Shown here: piece after piece, positions 1 to 64,000 of the stretch
Layout of the letters: each line of letters begins with the position of its first letter
How positions within the stretch are numbered: the first letter of the stretch is position 1
DNA from: an uncultured SAR116 cluster alpha proteobacterium
GTDB taxonomy: Bacteria; Pseudomonadota; Alphaproteobacteria; Puniceispirillales; Marisalimonadaceae
Reading direction: 5' to 3'
Assembly (NCBI GenBank): GCA_902590245.1
Contig: CACIWG010000005.1
Location: forward strand, 19,966 to 83,965
DNA: 64,000 nucleotides
The notes under the pieces: generated by a model
Seen by the model: only the letters and a program-made list of their open reading frames with translations
The model's database searches: none
What the model was told of the DNA's origin: nothing
Program-made: the position numbers and the translations under genes

Positions 1-2
1 AA

Positions 3-662
3 GCAATTGCTAATAGACTAAAATCAGCACAAAACACAGCAGCAATTTTAACAACTTATAATGAAGTTGATATGACAGCATTAATGAAAATAAGATCATC
101 ATACCAGCCTAATTTTGAGAAAAAATTTGGAATAAAACTTGGATATATGAGCTTCTTTGTAAAAGCATGTATTAATGCATTAAAGGTTTATCCTGCTGTT
201 AATGCAGAAATAAGAGATAATAACATCGTATATAAAAATTATTATAATATAGGTGTTGCAGTTGGAACTCCTGAAGGTTTAGTTGTACCAGTTTTAAAAA
301 ATGCAGAGGATATGGATTTTCCAGAAATTGAAAAAACAATTGTAAATTTTGGAAAACAAGCAAGAGATGGTAATTTAACTATTCAAGACATGTCAAATGG
401 TACGTTTACTATCTCAAATGGAGGTGTTTACGGCTCGATGTTGTCATCACCTATTCTTAACCCACCTCAATCTGGGATACTTGGAATGCATAACATTCAA
501 AAAAGAGCAGTTGTTATAGATGATAAAGTTGAAATCAGATCAATGATGTATTTGGCCTTATCTTATGACCATAGGATTATTGATGGAAGAGAGGCGGTTT
601 CTTTCTTAGTAAATGTAAAAGAGAATCTTGAAGATCCTCAACGAATGCTTATTGGAGTATAA
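3..662 (+). CDS. odhB: Dihydrolipoyllysine-residue succinyltransferase (2-oxoglutarate dehydrogenase E2), 5' truncated by window edge
   Basis: Frame stays open to the window start ([24 protein letters not shown]...); catalytic-domain motif [16 protein letters not shown]; followed directly by lpdA. Confidence 0.95.
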
Positions 663-667
663 AAATT

Positions 668-2080
668 ATGTCAGAGAAAAAATATGATTTGGTTGTTATT
701 GGAGCGGGTCCTGGAGGATACGTTGCTTCTATTGTAGCAGCACAAAAGGGAATGAAAGTTGCAAATATTGAAAAGAGGGAGACTTTAGGTGGCACATGCT
801 TAAATGTAGGATGTATTCCTTCTAAAGCTTTGCTACATGCATCAGAACAATATGAAAATAATGTAAAAAATAACGCTAATCTATCATGGGGAATCAAAAC
901 ATCCAATGTAAGCATTGATGTACAGCAATTAATGAAAAAAAAATCAACTATTGTTGATGAATTAACAAAAGGTATTAACTTTCTATTTAATAAGAATAAA
1001 GTTGATAAATATATAGGTGAGGCTACTTTAATAAACACAAATGAAATTCAGATTAAGGGAAAAGATAAGATTGAAAAAATATTTGCTGAAAAGATTATAA
1101 TTGCTACTGGTTCTGAGCCTTCGAATTTAAAAAATATAAAAATTGATGAACAAAAAATTGTTACTTCAACAGGCGCTTTAGACTTAAAGTCTGTTCCCAA
1201 AAAAGTGATTGTGATTGGAGCTGGTGTAATAGGATTAGAATTAGGGACTGTTTGGAGAAGATTAGGTTCAGAAGTCGAGGTTATTGAATTTCTACCTCGA
1301 GTTTTAAATGGTATGGATACTGAAGTATCAGATAAATTTCATAAAATCCTTCTACAACAAGGATTAAAATTTAAATTAGAACATTCTGTAGAAAAGACAT
1401 CTTTTATTAAAGATAAAGTACATGTTGAAATTAAAGACCTTAAAACTTCAAAAATAGATACAATAGAGGCAGATATCGTATTAGTTGCGGTTGGAAGAAG
1501 GCCTAATACAGATAATTTAGGTTTAGATAAAATTGGTGTAAAAGTGGATGAAAGAGGTTTTGTCGAAACAGATGATAATTTTAAAACATCTGTAGATAAT
1601 ATTTTTGCTATTGGTGATGTTATAAAAGGTCCTATGTTAGCTCATAAAGCAGAAGAGGATGGTGTGGCATTAGTTGAATTAATTAATAAAGAAGCAGGTC
1701 ATGTCGATTACAATCTTGTACCAAATATTATTTATACTGCTCCTGAAGTAGCATCAATAGGTAAAACAGAAGATGATCTAAAACAAGAAGAGATTTCATA
1801 TAAAAAAGGGGTTTTTCCATTTACTGCTAACAGCAGAGCAAAAGCTATTGGTCATACAGAGGGATTTGTAAAAATTTTATCAGATAAAGAAACGGATAAA
1901 ATTTTAGGTGCACACATAATAGGTCATGAAGCCGGAACAATTATACATGAATTAAGTGTTGCAATGGGCTTTGGCGCTTCTTCAGAAGATGTCGCGCGAA
2001 TCTGTCATGGTCATCCTACAGTCAATGAGGCAATAAAAGAAGCAGCTTTAGCAACTTTTTCAAAAGCAATACATTCCTAA
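668..2080 (+). CDS. lpdA: Dihydrolipoyl dehydrogenase (E3)
   Basis: GAGPGGYVASIVAAQKG, GGTCLNVGCIPSKALLH redox-active disulfide, C-terminal HGHPTVNEA. Confidence 0.97.
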   Translation: MSEKKYDLVVIGAGPGGYVASIVAAQKGMKVANIEKRETLGGTCLNVGCIPSKALLHASEQYENNVKNNANLSWGIKTSNVSIDVQQLMKKKSTIVDELTKGINFLFNKNKVDKYIGEATLINTNEIQIKGKDKIEKIFAEKIIIATGSEPSNLKNIKIDEQKIVTSTGALDLKSVPKKVIVIGAGVIGLELGTVWRRLGSEVEVIEFLPRVLNGMDTEVSDKFHKILLQQGLKFKLEHSVEKTSFIKDKVHVEIKDLKTSKIDTIEADIVLVAVGRRPNTDNLGLDKIGVKVDERGFVETDDNFKTSVDNIFAIGDVIKGPMLAHKAEEDGVALVELINKEAGHVDYNLVPNIIYTAPEVASIGKTEDDLKQEEISYKKGVFPFTANSRAKAIGHTEGFVKILSDKETDKILGAHIIGHEAGTIIHELSVAMGFGASSEDVARICHGHPTVNEAIKEAALATFSKAIHS

Positions 2081-2082
2081 AA

Positions 2083-2418
2083 TTAGGATATTTTTGCTTC
2101 CATTTTACTAAATGAAACCAGAATTATAATTCCAATAATTATGAAACTTAGTCCTATTAAAGCAAAAATATCAGGTTTTTCTCCAAATTTTATTGAAGAA
2201 ATGAATGTTACAGCCGCAATGCCAACTCCTGACCATATTGCATAAGTAATTCCTACAGGTATAGTTTTCATAGATAATATCATGAAGTAAAAAGCAATTC
2301 CGTAACCAATTATGACTAAAACAGATGGAGTTATTGCTGTAAATCCATTACTGCTCTTGAGTGATAATGTTCCAACAACCTCCCCTATAATGGCTATTAT
2401 AAGATAAAAATATCCCAT
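2083..2418 (-). CDS. Small multidrug resistance (SMR/EmrE family) transporter
   Basis: 111 aa, four TM segments, GEVVGTLSLKSSNGFT and YAIWSGVGIA motifs. Confidence 0.9.
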   Translation of the reverse strand: MGYFYLIIAIIGEVVGTLSLKSSNGFTAITPSVLVIIGYGIAFYFMILSMKTIPVGITYAIWSGVGIAAVTFISSIKFGEKPDIFALIGLSFIIIGIIILVSFSKMEAKIS

Positions 2419-2493
2419 ATTTTCCTCTTTGATAATATTGACACTTTAGTGATTATTATGTGAGTATATAACAAAATCATAGCAAATAAAATT

Positions 2494-3246
2494 ATGAAAC
2501 CTAATATTAATTTTTATGAAGAAAGAAAAGATCTTGCAGCATCATTTAGATGGGCTGAAAGAATTAATTTGCATGAAGGAGTAGCAAACCATTTTAGTCT
2601 TGCAGTAAATGAAGATGGAACCGAATTTCTTATGAATCCAAATATGTGGCATTTTTCACGTATTAAAGCTTCAGATTTATTACTTTTAAATGCAAATGAT
2701 AAATCAGTTTTACAGAAAGAAAATCCTCCAGACGCTACTGCTTGGGGTTTGCATGGAGCTATACATAAAAATTGTAAGCACGCAAGATGTGTTATGCACG
2801 TTCATTCTATATATGCAACAGTTTTAGCGTCTTTAGAAGAGGATATGATCATCCCCCCTATAAATCAGATTTCCTGTCTTTTTTTTGGAAAACAAATTAT
2901 TGATACAAAATATGGTGGTTTAGCGTTTGAAGAAGAAGGTCAAAGATGTTCAAATCTTTTGAAAGATGAAAGTTATACAACCATGATTATGGGTAATCAT
3001 GGGCTATTGGTAATTGGTAGTAATGTTGCTGAAGCTTTCAATAGACTATTCTACTTTGAAAGGGCGGCAGAAGTTTATGTTAAAGCCTTACAAACTAAAA
3101 AACCTTTAAAAATTTTAGATGAAGTTATTGCTAAAAAAACTGCTGAAGAATTAAATAATGAAGAGTACCCTAATCCTGCAGGCACAGCATTTCTAAAAGA
3201 AATCAAAACAATTTTATCTAATGAAAATTCTGATTTTGATCAGTAA
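2494..3246 (+). CDS. Class II aldolase/adducin family protein
   Basis: NHFSLAVNEDG, HVHSIYATVLA, GNHGLLVIG metal-binding motifs. Confidence 0.9.
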   Translation: MKPNINFYEERKDLAASFRWAERINLHEGVANHFSLAVNEDGTEFLMNPNMWHFSRIKASDLLLLNANDKSVLQKENPPDATAWGLHGAIHKNCKHARCVMHVHSIYATVLASLEEDMIIPPINQISCLFFGKQIIDTKYGGLAFEEEGQRCSNLLKDESYTTMIMGNHGLLVIGSNVAEAFNRLFYFERAAEVYVKALQTKKPLKILDEVIAKKTAEELNNEEYPNPAGTAFLKEIKTILSNENSDFDQ

Positions 3247-3251
3247 CTTTT

Positions 3252-4139
3252 TTAATTAAAATTCTTTGCTATTAAACCACTTGTACATGCTGCATCTTCA
3301 TTATGAAGATTTTGATCTAATCCTTTTTCTATATACTTAATAGCTTGAGAAACAATATTAAGATGATTTTTATGTTTAATTGCATCTTCTTGCATTAATT
3401 TCATATCTTTTAAAGATGACTCAAGACCAAAAGTAGAAGATCCATCTAAACTATTATTATAAGCTTTTAAGATAGTTCCAGTTTTTAAATGAGCAACTTT
3501 GCAGGCGCCTGATGTGTCCATCATAATATCAAGGGCTTTTTCAAATTCAATTCCATTTTGGCTTGTTAATTTTAGTGCCTCTCCTAATGATTGCCAATAA
3601 ACTAATAAAGGAAGGTTGATAGCAAGTTTCATGGCAGTTCCCTTCCCTATTTCGCCTAAATATTCATAACGTCTAAACAAATTATTGAAGAAAAAATCTA
3701 AAGAATCGATTTCACTTTTCTTGCCTCCCATTAAACCAAGAAGTTGTCCATCTCTTGCTGGTTTAGTTGATCCACCAACTGGGCACTCAATAAAAGAACC
3801 ATTTTGATTTAAGACTATATTGGACAGCTCTTTCATGTAATCTACACTTGTAGTACTCATCTCAATTATAGTTTTGTTTTTCAAATCACAACTTTTAAAT
3901 CCAGTCTTTGTTTCATAAATATTTTTTAAAGCGTCATCATTACCTAATATAACAATAATAATGTCAACCTCATCGACTAAATCACTAACTTTTTTAAAAA
4001 ATTTTCCACCTGACTTTATTAGGCCTTGAGAATTAGATTTTGTTCTGTTCCAAATTGAAAGATCATATTCCTTATCTATTAATCTTGCGCCTATTGCTTT
4101 TCCCATTTTCCCAGTTCCACAAAGTCCAATTTTTTTCAT
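3252..4139 (-). CDS. NAD(P)-dependent beta-hydroxyacid dehydrogenase (3-hydroxyisobutyrate dehydrogenase family)
   Basis: GLCGTGKMGKAIGARL Rossmann motif, FIECPVGGSTKPARDGQL, GKGTAMKLAINL; start placed at MKKIGLCG rather than the ORF-track start. Confidence 0.85.
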   Translation of the reverse strand: MKKIGLCGTGKMGKAIGARLIDKEYDLSIWNRTKSNSQGLIKSGGKFFKKVSDLVDEVDIIIVILGNDDALKNIYETKTGFKSCDLKNKTIIEMSTTSVDYMKELSNIVLNQNGSFIECPVGGSTKPARDGQLLGLMGGKKSEIDSLDFFFNNLFRRYEYLGEIGKGTAMKLAINLPLLVYWQSLGEALKLTSQNGIEFEKALDIMMDTSGACKVAHLKTGTILKAYNNSLDGSSTFGLESSLKDMKLMQEDAIKHKNHLNIVSQAIKYIEKGLDQNLHNEDAACTSGLIAKNFN

Positions 4140-4232
4140 TCTTATTCCTTTTACAAAGTTTTTTTTATGCCTTGAAATTGAAATAATAATAACCAATTTA
4201 AACTTGTAATTACAATGCGAAAGGAAAAATTA

Positions 4233-6125
4233 ATGTCAAATATGGAAAAAAAATTTGAAGCGGATACCGGTAAGATTCTTGATATTGTAATTAATTCTCT
4301 TTACTCAGAAAGAGAGATATTTGTAAGAGAATTAATTTCAAATGCATCAGATGCGATTGACAAGAAAAAATATTTAGCTTTAACAAATAAATCTATCAAT
4401 GACACATCAGATCCTTTCGAAATAAAGATAGAAGTTAATAGTAAGGAAAATACTATAAAAGTAAGCGATAATGGCATTGGTATGGATGAAGAAGATCTTA
4501 TAAATTCTCTTGGTACAATTGCCAGATCAGGAACAAAGGCATTTCTTGAACAATTTAATAAATCAAAGGATGATAAAAAAGAAGACGTAAACTTAATTGG
4601 TCAATTTGGTGTAGGGTTTTATGCTTCTTTTATGGTTGCAGATAAAGTTGAAGTTTTATCAAAAAAAGCTGGCACTGATAAGAGTTGGAAATGGATTTCT
4701 GATGGAAAAAGTGGTTATAACATAGAAAAAGGCGAGAAAACAAATTCTGGAACTGAGTTGATTTTACACCTTAAAAAAGATGCCAAGGAGTTTCTTGAAG
4801 GAACTAGAATTCAATTTGTAGTTAGAAAATATTCAGATCATATTTCTTATCCAGTCAAAATGTTAGAGGTGTCAAAAAAAGATGCCAAGGAAGAAATTAT
4901 CAATGAAGCATCAGCTTTATGGACGAGAGCTCCAAAAGACATTAAAGAAAAACAATATGAAGATTTTTTCTCTCATATAGGTGCTGGTTTTGGTAAGCCA
5001 TTATTAACAATGCATAATAATACGGAAGGTACCGTAAGTTACACAAACTTACTTTGTATTCCTTCATCAAAACCATTTGACCTGTTTAATCCTGATAGAA
5101 AATCAAGTTTAAAATTATATATTAATAGAGTATTTATTACTGACAAATGTGACAATCTAATACCAGCATATTTAAGATTTGTTAAAGGTATAGTTGATAC
5201 ACAAGATATAGATCTAAATGTTAGTAGAGAGATGTTACAGAATAATCCAGCAGTTGCAAAAATTAGCAAGTCACTTGTTGGAAAAATTTTAAGAGAATTA
5301 AAAAAAATTGCTGACAAAGATAAGGCTAAATATATTCAGTTTTGGAATGAATTTGGTCAAGTGTTAAAAGAAGGTTTGTATGAAGATCTTGAAAGAAAAG
5401 ATACTTTACTAGAATTGGCAAGATTCTCAAATAATGAAAATGATGATCTTGTTTCTTTAGATGATTATGTGAATGCAATGGACAAAAATCAAAAAGATAT
5501 ATACTACATTGCGGCTGACACAAAATCTCAAGCATTATCAAGTCCACATCTTGAAGGTTTTAAATCTAAAGGAATTAAGGTCTTGGTAATGGCTGATCCT
5601 ATAGATCAGTTTTGGTTGTCTATGGCAGGGCAATTTAAAGAAAAGAATTTTGTTTCAATCACTCAAGGAGAAATTGATCTGGACAATATTAAATCTGATA
5701 AAAAAGATCCAAAAAATAAAGATACAAAAAAAGATGATGTAGATAAAAAATTTACAAATTTAATTGCTCATTTAAAAGCTTCATTAGGGCAAAATGTTAA
5801 AGATATTAGATTAACTTCTAAACTTACAGATAGTCCTGCTTGTTTAGTTGCAGATAAAGGTGATATGGATGTTGCAATGGAAAATCTAATGAAACAAAGA
5901 GATCCTAATTATCAAGGAGCACCTAGAATTCTAGAAATTAATCCTGAACATACATTAGTTGAAAAAATGAATAAGCTACTAAGTGATAAAAAACATAATA
6001 ATCTCGTGGATGATGCTGGAACCCTTTTATTTGAACAAGCACGAATGATGGAAGGAAAACTGCCTAGTGACCCTACCAAATTTGCTAAAATTATGAATAA
6101 TTTTCTAGTAAAAGGTGTGAGCTAA
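4233..6125 (+). CDS. htpG: Chaperone protein HtpG (Hsp90)
   Basis: Hsp90 GHKL motifs ELISNASDAIDK, DNGIGMDEEDL, GQFGVGFYASFMVA; start set at MSNMEKK. Confidence 0.97.
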   Translation: MSNMEKKFEADTGKILDIVINSLYSEREIFVRELISNASDAIDKKKYLALTNKSINDTSDPFEIKIEVNSKENTIKVSDNGIGMDEEDLINSLGTIARSGTKAFLEQFNKSKDDKKEDVNLIGQFGVGFYASFMVADKVEVLSKKAGTDKSWKWISDGKSGYNIEKGEKTNSGTELILHLKKDAKEFLEGTRIQFVVRKYSDHISYPVKMLEVSKKDAKEEIINEASALWTRAPKDIKEKQYEDFFSHIGAGFGKPLLTMHNNTEGTVSYTNLLCIPSSKPFDLFNPDRKSSLKLYINRVFITDKCDNLIPAYLRFVKGIVDTQDIDLNVSREMLQNNPAVAKISKSLVGKILRELKKIADKDKAKYIQFWNEFGQVLKEGLYEDLERKDTLLELARFSNNENDDLVSLDDYVNAMDKNQKDIYYIAADTKSQALSSPHLEGFKSKGIKVLVMADPIDQFWLSMAGQFKEKNFVSITQGEIDLDNIKSDKKDPKNKDTKKDDVDKKFTNLIAHLKASLGQNVKDIRLTSKLTDSPACLVADKGDMDVAMENLMKQRDPNYQGAPRILEINPEHTLVEKMNKLLSDKKHNNLVDDAGTLLFEQARMMEGKLPSDPTKFAKIMNNFLVKGVS

Positions 6126-6128
6126 AGC

Positions 6129-7361
6129 TTAAAAAACTTTAAATTTCTTCTGAGTTATCAAATAAGCAATTAATATAAGTAAAGTTAATGCAATTATTGC
6201 ATTAAGCTTTATAACTTGTTCAACGCCGATTAAATTAATTATAAAAGATATGATTATCATGCCTATTGGTGCTAAACCTATACATGTTACTAAAACTCCA
6301 AAATTGTAACCCCTTTTACCTTTTTCTGCAGATCTGTAAGTTAAAGCTCCTTGCATAGTACTAAAACCAGATAAGCACATTCCACCTAAACATAAAAATA
6401 GAAAACCAATAATTAATGAACTACTTACAGAAAATAAAAGCATTCCTACAAAAAAACCTATACAACCAATTAGAAAAAAAATTGATAATCTTTTTTGAGG
6501 TGAAATTTTAGCAATAATTAAAGCACCAATTAATGCGCCGACACCTTCTGATGAAGCTAAAAATCCAATCTCTGCCTCATTTAAATTTAAAATATTTTTT
6601 CCATACACAGGTATTAATGAAATAAGAGGGAACCCAAAAAGATTAAATACTAAGGTTACAATTAATAATAATTTAAGATTAATATCTTTGAAGGCATCAA
6701 AGATTATGGTTTTTAGACTTTTGAAAACTGAGATAAATTCATCAACAATATTTTTTTGTAATGTTGATGAAGCATTTGAATTTATACTAATCTTTTCAAA
6801 ACATATTATTAAGCTTAAAGCTAAAAAATATAAACTTGATATTATTAATAATAAACCTTCTAAATCAATTGCAACATATAAAAAGCCAGCCAACAGAGGG
6901 CCAATTAATCGTGTTGAATTATTAGATAAAGTTTCCATTGCTAATGAAGTACTTAAAAGTTTTTCAGTAATGTTCTCTGTTATAATTCTGCGTCTAACAG
7001 CTAAATCAATAACCCATGTGGTTCCATTTATAAATGCTAATAAAAGAGCAAAAAATAAGTTAAAGTAATCAAAATTTTTAAGAAATACACATATTAATGT
7101 AAAAGAAAAAGATAAGGAATATAAAAATCTAACAATCAAGATAGGAGAAATTTTCTCAGAAATAGAACCAATAATTAAGCCCAGCATGCTCATAGGAAGC
7201 ATCCTAAATGCAAAAATTACAGTAATTAGGTAAGCTAATCCAAAGTCATTCAAAATATATAAACTAAGAGTTAGAAACTCCATAGCTCTTGCAATGCCAG
7301 TAAAGCATCCAGCTGTCCATAAATACCTAAAAGATTGATTTTTAAAACACGAGAGTAGCAT
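6129..7361 (-). CDS. MFS transporter
   Basis: 410 aa polytopic membrane protein with MFS-type topology. Confidence 0.8.
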   Translation of the reverse strand: MLLSCFKNQSFRYLWTAGCFTGIARAMEFLTLSLYILNDFGLAYLITVIFAFRMLPMSMLGLIIGSISEKISPILIVRFLYSLSFSFTLICVFLKNFDYFNLFFALLLAFINGTTWVIDLAVRRRIITENITEKLLSTSLAMETLSNNSTRLIGPLLAGFLYVAIDLEGLLLIISSLYFLALSLIICFEKISINSNASSTLQKNIVDEFISVFKSLKTIIFDAFKDINLKLLLIVTLVFNLFGFPLISLIPVYGKNILNLNEAEIGFLASSEGVGALIGALIIAKISPQKRLSIFFLIGCIGFFVGMLLFSVSSSLIIGFLFLCLGGMCLSGFSTMQGALTYRSAEKGKRGYNFGVLVTCIGLAPIGMIIISFIINLIGVEQVIKLNAIIALTLLILIAYLITQKKFKVF

Positions 7362-7795
7362 TAATTTTTATCGATAAATTGATGAACCTCAACAATATTA
7401 CCTTCTGGATCATAAAAGAAAATTTGATACCATTCTTTAGCAAAAGTTGTCCCATAATCAGCAAATTTAATATTATTTTTATTTAAAATTGTTTTAAAAT
7501 CTTCAATGTCATCAGTTCTAAAAGCTATATGTCCTTTTTCGACGGGATTAATATGCTTTTTATTTTTCTCAGCAACGGTCAGATCTTTTTCTGCTAAATG
7601 TAATTGTATATTTCCATCTGTGACAAATTTAATTTTTCCGTCATACCCCTTATTTTGGTTTGCTTCAGTTCTTGGAAATTGTTGTTCAGGTATGGAATCC
7701 AATTTTAAAATATTTTTATAAAAATTATTTAATTCTTCAAGATTTTTAGATACCAGATTGATGTGATGAAAAGAAATTTTCAAAAGAACCTCCAA
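7361..7795 (-). CDS. Glyoxalase/bleomycin resistance (VOC) family protein
   Basis: HHINLVSKNLEELNNFYKNIL..., FYDPEGNIVEVHQF. Confidence 0.88.
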   Translation of the reverse strand: MEVLLKISFHHINLVSKNLEELNNFYKNILKLDSIPEQQFPRTEANQNKGYDGKIKFVTDGNIQLHLAEKDLTVAEKNKKHINPVEKGHIAFRTDDIEDFKTILNKNNIKFADYGTTFAKEWYQIFFYDPEGNIVEVHQFIDKN

Positions 7796-7868
7796 TTAAT
7801 TTAGTTGAATACTTTTAATTTAAAAAAAAATGTTTAATTTAATATATATAATAAAAGGAATAATTGAT

Positions 7869-9062
7869 ATGCCAGATGAAAATAAATCAATAGAGACTTC
7901 AAGCTTAGTTCAAGATGATACTAATTCGGAAATAAGATCTTCTGTAGCTAAATTATGTCAAGATTTTCAAGGAGAATATTGGAGAAACTTAGATAGAGAA
8001 CAAGCTTATCCTACAGAGTTTGTTCAATCGCTAACGGATTCAGGCTTTTTAAGTGTCTTAATACCTGAGCAGTACGGTGGTTCTGGCCTAGGAATAACAT
8101 CAGCATCGGTCATTCTTGAAGAAATACATCATCAAGGATGTAATGCAGCAGCATGTCATGCCCAAATGTATACTATGGGAACTGTTTTAAGGCACGGTTC
8201 TGATGAACAGAAGAAAAGTTATTTACCTGAAATAGCGAGTGGAAAATTAAGATTACAAGCATTTGGTGTAACAGAGCCTACTAGCGGAACTGATACAACC
8301 AGTTTAAGAACTACTGCAACAAAAGATGGTGATGATTATATCATTAATGGACAAAAAATATGGACAAGTAGAGCTGAACATTCAGATTTAATGTTACTTT
8401 TAGCAAGAACTAAACCACTAAGTGAAGTTTCTAAAAAAACTGATGGCCTGTCTGTATTCTTATTAGATATGCAAAAAGCAAAAAATAATGGGTTAACAAT
8501 TAAACCAATAAGAACAATGATGAACCATTCAACAACTGAAGTTTTTTTTGATAATTTAAGAATACCTGCCGATAATTTGATCGGAGAAGAAAATAAAGGT
8601 TTTAGATATATTTTGTCTGGCATGAATGCGGAAAGAATACTTATTGCAGCCGAGTGTATCGGTGATGCTAAGTGGTTTACAAAAAAATCAACACAATACG
8701 CAAATGATAGACAAATATTTGGAAGATCAATAGGTCAAAATCAAGGGATACAATTCCCAATAGCTAGAGCTTATGCACAAATGAGAGCTGCAGAATTAAT
8801 GGTATATCATGCTGCAAAATTATACGATGATGGTAAACCTATAGGAGAAGAGGCTAACACAGCAAAACTTTTAGCTGCTGATGCATCTTGGGCAGCTGCG
8901 GAAGCTTGTGTTCAAACTCATGGTGGTTTTGGTTTTGCAGAAGAGTATGATGTAGAAAGAAAATTTAGAGAAGCTAGACTATATCAAGTTGCACCAATAT
9001 CAACTAACTTAATACTATCATATCTTTCAGAACATGTTTTAGGGATGCAAAGATCATACTAA
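7869..9062 (+). CDS. Acyl-CoA dehydrogenase family protein
   Basis: FGVTEPTSGTDTTSLRTTATKDGDDYIINGQKIWTS, QTHGGFGFAEEYDVERKFREAR; start set at MPDENK. Confidence 0.92.
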   Translation: MPDENKSIETSSLVQDDTNSEIRSSVAKLCQDFQGEYWRNLDREQAYPTEFVQSLTDSGFLSVLIPEQYGGSGLGITSASVILEEIHHQGCNAAACHAQMYTMGTVLRHGSDEQKKSYLPEIASGKLRLQAFGVTEPTSGTDTTSLRTTATKDGDDYIINGQKIWTSRAEHSDLMLLLARTKPLSEVSKKTDGLSVFLLDMQKAKNNGLTIKPIRTMMNHSTTEVFFDNLRIPADNLIGEENKGFRYILSGMNAERILIAAECIGDAKWFTKKSTQYANDRQIFGRSIGQNQGIQFPIARAYAQMRAAELMVYHAAKLYDDGKPIGEEANTAKLLAADASWAAAEACVQTHGGFGFAEEYDVERKFREARLYQVAPISTNLILSYLSEHVLGMQRSY

Positions 9063-10076
9063 TTATTTTTTAATTAAATCTTTAATATTCCAATTGAAGA
9101 TTACAGAAGTATTTATGTTTGCTAAAAATTGATAACCCTTGGTTTTTTTATTCAAATCATGGGCCTCATTTATAGTTTTAGGATTATTAGATTGAGCAGA
9201 TATCTCAATCCAAGATTCTTCAGAGTCTTTTGATTTTTCTATAAATTTTAATTTTAAAATAAGACCATCTTTAAACTCATAAAAAATAATATTATTATTA
9301 TTTTTTTTAATTTTATTTACTTTTCTAACATCGTAAAAATAAAAGGCGTCAATTACTTCAGCTACTTGCTTTAGTTTTTCTTCGTCAATTTTTAAATCTG
9401 GATTATTTTTTAAAGATAGTTTTCTATCTTTTGATTCAATTTCAAAAATAATTTTTTTTCTTTTAACAGAGATTGAAGAAAGTTTTTCTTGATCTAATTT
9501 AAGTAATAAACTGTTAAACCAATCTGATTTTCCAGAGGGCATTCTCAATGCCCCTTTTAATAGATATGCTTGATTATCTTTATCATAACGAGCAAATTGA
9601 CCGCCGCTTATTCCTCCTACAGTATTATCGATTTTACCTAATAAAATAGATTTGAATATCTTCTGATCTTTAGTAAAAAAAGTTATTTTTGTTGCAGGCT
9701 CGTTATCATCATTATTTTCCTTGAATTTATCAATAGCAACCAAATTTAATTCATTATGTCTTTCAGGATTGTTTGTTTTCTTTTCTTCGATTCTTAATAA
9801 AGATAAACTTGTTATGAAACTTTCCCAAACATTCGCTTTAAAAGGATAGCCAGAAGTTTCAATAAATGAATTATTTTTATTAATTAATTCCATATCAAGA
9901 TCTCTTCCTGTAATCTTTATTTTTTGTATGTCATTTAATTTAGACGGAAGATTTTCAATAAAAGTATTACCTCGCTCTGAAAAAAGATTTGAGTCTTTGT
10001 TTTTTAATACAGAATAGGATGCCAATCCCAGGAAAATTGCAGTTACAATTGATAGCTTAGTAAAATTGCTTGTCAT
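9063..10076 (-). CDS. DUF4340-like protein, N-terminally anchored, part of GldG-like ABC cluster
   Basis: Single N-terminal TM followed by repeated soluble domain; immediately downstream of GldG-like gene. Confidence 0.7.
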   Translation of the reverse strand: MTSNFTKLSIVTAIFLGLASYSVLKNKDSNLFSERGNTFIENLPSKLNDIQKIKITGRDLDMELINKNNSFIETSGYPFKANVWESFITSLSLLRIEEKKTNNPERHNELNLVAIDKFKENNDDNEPATKITFFTKDQKIFKSILLGKIDNTVGGISGGQFARYDKDNQAYLLKGALRMPSGKSDWFNSLLLKLDQEKLSSISVKRKKIIFEIESKDRKLSLKNNPDLKIDEEKLKQVAEVIDAFYFYDVRKVNKIKKNNNNIIFYEFKDGLILKLKFIEKSKDSEESWIEISAQSNNPKTINEAHDLNKKTKGYQFLANINTSVIFNWNIKDLIKK

Positions 10077-10096
10077 AAAATATAATTCCTTAAATT

Positions 10097-11932
10097 TTAA
10101 TGTATTATCTTCTTTGGTTTAGGTCTTCTAATGGCAATAATAAGAGCTAATCCAGCAATTAAAATTGGTATCAAGCCTATATTGATGAACATAATTTTTG
10201 TTTTTAAATTATCAACATCACTTCTCAATTGAAATTTAACATTTCTAAGCTCAGCTCTCGTAGTCATCATTTCTGATTTAAATCCATCTATTGCTTTAAT
10301 TGTTTCAGGAGAAATTACATCACTTTCATTATTATTTTTCTTAGTAAGAATTTGAATCTTGTTTTCCATTTTTTCAAGTTTGGATACTAATTCTCTTTCC
10401 TTACTTAAGAATTTTTCTTCAGCAGATTTTTCTAGTTCAACTATTTTAGTAAATGGTTTCCAAGAAATACCCTTACCTCTTATCTCAGATAAAAATGACC
10501 CACCAATCATGTTTTCAACTACATTTAAAACAAAATCACCATTATTTGCGAAAGCAGAAACAATTTCCTGCCCAAGTAAATTTTGTTTTGTCAGCCAATT
10601 TCTATCCATTAACATGTCTGCATCACTTACTATTAGAATATTAGACATTTGTGATGATTTTTTGAGTCCGGTTTTCTTTTTAACGCCTTTTGGGAAAGCT
10701 GAATTTAGGTTATCTCTTAACCAACCAGATATTATAATTTTCTTATTATCAATTTTTAAATCCTTTATTAAATCTCTAGGATCAGATTTTGAATCACCTG
10801 CTTTGTCTGAATCAACTAAACCAGATATTTCACTGGACGTAATAAGTGGATCAAATTTAATTCCATCTTTAGGGTTTAAACCACCAGCGTTTGTAAATAT
10901 TATATTAGAAAGTTGGGCTAGTACACCGTCATTCTGATTAAGACCCTCATCAGTTACTTGTATCCAAGGATAGTTTGAAACTTCAACTTCTCGACCTTTA
11001 ATATTTCTAACGGTTCTCAGAGCATATTTTTTATCAGCAATAGATTTTTTGTTATTAAAATTAATTCCCCAAGTATCTAATAATTTTTTTAAATCAGAAC
11101 GAGGATTTAAAGCTGGCATTCCAGGATTAATACTCACTTCTGTTTCAGCATAAGGATCTAAAAATATTAATGTTGAACCACCTTTTAACACCCACTGTTC
11201 TATCATAAAAAGAGTTTCATCAGGGTAATATTTTGGGTTAATGAGCATTAAAACTTTTGTATTTTCTGGGAGTTCTGAAGCATTGTCTTTAACAAATTCC
11301 ACATCAAATAGTGATTTCATTTGGGTTAAAACTTGCTGTTCAGGCTTTCCTATTCTTGAATTAGCTTCTAAACCAAGGTTATCGATTATGCTGATTTTTG
11401 GTTTTTTTGTTTGTGCCAATTCAGCGATTAATCTTGTTAAATCATATTCTAGAAATGGTTCTCTTTCAGGAGAAAAAACATTAATATTTTTTTGACCAGT
11501 CGTTGAATTCGTGGCAGCCAGTCCAAAATATAGTGGATCATTATTATTCGATCCTCCAAAAGGACTAATACCCATACCTACTGCTCTATCTTCTTGATCA
11601 GAAAATGGTTTAGGATCGATAATTTCTAGAGTAATTTTACCGTCAGACATGTTGGCGTATGAATAAAGTAAAGATTCTACTCTGTTGGCGTAAGTAGATA
11701 ATTGAGGAGCAATCTCTACAAGTGTACTAGACATGAATAGCCTTAAATGTATTGGTTCATCAATATTCTTCAGAAATTTCTTTGTACCTGAACTTATTGT
11801 ATAAAGGTTATTTTGTGTAGTGTCTAAACTAACTCTGTTAAAAGTATTATTTGAAAATATATTTAAACTAAAGAAACAAATGATAGATAAAAATATAGAT
11901 AATTTTAAAATATTATTTTTTGAAATTTTCAT
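10097..11932 (-). CDS. GldG-family ABC-type uncharacterised transport auxiliary protein
   Basis: TTQNNLYTISSGTKKFLKNIDEPIHLRLFMSS, conserved ABC_transp_aux-type sequence, C-terminal TM and coiled coil. Confidence 0.85.
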   Translation of the reverse strand: MKISKNNILKLSIFLSIICFFSLNIFSNNTFNRVSLDTTQNNLYTISSGTKKFLKNIDEPIHLRLFMSSTLVEIAPQLSTYANRVESLLYSYANMSDGKITLEIIDPKPFSDQEDRAVGMGISPFGGSNNNDPLYFGLAATNSTTGQKNINVFSPEREPFLEYDLTRLIAELAQTKKPKISIIDNLGLEANSRIGKPEQQVLTQMKSLFDVEFVKDNASELPENTKVLMLINPKYYPDETLFMIEQWVLKGGSTLIFLDPYAETEVSINPGMPALNPRSDLKKLLDTWGINFNNKKSIADKKYALRTVRNIKGREVEVSNYPWIQVTDEGLNQNDGVLAQLSNIIFTNAGGLNPKDGIKFDPLITSSEISGLVDSDKAGDSKSDPRDLIKDLKIDNKKIIISGWLRDNLNSAFPKGVKKKTGLKKSSQMSNILIVSDADMLMDRNWLTKQNLLGQEIVSAFANNGDFVLNVVENMIGGSFLSEIRGKGISWKPFTKIVELEKSAEEKFLSKERELVSKLEKMENKIQILTKKNNNESDVISPETIKAIDGFKSEMMTTRAELRNVKFQLRSDVDNLKTKIMFINIGLIPILIAGLALIIAIRRPKPKKIIH

Positions 11933-11933
11933 A

Positions 11934-12680
11934 TTAATCAGCTTTTTTTAATTGAACTAAAAAGATATTGATAGATATACAAATCATAATCATAGAAATA
12001 AAAAAGATAAAAGTCGTTAAGTCTAGAACGCCATATTGAATTCTCTTAAAATGAGATAAAAAAGAAAAAGACTGGATAACTTCAGTCAACCATAAAGGCG
12101 CCCATGACCTAACGCTAGCCAAAACAAGTCCAAATCCAGACATAACCAAAATGAAACAGCTGATTGTTGAAACAATAAACGCTATTACTTGATTTTTTGT
12201 TAACATGGAAAGACAAGATGTTAAGGATAAAAAACATCCCGCCATTAACCAGCTCCCTAAGTAAGAAATAAAAATAACACCATTATCAGGTTCACCTAAA
12301 TAATTTACAGTTATCCATATTGGAATTGTCATTATGATAGCTAGTAGTGTAAAAAACCAACTAGCTAAAAATTTACCAAGTACTAATTGAGAGTTCGTCA
12401 CTGGTAATGTCATTAACAATTCAATAGTACCAGACTTTCTTTCTTCTGCCCACAGTCTCATTCCAATTGCGGGCATAAGAATTAAAAAAAGCCATGGATG
12501 CCATACAAAAAAAGAATTCAAATCAGCTTGACCTCTCTGAAAAAATTGTCCCATAAAAAAAGTCATTCCTGCTGATAATGCTAAAAAGACAAGAAGAAAG
12601 ATTGAAGCTAAAGGTGTTCTAAAATAACCAGTAAATTCTCTATTAAAAATGATCATTAATTTTTCAATATAAAGTTTCAT
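11934..12680 (-). CDS. ABC transporter permease (ABC-2/GldF-like)
   Basis: FNREFTGYFRTPLASIFL..., MRLWAEERKSGTIELLMTLPV. Confidence 0.9.
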   Translation of the reverse strand: MKLYIEKLMIIFNREFTGYFRTPLASIFLLVFLALSAGMTFFMGQFFQRGQADLNSFFVWHPWLFLILMPAIGMRLWAEERKSGTIELLMTLPVTNSQLVLGKFLASWFFTLLAIIMTIPIWITVNYLGEPDNGVIFISYLGSWLMAGCFLSLTSCLSMLTKNQVIAFIVSTISCFILVMSGFGLVLASVRSWAPLWLTEVIQSFSFLSHFKRIQYGVLDLTTFIFFISMIMICISINIFLVQLKKAD

Positions 12681-12687
12681 GATTCTC

Positions 12688-13401
12688 CTATTTTGTGATT
12701 TTTCTGAATATTGAATCTAAATTTTCTTTTTTATTCTTTAATATGTCTTTTGTCTCTTTATTTAAGAGTACTTTCCCCGAAGAAATTATGATAGTCCTAG
12801 AACATACAGCCTCAACTTCTTCGAGAATATGAGTCGAAATAATAATTCCTTTATTTTTAGAGATTGATTTAATTAGTTTTCTCATTTCAAATTTTTGATT
12901 TGGGTCTAATCCATCCGTTGGCTCATCTAATATCAAGATATCAGGATCATGAATTAAAGCTTGTGCAATTCCAACTCTTCTTTTGTACCCTTTGGATAAT
13001 GTTTCAATTATTTGATTTTGAACCTCTGAAAGATTTATATCTTTAAGCATTATTTCTAATCTTTTTTCAAGAAGTTCATCTTTTAAACCTCTCATTTTAC
13101 CAACAAAATATAAAAATGATTTAACAGTCATATCTGAATAGGATGGAGCACCTTCTGGTAGATAGCCGATAATAGATTTTGCATTAATTGGATCTTTTGA
13201 AAGATCAATTTTTTTTATTTCAATTGATCCAGAATCAGCTTCAAGAAATCCAGTAAGCATTTTCATTGTTGTCGATTTACCGGCGCCGTTTGGTCCTAGA
13301 AAACCGATAACCTCTCCAACATCCAGTGAAATGCTAATATCTGAAACAGCATTGATATTACCAAATGACTTGTATAAGTTTTTTGCTTCTAATAAGTTCA
13401 A
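12688..13401 (-). CDS. ABC transporter ATP-binding protein (GldA-like)
   Basis: Walker A GPNGAGKSTT, signature LSKGYKRRVGIAQAL, Walker B ILILDEPTDGLDP. Confidence 0.95.
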   Translation of the reverse strand: MNLLEAKNLYKSFGNINAVSDISISLDVGEVIGFLGPNGAGKSTTMKMLTGFLEADSGSIEIKKIDLSKDPINAKSIIGYLPEGAPSYSDMTVKSFLYFVGKMRGLKDELLEKRLEIMLKDINLSEVQNQIIETLSKGYKRRVGIAQALIHDPDILILDEPTDGLDPNQKFEMRKLIKSISKNKGIIISTHILEEVEAVCSRTIIISSGKVLLNKETKDILKNKKENLDSIFRKITK

Positions 13402-13471
13402 TATATCCTCGATGGAAGTTCAGATTTATGAAATATTTAATAAAATTTAATTTTTTTTCAAGTTAAATAAA

Positions 13472-14881
13472 TTAAAAGTTATCTAAATTTGGGAACTCTG
13501 GCTGACCAAATTCTTTTTCAAGTGCTATTCCTATCTCTATTGCCTTGCTATCATTTCCATTAGCACATAAAACCTGTAGACCTACTGGTAAGCAAGTATC
13601 ACTTTTATAGTCATTACAATATTTTTGAATAGGGTAGCTTATACCACATAAGTTAAATAAGTTTCCTGGTTGAGTGTTGGCAGAAGAAAGTAAACTTCTA
13701 TCATGAAGTTTTCCGTTTATTTCACAATCTTCAACCTTCATTGCTCTCATTACTGTAGTTGGAGAAATCAAAGCATCATAATCCTTAAAGAAGTCTGAAG
13801 CCATTATTTCTAATTCTTTTAATCTATTTTTGAATTTTAAATAGTCTGCCGATTTAACATCTAATCCAACCTTAGCTCTTTTAGCTGTAACAGGATCCAT
13901 ATTATCGCAATTCTCTAAAAACCTTTTTTCTCCAAAAGCATAGATAATTTCTGATCCTACTATTGGGGGAAAAAGATTAACTCTTTCCAAAGCTTCAGGA
14001 ATATCTAGTTCAATTAAGGTAGCTCCTTTTTCTTTTAATTTTTCACAAATTTTTTCATAGGCATTTTGAACTTCTTCATCCAGATCATCTGTGAAAGGTT
14101 TACCTAATTTAGCTAACTTTAGATTATTAAGATGAATAGGCCCTAAATCTTTAGTTACGCCAGATCCATATGTTTCAAATATGGTTTTTATATCCTCAAA
14201 TGACCTTGCTAATGGTCCTGGAGTGTCAAGTGTAGGTGAAAGTGGAAAAATACCATCAGTAGGCCAAACATCCTTTGTAGTTTTTAAACCAGCAACGCCC
14301 GTTAAAGATGCAGGTATTCTTACTGATCCTCCGGTATCGGTTCCAATTGCAAATGGTGTTAAACCAGATGCAACTGCGACTGCAGAGCCACTACTTGATC
14401 CACCTGGAATTCTATGAGTTTCTAAATCCCAGGGGTTCCATGGTGTTCCTCTATGTTTATTTAGGCCAGTTGCTCCTAGCGCAAATTCGACTGTATGCGT
14501 TTTTCCTATAACAACGCATCCTAATTCTTTAAGTCTTTTTACAAGATTCCCTTCTTTACCAGTAATGTCATCGGAATTTACCATAGATCCGTTTGTTGTC
14601 GGCATGTTATTTACAGAACAAATATCCTTTATCGCTACTGGCAAACCCATTAGAGGGCCTAGGTCAACTCCTGACTTTAATAATTTATCAATAGCGATTG
14701 CATTATTAATAGCTATTTTTTCATCGATGAAAATGAAAGCATTCAATTTATCATTTACGGCTTTTATTCTATTTAAATAAGACGTTACAATTTGCTCACA
14801 ATTAATTTTACCTTTTCTTAATTTTTTAGCAAAAAAATTTATACTTATATTTAAAAGTGGGTCATTAGGTAGGTTAGACAA
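13472..14881 (-). CDS. Amidase (amidase signature family)
   Basis: LPVAIKDI, GGSSSGSAVAVASGL, GTDTGGSVRIPAS. Confidence 0.95.
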   Translation of the reverse strand: MSNLPNDPLLNISINFFAKKLRKGKINCEQIVTSYLNRIKAVNDKLNAFIFIDEKIAINNAIAIDKLLKSGVDLGPLMGLPVAIKDICSVNNMPTTNGSMVNSDDITGKEGNLVKRLKELGCVVIGKTHTVEFALGATGLNKHRGTPWNPWDLETHRIPGGSSSGSAVAVASGLTPFAIGTDTGGSVRIPASLTGVAGLKTTKDVWPTDGIFPLSPTLDTPGPLARSFEDIKTIFETYGSGVTKDLGPIHLNNLKLAKLGKPFTDDLDEEVQNAYEKICEKLKEKGATLIELDIPEALERVNLFPPIVGSEIIYAFGEKRFLENCDNMDPVTAKRAKVGLDVKSADYLKFKNRLKELEIMASDFFKDYDALISPTTVMRAMKVEDCEINGKLHDRSLLSSANTQPGNLFNLCGISYPIQKYCNDYKSDTCLPVGLQVLCANGNDSKAIEIGIALEKEFGQPEFPNLDNF

Positions 14882-14893
14882 TCATATCTCCTT

Positions 14894-15292
14894 TTAATTT
14901 TTAAATTGATCTTTCATTGATTTAAATATTCCTTTAAGTCTTGGTGAAGTAGTGCAATCTGCCTCAAGAATAACATTTTCTTTCACATCAACAAACATTC
15001 CATCATATCTAATGGCTGGATATTTTGGGTTTGCTCTTAGTTGAAGTTTTCTGTCTGACTTTAATCTTAATCTTGCAATTTTATTTCTAAAAGGGACTAT
15101 TATGTCAGTACCTGGCACAGCTACAACAAATGAGTCATCGTCCAGTGAACATTTGTTATCTAATTTGACAGTAACAGACATCATTTTAACTTCTTTAAAA
15201 GCATTTTGTACATTTGGCATTCCAAACCATACTATTGCAAAAATAAATAATATTCCTAAAATACCAATTAGAATTTTTGCTATCATTTTCAT
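14894..15292 (-). CDS. Hypothetical membrane-anchored protein
   Basis: 132 aa ORF, N-terminal TM, basic soluble domain; no family recognised. Confidence 0.7.
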   Translation of the reverse strand: MKMIAKILIGILGILFIFAIVWFGMPNVQNAFKEVKMMSVTVKLDNKCSLDDDSFVVAVPGTDIIVPFRNKIARLRLKSDRKLQLRANPKYPAIRYDGMFVDVKENVILEADCTTSPRLKGIFKSMKDQFKN

Positions 15293-15379
15293 TATAATTT
15301 ATTATACACATAAATACGTAAAAAAAATTAATAAACCATGATTATAAAATAAATTTATATATATTTAAATTAATACATT

Positions 15380-16564
15380 ATGTCAGAATTTGAACGGATA
15401 AATAGACTACCAACTTACGTTTTTCAAGAAGTCAACGACTTAAAAGCAAAGTTGAGGCATAAAGGAAAAGATATTATTGATTTTGGTATGGGTAACCCTG
15501 ATATGCCTACACCAAGTCATATCCGTGAAAAACTTCAAGAAACAGTCAACAAACCTGGTACAGGACGATATTCTACAAGTAGAGGAATACCAGGGTTAAG
15601 GAAAGCACAAGTTTCTTATTATGAACGAAGATTTGGTGTTAAATTAGATCCAGATAAAGAAGTTGTTGTTACACTTGGATCAAAAGAAGGGTTAGCTAAT
15701 CTTGCTCAAGCAATTACATCTCCAGGTGATATAATTTTATCACCAAATCCATCATATCCAATTCACCCATATGGATTTATTATCGCCGGAGCATCATTAA
15801 GGCATTTGCCAGCAATGGAAGATGGACAATTTAATCAAGAATTATTTTTAGAAAAATTAGATAGAGCTATCCGACATTCAGTACCTTCTCCAAAAGCAGT
15901 GATTGTATCTTTTCCATCTAATCCAACTGCCCAGATTGTTGATTTGGGTTTTTATGAAGAAGTTGTCAAAATAGGATTGAAATATAATACGTTTATTTTA
16001 TCTGACTTGGCTTACGCAGAAATTTATTTTGGTGATAATCCCCCACCATCTATTTTACAAGTTAAAAATTCTAAGAAAATTTGTGTAGAATTTACATCAA
16101 TGTCTAAAACATATGCTATGGCAGGTTGGAGAATTGGGTTTGCTGTTGGAAATAAAAACCTCATTGCGGCACTTACCAAAATTAAATCTTATTTAGATTA
16201 CGGCGCTTTTACTCCAGTACAGGTTGCAGCTGCATCAGCTTTAAATGGTCCACAAGATTGTGTTAAAAATATTAGAAATACCTATAAGTCTAGAAGAGAT
16301 ACTTTGATAAAATCTATGTCAAGAAGTGGGTGGGAGATTCCCAAACCAGAGGCAAGTATGTTTGCTTGGGCACCAATTCCAAAAATGTACGAGAAAAAAG
16401 GATCTTTAGCCTTTTCAAAAGATTTAATGCTAAAAGCAAGTGTGGCTGTTGCTCCAGGTATAGCCTTTGGAGAATATGGAGAAGGATTTGTAAGAATTGG
16501 CCTTGTAGAAAATGATCATAGAATAAGACAAGCAGCCAAAAATATAAAGAAACTATTAGGTTAA
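15380..16564 (+). CDS. Class I/II PLP aminotransferase (LL-DAP aminotransferase/AlaC-like)
   Basis: DFGMGNPDMPTP, SMSKTYAMAGWRIGFAVGN PLP-lysine motif. Confidence 0.92.
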   Translation: MSEFERINRLPTYVFQEVNDLKAKLRHKGKDIIDFGMGNPDMPTPSHIREKLQETVNKPGTGRYSTSRGIPGLRKAQVSYYERRFGVKLDPDKEVVVTLGSKEGLANLAQAITSPGDIILSPNPSYPIHPYGFIIAGASLRHLPAMEDGQFNQELFLEKLDRAIRHSVPSPKAVIVSFPSNPTAQIVDLGFYEEVVKIGLKYNTFILSDLAYAEIYFGDNPPPSILQVKNSKKICVEFTSMSKTYAMAGWRIGFAVGNKNLIAALTKIKSYLDYGAFTPVQVAAASALNGPQDCVKNIRNTYKSRRDTLIKSMSRSGWEIPKPEASMFAWAPIPKMYEKKGSLAFSKDLMLKASVAVAPGIAFGEYGEGFVRIGLVENDHRIRQAAKNIKKLLG

Positions 16565-17785
16565 AGAATTAAAAAAGTTTTTTAAATTTAAATCACTTGT
16601 AAAAAGATCTTTTTTAAGAAGATGTCTTTTTTCCCAATTATTTTTCATAATCAAGTGGTGTCCTGGACTATTGATGCTTTCAACTGCCTGCAGTTGATTA
16701 TCTACAAATATAAAATTAGAAAATTTAGAGCTTTCTTGAGAACCTAGTACTTTGGTTTCAATATTTGAATTTAAATCTAATAGCCCTACTATTTGAAGTT
16801 TTATATTAAGTTGATCAGACCAAAACCATGGCACAAAATTATAATGTTCTTTCATGCCAAGAATATTTTTTGCAACTGTCTTTGCCTGATCTGTTGCATT
16901 TTGTATAGACTCTAATCTAACTTCTTTTGAATAGTAATCAAAAAAACAACAATCTCCAATTGCATAAATATCATCAATATTAGTTTCTAAAAAGGAGTTA
17001 ACTTTAATTTTATTAAATTCATTTACTTTAATACTTTTAAATAATAAATCATTTGGTTGAGAGCCAGCGGATATTAGTACCATTCCAGAATTTATTTTTG
17101 TATCATCAGATAAAACAATATTCATTGTAGAGTTTTCATCAGATTTAAAAGATTTAAAAGATTTATTGAATATGAACTTTATTCCAGATTTTGCGTAATA
17201 ATTTATTAGCCATCTAGATAAATCTTTAGATATAGATCTTCCCATTACATTTTTACTATTTTCAATTATTGTAACATCTTTATTTAATTGAAGTGCTGTT
17301 GTGGCAATTTCTAATCCAATAAAACCTGCACCAATAATAGTAATAGATTGAATTTCAGAAATTTTTTTTCTAATTCTCTTAGAGTCCTCTAAATTTCTCA
17401 AAGAAAAAAAAGTACCTTTATGATACTCTTCAGTATCTATTCCTAAAAGATTATTTTTAGATCCAGTAGCAATTACTAATTTGTCATAATGATATAAATT
17501 ATCTTCTTCATCACTTAATGATTTATTTTTATGATTTATGAATTTGATATTTGTGTTTAGTTTTAAATCAATTTTGTTATTAACATACCATTCCTTACTT
17601 CTGAGAAGAGCTTCTTTTGTATCAAATGATTTAATGTATGACTTTGAGAGGGGTGGTTTTTGATACGGTAATGTATTCTCTTGATCAAATATTTCAATTT
17701 TTCCAGAGAATCCTAAATTTCTTAAACTTGCTGCAGTTTCTATTCCTGCGTGCCCTGCTCCAATAATTAAAACTTTATTATCCAT
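16556..17785 (-). CDS. FAD-dependent ferredoxin/rubredoxin reductase-like oxidoreductase
   Basis: VLIIGAGHAGIETAASLRNLGFSGKI, YQKPPLSKSY, IYAIGDC, WFWSDQLNIKLQIVG. Confidence 0.9.
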   Translation of the reverse strand: MDNKVLIIGAGHAGIETAASLRNLGFSGKIEIFDQENTLPYQKPPLSKSYIKSFDTKEALLRSKEWYVNNKIDLKLNTNIKFINHKNKSLSDEEDNLYHYDKLVIATGSKNNLLGIDTEEYHKGTFFSLRNLEDSKRIRKKISEIQSITIIGAGFIGLEIATTALQLNKDVTIIENSKNVMGRSISKDLSRWLINYYAKSGIKFIFNKSFKSFKSDENSTMNIVLSDDTKINSGMVLISAGSQPNDLLFKSIKVNEFNKIKVNSFLETNIDDIYAIGDCCFFDYYSKEVRLESIQNATDQAKTVAKNILGMKEHYNFVPWFWSDQLNIKLQIVGLLDLNSNIETKVLGSQESSKFSNFIFVDNQLQAVESINSPGHHLIMKNNWEKRHLLKKDLFTSDLNLKNFFNSLT

Positions 17786-17844
17786 TAATTATTAGAAATT
17801 AATTTGATTTGATATAATAATCAAGTAACTGTTACAATTTAAAA

Positions 17845-19452
17845 ATGAAAACATTTCCAAAGTTTAAATTTAGAAATTTTACCTCTCCAAGTAAATCACA
17901 TGCGATTTCAAAAGATGGAATTGTAGCTAGCTCACATCCGTTATCAAGTCAATTAGGGTTAGATATGTTAAAAGATGGAGCAAATGCTGTGGATGTTGCA
18001 ATTGCTATGTCAATTGTTTTATGTTTTGCAGAACCGCACATGACAGGTATAGGTGGTGATTGTTTTGCATTAATATCAAAATCTGGAAAGACGAAAGATA
18101 TTAAAGTTTTAAACGCATCAGGTTATGCTGGAAGAAATTATGATCTAAAGTATTTTTTAGACAAAAATATAACAACTATTGAACCATTTTCATCGCACGC
18201 AGTGACGATCCCAGGTGCTATTGCTGGATGGAAAGAACTTCATGATAAATATGGGTTTTTAAAATGGAAGGATATTTTTAATATTGCAATTGATGTTGTT
18301 AAAGACGGTGTTTTAGTTAACGAAAGAGTGTCTCGAGACTGGAAAAGAAATGAAAAAAAACTCTTAGAAAATAATGAGACGAAAAAAATCTTTACTAAAG
18401 ATCATTTAGCTTATGAATACTTAGACAATTTCAAAAATAATAATTTGTTAAATTCAATCAAATTTATTGCTGAGGAAGGTAAAAATGGATTTTATCAAGG
18501 ATCAATCGCAGATAATATTGTAAGCACATTAAACGATTTGGGAGGGCTTCATACATCTGAAGACTTTTCAAAATATGAACCAGTTTGGGAAGATCCTATT
18601 AAATTCGATTATAATGGTTTTACAATTTATGAGGCCCCACCAAATGGCCAGGGAATTGTAGTTTTTTTTATTTTAGAATTATTAAAACAATTTGATATGA
18701 AAAACTTATCAAAATCAGATTATTATCATGTTTATGTTGAAGCAGTAAAAATAGCCTATTCTTTAAGAGATAAGTTTCTTGGTGATCCAAAGTACCAAAA
18801 AATAGATTTGATGAATTTAATACAAGAAAATATTATTAAAAATTATGTTAACAAAATTAATTTAAATTATGCAAGTGTTATGGAAATTTCTGATTTTCCA
18901 GACCATAAAGATACAATTTATTTAACGGTAAAAGATAAAAATGGAATGATAATTTCATTTATAAATTCTTTATTTGATCAATTTGGAAGTGGAATTACAG
19001 CTCCACAAACTGGGATCTTATTACATTGTAGAGGAAAGAGTTTTAACTTAAAGGAAAATCATCCAAATCAAATATCTGGAAGAAAAAGGCCCTTGCATAC
19101 AATTATCCCTGGAATGATTGGAAGAAATGATGACATTGTAGGATCATTTGGTATTATGGGGGGGCATTATCAAGCAGCAGGACATGCGTTTATTTTGTCT
19201 CAAATTTTAGACTTCCATTTGAGCCCACAATGTGCTCTAGATTTGCCACGAGTTTTTCCAAATAATGGAATACTTGATATCGAAGAAAACTTTGACTCAG
19301 ATTTAATTGCAGAACTTAAAAATAAAGGTCATAAAATTAATTATCCTGCACTTCCAATTGGAGGTGGTCAAATAATTGTTAATGATTTTGATAAAGGTAT
19401 ATCTTTAGGTGCTAGCGACTGGAGAAAAGATGGTATTGCATTAGGTGTCTAA
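17845..19452 (+). CDS. ggt: Gamma-glutamyltransferase family protein
   Basis: ANAVDVAIAMSIVLCFAEPHMTGIGGDCFAL; threonine nucleophile region HKDTIYLTVKD. Confidence 0.92.
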   Translation: MKTFPKFKFRNFTSPSKSHAISKDGIVASSHPLSSQLGLDMLKDGANAVDVAIAMSIVLCFAEPHMTGIGGDCFALISKSGKTKDIKVLNASGYAGRNYDLKYFLDKNITTIEPFSSHAVTIPGAIAGWKELHDKYGFLKWKDIFNIAIDVVKDGVLVNERVSRDWKRNEKKLLENNETKKIFTKDHLAYEYLDNFKNNNLLNSIKFIAEEGKNGFYQGSIADNIVSTLNDLGGLHTSEDFSKYEPVWEDPIKFDYNGFTIYEAPPNGQGIVVFFILELLKQFDMKNLSKSDYYHVYVEAVKIAYSLRDKFLGDPKYQKIDLMNLIQENIIKNYVNKINLNYASVMEISDFPDHKDTIYLTVKDKNGMIISFINSLFDQFGSGITAPQTGILLHCRGKSFNLKENHPNQISGRKRPLHTIIPGMIGRNDDIVGSFGIMGGHYQAAGHAFILSQILDFHLSPQCALDLPRVFPNNGILDIEENFDSDLIAELKNKGHKINYPALPIGGGQIIVNDFDKGISLGASDWRKDGIALGV

Positions 19453-19470
19453 AAAATATAAAGATAATGT

Positions 19471-20151
19471 ATGCAAACATTAAATTTCACTGATAAAAAA
19501 ACAATATCAGAATTGACCGCTAAAATGCTCTTTGAAATTGATGCAGTTCATTTTAGAAGTGATAAACCATTTATATTTACTTCGGGTACTGCTAGTCCTG
19601 TCTACATCGACTGCAGAAAGATAATTTCATATCCAAGAGTGAGAAGTACTTTAATGGATTTTGGCGCTTCTGTACTTGCAAAGAATGTTGGTTTTGAACA
19701 ATTTGATGCTGTTGCAGGAGGTGAAACTGCTGGAATACCTTTTGCTGCATTTATAGCGGAGAGACTTAGTTTACCAATGCAATATGTCAGAAAAAAACCA
19801 AAAGGTTTTGGAAGAGATGCATTAATTGAGGGAGATATAAAGGAAGGACAAAGAATTCTTCTAGTTGAAGATCTTACAACTGATGGTGGAAGTAAGCTTA
19901 ATTTTGCAAATGCAATCAGAAAAGCAGGTGCAATTGTAAATCATACATTTGTAATTTTTTATTATGACATTTTTAAAGATACTATATCTTCACTTCAAAA
20001 TAATTCATTAAACTTGCATTATCTTGCGACCTGGTGGGATGTTTTAAATTGTGCTAAAGAATTAAATAAATTTGATCAAATGACATTACAAGCTGTTGAA
20101 AACTTTTTAAATAATCCAAAAGTTTGGTCTAAAGAAAATGGTGGGAAATAA
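19471..20151 (+). CDS. pyrE: Orotate phosphoribosyltransferase
   Basis: [22 protein letters not shown] motif [14 protein letters not shown]. Confidence 0.95.
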
Positions 20152-20160
20152 TTAATCATT

Positions 20161-21075
20161 TTAATTTATTTTCATTTCTCTTAAAGTAATGAATAAGCAA
20201 GATGTAAGAATAAAGATACCTCCAATTATTTGATTCTGACTAGGAATTTCATTCCAAATAACAAAACCAAATATACCTGCTAATGGAATAGCAATATATC
20301 TTAGTGTTACAAGAATTGTTGCATCAGCATATTTGTAGCTTGTTGTCATAAAATATTGCACAAATGATCCAATAAAGCCTAACAAAAGTAAAATATTCAA
20401 AAAATAATTTGGTTCAAACAATAATTCACTTCCAAAAGTTCCTTTTTGACCAATTATACTTGAGCCAAATATGATTATTCCAGAAACAACAAAAAAAGAA
20501 GTAATACAGTTGTGAATTAATGCGGTAGTAGTAGGATGTTCAGTTTTACCTAGTTTTCTCAAAATCAAAGCAAGACCCGCGTGACTTAATGCACTTATAG
20601 TTGCCATAGTTAAACCCAAGGGAGATAAGTCACTTGTTCCATTAATAATTCCAATAGGATTAGTCATCAAATAAACACCAAATAAACCTACTAAGACAGC
20701 TATCCATCTTCTAATACCAATTTTTTCCCCTAAAAAAATGGGAGCTAAAATTGTTACAAAAATTGCAGAACTTTGAGCAAGTGCTGTTACTAAGCCTATT
20801 GGTATTAGCTGTAGGGATAAGAAAACTAAAAGCATGGTCGTTAAACCAAAAGCAGACCTTAACAAAACGTAAAACCAATTGTTAATTTTAAAGAAGTTAG
20901 TTTTTCTAGCAATAATTGCAAATATAAATAACAGAGGTAAAGAAAATACAAAACGACCAAACAAAATCATTAAAAAATCTACATCATAAGTTAAATCTTT
21001 AACCATCATGTGTGTGACAAGAGCTAATACTATTCCAATTAAACCGATTAAAGAACCAAGTAGATTATTTGTCAT
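20161..21075 (-). CDS. DMT/EamA family transporter
   Basis: 304 aa, ten TM segments, EamA repeat features. Confidence 0.88.
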   Translation of the reverse strand: MTNNLLGSLIGLIGIVLALVTHMMVKDLTYDVDFLMILFGRFVFSLPLLFIFAIIARKTNFFKINNWFYVLLRSAFGLTTMLLVFLSLQLIPIGLVTALAQSSAIFVTILAPIFLGEKIGIRRWIAVLVGLFGVYLMTNPIGIINGTSDLSPLGLTMATISALSHAGLALILRKLGKTEHPTTTALIHNCITSFFVVSGIIIFGSSIIGQKGTFGSELLFEPNYFLNILLLLGFIGSFVQYFMTTSYKYADATILVTLRYIAIPLAGIFGFVIWNEIPSQNQIIGGIFILTSCLFITLREMKIN

Positions 21076-21138
21076 AAATTATTTGAATATAAATTTAATT
21101 TTATTATTATCTAGACAAAGTAATTCAAAAGTAAAAAT

Positions 21139-22611
21139 ATGTCCAAAAAACTTATCATTGTCGGATCAGGTAATGCTGCTTTATGTGCTGGGATTTCTGC
21201 ATTAGAAAAAGGAGCAGATGTAAAAATTTTAGAAAAAGCTAATGAGTATTTGGCTGGTGGAAACACAAAGTACACTGCTGGCGCCATGAGGTTTGCTTAC
21301 AATAATGGTGATGAATTAAAACCTCTTTTGAAGGACCCTAATGACCCAAAATTAGAAAAAACTAATTTTGGTAAATATTCAAAAGATAAGTTTTCTGAGG
21401 ACCTTCTTAATTTTAATGATGGAAAAACTCTTACTACTGAACAAAAAACTTTGATTAATGAATCTTATGAAACAATGAAATGGTTAGCATCTCATGATGT
21501 AAAATTTGAGCCAATATATCAAAGGCAAAGTTTTGAAAAAGATGGCAAGTTTGTTTTTTGGGGAGGATTAACGTTGGCATCAAAAAATGAAGGTGTAGGA
21601 TTATTTGATCAAGAATTAGATGCCTTCAAAAAACTTGGTGGTGAGATAGAATATGAAACCTCTGTTACTGAACTTTTAAGAGAAGAAGGAAAAATAATAG
21701 GTGTTAAAACCAAAGATAATAATTTTATTGCTGACGCAGTTATCTTAGCGTCAGGTGGATTTGAGGCTGATAAAGAAATGAGGTCAAAGTATTTAGGGGA
21801 TCATTGGGGTGTTGCTAAGGTAAGAGGTACTCCAAATAATACAGGTGACGGATTGAAAATGGCTATGGATATAGGAGCTGCTCTAAATGGCCAATTTGGT
21901 TCTTGTCATGCAACTCCAATGGATCTTCACATGAAAGACTTTGGTAATTTAGATTTAGAACCTGGCGAAAGAAAAAAATATAGAAAGATATGTTATTTTC
22001 TTGGGATTATGATTAATGCAGATGGTAAAAGGTTTTTAGATGAAGGGAAAAATTTTAGAAATTACACCTATGCTCAATATGGTGCTCGGGTTTTAGAACA
22101 ACCTGGACATTTCGCATGGCAGATTTTTGATGAAAAAGTTAAACATTTACTTTATGACGAGTATTTTTTTGAAGATGCTCATTATGTGGAAGCAAATACA
22201 TTAGAAGAACTAATAAAGAAAATGGATGGTGTCAACTATAAAGAATGTCTATCTACAGTTACAGAGTTTAACAAGTCTTGCAAATCCAACAGAAATTTTG
22301 ATCCAACTATTCTTGATGGTAGAAAAACAATAGACCTTAATATACCAAAATCAAATTGGGCGCTAGCTTTAGATAAACCACCTTTTCGAGCATATCCTGT
22401 AACCGGAGGTATAACATTTACATATGGTGGATTAAAAATTTCTAAAAATGCAAATGTTTTAGATAAAAATGATAAAAATATTCAAGGACTTTATGCCTGT
22501 GGAGAATTAGTTGGTGGTGTGTTCTTAAATGGTTATCCTGGTGGCTCTGGCTTAACTTCAGGCGCAGTGTTTGGAAGGAAAGCTGGCAGCGCAGCAGCTT
22601 TAGGTTTGTAA
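21139..22611 (+). CDS. FAD-dependent dehydrogenase (TcuA/fumarate reductase flavoprotein family)
   Basis: IIVGSGNAALCAGISALEKGADV, TYGGLKI..., GLYACGELVGGVFLNGYPGGSGLTSGAVFGR. Confidence 0.9.
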   Translation: MSKKLIIVGSGNAALCAGISALEKGADVKILEKANEYLAGGNTKYTAGAMRFAYNNGDELKPLLKDPNDPKLEKTNFGKYSKDKFSEDLLNFNDGKTLTTEQKTLINESYETMKWLASHDVKFEPIYQRQSFEKDGKFVFWGGLTLASKNEGVGLFDQELDAFKKLGGEIEYETSVTELLREEGKIIGVKTKDNNFIADAVILASGGFEADKEMRSKYLGDHWGVAKVRGTPNNTGDGLKMAMDIGAALNGQFGSCHATPMDLHMKDFGNLDLEPGERKKYRKICYFLGIMINADGKRFLDEGKNFRNYTYAQYGARVLEQPGHFAWQIFDEKVKHLLYDEYFFEDAHYVEANTLEELIKKMDGVNYKECLSTVTEFNKSCKSNRNFDPTILDGRKTIDLNIPKSNWALALDKPPFRAYPVTGGITFTYGGLKISKNANVLDKNDKNIQGLYACGELVGGVFLNGYPGGSGLTSGAVFGRKAGSAAALGL

Positions 22612-22612
22612 A

Positions 22613-23572
22613 ATGTTAAATGTTGCAGTTTTAGATGATTATCAAAACGTAACAAAAAAGTTTGGGAACTGGTCAAAGTTAGACGGTAAAATTAACCTAA
22701 AAATATTTAATAAATTTTTTGATGATCCAAATGATCTTGTTAAAAGTGTGTTAGATTTTGAAGTTTTGTGTTTAATGAGAGAAAGAACAGTGTTGAGTGC
22801 AAGTATAATTAATAAATTACCAAAGCTTAAATTAGTGATAACAACAGGAATGTGGAATCCTTCTGTAGATAAAAATGCTCTTAAAAAAAGAGAAATTGTT
22901 TTTTGTGGAACTGATAACAGAATAGAATCAACAGCTGAACTTTCTTGGTTGTTAACACAAGTAGTTTGGAGGAATATTTCTCAAGAGTTTGTAAATATGA
23001 AAAATGGTAATTGGCAAACATCTATAGGTAGAACCTTATTTGGGAAGACATTAGGAATTTTTGGTTTAGGAAAACAAGGTAAACAAGTTGCTAGATTTGG
23101 AAGTGCTTTTGGTATGAATGTAATTGCTTGGAGTCATAATTTAACTAAAGAGGTTTGTGAATTAGAAAAAGTAACTTTAGTATCCTCAGATGAATTGTTC
23201 AAAACTTCTGATGTGCTTTCAATTCATACCAAGTTATCTCATAGAACAAGGGGATTTATTAATTCTGAAAAAATTAAAATGATGAAGAAAACTTCAATAA
23301 TTATTAATACGAGTAGAGGTCCAATAATTAATGAGGAAGATTTAATAAATTCAATAAAAGAATATTATATTTCAGGAGTTGGTTTAGATGTTTATGATAT
23401 TGAGCCATTGCCAAAAGATCATGAACTTAGAAATTTGTCTCAAAATTTTAATGTTGTCCTATCTCCTCACCTTGGTTATGTATCTTCTGAAACCTACGAA
23501 AAATTTCATCAAGGATATGTTGATGCAATTTTAGCTTATCTTGACGCAAATCCTATAAATCTTCTGAATTAA
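22613..23572 (+). CDS. D-2-hydroxyacid dehydrogenase family protein
   Basis: TLGIFGLGKQGKQVARFGSAFGM, NTSRGPIINEEDL, SPHLGYVS. Confidence 0.92.
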   Translation: MLNVAVLDDYQNVTKKFGNWSKLDGKINLKIFNKFFDDPNDLVKSVLDFEVLCLMRERTVLSASIINKLPKLKLVITTGMWNPSVDKNALKKREIVFCGTDNRIESTAELSWLLTQVVWRNISQEFVNMKNGNWQTSIGRTLFGKTLGIFGLGKQGKQVARFGSAFGMNVIAWSHNLTKEVCELEKVTLVSSDELFKTSDVLSIHTKLSHRTRGFINSEKIKMMKKTSIIINTSRGPIINEEDLINSIKEYYISGVGLDVYDIEPLPKDHELRNLSQNFNVVLSPHLGYVSSETYEKFHQGYVDAILAYLDANPINLLN

Positions 23573-24308
23573 TTTTCCAATTGTCTTTTAACCAATCTGG
23601 GCATTTTACTTGTTTGTAAATTTTTTTATAAAATTTATTTTTAGGTACTGGCCATCTTTCAATCAAAACATCTTCAGGGTCCGGCTTTCCTGTAAATGCG
23701 ACTATGCTGGTTTCTTGATTTATATTTGCAGGTTTCCATATTCTCAAAGGCCATTTTGGAAGCAAATTATGTTTAAAACTTTGACACCAATTTTTAGGCC
23801 AAAAATTTTGTTCATTTATTACATTACTTATATAGACTTGTTCAATATGATATTTTTTCCATATATAATTCGAGTTTTTTTCAAACTCATCAAAAATATA
23901 TTTATGTTTTTTAACAGGAAATCTAAAACAACTTGTATTTCCAATATTTTTTCCAGTTTGAGTCCAGTTTTCAATAACACAGAAAGTTCCTTTTTTATAA
24001 GAAAAAAATTTATCTAAATTATTAGTAATTACTAAATCTAAATCTAAAAAAAGAATATCTCCTTCAAGTCCATAAAGTGGATATTTCCATATACTTAATT
24101 TTCTCCATGGAGTTAAAGATAACGGTTTTGGAATTTTTATATCTGGTAAAGGTTTACATATAACATCTTTAATTATATTTTTTTTATCATCTGTAAAACA
24201 AATTAACCTAGTTTTATTTTCAGTATGTTTTTGAATGGAAGAATATAAATTATTAACATAATTAAAATTATATCTATCACCCCATTTCATGCATATTATT
24301 GTTTGCAA
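23553..24308 (-). CDS. Glycosyltransferase (GT8-like fold)
   Basis: MKWGDRYNFNYVNNLY..., DILFLDLDLVITNNL (DxD-like). Confidence 0.7.
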   Translation of the reverse strand: MQTIICMKWGDRYNFNYVNNLYSSIQKHTENKTRLICFTDDKKNIIKDVICKPLPDIKIPKPLSLTPWRKLSIWKYPLYGLEGDILFLDLDLVITNNLDKFFSYKKGTFCVIENWTQTGKNIGNTSCFRFPVKKHKYIFDEFEKNSNYIWKKYHIEQVYISNVINEQNFWPKNWCQSFKHNLLPKWPLRIWKPANINQETSIVAFTGKPDPEDVLIERWPVPKNKFYKKIYKQVKCPDWLKDNWKINSEDL

Positions 24309-24352
24309 TTTTTGTTCATACCTTTAATTATTAATTAAATATTATTTTTAAA

Positions 24353-25450
24353 ATGATTATAAATATACTACTTCCATATAAAGAAAAATTTTCAAAAAAT
24401 AAAGCTTCATCTGTTAGTTTGACTGTATCAAATAACTTGCAATTTACTAAATATAAAAAAAATATTCGAGTGTTCGGGCATACCGTTAAAGAACCTATGC
24501 ATGAAAAAAATTTCATAGGTTTTGAAAATTCATGGAATATATTTAAAAGTAAAAATGAAAATATTGCTCAAAAAATGTGTGAATTTCTAAATAATGAAAA
24601 AAAACCTAAACAAATAATTGAAGTTCACAATAGACCATATTTAGTTAATTCAATTCACTCTAAATTATATCATTTTCACAAAATTACCCTTTTTCTTCAT
24701 AATGATCCATTGGAAATGAAAGGATCAATTAGTATTAATGAAAGAAAAAATTTGTTATCAAAATTAAATAAAATTTATTGTGTGAGTAATTTTATTAAAA
24801 AAAGATTTTTAACAGGTATTTCTGAACATCATAATAAAGTCGTAGTTTTACATAACGGGGTTAAAAGAGTTCAAAATTTTAAACCAAATAAAAAAAAACT
24901 AATTATTTTTGTAGGAAGGATTGTTAAAGAAAAAGGTGTTGATCTTTTTGTAGATTCTATAAAAGAAATTTATAATGATTTTGAAGACTGGAATTTTAAA
25001 ATTATTGGATCTCCCAAATTAGGCGTAAACAAGTTTGATAATTTTTCTAAAAAAATAAAAATGAATTTTGAAGGCTTAGGAAAAAGAGCTAAAATGTTAG
25101 GCTTTGTTAATTCAAAATCTCTAAATAAGATAATGCAAAAATCTTCAATAATAGTGATACCTTCTATATGGCAAGAACCGTTTGGGTTAGTTGCTGCGGA
25201 GGCAATGTCAAATGGGGTGGCGATAATTTCTTCCAAAAATGGGGGGCTACCTGAAATAATTGGAAAAAATGGTATACTAATTGAAAATATCAACGCAAAA
25301 AAAATTACAAAAAATTTAAAAAAATTCATGGAAAATGAAAATTTACTTAAGCAATTCCAAACAAAATCATGGGATAATTTCAAATTAAATTCAAAAATAA
25401 TATCAGCAAGATTAGATCAATATAGAAATGAATTAATTTTTAAAAATTGA
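24353..25450 (+). CDS. Glycosyltransferase family 4
   Basis: IIFVGRIVKEKGVDLFVDS, IVIPSIWQEPFGLVAAEAMSNGVAIISS. Confidence 0.92.
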   Translation: MIINILLPYKEKFSKNKASSVSLTVSNNLQFTKYKKNIRVFGHTVKEPMHEKNFIGFENSWNIFKSKNENIAQKMCEFLNNEKKPKQIIEVHNRPYLVNSIHSKLYHFHKITLFLHNDPLEMKGSISINERKNLLSKLNKIYCVSNFIKKRFLTGISEHHNKVVVLHNGVKRVQNFKPNKKKLIIFVGRIVKEKGVDLFVDSIKEIYNDFEDWNFKIIGSPKLGVNKFDNFSKKIKMNFEGLGKRAKMLGFVNSKSLNKIMQKSSIIVIPSIWQEPFGLVAAEAMSNGVAIISSKNGGLPEIIGKNGILIENINAKKITKNLKKFMENENLLKQFQTKSWDNFKLNSKIISARLDQYRNELIFKN

Positions 25451-26731
25451 TTTATAATCTTGGATTTGTGATATGCAAAAACCAATTGGAAACCAAATAA
25501 ATAGATTGCCCCATTGACCAAAAAAACTACCCATTTGTTGTAAAGGAAAGAAAAAAGCTAATGGTATTATGTAACATATTGACAAAAGTGGGCAGTTAAT
25601 GTCAATTTTCCTTCCATCATAACATGTTTTAAAAAGGAAAAAGATCATTAAGGTGCCAAAAATTAAACCAACTATTCCGGTTTCAGCAAAAAGCTGCAAA
25701 TAGAAATTATGAGGATGATTAAGACAAAAGTTTTTACCTGGCAACCAATTGAATTCATTACTTTTCATTGTCTTACAATGAATTCTAGAACTCGAGGGTC
25801 CCATGCCAATCATAGGTTTATAAAGACCCTGTTGTATACCTGATCTCCAGGCACCCCAATAAGGGTTGTTAATACTAGTATTTAAAATTGGAACTGCTTT
25901 CAAAAAATGATGAGTGTATTGTTCAAACTTAGGTTTATTAAACGTCGAGATAATAGTAAGTGATAAAATTAAAAATGTTGTTATAAAAATAGAAATTTTA
26001 ATTAAATTAACTTTATTTGATTTCCATGAAAATATCGAAAGTAGACCACCAAAAAATCTAATTAAAAAATTACCTCTTTCTCCTGATAAAAAGACCAAAA
26101 TTATACTCCACAAAACTATTAAAAAACTTAAAATATTATTCTTTTTGAATCTATAACATATGATTGCTATTAAAGTACAAAATATTGGTAAAGATAATTT
26201 GGATAAATAACTACCAGGAACTAAATCTCCATAAGGCCAAGATAATCTATCTTTGACCCCTTCAAAAAAGAGCTCAAAAGATAAGATTATACACATTATA
26301 ACCATCCCAATTAGAATTGAAACGAACATTACCATTCTTATGTCTTTATCTTTTCCAAGCCATGCTTGAGCAGCAGCTACATAAATTGGAAACCTAATCC
26401 ATACTAATCCTTGAAAAAAAGAAAATTTTTCATAGGGACCTAAAATTGCAGATAGCAACCCAGTAATCCAAAGAAGAATTGCAAAGACAAACCATAATTG
26501 ACCAGCCCATATCCAATCATTTTTTAAAGAGCATCTTATAATGAATATTAAAGATATTGTAGTAAGCCATAAATCAGCAGGATCTCTCTCAATTAAATAA
26601 AAAAAAGGCCCTAATATCCAAAAATATGACATAAACTTTTGGAATTTTGGTAAATTATTTATCTTGTTTAAACCTCTATGAAAACTAGAGTTTAAATCAA
26701 AATCAATTGTACTAAAATATTTTAAGAACAT
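25433..26731 (-). CDS. O-antigen ligase family (Wzy_C) membrane protein
   Basis: Polytopic; FLSGERGNFL, MIGMGPSS, NHPHNFYLQLFAETGIVGL. Confidence 0.9.
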   Translation of the reverse strand: MFLKYFSTIDFDLNSSFHRGLNKINNLPKFQKFMSYFWILGPFFYLIERDPADLWLTTISLIFIIRCSLKNDWIWAGQLWFVFAILLWITGLLSAILGPYEKFSFFQGLVWIRFPIYVAAAQAWLGKDKDIRMVMFVSILIGMVIMCIILSFELFFEGVKDRLSWPYGDLVPGSYLSKLSLPIFCTLIAIICYRFKKNNILSFLIVLWSIILVFLSGERGNFLIRFFGGLLSIFSWKSNKVNLIKISIFITTFLILSLTIISTFNKPKFEQYTHHFLKAVPILNTSINNPYWGAWRSGIQQGLYKPMIGMGPSSSRIHCKTMKSNEFNWLPGKNFCLNHPHNFYLQLFAETGIVGLIFGTLMIFFLFKTCYDGRKIDINCPLLSICYIIPLAFFFPLQQMGSFFGQWGNLFIWFPIGFCISQIQDYKSIFKN

Positions 26732-26735
26732 ATCG

Positions 26736-28103
26736 TTAATTCAGAACTTTTATTCTACCTTTTAAGAAAAATATGAGAATTAATGATGGTATGACCATTA
26801 AACAAGTAATAATAAAAAATAATCCCCAGTCACCATTTAAATAATCGACTAAACTTCCAGAAGAAGATGCTAATGTTGTTCTTCCTAAAGTACCAATTGA
26901 GGCTAATAATGCATATTGAGTTGCAGTATATTGTCTATTAACCAACACAGATATAAATGCAACGAAAGCAACAGTAGCGAATGCAGCTGCCAGATCATCT
27001 AAAATAACAGCTATAGAAAAAATGAAGTAACTTTTTCCTGCCCAAAATAAAATAGAAAACAGAAGATTTGTTATTGCCATAAATATTCCAGCAATAATGA
27101 TAGATCTTACCAATCCAATTTTTACAGTTAAAAATCCACCAATTAGAGTAAATAAAATAGTAGTGATCCACCCAAGACCTTTTGAAAAAATACCTATATC
27201 AGATTTGGTAAAACCAATTTCTTTGTAAAAAATTAAAGACATACGGCCAAGAAAAGCTTCTCCAATTTTAAATAAAAATATAAATGCAATTAAACCTATG
27301 CCAATAGCTAGACCATTTTTTTTAAAAAAATCATATATCGGGGCAACTATAGTTTCAAACATCCATAATAAGATAAAGTTTATTTTTTTTTCAAAAATAG
27401 ATAATTTTGAATTTTTCATTATATTTGATTTATTTTTGTTTGATTTAATTTTAGGTATTTCATTAATTGTTAATAATAGAAGATTTAACAACATTAAAAT
27501 AAAAAATAATAAAATAAACGTAAGTTGCCAGTAATTATCAAATCCTATTTTTTCAAAATAATCTGATATTAAAAGTGATAATAAACCTCCAATTTTAAAT
27601 CCCGTCCACCATCCAATTACAGCCATTGAAGCAGCTGCTGCCATTATATTATTTTCATTTGATTTTATTTGTTCAATTCTTAACGCATCAATTGATATAT
27701 CTTGAGTAGATGAAAAAATCGCGATAAATAATCCAATTAAGATTACAAAAAATAAGTTTTTTTCTGGGTCAATACTAGACCAAATTAATAATGATATACT
27801 AATGAAAAACTGCATTAAAAAAATCCAAGACTTTCTGTGTCCAATTTTTTTTGTAAGCCAAAAAATTTTTAACTTATCAACTAGAGGAGCCCAAAGATAA
27901 TTGATTGCGTATACAGCAAATATTGCTCCTGCCCAACCAATTGTACTTCTGCTTAAACCTTCCTCTTTTAGCCATAGACTTAAACTCGACCCAATCAAAA
28001 CCCAAGGAAAACCACTTATAATCCCAAGTAGTAAAATTTTTAACATTCTTATTTCTAAAAACACTTTGATCGTAAGAAATTTATTCTGTTTTAATATTTT
28101 CAT
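26736..28103 (-). CDS. ampG: AmpG-like MFS muropeptide permease
   Basis: GIISGFPWVLIGSSLSLWLKEEGLSRSTIGWAG, INYLWAPLVDKL, GHRKSWIFLMQF, FSSTQDISIDALRIE. Confidence 0.88.
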   Translation of the reverse strand: MKILKQNKFLTIKVFLEIRMLKILLLGIISGFPWVLIGSSLSLWLKEEGLSRSTIGWAGAIFAVYAINYLWAPLVDKLKIFWLTKKIGHRKSWIFLMQFFISISLLIWSSIDPEKNLFFVILIGLFIAIFSSTQDISIDALRIEQIKSNENNIMAAAASMAVIGWWTGFKIGGLLSLLISDYFEKIGFDNYWQLTFILLFFILMLLNLLLLTINEIPKIKSNKNKSNIMKNSKLSIFEKKINFILLWMFETIVAPIYDFFKKNGLAIGIGLIAFIFLFKIGEAFLGRMSLIFYKEIGFTKSDIGIFSKGLGWITTILFTLIGGFLTVKIGLVRSIIIAGIFMAITNLLFSILFWAGKSYFIFSIAVILDDLAAAFATVAFVAFISVLVNRQYTATQYALLASIGTLGRTTLASSSGSLVDYLNGDWGLFFIITCLMVIPSLILIFFLKGRIKVLN

Positions 28104-28161
28104 TTTAATATTGTTCCCGATGTATATTATGTAGAATAAACATCTATAGATTTAACATTAA

Positions 28162-28686
28162 ATGATCATTTACCTTAATACTATTTATAAATCGAAAATA
28201 ATATTTAAAAAAAAAATTTTCCCTTGCCAGCTTGGCAAAAATGGTAGAGTTCCAAGTTACAAGAAAAGAGAAGGAGATAAATGTACACCTTCAGGTAAAT
28301 TCATTATTAGATCTATCTTTTTAAGAAAAGATAAAAAATTAAATATTCGTTTGAGAAAGTCAATAAAAAGAAAAATTTTTTATGTTCGTGAAAATTATGG
28401 ATGGTGTGATGATGTTCGCTCTAAACAATATAATCAATTGGTAGATTTAATTCCTAACTTTGATTATTCACATGAAAAATTATATAGATGTGATGATGTT
28501 TACGATATAACTTTAGAATTAAACTATAATCAAAATCCTACCTTCAAAAATAAAGGAAGTGCTATATTTATACATTGTTCTTTTAATGATTTAAGAAATA
28601 CAAATGGTTGTGTTGCTATAAAAAAAAATAATTTAAAATTTATAATTAATAATTTACAAAAAATAAATTACATATATATAAGATGA
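28162..28686 (+). CDS. YkuD-domain (L,D-transpeptidase fold) protein without signal peptide; candidate cytoplasmic L,D-carboxypeptidase
   Basis: GRVPSYKKREGDKCTPSGKF, IFIHCSFNDLRNTNGCVAIKK active-site Cys; no N-terminal signal. Confidence 0.8.
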   Translation: MIIYLNTIYKSKIIFKKKIFPCQLGKNGRVPSYKKREGDKCTPSGKFIIRSIFLRKDKKLNIRLRKSIKRKIFYVRENYGWCDDVRSKQYNQLVDLIPNFDYSHEKLYRCDDVYDITLELNYNQNPTFKNKGSAIFIHCSFNDLRNTNGCVAIKKNNLKFIINNLQKINYIYIR

Positions 28687-28706
28687 TATAAATCCTGGAG
28701 AAAGAA

Positions 28707-30713
28707 ATGATCAATAACGTATTACCAATTATTTTAGGCATTTTGGGGCTATTAAGTGCATACTTTGTCTACTTAAAAGTTAAAGCATCTTCAGAAGGAA
28801 CTGGAAAAGTAAAAGATATTGGAGATGAAATTCATCTTGGTGCCATGGTATTTATGGCTAGTGAATATAAAAGATTAGCTTTATTTTGTATAGTTTGTAT
28901 CGTTGCTTTGTATTTTAGTTTGGGTTGGGAAACAGCAATTTCCTTTTTTGTGGGAGCTGCATGTTCTGGTGTTGCAGGTTTTATTGGAATGTATACTGCA
29001 ACAAAAGCTAACGTTAGAACTGCTGTCGCTGCAAACGAAAAAGGAGCTTCTGAAGCTCTTAATGTTGCTTTCTTCGGTGGCTCTATTATGGGTTTAACAG
29101 TTGCATCCATGGGTCTATTTGGAGTAGGGATTTTATTTTATTATTTTGGGGGAGATATCAAAACAATTCATTCGATTGAAGGATTTGCGATGGGTGCTTC
29201 TTCAGTTGCTTTATTTTCTCGTGTAGGTGGTGGAATTTTTACTAAAAGTGCAGATGTTGGAGCTGACCTTGTAGGTAAAGTAGAAGCGGGTATACCTGAA
29301 GATGATCCAAGAAATCCCGGTGTTATTGCAGATAATGTTGGTGATAATGTAGGTGATGTTGCTGGAATGGGTTCAGATATTTTTGAATCATATTGTGGAT
29401 CGATGATTGCGTCCATTGCATTAGCAGCGTCCATGACTTCTGCAACCATTACAAAATTAGGTGGAGATCAATATATGTTACAGCTTATGCCTTTAGCTCT
29501 TGCTTCACTTGGTCTCATTTGTTCTATTGTCGGGATTTTAATGGTTCGACTGTTCTCTAATAAAAGCCCTGAAATTGCGCTAAGATTTGGAACAATTGGT
29601 TCAGCCGTGGTATTTATTATTGCATCATTCTTCCTTGTTAAAAGCTTAGGTGTTTCATCAGGTGTTTGGGCAGCTGTTTTAATTGGATCTATTGGTGGTA
29701 TAATTGTTGGACTAGTTACAGAATATTATACTGGAGGTGCTCCAGTTAAGAAAATCGCTAAAGGTGGAGAAACAGGCTCAGCTACTATTATGATTACTGG
29801 ATTAGCCACTGGAATGCAATCAGTTGCTATACCAGTTTTCACAATTGTATGTATTATTTTTACATCAAATTATTTTGCTGGGTTATATGGTGTTGGAATT
29901 GCTGCTATCGGTATGTTAAGTACTGTTGGAATAACGATGGCAATTGATGCTTATGGACCTGTCGCTGATAATGCCGGTGGAATAGCAGAAATGGCAGAAA
30001 TGGGTAAAAAGACAAGAGAAATAACAGATTCTTTAGACGAAGTTGGTAATACAACTGCGGCTATCGGGAAAGGTTTCGCGATTAGTGCAGCAGCTTTGGC
30101 TGCTCTTGCATTAATAAGTGCTTACATTGAAAAAATATCTATGAGTGACCCAACTTTTGTATTAGCTATCAATGATCCTTTAGTATTAAGTGGTATGTTT
30201 TTAGGAGGGATCTTTCCATTTCTTGTAAGTGCAATGACTATGACTGCTGTAGGAGATGCAGCTTTTGATATGATAAAAGAAATAAGAAGGCAGTTTAAAG
30301 AAATTCCTGGTTTGCTAGAAGGTAAAGCAAAACCAGATACAGCAAAATGTGTTGATATAGCCACACAAGCTGCTTTGAGAAAAATGATACTGCCTGGGTC
30401 TCTTGCTGTTCTAGCTCCAGTAATAGTAGGATTTGTTTTGGGTCCAAAAGCGCTAGGTGGAATGTTAGGTGGTGCTTTGATTTGTTGTGTTATGATGGCA
30501 TTAATGATGTCAAATGCAGGTGGTGCATGGGATAATGCAAAAAAGTTTGTTGAAAAAGGTAATTATGGAGGAAAAGGTTCTGAAGTTCACAAAGCTGCAG
30601 TTGTTGGAGACACAGTTGGAGATCCGCTAAAAGACACTTCAGGACCATCAATGAATATTTTAATTAATGTAATGGCAATTGTTAGTTTAGTTATTGCCCC
30701 CTTATTGATATGA
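28707..30713 (+). CDS. hppA: Membrane-bound ion-translocating pyrophosphatase
   Basis: [53 protein letters not shown]. Confidence 0.97.
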
Positions 30714-31580
30714 TTATTCATTAATTATATTTGAAAAGTCTAAATTTCCTTTTTTGTTTTCAGTTAAATATTTGTATTTCTTATAAGTCTGAATACCATA
30801 ATTAATATTTGACTCAGTCTCTGCTGCTGCATCTACTGCTAGACCTAAATCTTTGTACATTAAAGCAGTTGCAAAACCTCCTTCATAGTTTTTATCAGCA
30901 GGTGAAATTGGCCCAATTCCTTTAATTGGACAATAGGAGTTTACAGCCCAACATGATCCAGTTGAAGTTGAAATAACTTCAAATAATTTATTTAAATCTA
31001 AACCTAAGTTTTTTCCAAGATTAAAACTTTCACCAACAGCAATCATTGTTGATGCTAAGAGCATATTGTTGCATATTTTTGCACTTTGTCCTGAACCCTC
31101 TTCACCGCATAAAATAGAGTTTTTACCCATTATTTCAAATAGAAACTTCATCTCATTATATATTTGTGATTTCCCTCCAACCATAAAAGTCAAAGTTCCT
31201 TGATCAGCTCCAATCACTCCACCAGACACAGGTGCATCTAATGTCATTAAACCCTTTTCTTTAGCTTGCATTTGAACAAACCTAGATGTTTTTACGTCTA
31301 TTGTTGAACAATCAACAATATATTTGCCGGGCGTTGAGTAAGTTATAATTTCTGACCAAACTTTTCCAACAGCTAAACCATCTGGTAACATAGTAATAAT
31401 TATCTCCGATTCATCAATTAGATTTTTTAAATTATTAGCTATAAGAATATTATGGTTTTTTAAATTTTTGTAAGCATTATTATTAATATCATAACCAAAA
31501 ATCTGGAGATTTTCTTTTGATAGATTTATTGACATTCCTTTTCCCATATTTCCTAATCCAATAAAACCAATTTTTTTCAT
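30714..31580 (-). CDS. mmsB: 3-hydroxyisobutyrate dehydrogenase
   Basis: [52 protein letters not shown]. Confidence 0.9.
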
Positions 31581-31581
31581 A

Positions 31582-32742
31582 TTAAGTTCTCCTTTTTAAA
31601 AGTAATTTTTGTAATGGATATGTTTTTAATTTCATTATTCTATTTTTGTTAAAATTTTTAGATAAAATTTCTAGATCTTGTTTTAATATTAAAAGGTAAT
31701 TATACCATTCACGAGATAAAGGCGATTTCCACTTCCACAAAAGAAAATCTAAGTGTTCAAATATATTTTTAGGTATTGAAATTTTACGTATTTTTTTTTC
31801 AAAAGAAAATATTGGACTTTCAAAAAAGTCTATAATCTTAATAAGAGAATTAGGTATTTGATTTTCTAAAATAGTTTTCTCCCATTCAGCAATTTTATTT
31901 TTATTTTTTAGACAATTGTTAATTATTTGAATTAGTAATTTATCAGTATTTATTAATCCGGTTAAGTTGAACATTAAACTTTTTTTCATATTATTAAAAG
32001 GATAAGGCCCAAGAAAAATTTTATTTGGACAATAATCATTCGCATAAAAATTGTCCCAGTAAATTACCTTATTTTTATCGAAAAGGCATTTAATTTTTTT
32101 TTGATCTGTTTCAAATTTTTGGTTTACGATAAATTTTCCACAATAAAATAAATTTGAATTTCCATTCAATTCTATAATCAAATCATCAATATATGTTGAA
32201 CTTTCACTAATAAGTTCATCTGCATAAATTCTTGGGACAACAAAAATTTCTCTATTTAGCTTTTTAGATAAAATTCTAACTAACTTACCGTGTGACTTAC
32301 CTTCATTGTAATTTTTAAATTTGCTTAACTTAGAAAAAACGTTTGGGATATCGTCAAATAAAAGCGCAATTTCGTCAGCACCATTATTTATTAAGATTTT
32401 ACATTTATCTAAAAGAGTATTTAAATCATACTTTGGTAATTTCTCTTTTTGATAAATTTCTGAAAAATTAAAATCTGCTCCTGGTGATACACCTACTATA
32501 ATTTTTATTTTATTTTTTTTAGCGTTTAAACAAAAATGTGAAAATTTGTTAAGCCAAATTTTAGAATATTTTCTTCTCCAATCAAATCTGTGATTTAAAT
32601 CTTCTTTAGGAGCATAAAAATAGGCATTCATATTATTTTGTTTAAGTGACAAAAGAATACTGTTTCGGTCTCTCCAATTCAATAAATTTCCATAATAGCC
32701 TTCAATATAGCCTAAATAAGTATTTGTTCTTAAATATTTCAT
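31582..32742 (-). CDS. GH84-family beta-N-acetylglucosaminidase-like protein, no signal peptide
   Basis: GYIEGYYGNLLNWRDRNSIL, YFYAPKEDLNHRFDWRRKY, GADEIALLFDDIP (catalytic Asp pair of GH84). Confidence 0.85.
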   Translation of the reverse strand: MKYLRTNTYLGYIEGYYGNLLNWRDRNSILLSLKQNNMNAYFYAPKEDLNHRFDWRRKYSKIWLNKFSHFCLNAKKNKIKIIVGVSPGADFNFSEIYQKEKLPKYDLNTLLDKCKILINNGADEIALLFDDIPNVFSKLSKFKNYNEGKSHGKLVRILSKKLNREIFVVPRIYADELISESSTYIDDLIIELNGNSNLFYCGKFIVNQKFETDQKKIKCLFDKNKVIYWDNFYANDYCPNKIFLGPYPFNNMKKSLMFNLTGLINTDKLLIQIINNCLKNKNKIAEWEKTILENQIPNSLIKIIDFFESPIFSFEKKIRKISIPKNIFEHLDFLLWKWKSPLSREWYNYLLILKQDLEILSKNFNKNRIMKLKTYPLQKLLLKRRT

Positions 32743-32768
32743 AATGTATTATAACGTAATATTTTTTT

Positions 32769-33467
32769 TTGAGGAAAAAAATGAAGGTTTTAGCAATTGG
32801 CGCTCACCCTGATGATATTGAGATATTTATGTATGGATTATTATGTCTATTAAAAAAAAATAATATCGAAATATTTATGATTATAGCCACTGATGGATCT
32901 CTTGGAGGTAAAAAATATAATAATTTAATTCAATTAAGAAAAGACGAATCTATAGAGGCATTAAAAAGAATAGGTATTCCTAAATTTTTAAATTTGCCGG
33001 ATAGTAGATTAGGAGATGAATATTCTCATAAAGATAAATTAAGACATGAAATTGATGAAATTTCTCCTGATTTAATTATTACGCACTATCATGAAGATTA
33101 TCATTCTGATCATAGAAATTTATCTAAATTAGTAAAAGATATCTCAAGTCATAATTTTCCTGTTTTGTATTGTGATACTATGATGGGTATAAATTTTTTA
33201 CCAAATTTTTATTTTGATATATCTGAATTTTTTGAGGAAAAAAAAGAAGCTATTCTTAATCACCAAAGTCAAAAGCCTGATAGATTCATAAAATTAATTG
33301 AATTAATGAATGGCTATAGATCTGCTCAGTGTAACGCAAAATTTGGATCTTTTGCAGAAGCTTATTTTTTTAATTCTTCATTTCCATTTGCCAACATAAA
33401 TAATATTCTTCCACAAACTATTAAAATTAGAAAATTTGATATTGATGGTAATTATGGATTTCTTTAA
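32769..33467 (+). CDS. PIG-L (LmbE-like) deacetylase
   Basis: VLAIGAHPDDIEIFMYG, ATDGSLGG, DLIITHYHEDYHSDHRNLSKLV. Confidence 0.92.
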   Translation: MRKKMKVLAIGAHPDDIEIFMYGLLCLLKKNNIEIFMIIATDGSLGGKKYNNLIQLRKDESIEALKRIGIPKFLNLPDSRLGDEYSHKDKLRHEIDEISPDLIITHYHEDYHSDHRNLSKLVKDISSHNFPVLYCDTMMGINFLPNFYFDISEFFEEKKEAILNHQSQKPDRFIKLIELMNGYRSAQCNAKFGSFAEAYFFNSSFPFANINNILPQTIKIRKFDIDGNYGFL

Positions 33468-34540
33468 ACAGTATAAATATCTCCACAAATTGTAGGTTTG
33501 AACACACCAGTTGTAGAAGGAAATGTAGAGGGTAACTGATTTAATCTTCTGATTGAAAGGTAAGCTATCATTTCAGATTCAATGTAATCAGAAGATATTT
33601 GATATGAATTAAGGTCATAAAACTGAGCATCAATTGAATTTTTTAATTTATTTAAAATATATTTATTTTTATAACCACCTCCAGTTATACAAAAAGATTT
33701 GATCTTATTTGGCATTGAATTGATGGAATTTATTATTGAAATGACTGTAAGTTCAGAAAGAGTAGCCAATTTATCATTAAGGTCTAATATGTTTGTATCT
33801 ATATCTAAAAGGTATTTTTTGAAATAAAGTTTATCCAAAGATTTGGGTATAGCTGATTTAAAAAAATTGTCCTCTAAAAATTTTTTAACTTCTTTATAAT
33901 TTACTTTTCCGGCAAGTGACAACTCTCCATTATTATCAAATTCTTCATTAGTATATTTTTTTACAATTTCATCTAATAAACAATTTCCTGGCCCAGTATC
34001 AAATCCAAATAGGTTGATACCGTCCCAATAAGTTAAGTTTGAAATTCCACCAATATTTATAAAGCACGCAGGTAGAGGCATTAATAAGTCTTCAATAATA
34101 CTTTTGTGATATATTGGAGATAGAGGTGCTCCTTGTCCATTATTTAAAATATCATTTTTACGAAAATTATTTATAATTTTTTTTCTAAATTTATTAGCAA
34201 TAGTTTTTGGATTGCCTACTTGTATAGAAATTTCTTGAGGAACGTGTAGTAAAGTTTGACCATGAAATCCTATAACTTCACATAAGTTTACAAAGTTTGA
34301 TGCCTCCAAAGCTCTTATGTATTCATCGGTAATAATTTGATCTAAATAATTTAAAGTTGTTTTATTAAAGTTATTTTCAGAAGTAACTCTTTTTAAAGCA
34401 TCTTTAGTAGAACGTTTGTAATTTAAAAAAAAATTTTTTTTACATCTTTGGATTTTTTTTCCATCAGTTTTAATTAAGCTTAAATCTACTCCATCCATGC
34501 TAGTACCGGACATAATGCCAATTGTATTTATGTAATTAAT
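33464..34540 (-). CDS. anmK: Anhydro-N-acetylmuramic acid kinase; ORF track starts at ATG 34513, conserved N-terminus extends to probable ATT start at 34540
   Basis: TIGIMSGTSMDGVDLSLIKTDG, IGFHGQTLLH, NIGGISNLTYW, FDTGPGNCLLD; GGAG 6 nt upstream of ATT. Confidence 0.88.
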   Translation of the reverse strand: MNYINTIGIMSGTSMDGVDLSLIKTDGKKIQRCKKNFFLNYKRSTKDALKRVTSENNFNKTTLNYLDQIITDEYIRALEASNFVNLCEVIGFHGQTLLHVPQEISIQVGNPKTIANKFRKKIINNFRKNDILNNGQGAPLSPIYHKSIIEDLLMPLPACFINIGGISNLTYWDGINLFGFDTGPGNCLLDEIVKKYTNEEFDNNGELSLAGKVNYKEVKKFLEDNFFKSAIPKSLDKLYFKKYLLDIDTNILDLNDKLATLSELTVISIINSINSMPNKIKSFCITGGGYKNKYILNKLKNSIDAQFYDLNSYQISSDYIESEMIAYLSIRRLNQLPSTFPSTTGVFKPTICGDIYTV

Positions 34541-34642
34541 ATTTTTCTCCTTAGATAAAGTAATATTAATAAAGTTTATTTAAATTGATGACATATGTAT
34601 ATTTATTTAATAAGAATAATGAATTAGGGATATTTAATCTAA

Positions 34643-35389
34643 ATGACAAATGAACTAAAAACTGAGAAACGTTACCCATATTCTAAACCAATTGATAAGC
34701 TTAAACTAAATGAAGCTATTGAATTGATGATTAAAGAACAAAAACATTCAATATCAACATTGATTGAGAATAAAAAAATATTAGATGAAGTTATTTCAAA
34801 TATATCATCTAAATTATCTTGCTCCAGTGAAGGAAGACTTATTTATACTGGTGCTGGTACATCTGGAAGAATAGGTGTACAAGATGGCATTGAATTATAT
34901 CCGACTTTTGGATGGCCTAAAAAAAGGTTAAATTTTTTAATTTCTGGTGGGAAAAAAGCATTATACAGTACTGTTGAAAATGCAGAAGATAATATATCTA
35001 TTGCAAAAAGAATGGCAAATAAAATTAAGTTTACAAATAAGGATGTTTTAATTGCTATCTCTGCTAGCGGCAATACTCCTTTTACACTCGAGGTATTAAA
35101 GATTGCTAGCACAAAAAAAGTTCTGACCATATCATTATGTAATAATTGGAATTGTATAATGAAACAACATTCAGATTTCTCTGTTATTTTAGATACAGGA
35201 GAAGAATTAGTAGCAGGTTCTACTAGGTTAAAAGCTGGTACATCTCAAAAAGCATGTCTTAATTTGATTTCTACACTTGTCATGACTAAATTAGGAAAAG
35301 TTTCTAACGGTTTAATGGTTAATATGATCCCAACAAATAATAAATTAAAAATACGTCAAAAAAAAATCAATGAAATGAAAAAGTTATGA
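34643..35389 (+). CDS. murQ: N-acetylmuramic acid 6-phosphate etherase, C-terminally short
   Basis: GRLIYTGAGTSGRIGVQDGIELYPTFGWP, ISASGNTPFTLEVL, STRLKAGTSQKACLNLIST; ends shortly after NKLKIRQ. Confidence 0.9.
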   Translation: MTNELKTEKRYPYSKPIDKLKLNEAIELMIKEQKHSISTLIENKKILDEVISNISSKLSCSSEGRLIYTGAGTSGRIGVQDGIELYPTFGWPKKRLNFLISGGKKALYSTVENAEDNISIAKRMANKIKFTNKDVLIAISASGNTPFTLEVLKIASTKKVLTISLCNNWNCIMKQHSDFSVILDTGEELVAGSTRLKAGTSQKACLNLISTLVMTKLGKVSNGLMVNMIPTNNKLKIRQKKINEMKKL

Positions 35390-36399
35390 AAAATACTTTC
35401 TTGGTAACTGGTTCATCTGGGTTCATTGGTTATCATTTATCAAATATTCTTTTGTCAAAAGGTTTTAAGGTCATTGGTGTTGACGCATTAACAAATTATT
35501 ATGATAAAAATCTTAAGCTAGCTAGAAATGCTCTACTCAAGAAAAACAAAAATTATATATTTTATGAAGAAAATTTAGAAAATAAAAATCAAATTCAGAA
35601 GGTGTTTCAAAAACATAATATTAATATAGTAATACACTTGGCAGCTCAAGCAGGGGTTAGGTATTCTATAACTAATCCTGATGAATATATAAATTCAAAC
35701 ATCATCGGAACTTTCAATCTTCTTGAAATTATAAAAAATTTAGAATTACAACATCTTTTGTTAGCTTCAACTTCATCAGTTTATGGCGCAAATCAAAAAA
35801 TGCCATTTGAAGAAAAAGATAAAGCTGATCACCAAATTTCAACCTATGCCTCAACAAAAAAATCAATGGAATTAATTTCTCATAATTACTCTCACATTTA
35901 TAAAATTCCTACCACAGTTTTTAGGTTTTTTACAGTATATGGGCCTTGGGGGAGACCTGACATGGCACTATTTAAATTCACAAAAAATATTATACAAGGA
36001 AAAGAGATTGAAATTTATAATAATGGCAATATGTCTAGAAGTTTTACGTATATAGATGACTTAATCAATAATATTTATAAATTAATATCTATTATTCCTC
36101 TTGACAGTCAACCGTTAAATATAAATGATAGTCTTTCGCCGGTTGCTCCATGGAGAGTTGTTAATATAGGTGGAAACCAAAAAATACCTCTCATGAAATT
36201 TATCAATATTCTTGAGTTAGAATTAGGCATTAATGCGAAAAAAAAATTTTTAGATTTGCAATTAGGTGATGTCATAGAAACAAGTTCTAATAATAAATTG
36301 CTCGAATACCTTACAGGTATTTCTCCAAAAACCGATATAAAAAAGGGTATTAAATTATTTGTTAATTGGTATAAAAATTATATTAATTTAACTAAATAA
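35386..36399 (+). CDS. NAD-dependent epimerase (UDP-glucuronate 4-epimerase-like)
   Basis: VTGSSGFIGYHLSNILLSKGF, HLAAQAGVRYSITNP, STSSVYG, FFTVYGPWGRPDMALF. Confidence 0.92.
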   Translation: MKNTFLVTGSSGFIGYHLSNILLSKGFKVIGVDALTNYYDKNLKLARNALLKKNKNYIFYEENLENKNQIQKVFQKHNINIVIHLAAQAGVRYSITNPDEYINSNIIGTFNLLEIIKNLELQHLLLASTSSVYGANQKMPFEEKDKADHQISTYASTKKSMELISHNYSHIYKIPTTVFRFFTVYGPWGRPDMALFKFTKNIIQGKEIEIYNNGNMSRSFTYIDDLINNIYKLISIIPLDSQPLNINDSLSPVAPWRVVNIGGNQKIPLMKFINILELELGINAKKKFLDLQLGDVIETSSNNKLLEYLTGISPKTDIKKGIKLFVNWYKNYINLTK

Positions 36400-36495
36400 A
36401 TAATCACATTAAGATTTATTTGCTAAAAATATTTTAAAATAGTGATAGAATAATTTATTCTTTATAAAAACTGATTTTTAAAAATTTAAATTAAA

Positions 36496-37695
36496 ATGAA
36501 AATTATTATTACGGGTGCAAGTGGCTATGTAGGTTCGGTTTTAATACCTGAGCTTTCAAAAGCTAATCATGAATTACTTTTAGTAGGAAGAAATAATCAA
36601 AATCTAAAAAAAAAATATCCAAAATTAAATACATGTGATTACTCAGATATAATTAAATCTGCAAGAAATTTTGATATATTGATTAATTTGGCAGTTATAA
36701 ATAACAATTCAAATCAAAGTCTAAAAAATTTTATAAAAGTTAACAAAAATTTTTTATTTAAATTAGTCGAATTGTCAAAATTAGCTAAAATCAAATATTT
36801 TTTTAACGTTGGATCTTTTCTTCAGCTTAATCCTAATGATTTTACTTTCTATGCTATATCAAAAAGAGAAGGTACAAAAAAAATTAATCAATCTACAGGA
36901 ATAAAAATCTTAAATATTTATATGCCTTATGTATATGGAAAAAAATGGTCACAAAAACTAAAAATTTTAAATATTGTTCCATTTTATCTTTCAAAAAAAA
37001 TTTTCAATTTTATTTCAGCATTTTATCCTACAGTAAATATAAATAAATTATCTAATTTTTTAAATTCTGACTTTAAAAATTATAAAGAAAAAAATTTCTA
37101 TCTATATGATAAAAAAAATAAAAACGTTGTTTACATTTTTTTTTCTCAACTATTTAACATACTTTTCTCAGTAAACGTAATTCTTATATTTGGGTGGCTA
37201 TTTATTTTAATTTATTTTTTAATTTCATTGGAACGTAATGGGAATCCAGTTTTTGTTCAAAAAAGGATTGGTAAAGAAAAGAAGGTCTTCAATTTACTAA
37301 AATTTAGAACTATGTCACAAGATACTAGAGAAAGAGCAACACATTTGATAAATGAAACAAAAGTTACAAAATTTGGTAAATTTCTTAGATTTTTTAAATT
37401 AGATGAGTTGCCACAAATATTTAATATCTTAAGAAATGAAATCAATTTTATTGGCCCAAGACCTTCATTGTTATCACAACAGAAATTAATTAAACAAAGA
37501 GATAATAAAAAAATACTTTCTATAAAACCAGGTCTAACAGGTTATTCTCAAATTAATCATATAGATATGAGTAATGTTAATAAGTTGGTCGATTATGATC
37601 ACTACTACTTAATCAATCAATCATTAATTTTTGACTTAAAAATTATCATGAAAACATTTTTAGGAATTGGGTTTAAAGATAATGTAAATAAATAA
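36496..37695 (+). CDS. Fusion of NAD(P)-binding SDR/epimerase domain with monotopic phosphoglycosyltransferase (bacterial sugar transferase)
   Basis: N-term IIITGASGYVGSVLIPEL; C-term GNPVFVQKRIGKEKKVFNLLKFRTM, DELPQIFNILRNEINFIGPRPSL, KPGLTGYSQIN. Confidence 0.92.
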   Translation: MKIIITGASGYVGSVLIPELSKANHELLLVGRNNQNLKKKYPKLNTCDYSDIIKSARNFDILINLAVINNNSNQSLKNFIKVNKNFLFKLVELSKLAKIKYFFNVGSFLQLNPNDFTFYAISKREGTKKINQSTGIKILNIYMPYVYGKKWSQKLKILNIVPFYLSKKIFNFISAFYPTVNINKLSNFLNSDFKNYKEKNFYLYDKKNKNVVYIFFSQLFNILFSVNVILIFGWLFILIYFLISLERNGNPVFVQKRIGKEKKVFNLLKFRTMSQDTRERATHLINETKVTKFGKFLRFFKLDELPQIFNILRNEINFIGPRPSLLSQQKLIKQRDNKKILSIKPGLTGYSQINHIDMSNVNKLVDYDHYYLINQSLIFDLKIIMKTFLGIGFKDNVNK

Positions 37696-37716
37696 ATTTA
37701 TTTATAATTTTTATAT

Positions 37717-39615
37717 TTATAGTAAAATATCAAATGTTTGATCTTTAGTATTAAAATCTATTTTTGAATTTTTAAATATTTGATATATTTTGTTGATATT
37801 ATTTTTTTCACAACAATAATTTAATTCTTCAAGTATTTTATCCAATTGATTAGTGGGGATGTTTTTTTCTTTTATTGTTAATATTCTTGGGTGTTGTGTC
37901 ATTCGTGGTTTGTCACCAATAAATAATTCTTCAAATAACTTTTCTCCAGGCCTTAAACCGGTTTCAATTATTTCTATATTTTTAATGATATTACTGTTAT
38001 CTTTATTTTTAAAACATGGATTAAATCCTTGTAATCTGATCATTTGTTTTGCAAGATCTAGGATTCTTATTTCTTTTCCCATATTTAGAACAAAAATATT
38101 TCCTCTTTTACTTAAAGAACTTGATTGAATTACAAGTTCTGCTGCTTCATTAAGTGTCATGAAAAATCTTTTTATACGTTTATCAGTTAAGGTAACTGGT
38201 CCTCCAGATTTAATTTGGTTTTCAAAAATTGGAATAACAGATCCAGAGGACCCTAAAACATTTCCAAATCTTACAATACTTATTATTGTATTTTTATTTA
38301 TTTTTGAAGCATTTTGACAAATAAGTTCTGCAAACCTTTTTGTAACACCCATTATACTTGTTGGTCGAACTGCTTTATCACTTGAAATGAGCGTAAATGA
38401 TTTAACTTTAAATTTAATGGAGAGATCGACAAGATTTTGTGTTCCAAAAATATTATTTTGAATAGCTTCAGTGACATTCATTTCTACTAGTGGAACATGT
38501 TTATATGCAGCTGCATGAAAAATTGTTTCAATTTTGAATTTTGAAAAAATTTTACTTAATTTTTTAATATCTTGAATTGAACAAATTAATGGAACTAGTT
38601 TAACTTTAAGTTTGTCAATTAATTTTTGATTTTTTAAATATTCATAAGTCTTAAACAGGGCATATTCATTATTATCAATTAAAATGATTGACTTAGCTTT
38701 ATATTTAAATATCTCTTTACATAATGTGTTACCTATTGAACCTCCAGCACCAGTTATCATTACAGTTTTGTTTTTGATATTTAATTCCATTAATTTTCTA
38801 TTTGGTGTGACTGGTTCTCTTCCGAGTAACGTTTCGATTCTTATAGATTTTGAACTTTCTAATATATTAGAAGAACTAATATAATTTTCAAAACTGGGAA
38901 TTTCCTTTATGATTATAGGATTTTTAGTTAGTTGTTTACTTAATAAATTTTTTGTAGAGAAATTGATATCATCTGAATTAATGTAAATAATTTTTAGATT
39001 CTGCTCCTTTATTACTTTAGACATAACGGAAATAGACTTAACATAAATCCCTCCTATATTCGAGTTTATATAATCTTGATTACTATTAAAAAAACAAATT
39101 GGTTTGTACTGATACTCTTGATTAATAATATTTAGAAATTGGATTGTTTTATCATTGACACCTAATATCCCCACATTGATTTTTTGACTATACTTATTGT
39201 AAAAATATAAATTTCTTACAAATAAACGTAAGACACTAGTAGATAAGAAAATAACTAACATGAAAATAAAAGGGACTGACCTAGGAATAAATAAATTAAA
39301 AATTTGCGAATATAATAATAGAAAAAAACCTGATAAAATAGAAGATACAAAAATAACATTTAAAATTTTAGCAGAAACAAATCTAATTACATTTTTGTAA
39401 AAATTTAATTTAAAAAAAACAATTATATTGAAAACACATAAAACTGTTAAACAATTCCAAAAATCACTGTTTTTAAGGAAAGAAAAATAATCAAGTCTTA
39501 AAAACATAGCTATTGTTAAAGAAGAAAATATCAATATTAAATCGGAAATTACTTGTAGAATAACTTTTAAATTCCTACTTAACGAAAAAAAATAGCTTAA
39601 AATAAAATTTTTCAT
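37717..39615 (-). CDS. Membrane-anchored nucleotide-sugar 4,6-dehydratase (CapD/WbpM/FlaA1 family)
   Basis: N-terminal TM segments; VMITGAGGSIGNTLCKEI, HAAAYKHVPLVE, VRFGNVLGSSGSVIPIFENQI. Confidence 0.95.
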   Translation of the reverse strand: MKNFILSYFFSLSRNLKVILQVISDLILIFSSLTIAMFLRLDYFSFLKNSDFWNCLTVLCVFNIIVFFKLNFYKNVIRFVSAKILNVIFVSSILSGFFLLLYSQIFNLFIPRSVPFIFMLVIFLSTSVLRLFVRNLYFYNKYSQKINVGILGVNDKTIQFLNIINQEYQYKPICFFNSNQDYINSNIGGIYVKSISVMSKVIKEQNLKIIYINSDDINFSTKNLLSKQLTKNPIIIKEIPSFENYISSSNILESSKSIRIETLLGREPVTPNRKLMELNIKNKTVMITGAGGSIGNTLCKEIFKYKAKSIILIDNNEYALFKTYEYLKNQKLIDKLKVKLVPLICSIQDIKKLSKIFSKFKIETIFHAAAYKHVPLVEMNVTEAIQNNIFGTQNLVDLSIKFKVKSFTLISSDKAVRPTSIMGVTKRFAELICQNASKINKNTIISIVRFGNVLGSSGSVIPIFENQIKSGGPVTLTDKRIKRFFMTLNEAAELVIQSSSLSKRGNIFVLNMGKEIRILDLAKQMIRLQGFNPCFKNKDNSNIIKNIEIIETGLRPGEKLFEELFIGDKPRMTQHPRILTIKEKNIPTNQLDKILEELNYCCEKNNINKIYQIFKNSKIDFNTKDQTFDILL

Positions 39616-39635
39616 TGTTATTTTATACTATCCAT

Positions 39636-40400
39636 TTAATTAATAATCTTCTTAATTTTAATTATTTTTCCACTATTTATAGATATTCTTTTTATTGCAT
39701 CTTTCAAAGGTTCAACTTTTACTTCCATATGATAAGCATTACTATGAATTATTTTGCTCTTACTAAGAGCAATAGCTACATGTCCCTCCCAGAATAAAAT
39801 ACTTCCTTTTTCAATAACTTTCGTGTCATAAATATTTTTTGATGTGAAATTTACTTGATCAACTGTGTTTCTAGGCAACTTTATTTTATTTGTTTCCAAA
39901 CATAATTGAACTAAGCCAGAGCAGTCAATCCCTTGAAGAGTTTTTCCACCTAGTAAGTATGGTGTACCAATAAAATCTTTTGTATAATCAAGCCAATGTT
40001 TTGCATTTACATCATCGTTTAGTTTTATATGACGTGTTGGTAAAAAACCAGTTTTTGAGTTATTATTAAGTATTATTTCTGTCCAATCTTCTAATATGTT
40101 TTTAACAAGAATTTTTGAATTCAAATAAAGTTTTAATAGGTACTTTGATTTGATATCTGGTTTTTCGTAAACAATAGTATTTTTATTTATTATAATGTGC
40201 GTGTATTTAAAATAATTCCCTAAATGTTTTTTATGTATCCAGCCGAGATAATCATCATAAATATTTCTACAGTAAAACCATTCTCCATTATTATGTATGA
40301 TTTTTATTTCTTCTCCGTATAAAATTTCAGTTTCTAAATTTGAACTATGATCATTTTTTTTTCGCATAGAAGCAAAAGATGTAACAATCCTTTTTTTCAT
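39636..40400 (-). CDS. SH3-NlpC/P60 (C40) peptidase, YkfC-like, no evident signal peptide
   Basis: SH3-like repeats; FIGTPYLLGGKTLQGIDCSGLVQLCLE, GSILFWEGHVAIALSKSKIIHSN. Confidence 0.9.
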   Translation of the reverse strand: MKKRIVTSFASMRKKNDHSSNLETEILYGEEIKIIHNNGEWFYCRNIYDDYLGWIHKKHLGNYFKYTHIIINKNTIVYEKPDIKSKYLLKLYLNSKILVKNILEDWTEIILNNNSKTGFLPTRHIKLNDDVNAKHWLDYTKDFIGTPYLLGGKTLQGIDCSGLVQLCLETNKIKLPRNTVDQVNFTSKNIYDTKVIEKGSILFWEGHVAIALSKSKIIHSNAYHMEVKVEPLKDAIKRISINSGKIIKIKKIIN

Positions 40401-40820
40401 TTAACTTACACCAGTTTTTTTCAACCATGATTTTACATCAAAATTTGGACATGTCTTTTTAGTATTACTAAAACTTGAGTGACCTAATATTTCTGCGTCA
40501 GGATATTTTTTTTTCCATTTTATAATTAATTTTTTAAGAGATAAAAATTGATTTTTAGTAAATTTGTCTTTGCCAATCAAACAAATCCCAAGACTATTGT
40601 CATTATTACCATAAACATGTGCCCCTATCCAAAACTCTGGTCTTCCATGTTCTATAACTCCATTTCTTTTAATAACTCTGTGATATCCAATACCATCCCA
40701 TCCAAAACTTAAATGTAGTTTGTGTATGTCAAAAGCATTACGTAATTTAAATTTATCATCTGAACAATGAATAACAATATATTTTACTTGCATAATTAGA
40801 TTATCTTTCATAAGGATCAT
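40401..40820 (-). CDS. N-acetylmuramoyl-L-alanine amidase (Amidase_2, T7-lysozyme/AmpD-like)
   Basis: YIVIHCSD, GWDGIGYHRVIKRNG, ILGHSSFSNTKKTCPNFD zinc ligands; no signal peptide. Confidence 0.9.
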   Translation of the reverse strand: MILMKDNLIMQVKYIVIHCSDDKFKLRNAFDIHKLHLSFGWDGIGYHRVIKRNGVIEHGRPEFWIGAHVYGNNDNSLGICLIGKDKFTKNQFLSLKKLIIKWKKKYPDAEILGHSSFSNTKKTCPNFDVKSWLKKTGVS

Positions 40821-42198
40821 CTAATCTAATTATGTCATCTTCTCCAAAATAAGTACCTAATTGTATTTCAATAATAATTAATTCTTTACTAGATTTATTA
40901 TTAATTCGATGAATTGCTTTGCGAGGAATATCAATTGAGTTTCCTTTTTTCAATTTATATTCTTTTTTGTTCAGTGTTATGGTTGCGGTTCCTTCTAGAA
41001 CAAACCAATGCTCACTTCTAAATTTATGAAACTGTAAAGAAATACTACTTTTAGGTGAAATAGTAAGCTTTTTAATTTTATAAAAACTAGTTTCAAGAAT
41101 ATTTTCAAATTTACCCCACGGTCTTAATTCAAAGTTATTTTCAAGGGCTTCAAAAATTTTATTTTTTATTAATTTTTCAACAACAGTCTTTACTTTTGAA
41201 GTTTTATTTCTTTTTGATATTAATAGTGCATCATTTGTATCAACTATAATTGTATCTTTAATTCCAACAGTTGAAATTACACGTCCACTAGATTTTATAA
41301 AATTATTTTGTGAATCTATTTGAATAATCTTATTATTCGAATAATTTTTAACTAATTGATTTGATAAGGTGTCCCAATCTCCTAAATCACTCCAATCAAC
41401 TTTAAGAGGAGCACAAAAAACATTGTTCGCTTTCTCAATCACAGAATAATCAATAGATGCTGAAGGAATTTGTTTGAAGTCTTTTGATTTAAAATAAATA
41501 TTCTTTTTATCTTTTGAGTATCTCATTTTTTCTATCGCAATATCACAATATTTAGAAATATTTGGTACAAATTTATTTATAGATTTAATGATAGTTTTAG
41601 ATTTACACATAAAAATACCTGCATTCCAGAGATAGCCTTTTTTAATAAATTGTTCAGCTGTTTTGCTATTTGGTTTTTCTTTAAAATTGGATACTTTTTT
41701 TAAAAAAATTTGATTATTATTTGAGTCTGATGAAACATCAATATAACCATATCCTGTATGAGGTGATTTAGGTTCAACTCCAAAAACTATTAATTGATCA
41801 TACTTTTTTTCTTTGTAAGACTTGGTGACTATTTTTGAAAATAGTTGTTCTTCCTGAATAAAATGATCTGAAGGCATTATTAAAAGCTCATCGTTGGGTT
41901 TTGATAATTTTGCAGATAGGTAAATTGCAGCAGTTGTATTTTTTGACGAGGGCTCATTAATGCACATGGCATTGACCGAACATTTTTTTAAAGAATTGGC
42001 AACATAAAATCTATATTCTTCATTAGTAACAATAATTGGTTGGATACAATTTTTTAAAAATTTTATTCTTGATAATGTTAATTCAAATAAAGTTTTGTTA
42101 TTTAATAAACTAATAAATTGCTTTGGAAGTTTTTTTCTGCTTTCAGGCCACAATCTCTGACCACTTCCACCACAAAGGATAATTGGTTTAATAGACAT
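40801..42198 (-). CDS. manC: Mannose-1-phosphate guanylyltransferase/mannose-6-phosphate isomerase
   Basis: PIILCGGSGQRLWPESRKKLPKQFI, MPSDHFI, C-terminal cupin HKFRSEHWFVLEGTATITL. Confidence 0.95.
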   Translation of the reverse strand: MSIKPIILCGGSGQRLWPESRKKLPKQFISLLNNKTLFELTLSRIKFLKNCIQPIIVTNEEYRFYVANSLKKCSVNAMCINEPSSKNTTAAIYLSAKLSKPNDELLIMPSDHFIQEEQLFSKIVTKSYKEKKYDQLIVFGVEPKSPHTGYGYIDVSSDSNNNQIFLKKVSNFKEKPNSKTAEQFIKKGYLWNAGIFMCKSKTIIKSINKFVPNISKYCDIAIEKMRYSKDKKNIYFKSKDFKQIPSASIDYSVIEKANNVFCAPLKVDWSDLGDWDTLSNQLVKNYSNNKIIQIDSQNNFIKSSGRVISTVGIKDTIIVDTNDALLISKRNKTSKVKTVVEKLIKNKIFEALENNFELRPWGKFENILETSFYKIKKLTISPKSSISLQFHKFRSEHWFVLEGTATITLNKKEYKLKKGNSIDIPRKAIHRINNKSSKELIIIEIQLGTYFGEDDIIRLDDPYER

Positions 42199-42200
42199 AA

Positions 42201-43250
42201 CTACTCCTCTACTTTTTCTATTTCCCAGAATACATTAAATGGTGGTCTAAAAATTTTAATATTTAAATTTTTAATTGTGAGAAAGTTTTCAAATTTAATT
42301 GGAGAGCTATTTTTTCTAAGTTTAATTTTTTGAGTATTAAAGGGTAATTCATAATGAATAGCACCATTTCTACTCACAAAATTTTCTAAACTATTGAGCA
42401 TACCATTATCATCAAAAAGTTGAGTTAATGTTTCAATAGAATTTATTGTGTTAAAAATCCCAGCGCACCCACACGCATTCTCTTTTTCTTGAACGTCATG
42501 TGGCGCTGAATCTGTACCCAAAAAAAATTTTTGATTTTCATTAAAGGCTGCCGTTAGGAGTGCTTTTCTATCCTCTTCTTTTTTTAATATAGGAAGACAA
42601 TAATAGTGAGGTTTAATTTTATGTTCTAACATATCTGTTCTATTTAAAATTAAATGATGTGGAGTAATCGATGCTTTTAAATTACTTGATGACTCATTTA
42701 CAAAATTTACAGCAAACTTTGTAGTAATATGTTCTAAAGTAATTTTAAGATTTGGGAAGTTTTTGCATATAGGTGTTAAGTGATCTTCTATAAACACTTT
42801 TTCTCTATTAAAAACATCTATTTCTTTTTTGTTAACTTCACCGTGTATCAATAAAGGAATTTTATACTCACTCATTTTTTCAAAAATTTTAAACATATTT
42901 GATATTTTACTTACACCTTTTGAAGAATTGGTAGTTGCGCCCAGTGGATATAATTTTGCTGCAAAAATAATTTTTTCTTTAAAAGCATTAACTAATTCAT
43001 TAATAGACATTTCATCGTTTAAATAAAAAGTAATTAATGGGTTAAAAAAAGGGTTATTAGTTGAGTATTTTAAAATTTTCTTTTTATATAATGAAGCTAT
43101 TTTAGAATTTGTTATAGGTTCAATAAGATTTGGCATTACAATAGCTCTGTTAAAAACTTTACTTGTTTCAGGTACTAATTTTTCGAGTAAAGGACTTTCT
43201 CTAAAATGTACATGCCAATCATCTGGTTTTAAAATTTCTAAAGAATTCAT
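42201..43250 (-). CDS. pyrC: Dihydroorotase
   Basis: DDWHVHFRE, LYPLGATTNS, IHGEVN, LGTDSAPHDVQEKENACGCAGIF. Confidence 0.95.
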   Translation of the reverse strand: MNSLEILKPDDWHVHFRESPLLEKLVPETSKVFNRAIVMPNLIEPITNSKIASLYKKKILKYSTNNPFFNPLITFYLNDEMSINELVNAFKEKIIFAAKLYPLGATTNSSKGVSKISNMFKIFEKMSEYKIPLLIHGEVNKKEIDVFNREKVFIEDHLTPICKNFPNLKITLEHITTKFAVNFVNESSSNLKASITPHHLILNRTDMLEHKIKPHYYCLPILKKEEDRKALLTAAFNENQKFFLGTDSAPHDVQEKENACGCAGIFNTINSIETLTQLFDDNGMLNSLENFVSRNGAIHYELPFNTQKIKLRKNSSPIKFENFLTIKNLNIKIFRPPFNVFWEIEKVEE

Positions 43251-43319
43251 AACATTTGAATTTTGATTTTGACAATTTTATAGTATTCTATTTTTATTAA
43301 TTGTTAAACAAATTTAAAA

Positions 43320-43919
43320 ATGAAATTATCTATAATATCAACAAGCCAACAAAAAAACTCTCAATCAAAAAGAGTATCTAAAATTTTTAAAAATCTAATT
43401 TTAGATATTGATGATAAGATTGAATGTTTTAATTTAGATATGTTTGAAAACAAAATACCATTGTGGACATCTGAAAAAAATGAAGATTTGAGTTTTTGGA
43501 AAGATCGCTTAGATAAAATTTCATCTAATTTGAATTCATCAGATGGTTTTATATTTGTTGTGCCAGAATATGGTGGGATGGCTTCTCCAAGTGCAAAAAA
43601 CTTCTTCATAATTTTTAATAGTGGTGAATTATTTCACAAACCTGGCCTCATTGTATCAATTAGTAGTGGTAATGGTGGTGCTTATCCAATTTCTGAATTA
43701 AGATCAAGTTCTTATAAAAACACTCATGTTTTATGGATACCCGAGAATATAATTATAAGGAATGTAAATCAATTTTTACCTGGAAAACATGGAGACCTTA
43801 TACCTGGATGGATGGATGATAGAATAAAATACTCTCTAAAATTATTAATTAAATATTCTGAATATTTAAAGCCAATTCAAAAATATATTAATAGAAAGGA
43901 TTTTGCTAATGGCATGTAA
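43320..43919 (+). CDS. NADPH-dependent FMN reductase-like flavoprotein
   Basis: [37 protein letters not shown]. Confidence 0.85.
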
Positions 43920-44196
43920 AATTACAACTGAAGAGGTTTTGTTACAACTGAATTCGTGGTCAATTGAAAATAGCAAAAGAGATGCCATAACTAAAGAGTT
44001 TAAATTTTCAAATTTTAAAAGAGCTTTTTCATTTATGACATCTATAGCTCTGAAAGCAGAAGAAATTGGGCATCATCCTGAATGGTTCAACGTGTATAAT
44101 AAAGTTGTAATTACTTTAACTACTCACGATGTGCAAGGTTTGAGTGATAAAGATATAATATTAGGTCAATTCATAGATAATGAATATGAAAAATAG
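43909..44196 (+). CDS. phhB: 4a-hydroxytetrahydrobiopterin dehydratase (pterin carbinolamine dehydratase)
   Basis: [32 protein letters not shown]; start likely ATGGCATGTAAA. Confidence 0.93.
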
Positions 44197-46144
44197 TGAG
44201 TTAGAAACAAACAAATTGCTTTGGAAACCCAATTCTGAAAAAATTAAAAAAACTTCTATTAATAAATTTATTCAACATATAAATTCAATTTATAAAATTA
44301 AAATTGAAAACTTTACATCTTTACATAAGTGGTCTGTTGAAAATAGAAGTGATTTTTGGAATGAAATTTGGGATTTTTATAAAATCATAGGCGATAAAGG
44401 AAATAAACCCTATCTTGACCCAGAAAATAATTTGCCAGGTACAAAATTTTTTCCCAGAGGTAAGTTAAATTATGCTGAAAATATGCTTAAGAAAAATAAT
44501 AATGATCCAGCTATTATCTTTTGGTCAGAAGATAAAATTAAAAATAGAATTAGTTGGATTGAATTAAGAAATCAAGTATCAGCTGTAGCAAATTATTTGA
44601 AGAAAAAAGGTGTTAAAGTTGGAGATCGTGTTGCGGCTTATCTACCAAATATGCCCGAAACTATTATAGTTATGTTAGCAACAGCATCTATAGGCGCTAT
44701 TTTTTCATCAGCATCTCCTGATTTTGGAGTAGAGGGTGTCTTGGATAGGTTTGGACAAATAGAACCAAAAATTTTAGTAACAACAGATGGATATAATTTT
44801 AATGGGAGAGAGATTAATATTGTTGAAAAAGTAAATGATGTTGTTCAATCTATACAAAGTTTAGAAGAGACTGTTTTAGTTCCTTTAATAAATTCAAATG
44901 AAATCAGTAATATTAAAAATTCTATACTTTATAAGGATTTGCTTAAAGAATATGAGTCAAAAATATTAGAATTTGAAAAGTTGCCACTTAATCACCCACT
45001 TTATATTATGTTTTCTAGCGGAACGACAGGCAAACCAAAATGCATCGTTCATTCTGCAGGAGGAGTTTTATTAAAGCATCTGGTTGAGGTTGGTCTTCAT
45101 TCAAATGCGATGGATAATAAAAGATTTTTTTATTTTACAACTTGTGGTTGGATGATGTGGAATTGGTTAGTTTCTTCTTTAATGCTAAATTCTACAGTAT
45201 GTTTATATGACGGATCACCATTTTATCCAAACTCTGATATATTATGGGAATATGCTGAGAAAGAAAAATTTAGTTTTTTTGGAACATCTGCAAAATATAT
45301 TGATGCATTGTCAAAATTTAAGAATAAAATATGTGAAAAATTTTTGCTAGAAAATTTAGAAGCAATTGGTTCCACCGGCTCTCCTTTAGTTCATGAATCT
45401 TTTGATTATGTATATAATAATATTAAAAAAGATGTTCATCTAGCTAGTATCTCGGGTGGCACTGATATAGTTGGATGTTTTGTTGGAGGCAATCCAATTT
45501 CATCTGTTTACAGGGGTGAAATACAAGGACCAATTTTAGGTATGGATGTCCATGTTTTTGATGAAGATGGAAATTCTATAGTTAAAAGACAAGGAGAATT
45601 AGTTTGCATTAAAAGTTTTCCAACTATGCCAATTAAATTTTGGAAAGATAATGGGGAAAAATATCATCAAGCATATTTTAATAAATATGACAATATCTGG
45701 AATCATGGAGATTATATTCTTAAGACTGAAAATAATGGTTTTATAATTTATGGGAGATCAGATGCAACTTTAAATCCAGGTGGTGTTCGAATAGGTACAG
45801 CAGAAATCTATAGGCAAGTTGAAAAAATTGATGATGTTTTAGAAAGTTTGGTTATTGGTCAAATTTGGAAAAATGATACAAGATTAATCTTATTCGTTGT
45901 TTTAAAGGAAAACTTAATTTTAAATAGTAATTTGATAAAAACTATAAAAAATCAATTGAGAAAAGGAGCGTCACCTAGACATGTGCCGTCAATGATTATT
46001 CAAACTCCTGAAATACCAAAAACAAAATCTGGAAAAATTGTTGAGTTAGCTGTAAGGGATTTAGTAAATGGCAAAGAAATTAAAAATATATCTGCTTTAG
46101 CTAATCCTGAAAGCTTAGATTTTTATAAAAATTTGAAAATCTAA
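44180..46144 (+). CDS. Acetoacetyl-CoA synthetase
   Basis: 654 aa; [41 protein letters not shown]. Confidence 0.95.
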
Positions 46145-47374
46145 TTATGCGTTTGCAAGATTCGTTTTAGGATTGTAATTAAAGGATTTTTCTTTAATAA
46201 ATATATGAAATAAAAATGCTACAATTCCGAGAATAACACTTATCCACCAAGCATTGTCATAACTTCCATAAAGATCAAATATTTTTCCACCAGACCAAGC
46301 TCCAAATAAACCTCCTATTTGGTGGGAAATAAAAACAATTCCTCCAAGAGTTGCCAAGTATTTAGGGCCCATAAATGTAAAAACTACACCATTAGTTAAA
46401 GGTACGGTTGCTAACCATAATAGGCCTATAGATGCTCCAAATAGTAAAGCTAATATAGGCGATGGAGGTAGTATAATAAATAAAGTGATAACTATTGCCC
46501 TACCTAAATAAATGTATGCTAGAGAGTTTTTCTTTAAAACTCGATCACCTAGCCAGCCAAAAAACAACGTCCCAATAATATTGAATAAACCTATAATTGC
46601 AAGTGACCAACCCGCTATATCAATCGAAAGACCTTTAGAAATTAAATCATTTGGAAGATGAAGGCCTATAAAAGTCACATGAAAACCACATGTAAAAAAA
46701 CCTAAAATCAGCAATATGTAGTTTCTATTGGAAAAAGAGAATTTTATTACATCTTGAAAATCAAATGTTAAATCTTGAGTTTCTTTTTCTTTAACAGTGG
46801 TATTTGTTTTGAGTAAAGGTATGAGGACGAACAAAGATGCTGTGATTAACGAAAGAAAGATAATGGTGGTTTGCCATCCAAAAGTTTTGATTGAAAATAA
46901 GGTGGGTGCAATAAATATAAATTGACCAAAAGAAGCAGACGCAGCAGAAATGCCCATTGCCATTGATTTTTTTTCGGGAGGCGCTGTTTTACCAATAATC
47001 GCAACAATTGTTGACATTCCTCCAGCACCTAGGCCTATACCAGTCATAAAACCAAAGTTAAATATTATAAAATCGCTAGATGGGTTACTTAAAATATAAA
47101 CACCTAAAGCGTAACAAAATATACCAAAAGCTAATGCTTTCTGAGGACCAAACCGATCAATGATCATTCCAAGTAAGAAGGCACTTATACCCCATATTAT
47201 AGCTTGAATACTCATTCCTAAAGAAAATGGTTCTGCTCCAGAATTGTTAAAAAGGCTTATTGGTTCTAAAAATAATCCGAAACAATTTCTAACTCCCATT
47301 ATTACACACACAATAATTGAGCATATAATCAATGTTAACTTCCAATTTATTTCATTTTGTTTCATTTTAATCAC
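46145..47374 (-). CDS. MFS transporter
   Basis: 409 aa, twelve [28 protein letters not shown]. Confidence 0.9.
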
Positions 47375-47828
47375 GTCCTCTATATGGGCTAAAGTTTAAT
47401 TCAGGAACTAAACAGCCTTTCGGTATATTTTTTGTTTGCCAAAAAATATCAATTGGTATTCCTCCACGAGGGTACCATATACCTGCTATTCTTAACCAAT
47501 TTGGTTTTAATAAGTTATTTAGATCTTTCCCGATTGAAATAGTGCAGTCCTCATGAAAAGCGCCATGATTTCTATATCCAGTCAAATATAATTTTAATGA
47601 TTTACTTTCTACAATGAATTTATTTGGAATATAGTCAATAATTATTTTTGCAAAATCAGGTTGAGAAGTAACAGGGCAAATTGATGTAAATTCTGGGCAT
47701 GTGAATCGAATGCAATATTTAGTATTTAAATGTGGGTTGGGATGCTTATCTAAAATAATATTATCAGGATTTGATAATAGATCATTTTGTTTTCCTAAAT
47801 ATTTAAATTTTTTTTTGTTATATTTCAT
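47367..47828 (-). CDS. queF: NADPH-dependent 7-cyano-7-deazaguanine reductase
   Basis: [43 protein letters not shown]. Confidence 0.95.
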
Positions 47829-47829
47829 A

Positions 47830-48756
47830 TTATATAAAAAGGCTTGATATGTTATCTTCTAAATTTTTGTATATCTCTTTTTTCCAAGATTTAATATCAT
47901 TACAATTATTTGCGCAAATTGGAAAGCATAAACCTCTTGATGAATTAATAATACCCGAATTAAATTTGTTTTTATTTTTTTCATCTGGAAGTAGTCCAAG
48001 TTTAGCATCATCTATAGACCCTCCTTGTTTACCATATCCAGGTATTAAAAAAGGAGCATGAAGAAGTTTTTTTCTAATAAGTTTTAGTTCTGTCGGGTAT
48101 GTGGCTCCAGTTACTATTCCGATGGAAGATAAATTATTCTTTCCAACATTTTTATTAATTATAGGATTTAATTTATCTATTAAAATTTCATATATTTTTT
48201 TATTTCCTATGGTTATTTGTTCTTGTAAATCTTTAGCACCAGGGTTGCTTGTATGTACTAAAATAAATAATCCAAATTTTGGAATATATTTTTCAAAAGC
48301 ATATAAAGTTTCAATTCCTAGCCAAGGATTTATTGTAATAGCATCACATGGATAAGGTGATGATTTAGAAAAAAAAGCATTTGCGTAGCCATTATTTGTC
48401 GAGCCAATATCACCTCTTTTACAATCAATAATACAAATGATATTTTTTCCCTTTATTAAATGACACAACCTTGAAAGTAATTTAAAACCCTCCGGGCCTA
48501 GTTGCTCAAAAAAAGCAATTTGTAATTTTATTACAGGCACTAAATCAGCTATAGTTTCGATTAGTTTTATACAGAAATTTTCTACTATTTTAATATTATT
48601 TTTAGAGTAAATAGTATGAGTAATCTTAATTTTCTTTTGAAATACTTTAGGTATTAAATCTAAATGAGGATCTATCCCTAAACATAAGAAATTTTCTTTT
48701 CTTCGGATAGTTTCAAATAACCTATCGCCAAAATGGTTTCTATTTATACTAGGCAA
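47830..48756 (-). CDS. pyrF: Orotidine 5'-phosphate decarboxylase (type 2)
   Basis: [51 protein letters not shown]. Confidence 0.93.
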
Positions 48757-48765
48757 TCTATTTAT

Positions 48766-49065
48766 TTATTTTTTGTTAAATTCATTCATTTGATCTTGAG
48801 AAGCTTCTTTCTGAAATTTATCTTTCCAATTGTCATAGGACATTCCATAAACTTTTTCTCTTGAAGTTTCGTAATCAATTTCAAGACCTTCGTCTTTAGC
48901 CGCTTCAGAATACCATTTTGAAAGACAGTTTCTACAAAATCCAGACAGATTCATTAAGTCAATATTTTGTACATCTGTTCTATTTTGCAAATGAATTATT
49001 AATTTTTCAAAAACTTTCGATTGTATGTTTATTAGTTTTTGATCTGAAGTAGTTTTGTATTTCAT
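48766..49065 (-). CDS. DUF1244 family protein
   Basis: NLSGFCRNCLSKWYSEAAKDEG...YGMSYDNWKDKFQ. Confidence 0.85.
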   Translation of the reverse strand: MKYKTTSDQKLINIQSKVFEKLIIHLQNRTDVQNIDLMNLSGFCRNCLSKWYSEAAKDEGLEIDYETSREKVYGMSYDNWKDKFQKEASQDQMNEFNKK

Positions 49066-49140
49066 AACTTTCCTATTATTTTGGTTTAATGTATTGTAAT
49101 ATCATACTAACAATTTTTAGATCAACATTAAAAAACTATT

Positions 49141-49563
49141 ATGAAATTTAAAAATTCTACAAATTCTGATCGTTTTTTTCAAATTCGTAATGCAAGAAAT
49201 ACTGAAATTGCTGAGGACTACACAGAAATGATTGCAGAGTTAATCAATGAAAATGGAGAAGCAAGAGTAGTTGATCTGGCTAAAAATTTTGGTGTTACAA
49301 GCCCAACAGTTAATAGTGTTATTAGAAGATTAGTAAGAGATGGTTATGTTGAAAGTAAACCTTACAGGTCAATTTTTTTAACAGAAAAAGGTAAAGCACT
49401 TGCTAAGTATTGTAAAAAAAGACATGATATTGTTTACAACTTTCTTATCTCTATCGGTGTTGACATTGAAACCGCCAAAATGGATGCCGAAGGTATTGAG
49501 CATCACGTAAGCGCAGAAACTTTAAATATTTTTGAAAATTATAGTAAATTAAATAAAGATTAA
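49141..49563 (+). CDS. DtxR/MntR-family metal-dependent transcriptional regulator
   Basis: EMIAELINENGEARVVDLAKNFGVTSPTVNSVIRRLVRDGYV, DAEGIEHHVS. Confidence 0.9.
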   Translation: MKFKNSTNSDRFFQIRNARNTEIAEDYTEMIAELINENGEARVVDLAKNFGVTSPTVNSVIRRLVRDGYVESKPYRSIFLTEKGKALAKYCKKRHDIVYNFLISIGVDIETAKMDAEGIEHHVSAETLNIFENYSKLNKD

Positions 49564-51042
49564 TTACTTTATGTTTGCTCTAATAATATAATAACTTCTC
49601 ACAGAATTTTCTGTTTCTTTGAAAATTGTTTTACCTAAAGTTTCAAATTTATCAAAATATTTTATATATTGTCTATCTATACCATCTAAATTACTTATTA
49701 TAAGGACAATGTCATTCTTTTTTAAAGAATGATTTTTAAAGTTATAATTATATTCGTAATGATTTATTGGATTTTTTCTTGAGGTAAAATAGTATCTTTT
49801 AATTTCTTTGTTTTCAAAAAGTTTAAGTTGATAAGAAAATTTTGTTATTTCATTTCGCCTTGAAAATATTAAAGCACTTGGTTTTTCAGAATCTAAATAT
49901 AATTTAATTGTTTTACTTTGCTCAGAATAGCCTTTTAGCTTTCTTAATGGATCACTTTTTAAATCAATAGGGTTTAAGTTCCCAGTAATAAATATTTTTA
50001 TTAAAAGGACGAATATTCCAATATTTATAATTAAATTTAATTTAATTCCTACCAAAATAATTTTGTTTTTTTGGTTATACATAAAACTCCCAATTAAAAT
50101 TATTATCCCAGGAAATGCTGTTGCAGCCCAGTTAGCATTAGACGTTTTTAGAAAAGCTTGAATTATAATTAAAATTAAAATGGGTAATGAAAAACAAATT
50201 AATAAAAACTCATTCTTATTATGTGATTTAAATTTTGTTATCTTGAATAGATAGGCAATTAAAATGAATGGACCACAAATTACTAATTGTGAACCAATAA
50301 ATTTCATTGGTTCTAAATAATTTAAAGAGACTGTATCTAAATTAGCATTGTATGCTGTATGACTAAAAGTAGAGAGATCATTCACATAATTCCAATAGAG
50401 ATTTGGGGCACACACAAGTAAAAAAACACAAATTGTTAGAATAAATTTAAATACATTCTTTTTAAATCTTTCATTTAAGATGATTAAACAAATTAAAATT
50501 ATAATAAAATATAAAGCGGCATATTTTGTTAAGAAAGCTAATCCGATCGATATTCCAAGTAAAATTGGCCAAATAATTTTATTACTTTCTAGTGTTTTAA
50601 GAAGAGTGAATAAACTTAAACACCAAAATAGTAATAAAGGTGTATCAGTTGATATAATAAGACTTCCAAAACTAGTTAAAGGCAATGTTGCCCATATTAA
50701 TGTAATAAAGTTTGCGACTTTAACATTATAAACACTTTTGGAAATAAGCCATATCACAACTGCTATCAAAAGATGAATAATAGGGGATGAAAGTCTTATA
50801 GACCATTCTGCAATTCCAAAAAAATAAGTTGTAGAAGCTATTAACCAAGCAATAAAAGGTGGTTTAGAGAAATACCCAAAATCCAAATTATTTGACCAAT
50901 CCCAATATTGTGCTTCATCAACTGAAAGACTTAGTGGAGAATAAAAAATAGATAATACTTTGATTACAAATACAGTAAGTAACAACAAAAATGTCTTTTG
51001 AACGTTTAATTCAAAAATATTTTTTTTTCTAAAATAAATCAA
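49564..51042 (-). CDS. GT-C/ArnT-like (GT39/83) membrane glycosyltransferase
   Basis: SLSVDEAQYWDWSNNLDFGYFSKPPFIAWLI; polytopic. Confidence 0.9.
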   Translation of the reverse strand: MIYFRKKNIFELNVQKTFLLLLTVFVIKVLSIFYSPLSLSVDEAQYWDWSNNLDFGYFSKPPFIAWLIASTTYFFGIAEWSIRLSSPIIHLLIAVVIWLISKSVYNVKVANFITLIWATLPLTSFGSLIISTDTPLLLFWCLSLFTLLKTLESNKIIWPILLGISIGLAFLTKYAALYFIIILICLIILNERFKKNVFKFILTICVFLLVCAPNLYWNYVNDLSTFSHTAYNANLDTVSLNYLEPMKFIGSQLVICGPFILIAYLFKITKFKSHNKNEFLLICFSLPILILIIIQAFLKTSNANWAATAFPGIIILIGSFMYNQKNKIILVGIKLNLIINIGIFVLLIKIFITGNLNPIDLKSDPLRKLKGYSEQSKTIKLYLDSEKPSALIFSRRNEITKFSYQLKLFENKEIKRYYFTSRKNPINHYEYNYNFKNHSLKKNDIVLIISNLDGIDRQYIKYFDKFETLGKTIFKETENSVRSYYIIRANIK

Positions 51043-51133
51043 AATTATTCAACATCTTTAATTAATATGAAGTTATTGATTTTTAAATTAACGTAATTAC
51101 TTCATAATAGTATTAACAATTAAAGGTCTGATT

Positions 51134-51538
51134 TTGAGTGAAGTAGATGAAATAATCAAGGATTTTGAGTTTTTGGACTCTTGGGAAGATAAATATCAAA
51201 TGATAATTGACATGGGTAAATCTCTCCCAGAATTAGATGATATGTACATGAATGACAATTATAGATTAAAAGGATGTCAATCCACGGTTTATTTTGTTTC
51301 TAAGCTAAATAAAGATAAAACTCTTTCATTTAAAGCAAACAGCGATGCTTTCATTGTTAAAGGTTTAATAGTTTTAATATTAAAAGTTTTTAATAATAAG
51401 AGTCCATCAGATATATTGACTACAGATCTTGATTTTTTAAAAACAATTGGTTTAGATCAACACTTATCTGTAACTAGAAAAAATGGACTATCTTCAATGA
51501 TAGATAGAATAAAATTAGAAGCTAAAAAAAATAATTAA
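51134..51538 (+). CDS. sufE: SufE-like cysteine desulfuration protein
   Basis: DSWEDKYQMIIDMGKSLPELDD, RLKGCQSTVYFVSKL. Confidence 0.93.
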   Translation: MSEVDEIIKDFEFLDSWEDKYQMIIDMGKSLPELDDMYMNDNYRLKGCQSTVYFVSKLNKDKTLSFKANSDAFIVKGLIVLILKVFNNKSPSDILTTDLDFLKTIGLDQHLSVTRKNGLSSMIDRIKLEAKKNN

Positions 51539-51551
51539 TTGAGGTAATAAT

Positions 51552-52352
51552 TTGTTAGGAAGAATCCTAAATATTACAAGTTTACAAAATCCTATTATCA
51601 AAGATCTAACTAAAATTATACGCGGTAATAATAAAAATGAAATAAAATCATTTATTTGCGAAGGTAATTTTTTTTTAAAATCGGCATTTGAAAATAATTG
51701 GGAAATACAAACACTAGTGATAAATTCTAATATTAGTTACAGCACAGAAATAACTAAAATTATTAATGATTGTATATTGAAAAATGTTAAAGTTATTAGT
51801 GTAGATAAGAAAATACTATCAAAATTATCTAATAATAATAACGCGCAAAATATTATATTTAAGGTAAAAAAAAAGAAATTTTTATTTAGTGATTTAAATA
51901 TTAATGATGTGCATGTTGCTATTGACGGCATTACAGATCCTGGGAATTTGGGAACTATTTTAAGAACAATAAACGCTTTTGGAGTTAATAATCTTATCTT
52001 AGTAGGTGATACAGTTAATCAATTTAAAAAGGAAGCTGTTAGATCTAGCATGGCATCATTATTTAATCTCAAAATAATTAATACGAATTTTATCAATTTT
52101 AAAAATTGGGTTAATAAAAATTCGATCAGATTATATGGAACTGATCTGAGAAGTGAAAATAACTATTTAAATGAGAATTGGATATTTCCTTTATGTTTAA
52201 TTTTAGGTAATGAAAAAAATGGAATAAGTGAAGAAATAAAAAGCCTTTGCAATAAACTTATTTTTATTAAAACCAAAAATAATGAAAGTTTAAATTTATC
52301 AGTCTCAAATGGAATAATTTTGAGTGAAATATTTAGGAAATATCCTAAATAA
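51552..52352 (+). CDS. TrmH/SpoU-family RNA 2'-O-methyltransferase
   Basis: ITDPGNLGTILRTINAFGVNNLIL, LILGNEKNGIS, LNLSVSNGIIL. Confidence 0.92.
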   Translation: MLGRILNITSLQNPIIKDLTKIIRGNNKNEIKSFICEGNFFLKSAFENNWEIQTLVINSNISYSTEITKIINDCILKNVKVISVDKKILSKLSNNNNAQNIIFKVKKKKFLFSDLNINDVHVAIDGITDPGNLGTILRTINAFGVNNLILVGDTVNQFKKEAVRSSMASLFNLKIINTNFINFKNWVNKNSIRLYGTDLRSENNYLNENWIFPLCLILGNEKNGISEEIKSLCNKLIFIKTKNNESLNLSVSNGIILSEIFRKYPK

Positions 52353-52355
52353 TTT

Positions 52356-53759
52356 TTAAAGTCTTTTAAATATTTGCTTTCCTAACTCAACACCATATTG
52401 ATCAAAGGAATTTATGTCAAAAAAAGAACCTTCAAATAGCGTTTTATATTCATAAATGCAAAGCAATTGTCCAAGTGTATATTCGTTTAATTTATTGAAC
52501 ATAAAAAGGTCAACAGGTCTATTTCCTTTAACATGTTGGTGAACATTTTCAATGCTTTTATCAGATCCATTTTTAAAAGCAAAGTACTGGGATATAGCAA
52601 AATTTTGTAAATCTTTTGAATTTTTTTTGTCATAATCATTAAAAATACAAAATTCAGAATTTAAGTTATCAGAAAAACAAATTAAATCCGCAGTAAAAGA
52701 TAAGGTTGACTGGTGTAAGGCTTGAAAAAAACTATGCTGTGCATCTGTCCCAACTTCACCAAATATGAATGAACAAGGTGAATATGAAATATTTTCATTA
52801 AAAGAATTGACAGATTTTCCATTACTTTCCATAACAAGTTGCTGCAAGTAAGAAGGTAATAAAGAAAGTTGGTCTGAATATGGAATTACAATATGATTGT
52901 AAATAGAATGGTATTTACGAAAATAAAAGCTTTTAAGAGCTAAAATATATGGTAGAGATTTTTCAAAATTTTTAACTATAAGGTCATCAATACTTTTACC
53001 ACCATTAAGAAAATTGGTAAAAAATTCTTTACCAAATATAATAGCATTAACTAAGTTTGAAGAAGACCATATAGAAAAACGACCACCAATTGATGTGTCT
53101 AATTTAATAATATTTGAAGATGATAACCCATATTTAATGGCCTTTTCAGGAAAAGAGGTAATAAAAAATAAATTATTATAAAATAATTCTTCAGATCTAG
53201 ACTTTAAAAACCAAGCCCGTATTTTTTTTAAATTTTCTTGAGTTTCGTAAGTACTAAAAGACTTGGAAACACAAATAATAAGTGTGTTAGTAGGATTTAA
53301 TTTAATAATTTTTTTATTTAAAGATAAAGGGTCTAAATTAGATATAAAATGAACATTTGGGCCATTTGATAAATGTGAAAAAGAATTATAAATTAATTTA
53401 GGACCAAGGTTAGATCCACCAGAGCCAAGATGAATTATATCAGTTATATTTGAATACTTAGAAGAATTTATATAATCAGCAGTTTTAAACATGGTATCTA
53501 AATCATTAAAAATATTTGGATATTTAGATGACATATCTTTGTCACCATAAAATCTTGGGACAAAGTGAAGTGCTGATTTGTTTTCAGTAAAATTTATTTT
53601 AGAGTTGTTAAATAAAGCAGTAACAAACGTATTAGCTTTAGAAAAAAGGGATAATTTATCATCATTATTAAAATTTTCATTAGATAAATGTGAAAAAGAA
53701 TAAAAATTTAATCTATCTAAGGATTGTACTAAATCAGGTTTTAGTTTTAAATTATTCAT
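52356..53759 (-). CDS. pgi: Glucose-6-phosphate isomerase
   Basis: HLGSGGSNLGPKLIY, CVSKSFSTYET, GGRFSIWSSSNL, GEVGTDAQHSFFQALHQS. Confidence 0.93.
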   Translation of the reverse strand: MNNLKLKPDLVQSLDRLNFYSFSHLSNENFNNDDKLSLFSKANTFVTALFNNSKINFTENKSALHFVPRFYGDKDMSSKYPNIFNDLDTMFKTADYINSSKYSNITDIIHLGSGGSNLGPKLIYNSFSHLSNGPNVHFISNLDPLSLNKKIIKLNPTNTLIICVSKSFSTYETQENLKKIRAWFLKSRSEELFYNNLFFITSFPEKAIKYGLSSSNIIKLDTSIGGRFSIWSSSNLVNAIIFGKEFFTNFLNGGKSIDDLIVKNFEKSLPYILALKSFYFRKYHSIYNHIVIPYSDQLSLLPSYLQQLVMESNGKSVNSFNENISYSPCSFIFGEVGTDAQHSFFQALHQSTLSFTADLICFSDNLNSEFCIFNDYDKKNSKDLQNFAISQYFAFKNGSDKSIENVHQHVKGNRPVDLFMFNKLNEYTLGQLLCIYEYKTLFEGSFFDINSFDQYGVELGKQIFKRL

Positions 53760-53762
53760 AAA

Positions 53763-54566
53763 ATGTTTGATATATCTATTATAATACCAGTTTATAAGGC
53801 GAAATATACAATTAAAAAAACTTTAGAATCAATTAATAATCAAAAGTTCAAAAATAAGATACCAAAAATAGAATTAATTTTGTCAATTGATGATAATAAA
53901 AATTATGAGAAATATAGAAGTATATTAAATAATAAAATAATAAATACTAAAATTGTAAGTACAAATAGAATTGGAAGCGGTCCAGGGAATACAAGAAATA
54001 TAGGATTTAAAAAAGCAATAGGAAAGTACGTATGTTTTTTGGATGCTGATGACGAATATTCAGAGAATTATTTATGTGAAATGTTGCAGGAAATAGAAAG
54101 AGAAAGGTTGCTAATAGCAATTACGAAAATTTTCAATAGAGACAAATTAATAAAGGAATATACAAGTGAAAAAAAATATATGGATATTAAAGAACTAATA
54201 AAATATCCATGTAGTTTTCATCCCTTCATGCAGAGAAGTAAATTTAAGGAATATAAACACCTTCCAAGTCAAGACATATATAATCTAACAGAACATTTAT
54301 CAGAAAAAAAAATTAAAATTATTAAAAATGCTTATTACAAATTAAATCTAAGAAAAAATAGTCTGACTATGAAACCGGGATTTGAACATAAAATTAAACT
54401 CGCATATAAAAAATATTTAATAAAAGGAATAAAAGAAAGGAACAAAAAAATATCAAGGCATTTTGCAGAAAGACTAATATTAAATAAAAATTTTGAGGAA
54501 TGGAAAAAATTAAATAACAGTAAAAAAAGTTATTATGAATATTTAGGAGATATTAATGGAGAATGA
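53763..54566 (+). CDS. Glycosyltransferase family 2
   Basis: ISIIIPVYKAKYTIKKTLESINNQ, GPGNTRNIGFKKAIGKYVCFLDADDEY. Confidence 0.92.
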   Translation: MFDISIIIPVYKAKYTIKKTLESINNQKFKNKIPKIELILSIDDNKNYEKYRSILNNKIINTKIVSTNRIGSGPGNTRNIGFKKAIGKYVCFLDADDEYSENYLCEMLQEIERERLLIAITKIFNRDKLIKEYTSEKKYMDIKELIKYPCSFHPFMQRSKFKEYKHLPSQDIYNLTEHLSEKKIKIIKNAYYKLNLRKNSLTMKPGFEHKIKLAYKKYLIKGIKERNKKISRHFAERLILNKNFEEWKKLNNSKKSYYEYLGDINGE

Positions 54567-55221
54567 AAAAATTTATGTATTTGATGCTTATGGAACATTA
54601 TTTGATGTGGATCATGCATGTAAAGAAATGGCGATCCAATTAGGTGATAATTGGGATGAACTATCAAGTATATGGCGACAAAAACAATTAGAATATAGTT
54701 GGTTATATAATTCAATGAGTAAATATGTTTCATTCTGGAAAATCACAAAATATAGTCTTGAATATGCCATGAATTCATTGTCAATTAACTCAGTCAAAAT
54801 AAAAAATGAATTACTTGATCTTTATTTTAAAATAGGTGCTTTTGAAGAAGTTGAAGAAGTCTTAAAAAAGATAAAAAAAAATAAAATAAAAACAGCAATA
54901 TTATCTAATGGCAGTTATGATATGTTAAATTCAGCAATTAAAAATTCAAAGTTTGATGAATTAATTAGCGAAATCATATCTGTAGATGAATGTAAAAAAT
55001 TTAAGCCTCACAGAGATGTTTATCAGTTAGTGATAGATAAATTCAATATAAATAAAAAAAATTGTATTTTTTTTTCAAGCAATTGTTGGGACATTCATGG
55101 AGCATCAAATTTTGGTTTTCAAACTGTATGGGTAAATAGAAAAAATAACATTGATGAATTTTTACCAGGAAAAGTAGATTATCAAGTAAAAAGTTTAGAG
55201 GATTATATTACTAAAGAGTAG
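54556..55221 (+). CDS. Haloacid dehalogenase type II (HAD superfamily)
   Basis: YVFDAYGTLFDVDHA, TAILSNGSYDML, FFSSNCWDIHGASNFGFQTVWVNR. Confidence 0.93.
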   Translation: MENEKIYVFDAYGTLFDVDHACKEMAIQLGDNWDELSSIWRQKQLEYSWLYNSMSKYVSFWKITKYSLEYAMNSLSINSVKIKNELLDLYFKIGAFEEVEEVLKKIKKNKIKTAILSNGSYDMLNSAIKNSKFDELISEIISVDECKKFKPHRDVYQLVIDKFNINKKNCIFFSSNCWDIHGASNFGFQTVWVNRKNNIDEFLPGKVDYQVKSLEDYITKE

Positions 55222-55939
55222 AATTCATTCCACCATCTATTGAAATTATAGAGCCAGTCATATAACTATTATCAGGATCTACCAGCATTTTTAAAGTAGG
55301 TAATAATTCATTACAAGATGCAAATCTATTTAAAGGTATTTTAGATTTTAATTTAAAAGATTTATTACTTTCGAGAAATGATCTATTTAAATCAGTAATG
55401 ATATATCCAGGACAAATCGCATTTACTAGAATATTATATTTGGCTAATTCAATTGATTGAGATTTGGTCATTTGAATTAAAGCGGCTTTTGATATTGAAT
55501 AGGCACCTACAAACTTTAAAGGATTTAAACCAAGAATAGAGGAAATATTAATAATACGACCAATTTTATTTAGCATCATTTTTGGAATAATTGTATTACT
55601 AATATTTAAAGCAGAAACTAAATTAATATTCATAATTTGATTAAACTCATCTTTAGATACTTCATGTAGAAGTTTAGATTGAGCAATGCCTGCATTGTTA
55701 ATTAAGCAATAAACATTTATATAGGACAACTTTTCCTTAACAAGATTAAAGTCAGTAATATCAATTGGTAAAATTTCATGATTTAAATTTTGATTTGGAA
55801 GAGAGTTAAATGTTTTAATCAATTGATCTTTGTTTCTTGCAATACCAATTATCCTATAGCCTTCACCTGCAAGAAAGTTGGAAAAAGATGCTCCAATACC
55901 TTTTGATGCACCTGTAATTAAAATTGTTTTAATATCCAT
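55211..55939 (-). CDS. Short-chain dehydrogenase/reductase
   Basis: ILITGASKGIGASFSNFL, LINNAGIAQS, YSISKAAL. Confidence 0.93.
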   Translation of the reverse strand: MDIKTILITGASKGIGASFSNFLAGEGYRIIGIARNKDQLIKTFNSLPNQNLNHEILPIDITDFNLVKEKLSYINVYCLINNAGIAQSKLLHEVSKDEFNQIMNINLVSALNISNTIIPKMMLNKIGRIINISSILGLNPLKFVGAYSISKAALIQMTKSQSIELAKYNILVNAICPGYIITDLNRSFLESNKSFKLKSKIPLNRFASCNELLPTLKMLVDPDNSYMTGSIISIDGGMNSTL

Positions 55940-55954
55940 AATTTAAATATATAT

Positions 55955-56989
55955 ATGAAATTAATGACAAAAAATAATATTAATTTAAAAAAATGGTTAC
56001 AAGAAAAATTACCTAATCTAGGTAACCTAAATAAAATAGAAAAATTTGATGTAGGCCAATCAAATCCAACTTATTTATTACATTGTGAAAATAGAAAAAT
56101 AGTACTTAGGTCAAAGCCTAAGGGTAATTTATTAAGAGGAGCTCATAGAATAGATAGAGAATACAAAGTAATGAATGCTCTTAAAGAAACTAAAATACCG
56201 GTTCCAAATATGATTACTTATTGTGAAGAGAATAAGATTATTGGTTCGGAGTTTTTTTTAATGGATTTTATTAATGGTATAAAAGAAAGAAAACCAATCT
56301 TAGAAAATTACAGTAAAGATGAGAAGAATAAAATTTACAAAAAAAAATCAGAAGTATTAATAAATTTAGCTAGGCTAGATCTGAAAAAGTGTAAATTGGA
56401 AGATTATGGTAAAAAATCAGATTATTTATTTCGACAAATTGATTTGTGGATAAAACAATACAGAGCATCTGAAACTAAAAAAATAGAAGCAATGGAATTT
56501 TTAATTGAAAATTTAGGATCAAACATTCCAAAAATATATGAAAAATTTAATCCTGTTTTAACCCATGGCGATTTTAGAATAGATAATATGATTTTTTCAA
56601 AGAATTTAGACATAGCATCTTTATTAGATTGGGAGTTATCAACATTAGCACCACCATTTATAGATTTATCATATTGGTGTTTAATGCTTAGATTTGAAAC
56701 ATATTGGCCAATTCCAGGTTTAGGTCAAATCAGAAATAATAATATTACAGAAGGAATACCAAAGGAAAAAGAGTTATTACAACGTTATGCTGATGCATTA
56801 GGATATGATATCGGAAAGAGCTGGAATTTTCTTTTAGCTTTTAACTGCTTTAGATTTGCTGGAATTTTACAAGGAGTATTTAAAAGATCTAAAGATGGAA
56901 ACAATGCAGGGAAAGACGCAAACAAAGTTGGGTTGTTAACTGAGCCTGTATCAAAAATGGGTGAACATTTTTTAAAATTATATATTTAA
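55955..56989 (+). CDS. Aminoglycoside phosphotransferase-fold (ACAD10-type) phosphotransferase family protein
   Basis: GQSNPTYLL, VLRSKPKGNLLRGAHRIDREYKVM, LTHGDFRIDNMIF, LLDWELSTLAPPFIDLSYW. Confidence 0.92.
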   Translation: MKLMTKNNINLKKWLQEKLPNLGNLNKIEKFDVGQSNPTYLLHCENRKIVLRSKPKGNLLRGAHRIDREYKVMNALKETKIPVPNMITYCEENKIIGSEFFLMDFINGIKERKPILENYSKDEKNKIYKKKSEVLINLARLDLKKCKLEDYGKKSDYLFRQIDLWIKQYRASETKKIEAMEFLIENLGSNIPKIYEKFNPVLTHGDFRIDNMIFSKNLDIASLLDWELSTLAPPFIDLSYWCLMLRFETYWPIPGLGQIRNNNITEGIPKEKELLQRYADALGYDIGKSWNFLLAFNCFRFAGILQGVFKRSKDGNNAGKDANKVGLLTEPVSKMGEHFLKLYI

Positions 56990-58135
56990 AAACCTATTAG
57001 GGTTTATCATTAGCAAAGATCCAAAAATTAAAACTATTCCAGAAATTATCATTGAAAAAAAGAATGAACCAAAATAATCAGTTAAAAGTCCACTAAGATA
57101 AGGTCCTATCATTTGTCCAATACTGAAAGAAAATGTTAAAACTGCAGTCGAAACTATAAATGATCCAGAGAACCTTTTCTGACCCTCTAAAAGACACATT
57201 GAAGTTATAGGTACAAAGGATAAACCAAATAATATACAGGAAATAAAAATTCCAAATTCATTATTAATTAATACAGAAAACAAAACTCCTAATCCCAATA
57301 TTAAATTCGCTAAAAAAAGTCCAATATCATTACCAATTTTACTACCAAACCAATTCCAAAAAAAAACTGAAGGAATTCCTGTAACTCCTACTACAAACCA
57401 TACGTAGGGCTCAGTTTTTTCTAAGCCTGGTGTCAATCTTGACATTGTTGATATAAAGGTAGCAAATGCAACATATCCAAACCCATATAATCCATAACTA
57501 ATAGTAATTAAAGAAAATCCTAAATTTGTTTTATTTTTTGATTTTAAATTATATTTAATTTCTGCTTTTTGAATTGGTGTAAATTTAATAATTTGAAATG
57601 ATAGCATTATAGCTAAAATACCAATAGAGAACCACAGTTCATCCCATGTAAAATTTAAAAAACCTAGATAAGATACGACAATAGCTGACAGTGCCATGCC
57701 CAGTCCAACTCCAGAAAAATGAGCAGTTCCCAGAAATGATTTACCTTTTTTTTGAATATGTGAAACTATTAAAGATGTTCCTAAAATTAATACAAACGCA
57801 CTAAAAACTCCATGAATGAAACGTATAAGTATAAATACTTCAAAAGTATTCGTTAGGCCCATAGCAAAAAGAGATATGATAGAGATAAAAATTGAGTAAA
57901 TAAATATTGATCGAATATTTTTTGGAAATTTTGGGAAAATAGGAATTAACGAACCCAATAAATAACCTAAATAATTTGAAGAGGCTATTAAGCCTGCTTC
58001 TGTTGTGGTTAAGTTTAATTCAGAAATCATATAAGGTAAAATAGGTGTGTAAGAAAATCTCCCTATTCCAACAGCAATTGTAAGTGCTGCAATGCCAGTA
58101 AGAATTAAAATAGCAACATTATTTGTCTTATTCAT
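56978..58135 (-). CDS. YbfB/YjiJ-type MFS transporter
   Basis: ALTIAVGIGRFSYTPILPYM, GLIASSNYLGYLLGSL. Confidence 0.92.
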   Translation of the reverse strand: MNKTNNVAILILTGIAALTIAVGIGRFSYTPILPYMISELNLTTTEAGLIASSNYLGYLLGSLIPIFPKFPKNIRSIFIYSIFISIISLFAMGLTNTFEVFILIRFIHGVFSAFVLILGTSLIVSHIQKKGKSFLGTAHFSGVGLGMALSAIVVSYLGFLNFTWDELWFSIGILAIMLSFQIIKFTPIQKAEIKYNLKSKNKTNLGFSLITISYGLYGFGYVAFATFISTMSRLTPGLEKTEPYVWFVVGVTGIPSVFFWNWFGSKIGNDIGLFLANLILGLGVLFSVLINNEFGIFISCILFGLSFVPITSMCLLEGQKRFSGSFIVSTAVLTFSFSIGQMIGPYLSGLLTDYFGSFFFSMIISGIVLIFGSLLMINPNRFLNI

Positions 58136-58191
58136 TAATTTAGATTATCTTAAATGTGTAAATAAGCATCTAACAATTTTATTTTTTTAAT

Positions 58192-58968
58192 ATGGAATTT
58201 ATAGAAACAAAAAAAATTACAAATAATATTGCTAAAATAACACTCACTAATGGTAAAAAATACAACCCATTATCTTTAAATGTGTTAAGACATCTAAATA
58301 GTGAATTCAATGATTTGTCAAATGATTCAAATGTGAAAGCAATCATAATCTCATCAAATGGTCCTGGTTTCTCAGCAGGGCATGATTTACAAGAGCTTAA
58401 ACAAAATAAAAATAATAAAGAATTTTTTACTGAACTTTTTAATGAGTGTTCAGATCTAATGTTAAAAATAATGAAATCACCTCAACCGGTAATAGCTCAA
58501 ATACCTGGGGTCGCAGCTGCGGCAGGATGTCAATTAGTTGCAACATGTGATCTCGCTATAGCATCTAATGAAGCAGTTTTTATAACTCCTGGCGTAAATA
58601 TAGGTTTATTTTGTTCTACACCAATGGTTGCGGTTTCTAGATCTCTAGGTCGAAAAAAAACAATGGAAATGTTGTTAACTGGTGAAAGTATGAATGCTAA
58701 GGATGCTGTTAGTTTTGGGTTAATTAATAAAAATGTTCCTTTAAACGAATTAGAGATAACAGTATTAAACTTTGCAAAATTAATTGCATCTAAACCAACT
58801 TCAACTGTTAGAATTGGGAAAGAAGCATTTTATAAACAAGCCGAATTGCCAATAGAAAAAGCTTATAAATATACATCTGAAGTTATGGCTCAAAATATGT
58901 TAAAAAAAGATGCTAAGGAGGGCATAGAAGCGTTTCTAGAAAAAAGAGAACCCAAATGGGAAAATTAG
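58192..58968 (+). CDS. Enoyl-CoA hydratase/isomerase family protein
   Basis: NGPGFSAGHDLQEL, IAQIPGVAAAAGCQLVATCDLAIAS. Confidence 0.93.
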   Translation: MEFIETKKITNNIAKITLTNGKKYNPLSLNVLRHLNSEFNDLSNDSNVKAIIISSNGPGFSAGHDLQELKQNKNNKEFFTELFNECSDLMLKIMKSPQPVIAQIPGVAAAAGCQLVATCDLAIASNEAVFITPGVNIGLFCSTPMVAVSRSLGRKKTMEMLLTGESMNAKDAVSFGLINKNVPLNELEITVLNFAKLIASKPTSTVRIGKEAFYKQAELPIEKAYKYTSEVMAQNMLKKDAKEGIEAFLEKREPKWEN

Positions 58969-60752
58969 AGATTATCCAAAGATACTTTTAAATCATTGAT
59001 AATATCATCACTGTGTTCTAATCCAATTGACAATCTAATGACGTTATCCCCCGCACCAGATATTTCCCTCTCTTTAGGGTTCAATTGTCTGTGCGTTGTT
59101 GAAGCGGGGTGTATTATTAAAGATTTTGTATCACCAACATTTGCTAAATGTGAAAATAAATTACAGTTTTCAACAATTTTTTTAGCTCCATCAAACCCAG
59201 CTTTAACTGAGATTGTAAAGACAGATCCAAAACCAAACTTAAAATACTTTTTTGCTAATTGATATGATTTATTTTTTTGAAAGCCACTCCAAGATACAGA
59301 ATCTACTTTATCATGTTTTATCAGGAAATTTGCAACTTCATCCGCGTTTGACATATGTTTTTGCATTCTTAAGTTTAGTGTTTCAATTCCTGTCAAAGTT
59401 AAATAAGCATTAAATGGTGACATAGTAGCACCTAAATCTCTTAAAGCACTGACATGGCAAAAATTGATATATGCTAAGTTACCAAATGTTTCAAAAAATT
59501 TAATTCCATGATATGAAGTATCAGGTTCAGTCAATTTTTCAAAATCTCTGCCCTTATTCCAGTCAAATTTACCTGCATCTACTACACAACCTCCCATAGC
59601 ATTCCCATGACCAGATAAAAATTTAGTTGTAGAATATATAATTATGTCTGCACCATAATTTGATGGCTGACAGATAGCTTGTGTAGCCATTGTATTATCT
59701 ATTATTAGAGGTATTCCCTCATTATGGGCCAATTCTGATAATTTCTCTATGTCGGAAACAAATCCCTCAGGGTTAGATAAGCTTTCTGCAAATAGTGCTC
59801 TAACATTCTTTGCTTTGATGGCTTGTTTTATCTCATCATAATTTGTTATATCAACAAGATCGGTTTCCCATCCAAATGATTTAAAACTTTTTGTGAATTG
59901 TGTTATTGAACCACCATAAAGTTTTGAACTAGCAACTATTTTTTTGCCTGGACTTAGTAAAGGATATAAAGCAATAAGTTGAGCTGCATGGCCAGATGAA
60001 ACGCAACAAGATCCAACAGCATTATCTAATGCTGCAATTTTTTGCTCTAAAGCTGCAGTTGTTGGATTAGATAAACGTCCATAAATATTACCATTTTCCT
60101 GCAAATTGTATAAAGATGCTGCATGTTCACTGTCATCGAAGGCAAAGGCTGTTGATTGATAAATTGGAAAACTTCTTGCACCTGTAACTGGATCTGGTGA
60201 CGTTCCAGCGTGTATACTTAAAGTTTCTATATTATTTGATTTAATAAAATTTCCTGAATTGTCATTATTGTTTATTAATTTATTTTTTTTAGATGAAATC
60301 AATTTAGAATAAAATCCTCCACTTCCTAACTCACCAAATATTCTTGAGTGTTCAATTTTAGGGCATCTATTATAAATACAATCTAAATTATTTTTCAAAA
60401 CTAAATCATTAGCCTCTGAGTTAAAGATACCGATTTGCATCCAAAAAACTTTTGCTTTAATTTTAATTGTATCTTTAGCTAATTCTAAACATTCGTCACT
60501 TTTTCGAAAAACATCAACCATATCAATATTAATAGGAATGTCTTTTAATGATGCATAACATAATTCATTATGAATTTTTTTACCAGCTTCTTTAGGATTT
60601 ACAGGTATTATTTTATAACCTTTCCTTTGTAAATATTTCATTACAAAATTAGATGGTCTTTTCCAATTATTACTGGCCCCAACTACTGCAATCGTTTTTA
60701 CTGAGGATAAAATATTCGCAATTTTTAAATCACTAAATTTATCATCATTCAT
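58965..60752 (-). CDS. Fusion: N-terminal CoA-binding domain + O-acetylhomoserine sulfhydrylase
   Basis: N-term IAVVGASNNWKRPSNFVMKYLQRKGYKIIPVNPKEAG; C-term ETLSIHAGTSPDPVTGARSFPIYQSTAF...IIYSTTKFLSGHGNAMGG. Confidence 0.93.
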   Translation of the reverse strand: MNDDKFSDLKIANILSSVKTIAVVGASNNWKRPSNFVMKYLQRKGYKIIPVNPKEAGKKIHNELCYASLKDIPINIDMVDVFRKSDECLELAKDTIKIKAKVFWMQIGIFNSEANDLVLKNNLDCIYNRCPKIEHSRIFGELGSGGFYSKLISSKKNKLINNNDNSGNFIKSNNIETLSIHAGTSPDPVTGARSFPIYQSTAFAFDDSEHAASLYNLQENGNIYGRLSNPTTAALEQKIAALDNAVGSCCVSSGHAAQLIALYPLLSPGKKIVASSKLYGGSITQFTKSFKSFGWETDLVDITNYDEIKQAIKAKNVRALFAESLSNPEGFVSDIEKLSELAHNEGIPLIIDNTMATQAICQPSNYGADIIIYSTTKFLSGHGNAMGGCVVDAGKFDWNKGRDFEKLTEPDTSYHGIKFFETFGNLAYINFCHVSALRDLGATMSPFNAYLTLTGIETLNLRMQKHMSNADEVANFLIKHDKVDSVSWSGFQKNKSYQLAKKYFKFGFGSVFTISVKAGFDGAKKIVENCNLFSHLANVGDTKSLIIHPASTTHRQLNPKEREISGAGDNVIRLSIGLEHSDDIINDLKVSLDNL

Positions 60753-60822
60753 ATTTTCCCCTTATTTAATTTAATAAAAATTTTTTGTTCAAAATTTTAA
60801 TATCTAACTTATACTCAATACA

Positions 60823-62421
60823 ATGGATAAACAAGTTTTTGATATAATTATAGTAGGTGCTGGGACTGCAGGTTGTTTGTTAGCCAATAGGTTATCTGCT
60901 AACAAAAACTTAAATATAGCTCTTATTGAAGCAGGTGGGAGTGATAATTATCATTGGATTCATATTCCAGTTGGATATCTATATTGTATGGGCAATAAAA
61001 GAACTGATTGGTTATACAAAACTTCTTCTCAACCAGGTTTAAATGGTAGACACCTTAACTACCCAAGAGGAAAAGTGATGGGTGGTTGTTCATCTATTAA
61101 TGGCATGATATACATGCGAGGACAATCCAAAGACTACGATCATTGGAGACAATTAGGTAATATTGGTTGGAGTTGGGACGATGTTCTACCATATTTTGTA
61201 AAAACTGAAGATAATTTTTCTGGAACAGATGAGTATCATGGTCAAGGAGGAGAATGGCGTGTTGATGAACAAAGATTACATTGGGATGTATTAGATGATT
61301 TCCAAAATGCTACTGTAGAAGCAGGTATTCCAAAAATAAAAGATTTTAATAATGGTAATAATTTTGGTGTTTCGTACTTTAAAGTTAATCAAAAAAATGG
61401 ATTTAGATTAAATACAGTCAAAGCCTTCTTAAAACCAATTCAACAAAGAAAAAATTTAAAGATATTTAAAAATTGTGAAGTTGAAAGTTTAATTATTAAT
61501 AACAAGATTGTTACAGGTTTAAAAATTAATACAAATGGAAATGAGCTTCAAGTCTCATGTAACAAAGAAGTTATATTATCTGCTGGATCAGTTGGGTCAC
61601 CAAAAATCCTTGAACTTTCTGGGATTGGAAATCCTAAACTTTTGATAAAATTAGGTATTAAACCTATAATCGATTCAAAAAATGTTGGAGAAAATTTACA
61701 AGACCATTTGCAACTTAGAGTAATATATAAACTACAAAACGCAAAAACATTAAATCAAGAAATAAATTCAGTTTTTGGCAAAATGAAAATTGGAATGGAA
61801 TATCTTTTTAAAAGAAAAGGTCCCATGTCAATGGCTCCAAGTCAATTAGGTGTTTTCGCAATGTCAGATTCTTCATATGAAATGCCTAATGTCCAGTTTC
61901 ATGTTCAACCTCTTTCTTTAGATAAATTTGGAGATCCACTTCATAATTTTCCTGGCCTAACAGCAAGCGTTTGTAATTTAAATCCTTTAAGTAGAGGTTC
62001 AGTTCACATTAAATCGAAAGATTTAAAAGTGCAGCCAGAAATTAATCCTAACTATTTATCACATGCAACTGATAAAAAAGTTGCAGCTGATTCTATTAAA
62101 TTAGCAAGAAAAATTATTTCACAACCATCAATGAAAAAATATAATCCAGAGGAGTATGCACCTGGTATAAATTATCAGACTGATAAAGATTTAGAAAGAG
62201 TGGCAGGTGATATCGGAACAACAATTTTTCATCCAGTTGGAACTTGTGCAATGGGGGTAAGAGATGATTCTGTAACTAAGCCAAATCTAAAAGTAAATGG
62301 TATAGAAAAATTAAGGGTGGTTGACGCATCAATAATGCCTTCAATAACTTCTGGTAATACAAATTCTCCAACTTTAATGATTGCTGAAAAAGCTTCCGAA
62401 TTAATTTTGAATGAGGTATAA
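60823..62421 (+). CDS. GMC family oxidoreductase (choline dehydrogenase-like)
   Basis: IIVGAGTAGCLLANRLSANKNLNIALIEAGG, PRGKVMGGCSSINGMIYMRGQ, HPVGTCAMG. Confidence 0.94.
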   Translation: MDKQVFDIIIVGAGTAGCLLANRLSANKNLNIALIEAGGSDNYHWIHIPVGYLYCMGNKRTDWLYKTSSQPGLNGRHLNYPRGKVMGGCSSINGMIYMRGQSKDYDHWRQLGNIGWSWDDVLPYFVKTEDNFSGTDEYHGQGGEWRVDEQRLHWDVLDDFQNATVEAGIPKIKDFNNGNNFGVSYFKVNQKNGFRLNTVKAFLKPIQQRKNLKIFKNCEVESLIINNKIVTGLKINTNGNELQVSCNKEVILSAGSVGSPKILELSGIGNPKLLIKLGIKPIIDSKNVGENLQDHLQLRVIYKLQNAKTLNQEINSVFGKMKIGMEYLFKRKGPMSMAPSQLGVFAMSDSSYEMPNVQFHVQPLSLDKFGDPLHNFPGLTASVCNLNPLSRGSVHIKSKDLKVQPEINPNYLSHATDKKVAADSIKLARKIISQPSMKKYNPEEYAPGINYQTDKDLERVAGDIGTTIFHPVGTCAMGVRDDSVTKPNLKVNGIEKLRVVDASIMPSITSGNTNSPTLMIAEKASELILNEV

Positions 62422-62440
62422 ATTACTCATGAGATGATTT

Positions 62441-63583
62441 ATGGAATTTAATTTATCTGAAGATTATAAAAATATACAGGAGATGGCAGCTTCATTTTCT
62501 GAAACCGAATTGATGCCTTTTGCATCTGAATGGGATCAAAAAGAGATTTTTCCAACTGATGTTTTAAAAAAATCAGCTGATCTAGGTTTGGCAGGTATTT
62601 ACGTGAGTGAAAAGTTTGGAGGGTCAGGCTTAGATAGATTGTCAGCTGCTTTAGTTTTTGAACAACTTTCAAGAGGATGTGTTTCAACAGCTGCATATTT
62701 ATCAATTCATAATATGGTTGCTTGGATGATTGATAGCGAAGGATCAAATGAATTAAAAGAAAAATTTATTCCACAATTATGCTCCATGAATTTATTTTCA
62801 AGTTACTGTTTAACTGAATCAAGCTCAGGTTCAGATGCATCAGCATTAAAAACTACTGCTAAGCGAAAAGGTAACAGTCATTATGTTCTCAATGGATCAA
62901 AAAGTTTTATTTCTGGTGGGCCAACAAGTGATGTATATGCTGTAATGTGCAGAACTGGTGAAGATGGTCCGAAAGGTATTTCATGTATATTAATTGAAAA
63001 AGATACTCCTGGCTTGTCATTTGGTAAAAATGAAAAGAAATTAGGCTGGAATAGTCAACATACTTCAACAGTTAATTTTGATAATTGTGAAGTGCCAATT
63101 GAAAATTTAGTAGGAAATGAAGGTGACGGATTTAAGTTAGCAATGAAAGGTCTGGATGGTGGTAGAGTTAACATTGCAGCTTGTTCTATTGGAGGTGCAA
63201 CTTTTGCGCTTGAGAATACAATTCAATATACATCAGAGAGGAAGCAGTTTGGAAAAAAAATAAATGAGTTTCAGGTAAGTCAATTTAAATTAGCTGATAT
63301 GTCTACTGATTTAGAGGCTTCTAGATTAATGGTTTATAAAGCTGCAACAAGTATAGACAATAAAGACAGTGATGCTACAAAATACTGTGCAATGGCCAAG
63401 AGATTTGCAACAGATGCTTGTTTTGATATTTGTAATCAAGCTTTGCAACTTCATGGTGGTTATGGATATTTAAAAGATTTTCCTCTAGAGAGAGTCCTGA
63501 GGGATTTGCGGGTTCATCAAATTTTAGAAGGAACAAATGAAATAATGAGATTAATTATCTCAAGAAAAATTTTAGATGTTTAA
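62441..63583 (+). CDS. Acyl-CoA dehydrogenase (isobutyryl-CoA dehydrogenase-like)
   Basis: CLTESSSGSDASALKTTAKR, QLHGGYGYLKDFPLERVLRDLRVHQILEGTNEIMR. Confidence 0.93.
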   Translation: MEFNLSEDYKNIQEMAASFSETELMPFASEWDQKEIFPTDVLKKSADLGLAGIYVSEKFGGSGLDRLSAALVFEQLSRGCVSTAAYLSIHNMVAWMIDSEGSNELKEKFIPQLCSMNLFSSYCLTESSSGSDASALKTTAKRKGNSHYVLNGSKSFISGGPTSDVYAVMCRTGEDGPKGISCILIEKDTPGLSFGKNEKKLGWNSQHTSTVNFDNCEVPIENLVGNEGDGFKLAMKGLDGGRVNIAACSIGGATFALENTIQYTSERKQFGKKINEFQVSQFKLADMSTDLEASRLMVYKAATSIDNKDSDATKYCAMAKRFATDACFDICNQALQLHGGYGYLKDFPLERVLRDLRVHQILEGTNEIMRLIISRKILDV

Positions 63584-63593
63584 AGGGAATAAT

Positions 63594-64000
63594 ATGAATG
63601 AAGAAATAATATTAAAATCTGAAGACGGGGTAGGTATTATTACTTTAAACAGACCAGAAAGGTTAAACGCTTTAACGTATAATATTGTTCAAAAAATGAA
63701 TGACTTTTTAGACAAATGCGAAAGTGATGATGATATTAAATGTGTAATAATTGAAGGTGCTGGTGAAAAAGCTTTTTGTGCAGGTGGAGATGTAGTTTCA
63801 TTAAGAAAACAAGTTCTTGATGAGGGTGGTCCACCAACAGAGCTTTCAGAGAAATTTTTTTATGATGAATATCTTTTAAATTATAAAATTAATAATTTTA
63901 CAAAACCTTACATAGCTCTAATTGATGGCGTGACCATGGGAGGTGGTGTTGGTGTTTCAATGCATGGAAGTCATATTGTTTGTACTGAAAGAACTATGTT
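63594..64000 (+). CDS. 3-hydroxyisobutyryl-CoA hydrolase/enoyl-CoA hydratase-like, truncated by window end
   Basis: Translated by eye: MNEEIILKSEDGVGIITLNRPERLNALTYNIV...AFCAGGDVVSLRKQ...IALIDGVTMGGGVGVS; open to window edge. Confidence 0.88.
   Translation, partial: MNEEIILKSEDGVGIITLNRPERLNALTYNIVQKMNDFLDKCESDDDIKCVIIEGAGEKAFCAGGDVVSLRKQVLDEGGPPTELSEKFFYDEYLLNYKINNFTKPYIALIDGVTMGGGVGVSMHGSHIVCTERTM

Follow-up and report, generated by a model that had tools for sequence, protein, structure and literature searches.

A GH84 β-N-acetylglucosaminidase as the proposed replacement for NagZ in the peptidoglycan recycling of SAR116 marine bacteria

The window, a 64,000-nucleotide stretch of DNA from an uncultured SAR116 cluster alphaproteobacterium, places a gene for a GH84-type hexosaminidase beside genes of amino-sugar recycling, and raises the question of which enzyme removes GlcNAc from GlcNAc-anhMurNAc in these abundant marine organisms. 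In other bacteria this step falls to NagZ, which is regarded as its standard enzyme and also as a drug target, since inducible β-lactamase declines when NagZ is lost. NagZ accepts the disaccharide with or without the peptide attached (PMC9790009; PMC13046382). Judging from sequence, structure prediction and gene context, the GH84 protein is very probably the cytoplasmic β-N-acetylglucosaminidase of SAR116 peptidoglycan recycling and stands in place of NagZ, with a substrate that we infer.

The GH84 open reading frame occupies positions 31582-32742 of the minus strand, as initially proposed, and encodes 386 residues from an ATG start. The hallmarks that the sequence-only reading had recognized are all found, comprising GYIEGYYG (residues 11-18), YAPKED with K46, and ALLFDDIP with the aspartate pair D130-D131. 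In a profile search, PF07555 (NAGidase) reaches 141.5 bits (cut-off 25; E 4.8e-41) and is the only domain found in the frame, with no GH3 N-terminal domain. Matches to the solved structures of human OGA, C. perfringens NagJ, OgOGA and BtGH84, all GH84 enzymes, have E values of 1e-20 to 1e-6, and together these results place the GH84 match far beyond chance. Residues K46, D130, D131, Y173, W229, N231, D236 and N259 are invariant in an alignment of 39 homologues from the order, and the GlcNAc-pocket residues of GH84 (the Asp pair with Lys, Tyr, Asn and Asp) align with those of human OGA. The AlphaFold (AF2) model, with a pLDDT of 89.5 and a pTM of 0.90, has the TIM-barrel fold of GH84 enzymes; in the structural comparison with GH84 templates that had been suggested as a check, the top Foldseek match is OgOGA (7khs; E 7.9e-18, TM 0.75 by query), and the best 50 PDB matches listed are all GH84 entries. 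The frame is a bona fide member of the GH84 family in which all catalytic residues are conserved. Its coding start lies only about 9 residues ahead of the first β strand of the barrel, leaving no room for a signal peptide, and the absent leader points to a cytoplasmic location. The closest named relatives come from SAR116 cluster single-cell genomes and MAGs.

The neighbors named beforehand, PIG-L, AnmK and MurQ, are all present beside GH84 by profile matches, and four further recycling genes that the sequence-only reading had not mentioned (AmpG, YkuD, NlpC/P60 and Amidase_2) also lie in the window:

26736..28103, minus strand: AmpG-family muropeptide permease (TIGR00901, 354.4 bits against a cut-off of 350)
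28162..28686, plus strand: leaderless YkuD-domain protein, candidate ElsL-type cytoplasmic L,D-carboxypeptidase (PF03734, E 4.3e-9)
31582..32742, minus strand: GH84 β-N-acetylglucosaminidase, predicted cytoplasmic, proposed NagZ replacement (386 aa; catalytic Asp130/Asp131; PF07555, PDB OGA, AF2, Foldseek)
32781..33467, plus strand: PIG-L/LmbE deacetylase, proposed NagA (GlcNAc-6-P deacetylase) replacement (PF02585, E 2.8e-25)
33464..34540, minus strand: AnmK anhydro-N-acetylmuramic acid kinase (PF03702, E 2.8e-69)
34643..35389, plus strand: MurQ MurNAc-6-P etherase, short form without the C-terminal ~55 residues (NF003915, 265 bits against a cut-off of 168, profile positions 3-241 of 300)
39636..40400, minus strand: SH3-NlpC/P60 endopeptidase, candidate YkfC-like recycling peptidase (PF00877, 2e-16; PF18348, 3.1e-9)
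40401..40820, minus strand: leaderless Amidase_2, AmpD-like anhydromuramyl-L-alanine amidase (PF01510, 6.9e-15; against the AmpD profile NF008758, 30.4 bits, under the cut-off of 143)

Counting as linked any gene within 10 kb of GH84, 20 GH84 loci of the window's family carry AnmK and PIG-L without exception (20/20 each) and AmpG, MurQ and YkuD at 18/20 each. At 20 loci of two sister families, AnmK and AmpG are each linked at 18/20, MurQ and YkuD at 16/20, NlpC at 15/20, the amidase at 13/20 and PIG-L at 12/20. One locus (L095) has the island in about 9 kb, in the order amidase, NlpC/P60, permease, AmpG, YkuD, MurQ, AnmK, PIG-L, GH84, and an M19 dipeptidase gene after GH84 is an addition seen in the sister families. 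A 687-aa frame joining GH84 and M19 (L107:9492-11555) was considered as a functional link and set aside; ~71 positions at the start of the profile are missing from its M19 part, so that assembly or a frameshift may have created the frame artificially.

The strands of GH84, PIG-L, AnmK and MurQ (31582-35389) alternate (-,+,-,+), as they do in relatives, and the gap of 26-38 bp between GH84 and PIG-L contains a TATAAT near the GH84 start. The first standard start of AnmK is at 34513, and homologues together with an AAGGAG site point to an ATT start at 34540 (34538-34540); since the first ATG falls within the GLMSGTS motif, ATT appears to be the start, as either an uncommon start codon or an error in the sequence. 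The short MurQ (~250 aa) is found across SAR116 (the window and L062-L107), whereas one from Granulosicoccaceae has its full length of 304 aa. Amidase_2, SH3 and NlpC/P60 are fused at two loci (L089:2352-3659 and L102:12130-13383), so that a single polypeptide carries both the AmpD-like amidase and the endopeptidase of recycling. Elsewhere in the window, a 595-aa frame (58965-60752, minus strand) appears by eye to combine a CoA-binding-like N-terminus with a PLP O-acetylhomoserine sulfhydrylase-like part.

Co-occurrence with a canonical GH3 NagZ within one genome had been named beforehand as evidence against the replacement of NagZ, and no such gene was found with the GH3 profile PF00933 in the window's assembly (1.56 Mb, 75% complete). 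The profile likewise finds no GH3 in 58 genomes of the family (0/58), and among 136 genomes of the order only two matches, both doubtful, compared with 323 of the 386 genomes sampled evenly across the Alphaproteobacteria; these figures cover GH3 alone among the hexosaminidase families, and the family and order genomes are MAGs and SAGs, many just 50-90% complete and related to one another, so that the counts are not independent. One of the two matches (L087, in G120) is a fragment in a chimeric frame of a genome that also has GH84; the other (L086, in G097) is a real nagZ-scpA-scpB contig, but in a bin that is 7% contaminated and without GH84. None of the 43 order genomes above 90% completeness shows a GH3, and the same profile detected GH3 in 10 of 14 control genomes, Caulobacter among them. 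GH84 itself occurs in 42/58 family genomes and 87/136 order genomes. In the class draw it is found in 11 of the 386 genomes, of which the five belonging to the order all lack GH3 and the six others, on a remote GH84 branch of the tree (support 100/100), all have it. Within the family (n=58), GH84 and AnmK are both present in 40 genomes, both absent from 15 and discordant in 3, a joint absence that one missing contig can explain for neighboring genes in incomplete genomes. Neither GH84 nor GH3 is present in 11 of the 43 good order genomes, and the GlcNAc-removal step is therefore dispensable or absent there. This distribution supports the replacement of NagZ, as does the position of the gene, and in our judgment the order has very probably lost GH3 NagZ, with GH84 taking its place. 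The setting of GH84 is that expected of a NagZ, a leaderless protein with AmpG, AnmK and AmpD-like genes and no other NagZ in the genome.

A phylogeny within GH84, another of the checks suggested at the outset, unites the SAR116 proteins and those of Granulosicoccaceae (Gammaproteobacteria) in a single clade (support 100/98). Within 10 kb of GH84 in Granulosicoccaceae, AmpG is found at 12/12 loci, NlpC at 10/12 and Amidase_2 at 9/12; these AmpG proteins have 46-70% identity to their best SAR116 reference, and one of them (L148) exceeds the TIGR00901 cut-off. The part that these loci have in common with SAR116 consists of recycling genes only. The recycling link is specific to one GH84 clade, since none of these genes lie within 10 kb of GH84 at SAR86-like (0/20) or Fibrobacterota (0/6) loci, both of which fall outside it. 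The GH84 genes of SAR86 (L194-L217) and Fibrobacterota (L186-L195) are related and leaderless-looking, with unrelated gene surroundings; GH84 lies between translation and cofactor genes in the two SAR86 loci that were read completely.

A similar substitution is suggested for NagA, the enzyme of the deacetylation further along the pathway. The PIG-L frame was listed from a TTG at 32769, and the ATG at 32781, a better fit to homologues, is likely the true start. Its metal motifs, AHPDDE and DYHxDH, are invariant in the alignment, and its nearest solved relatives are diacetylchitobiose deacetylases and BshB. Despite the presence in the family of MurQ, which makes GlcNAc-6-P, no NagA (TIGR00221) scores above cut-off in any of the 58 family genomes, where weak matches fall far under it. 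A 407-aa NagA-like protein was rejected as a candidate, as it matches NagA in two short stretches only and resembles a PhnM-type amidohydrolase. Over the order (n=136), 15 genomes have NagA and 71 have an island-type PIG-L, and no genome has both (Fisher 6e-6 for the order and 1e-8 for GH84-positive genomes, both inflated by relatedness). The exchange is visible within genera, with NagA in G066-G068 and PIG-L in G063-G065 and G069 of genus g6, and NagA in G072 and PIG-L in G074 of genus g8; in genus g14, NagA lies ~5-7 kb from GH84. Because the two never co-occur across the order, PIG-L is probably the GlcNAc-6-P deacetylase in place of NagA. Counting against this are 8 of the 87 GH84-positive order genomes, which have neither (69 have PIG-L and 10 NagA) and include the single-contig G124 and G135, with GH84, AnmK and MurQ present. 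In Caulobacter, complete loss of NagA was not obtainable, and GlcNAc-6-P toxicity is suspected (PMC13046382).

Other roles for GH84 have to be weighed against these observations. If GH84 were instead a protein O-GlcNAcase that reverses O-GlcNAc modification in the bacterium, the role put forward for Thermobaculum terrenum, its recycling neighbors would be incidental; the nearest characterized proteins, in sequence as in fold, are indeed O-GlcNAcases, and an O-GlcNAc system is known from bacteria (PMC4683255). Such a role is nevertheless highly unlikely, as it predicts neither the linkage to AmpG, AnmK and MurQ, which is kept in three SAR116 families and, for AmpG, in a second class, nor the near-exclusive distribution of GH84 and GH3 in the order, while the SAR86-like and Fibrobacterota genes outside the clade stand without recycling linkage. 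Alternatively, GH84 might cleave other imported GlcNAc glycosides, such as chitobiose or glycan fragments, with a GlcNAc-6-P branch common to this route and recycling. GH84 enzymes take various aryl and alkyl GlcNAc glycosides, and the relatives of PIG-L include diacetylchitobiose deacetylases; yet the linked transporter is of the AmpG family, the substrates of the remaining linked enzymes are anhMurNAc or muropeptides, no chitin genes were seen among the annotated GH84 neighbors, and GlcNAc-anhMurNAc would be left without a hydrolase, so that this alternative is also improbable, to a marked degree.

The NagZ activity could also come from another enzyme, GH84 and the recycling genes being mere neighbors on a conserved chromosomal segment. 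In the window's family the non-recycling genes hppA and HIBADH are indeed conserved neighbors of GH84 as well, but in the sister families these two are not next to GH84 whereas the recycling genes are, and Granulosicoccaceae keep the recycling part only, which renders a merely positional association extremely improbable.

Under the favored reading, with GH84 in place of NagZ, the steps would run in the following order, which, like the PIG-L substrate, we infer. AmpG would import GlcNAc-anhMurNAc-peptides, whose peptides would be processed by the AmpD-like amidase, the YkuD protein and NlpC/P60; GH84, replacing the GH3 enzyme NagZ lost by the order, would remove GlcNAc by substrate-assisted (oxazoline) catalysis at Asp130/Asp131; AnmK and MurQ would convert anhMurNAc to GlcNAc-6-P; and GlcNAc-6-P would be converted to GlcN-6-P, probably by PIG-L, and by NagA in a few members. 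It seems reasonably likely, with some reservation, that SAR116 recycles amino sugars with GH84 standing in for NagZ and PIG-L for NagA, neither being related to the enzyme it replaces and both being encoded in one compact island, and that the presence of GH84 in Granulosicoccaceae, where AmpG and AmpD-like genes adjoin it, possibly reflects interclass transfer.

Within the collection of papers searched, none among those listed ties GH84 to peptidoglycan recycling and none concerns GH84 with SAR116; for GH84 with NagZ recycling, an inhibitor paper was the one match. Very probably, a known enzyme family is met here in a new role, as a non-orthologous NagZ replacement that has become established in most of a major marine order. 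If so, GH84 gains a bacterial housekeeping role in a major ocean order, and the recycling of wall sugars by SAR116 without NagZ or NagA is explained; the pathway should be blocked by OGA inhibitors such as Thiamet-G and not by NagZ-selective ones, and scoring recycling pathways by the presence of NagZ or NagA would be unsafe.

Compared with NagZ of E. coli, Caulobacter and Agrobacterium, the SAR116 enzyme is alike in its proposed step (GlcNAc off GlcNAc-anhMurNAc), in its predicted location and in its partners AmpG, AmpD and AnmK, but belongs to a different, unrelated family, with the GH84 Asp pair and no GH3 domain. GH84 enzymes proceed through an oxazoline, whereas NagZ forms a covalent glycosyl-enzyme. 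The closest solved fold, OgOGA of Oceanicola granulosus (PDB 2xsa, 7khs), is also an alphaproteobacterial GH84, with only 19% identity to the protein of the window, and its gene adjoins an acetyltransferase gene (PMC3814719). Human O-GlcNAcase has a long stalk and an acetyltransferase-like domain, both missing from the window's GH84, whose C-terminus is short and helical and bears a conserved WKWK-PL-REWY segment. In the human numbering, K98, D174, D175, Y219, N280, D285 and N313 align with K46, D130, D131, Y173, N231, D236 and N259. In Acinetobacter, the L,D-carboxypeptidase that serves recycling is the leaderless YkuD protein ElsL (PMC8649774), the model for the linked leaderless YkuD protein of 174 aa, which by this analogy plausibly fills the LdcA step. 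NagA, finally, is an amidohydrolase unrelated to the LmbE-like PIG-L to which its step is here provisionally assigned, and is found in 10 GH84-positive order genomes that lack PIG-L.
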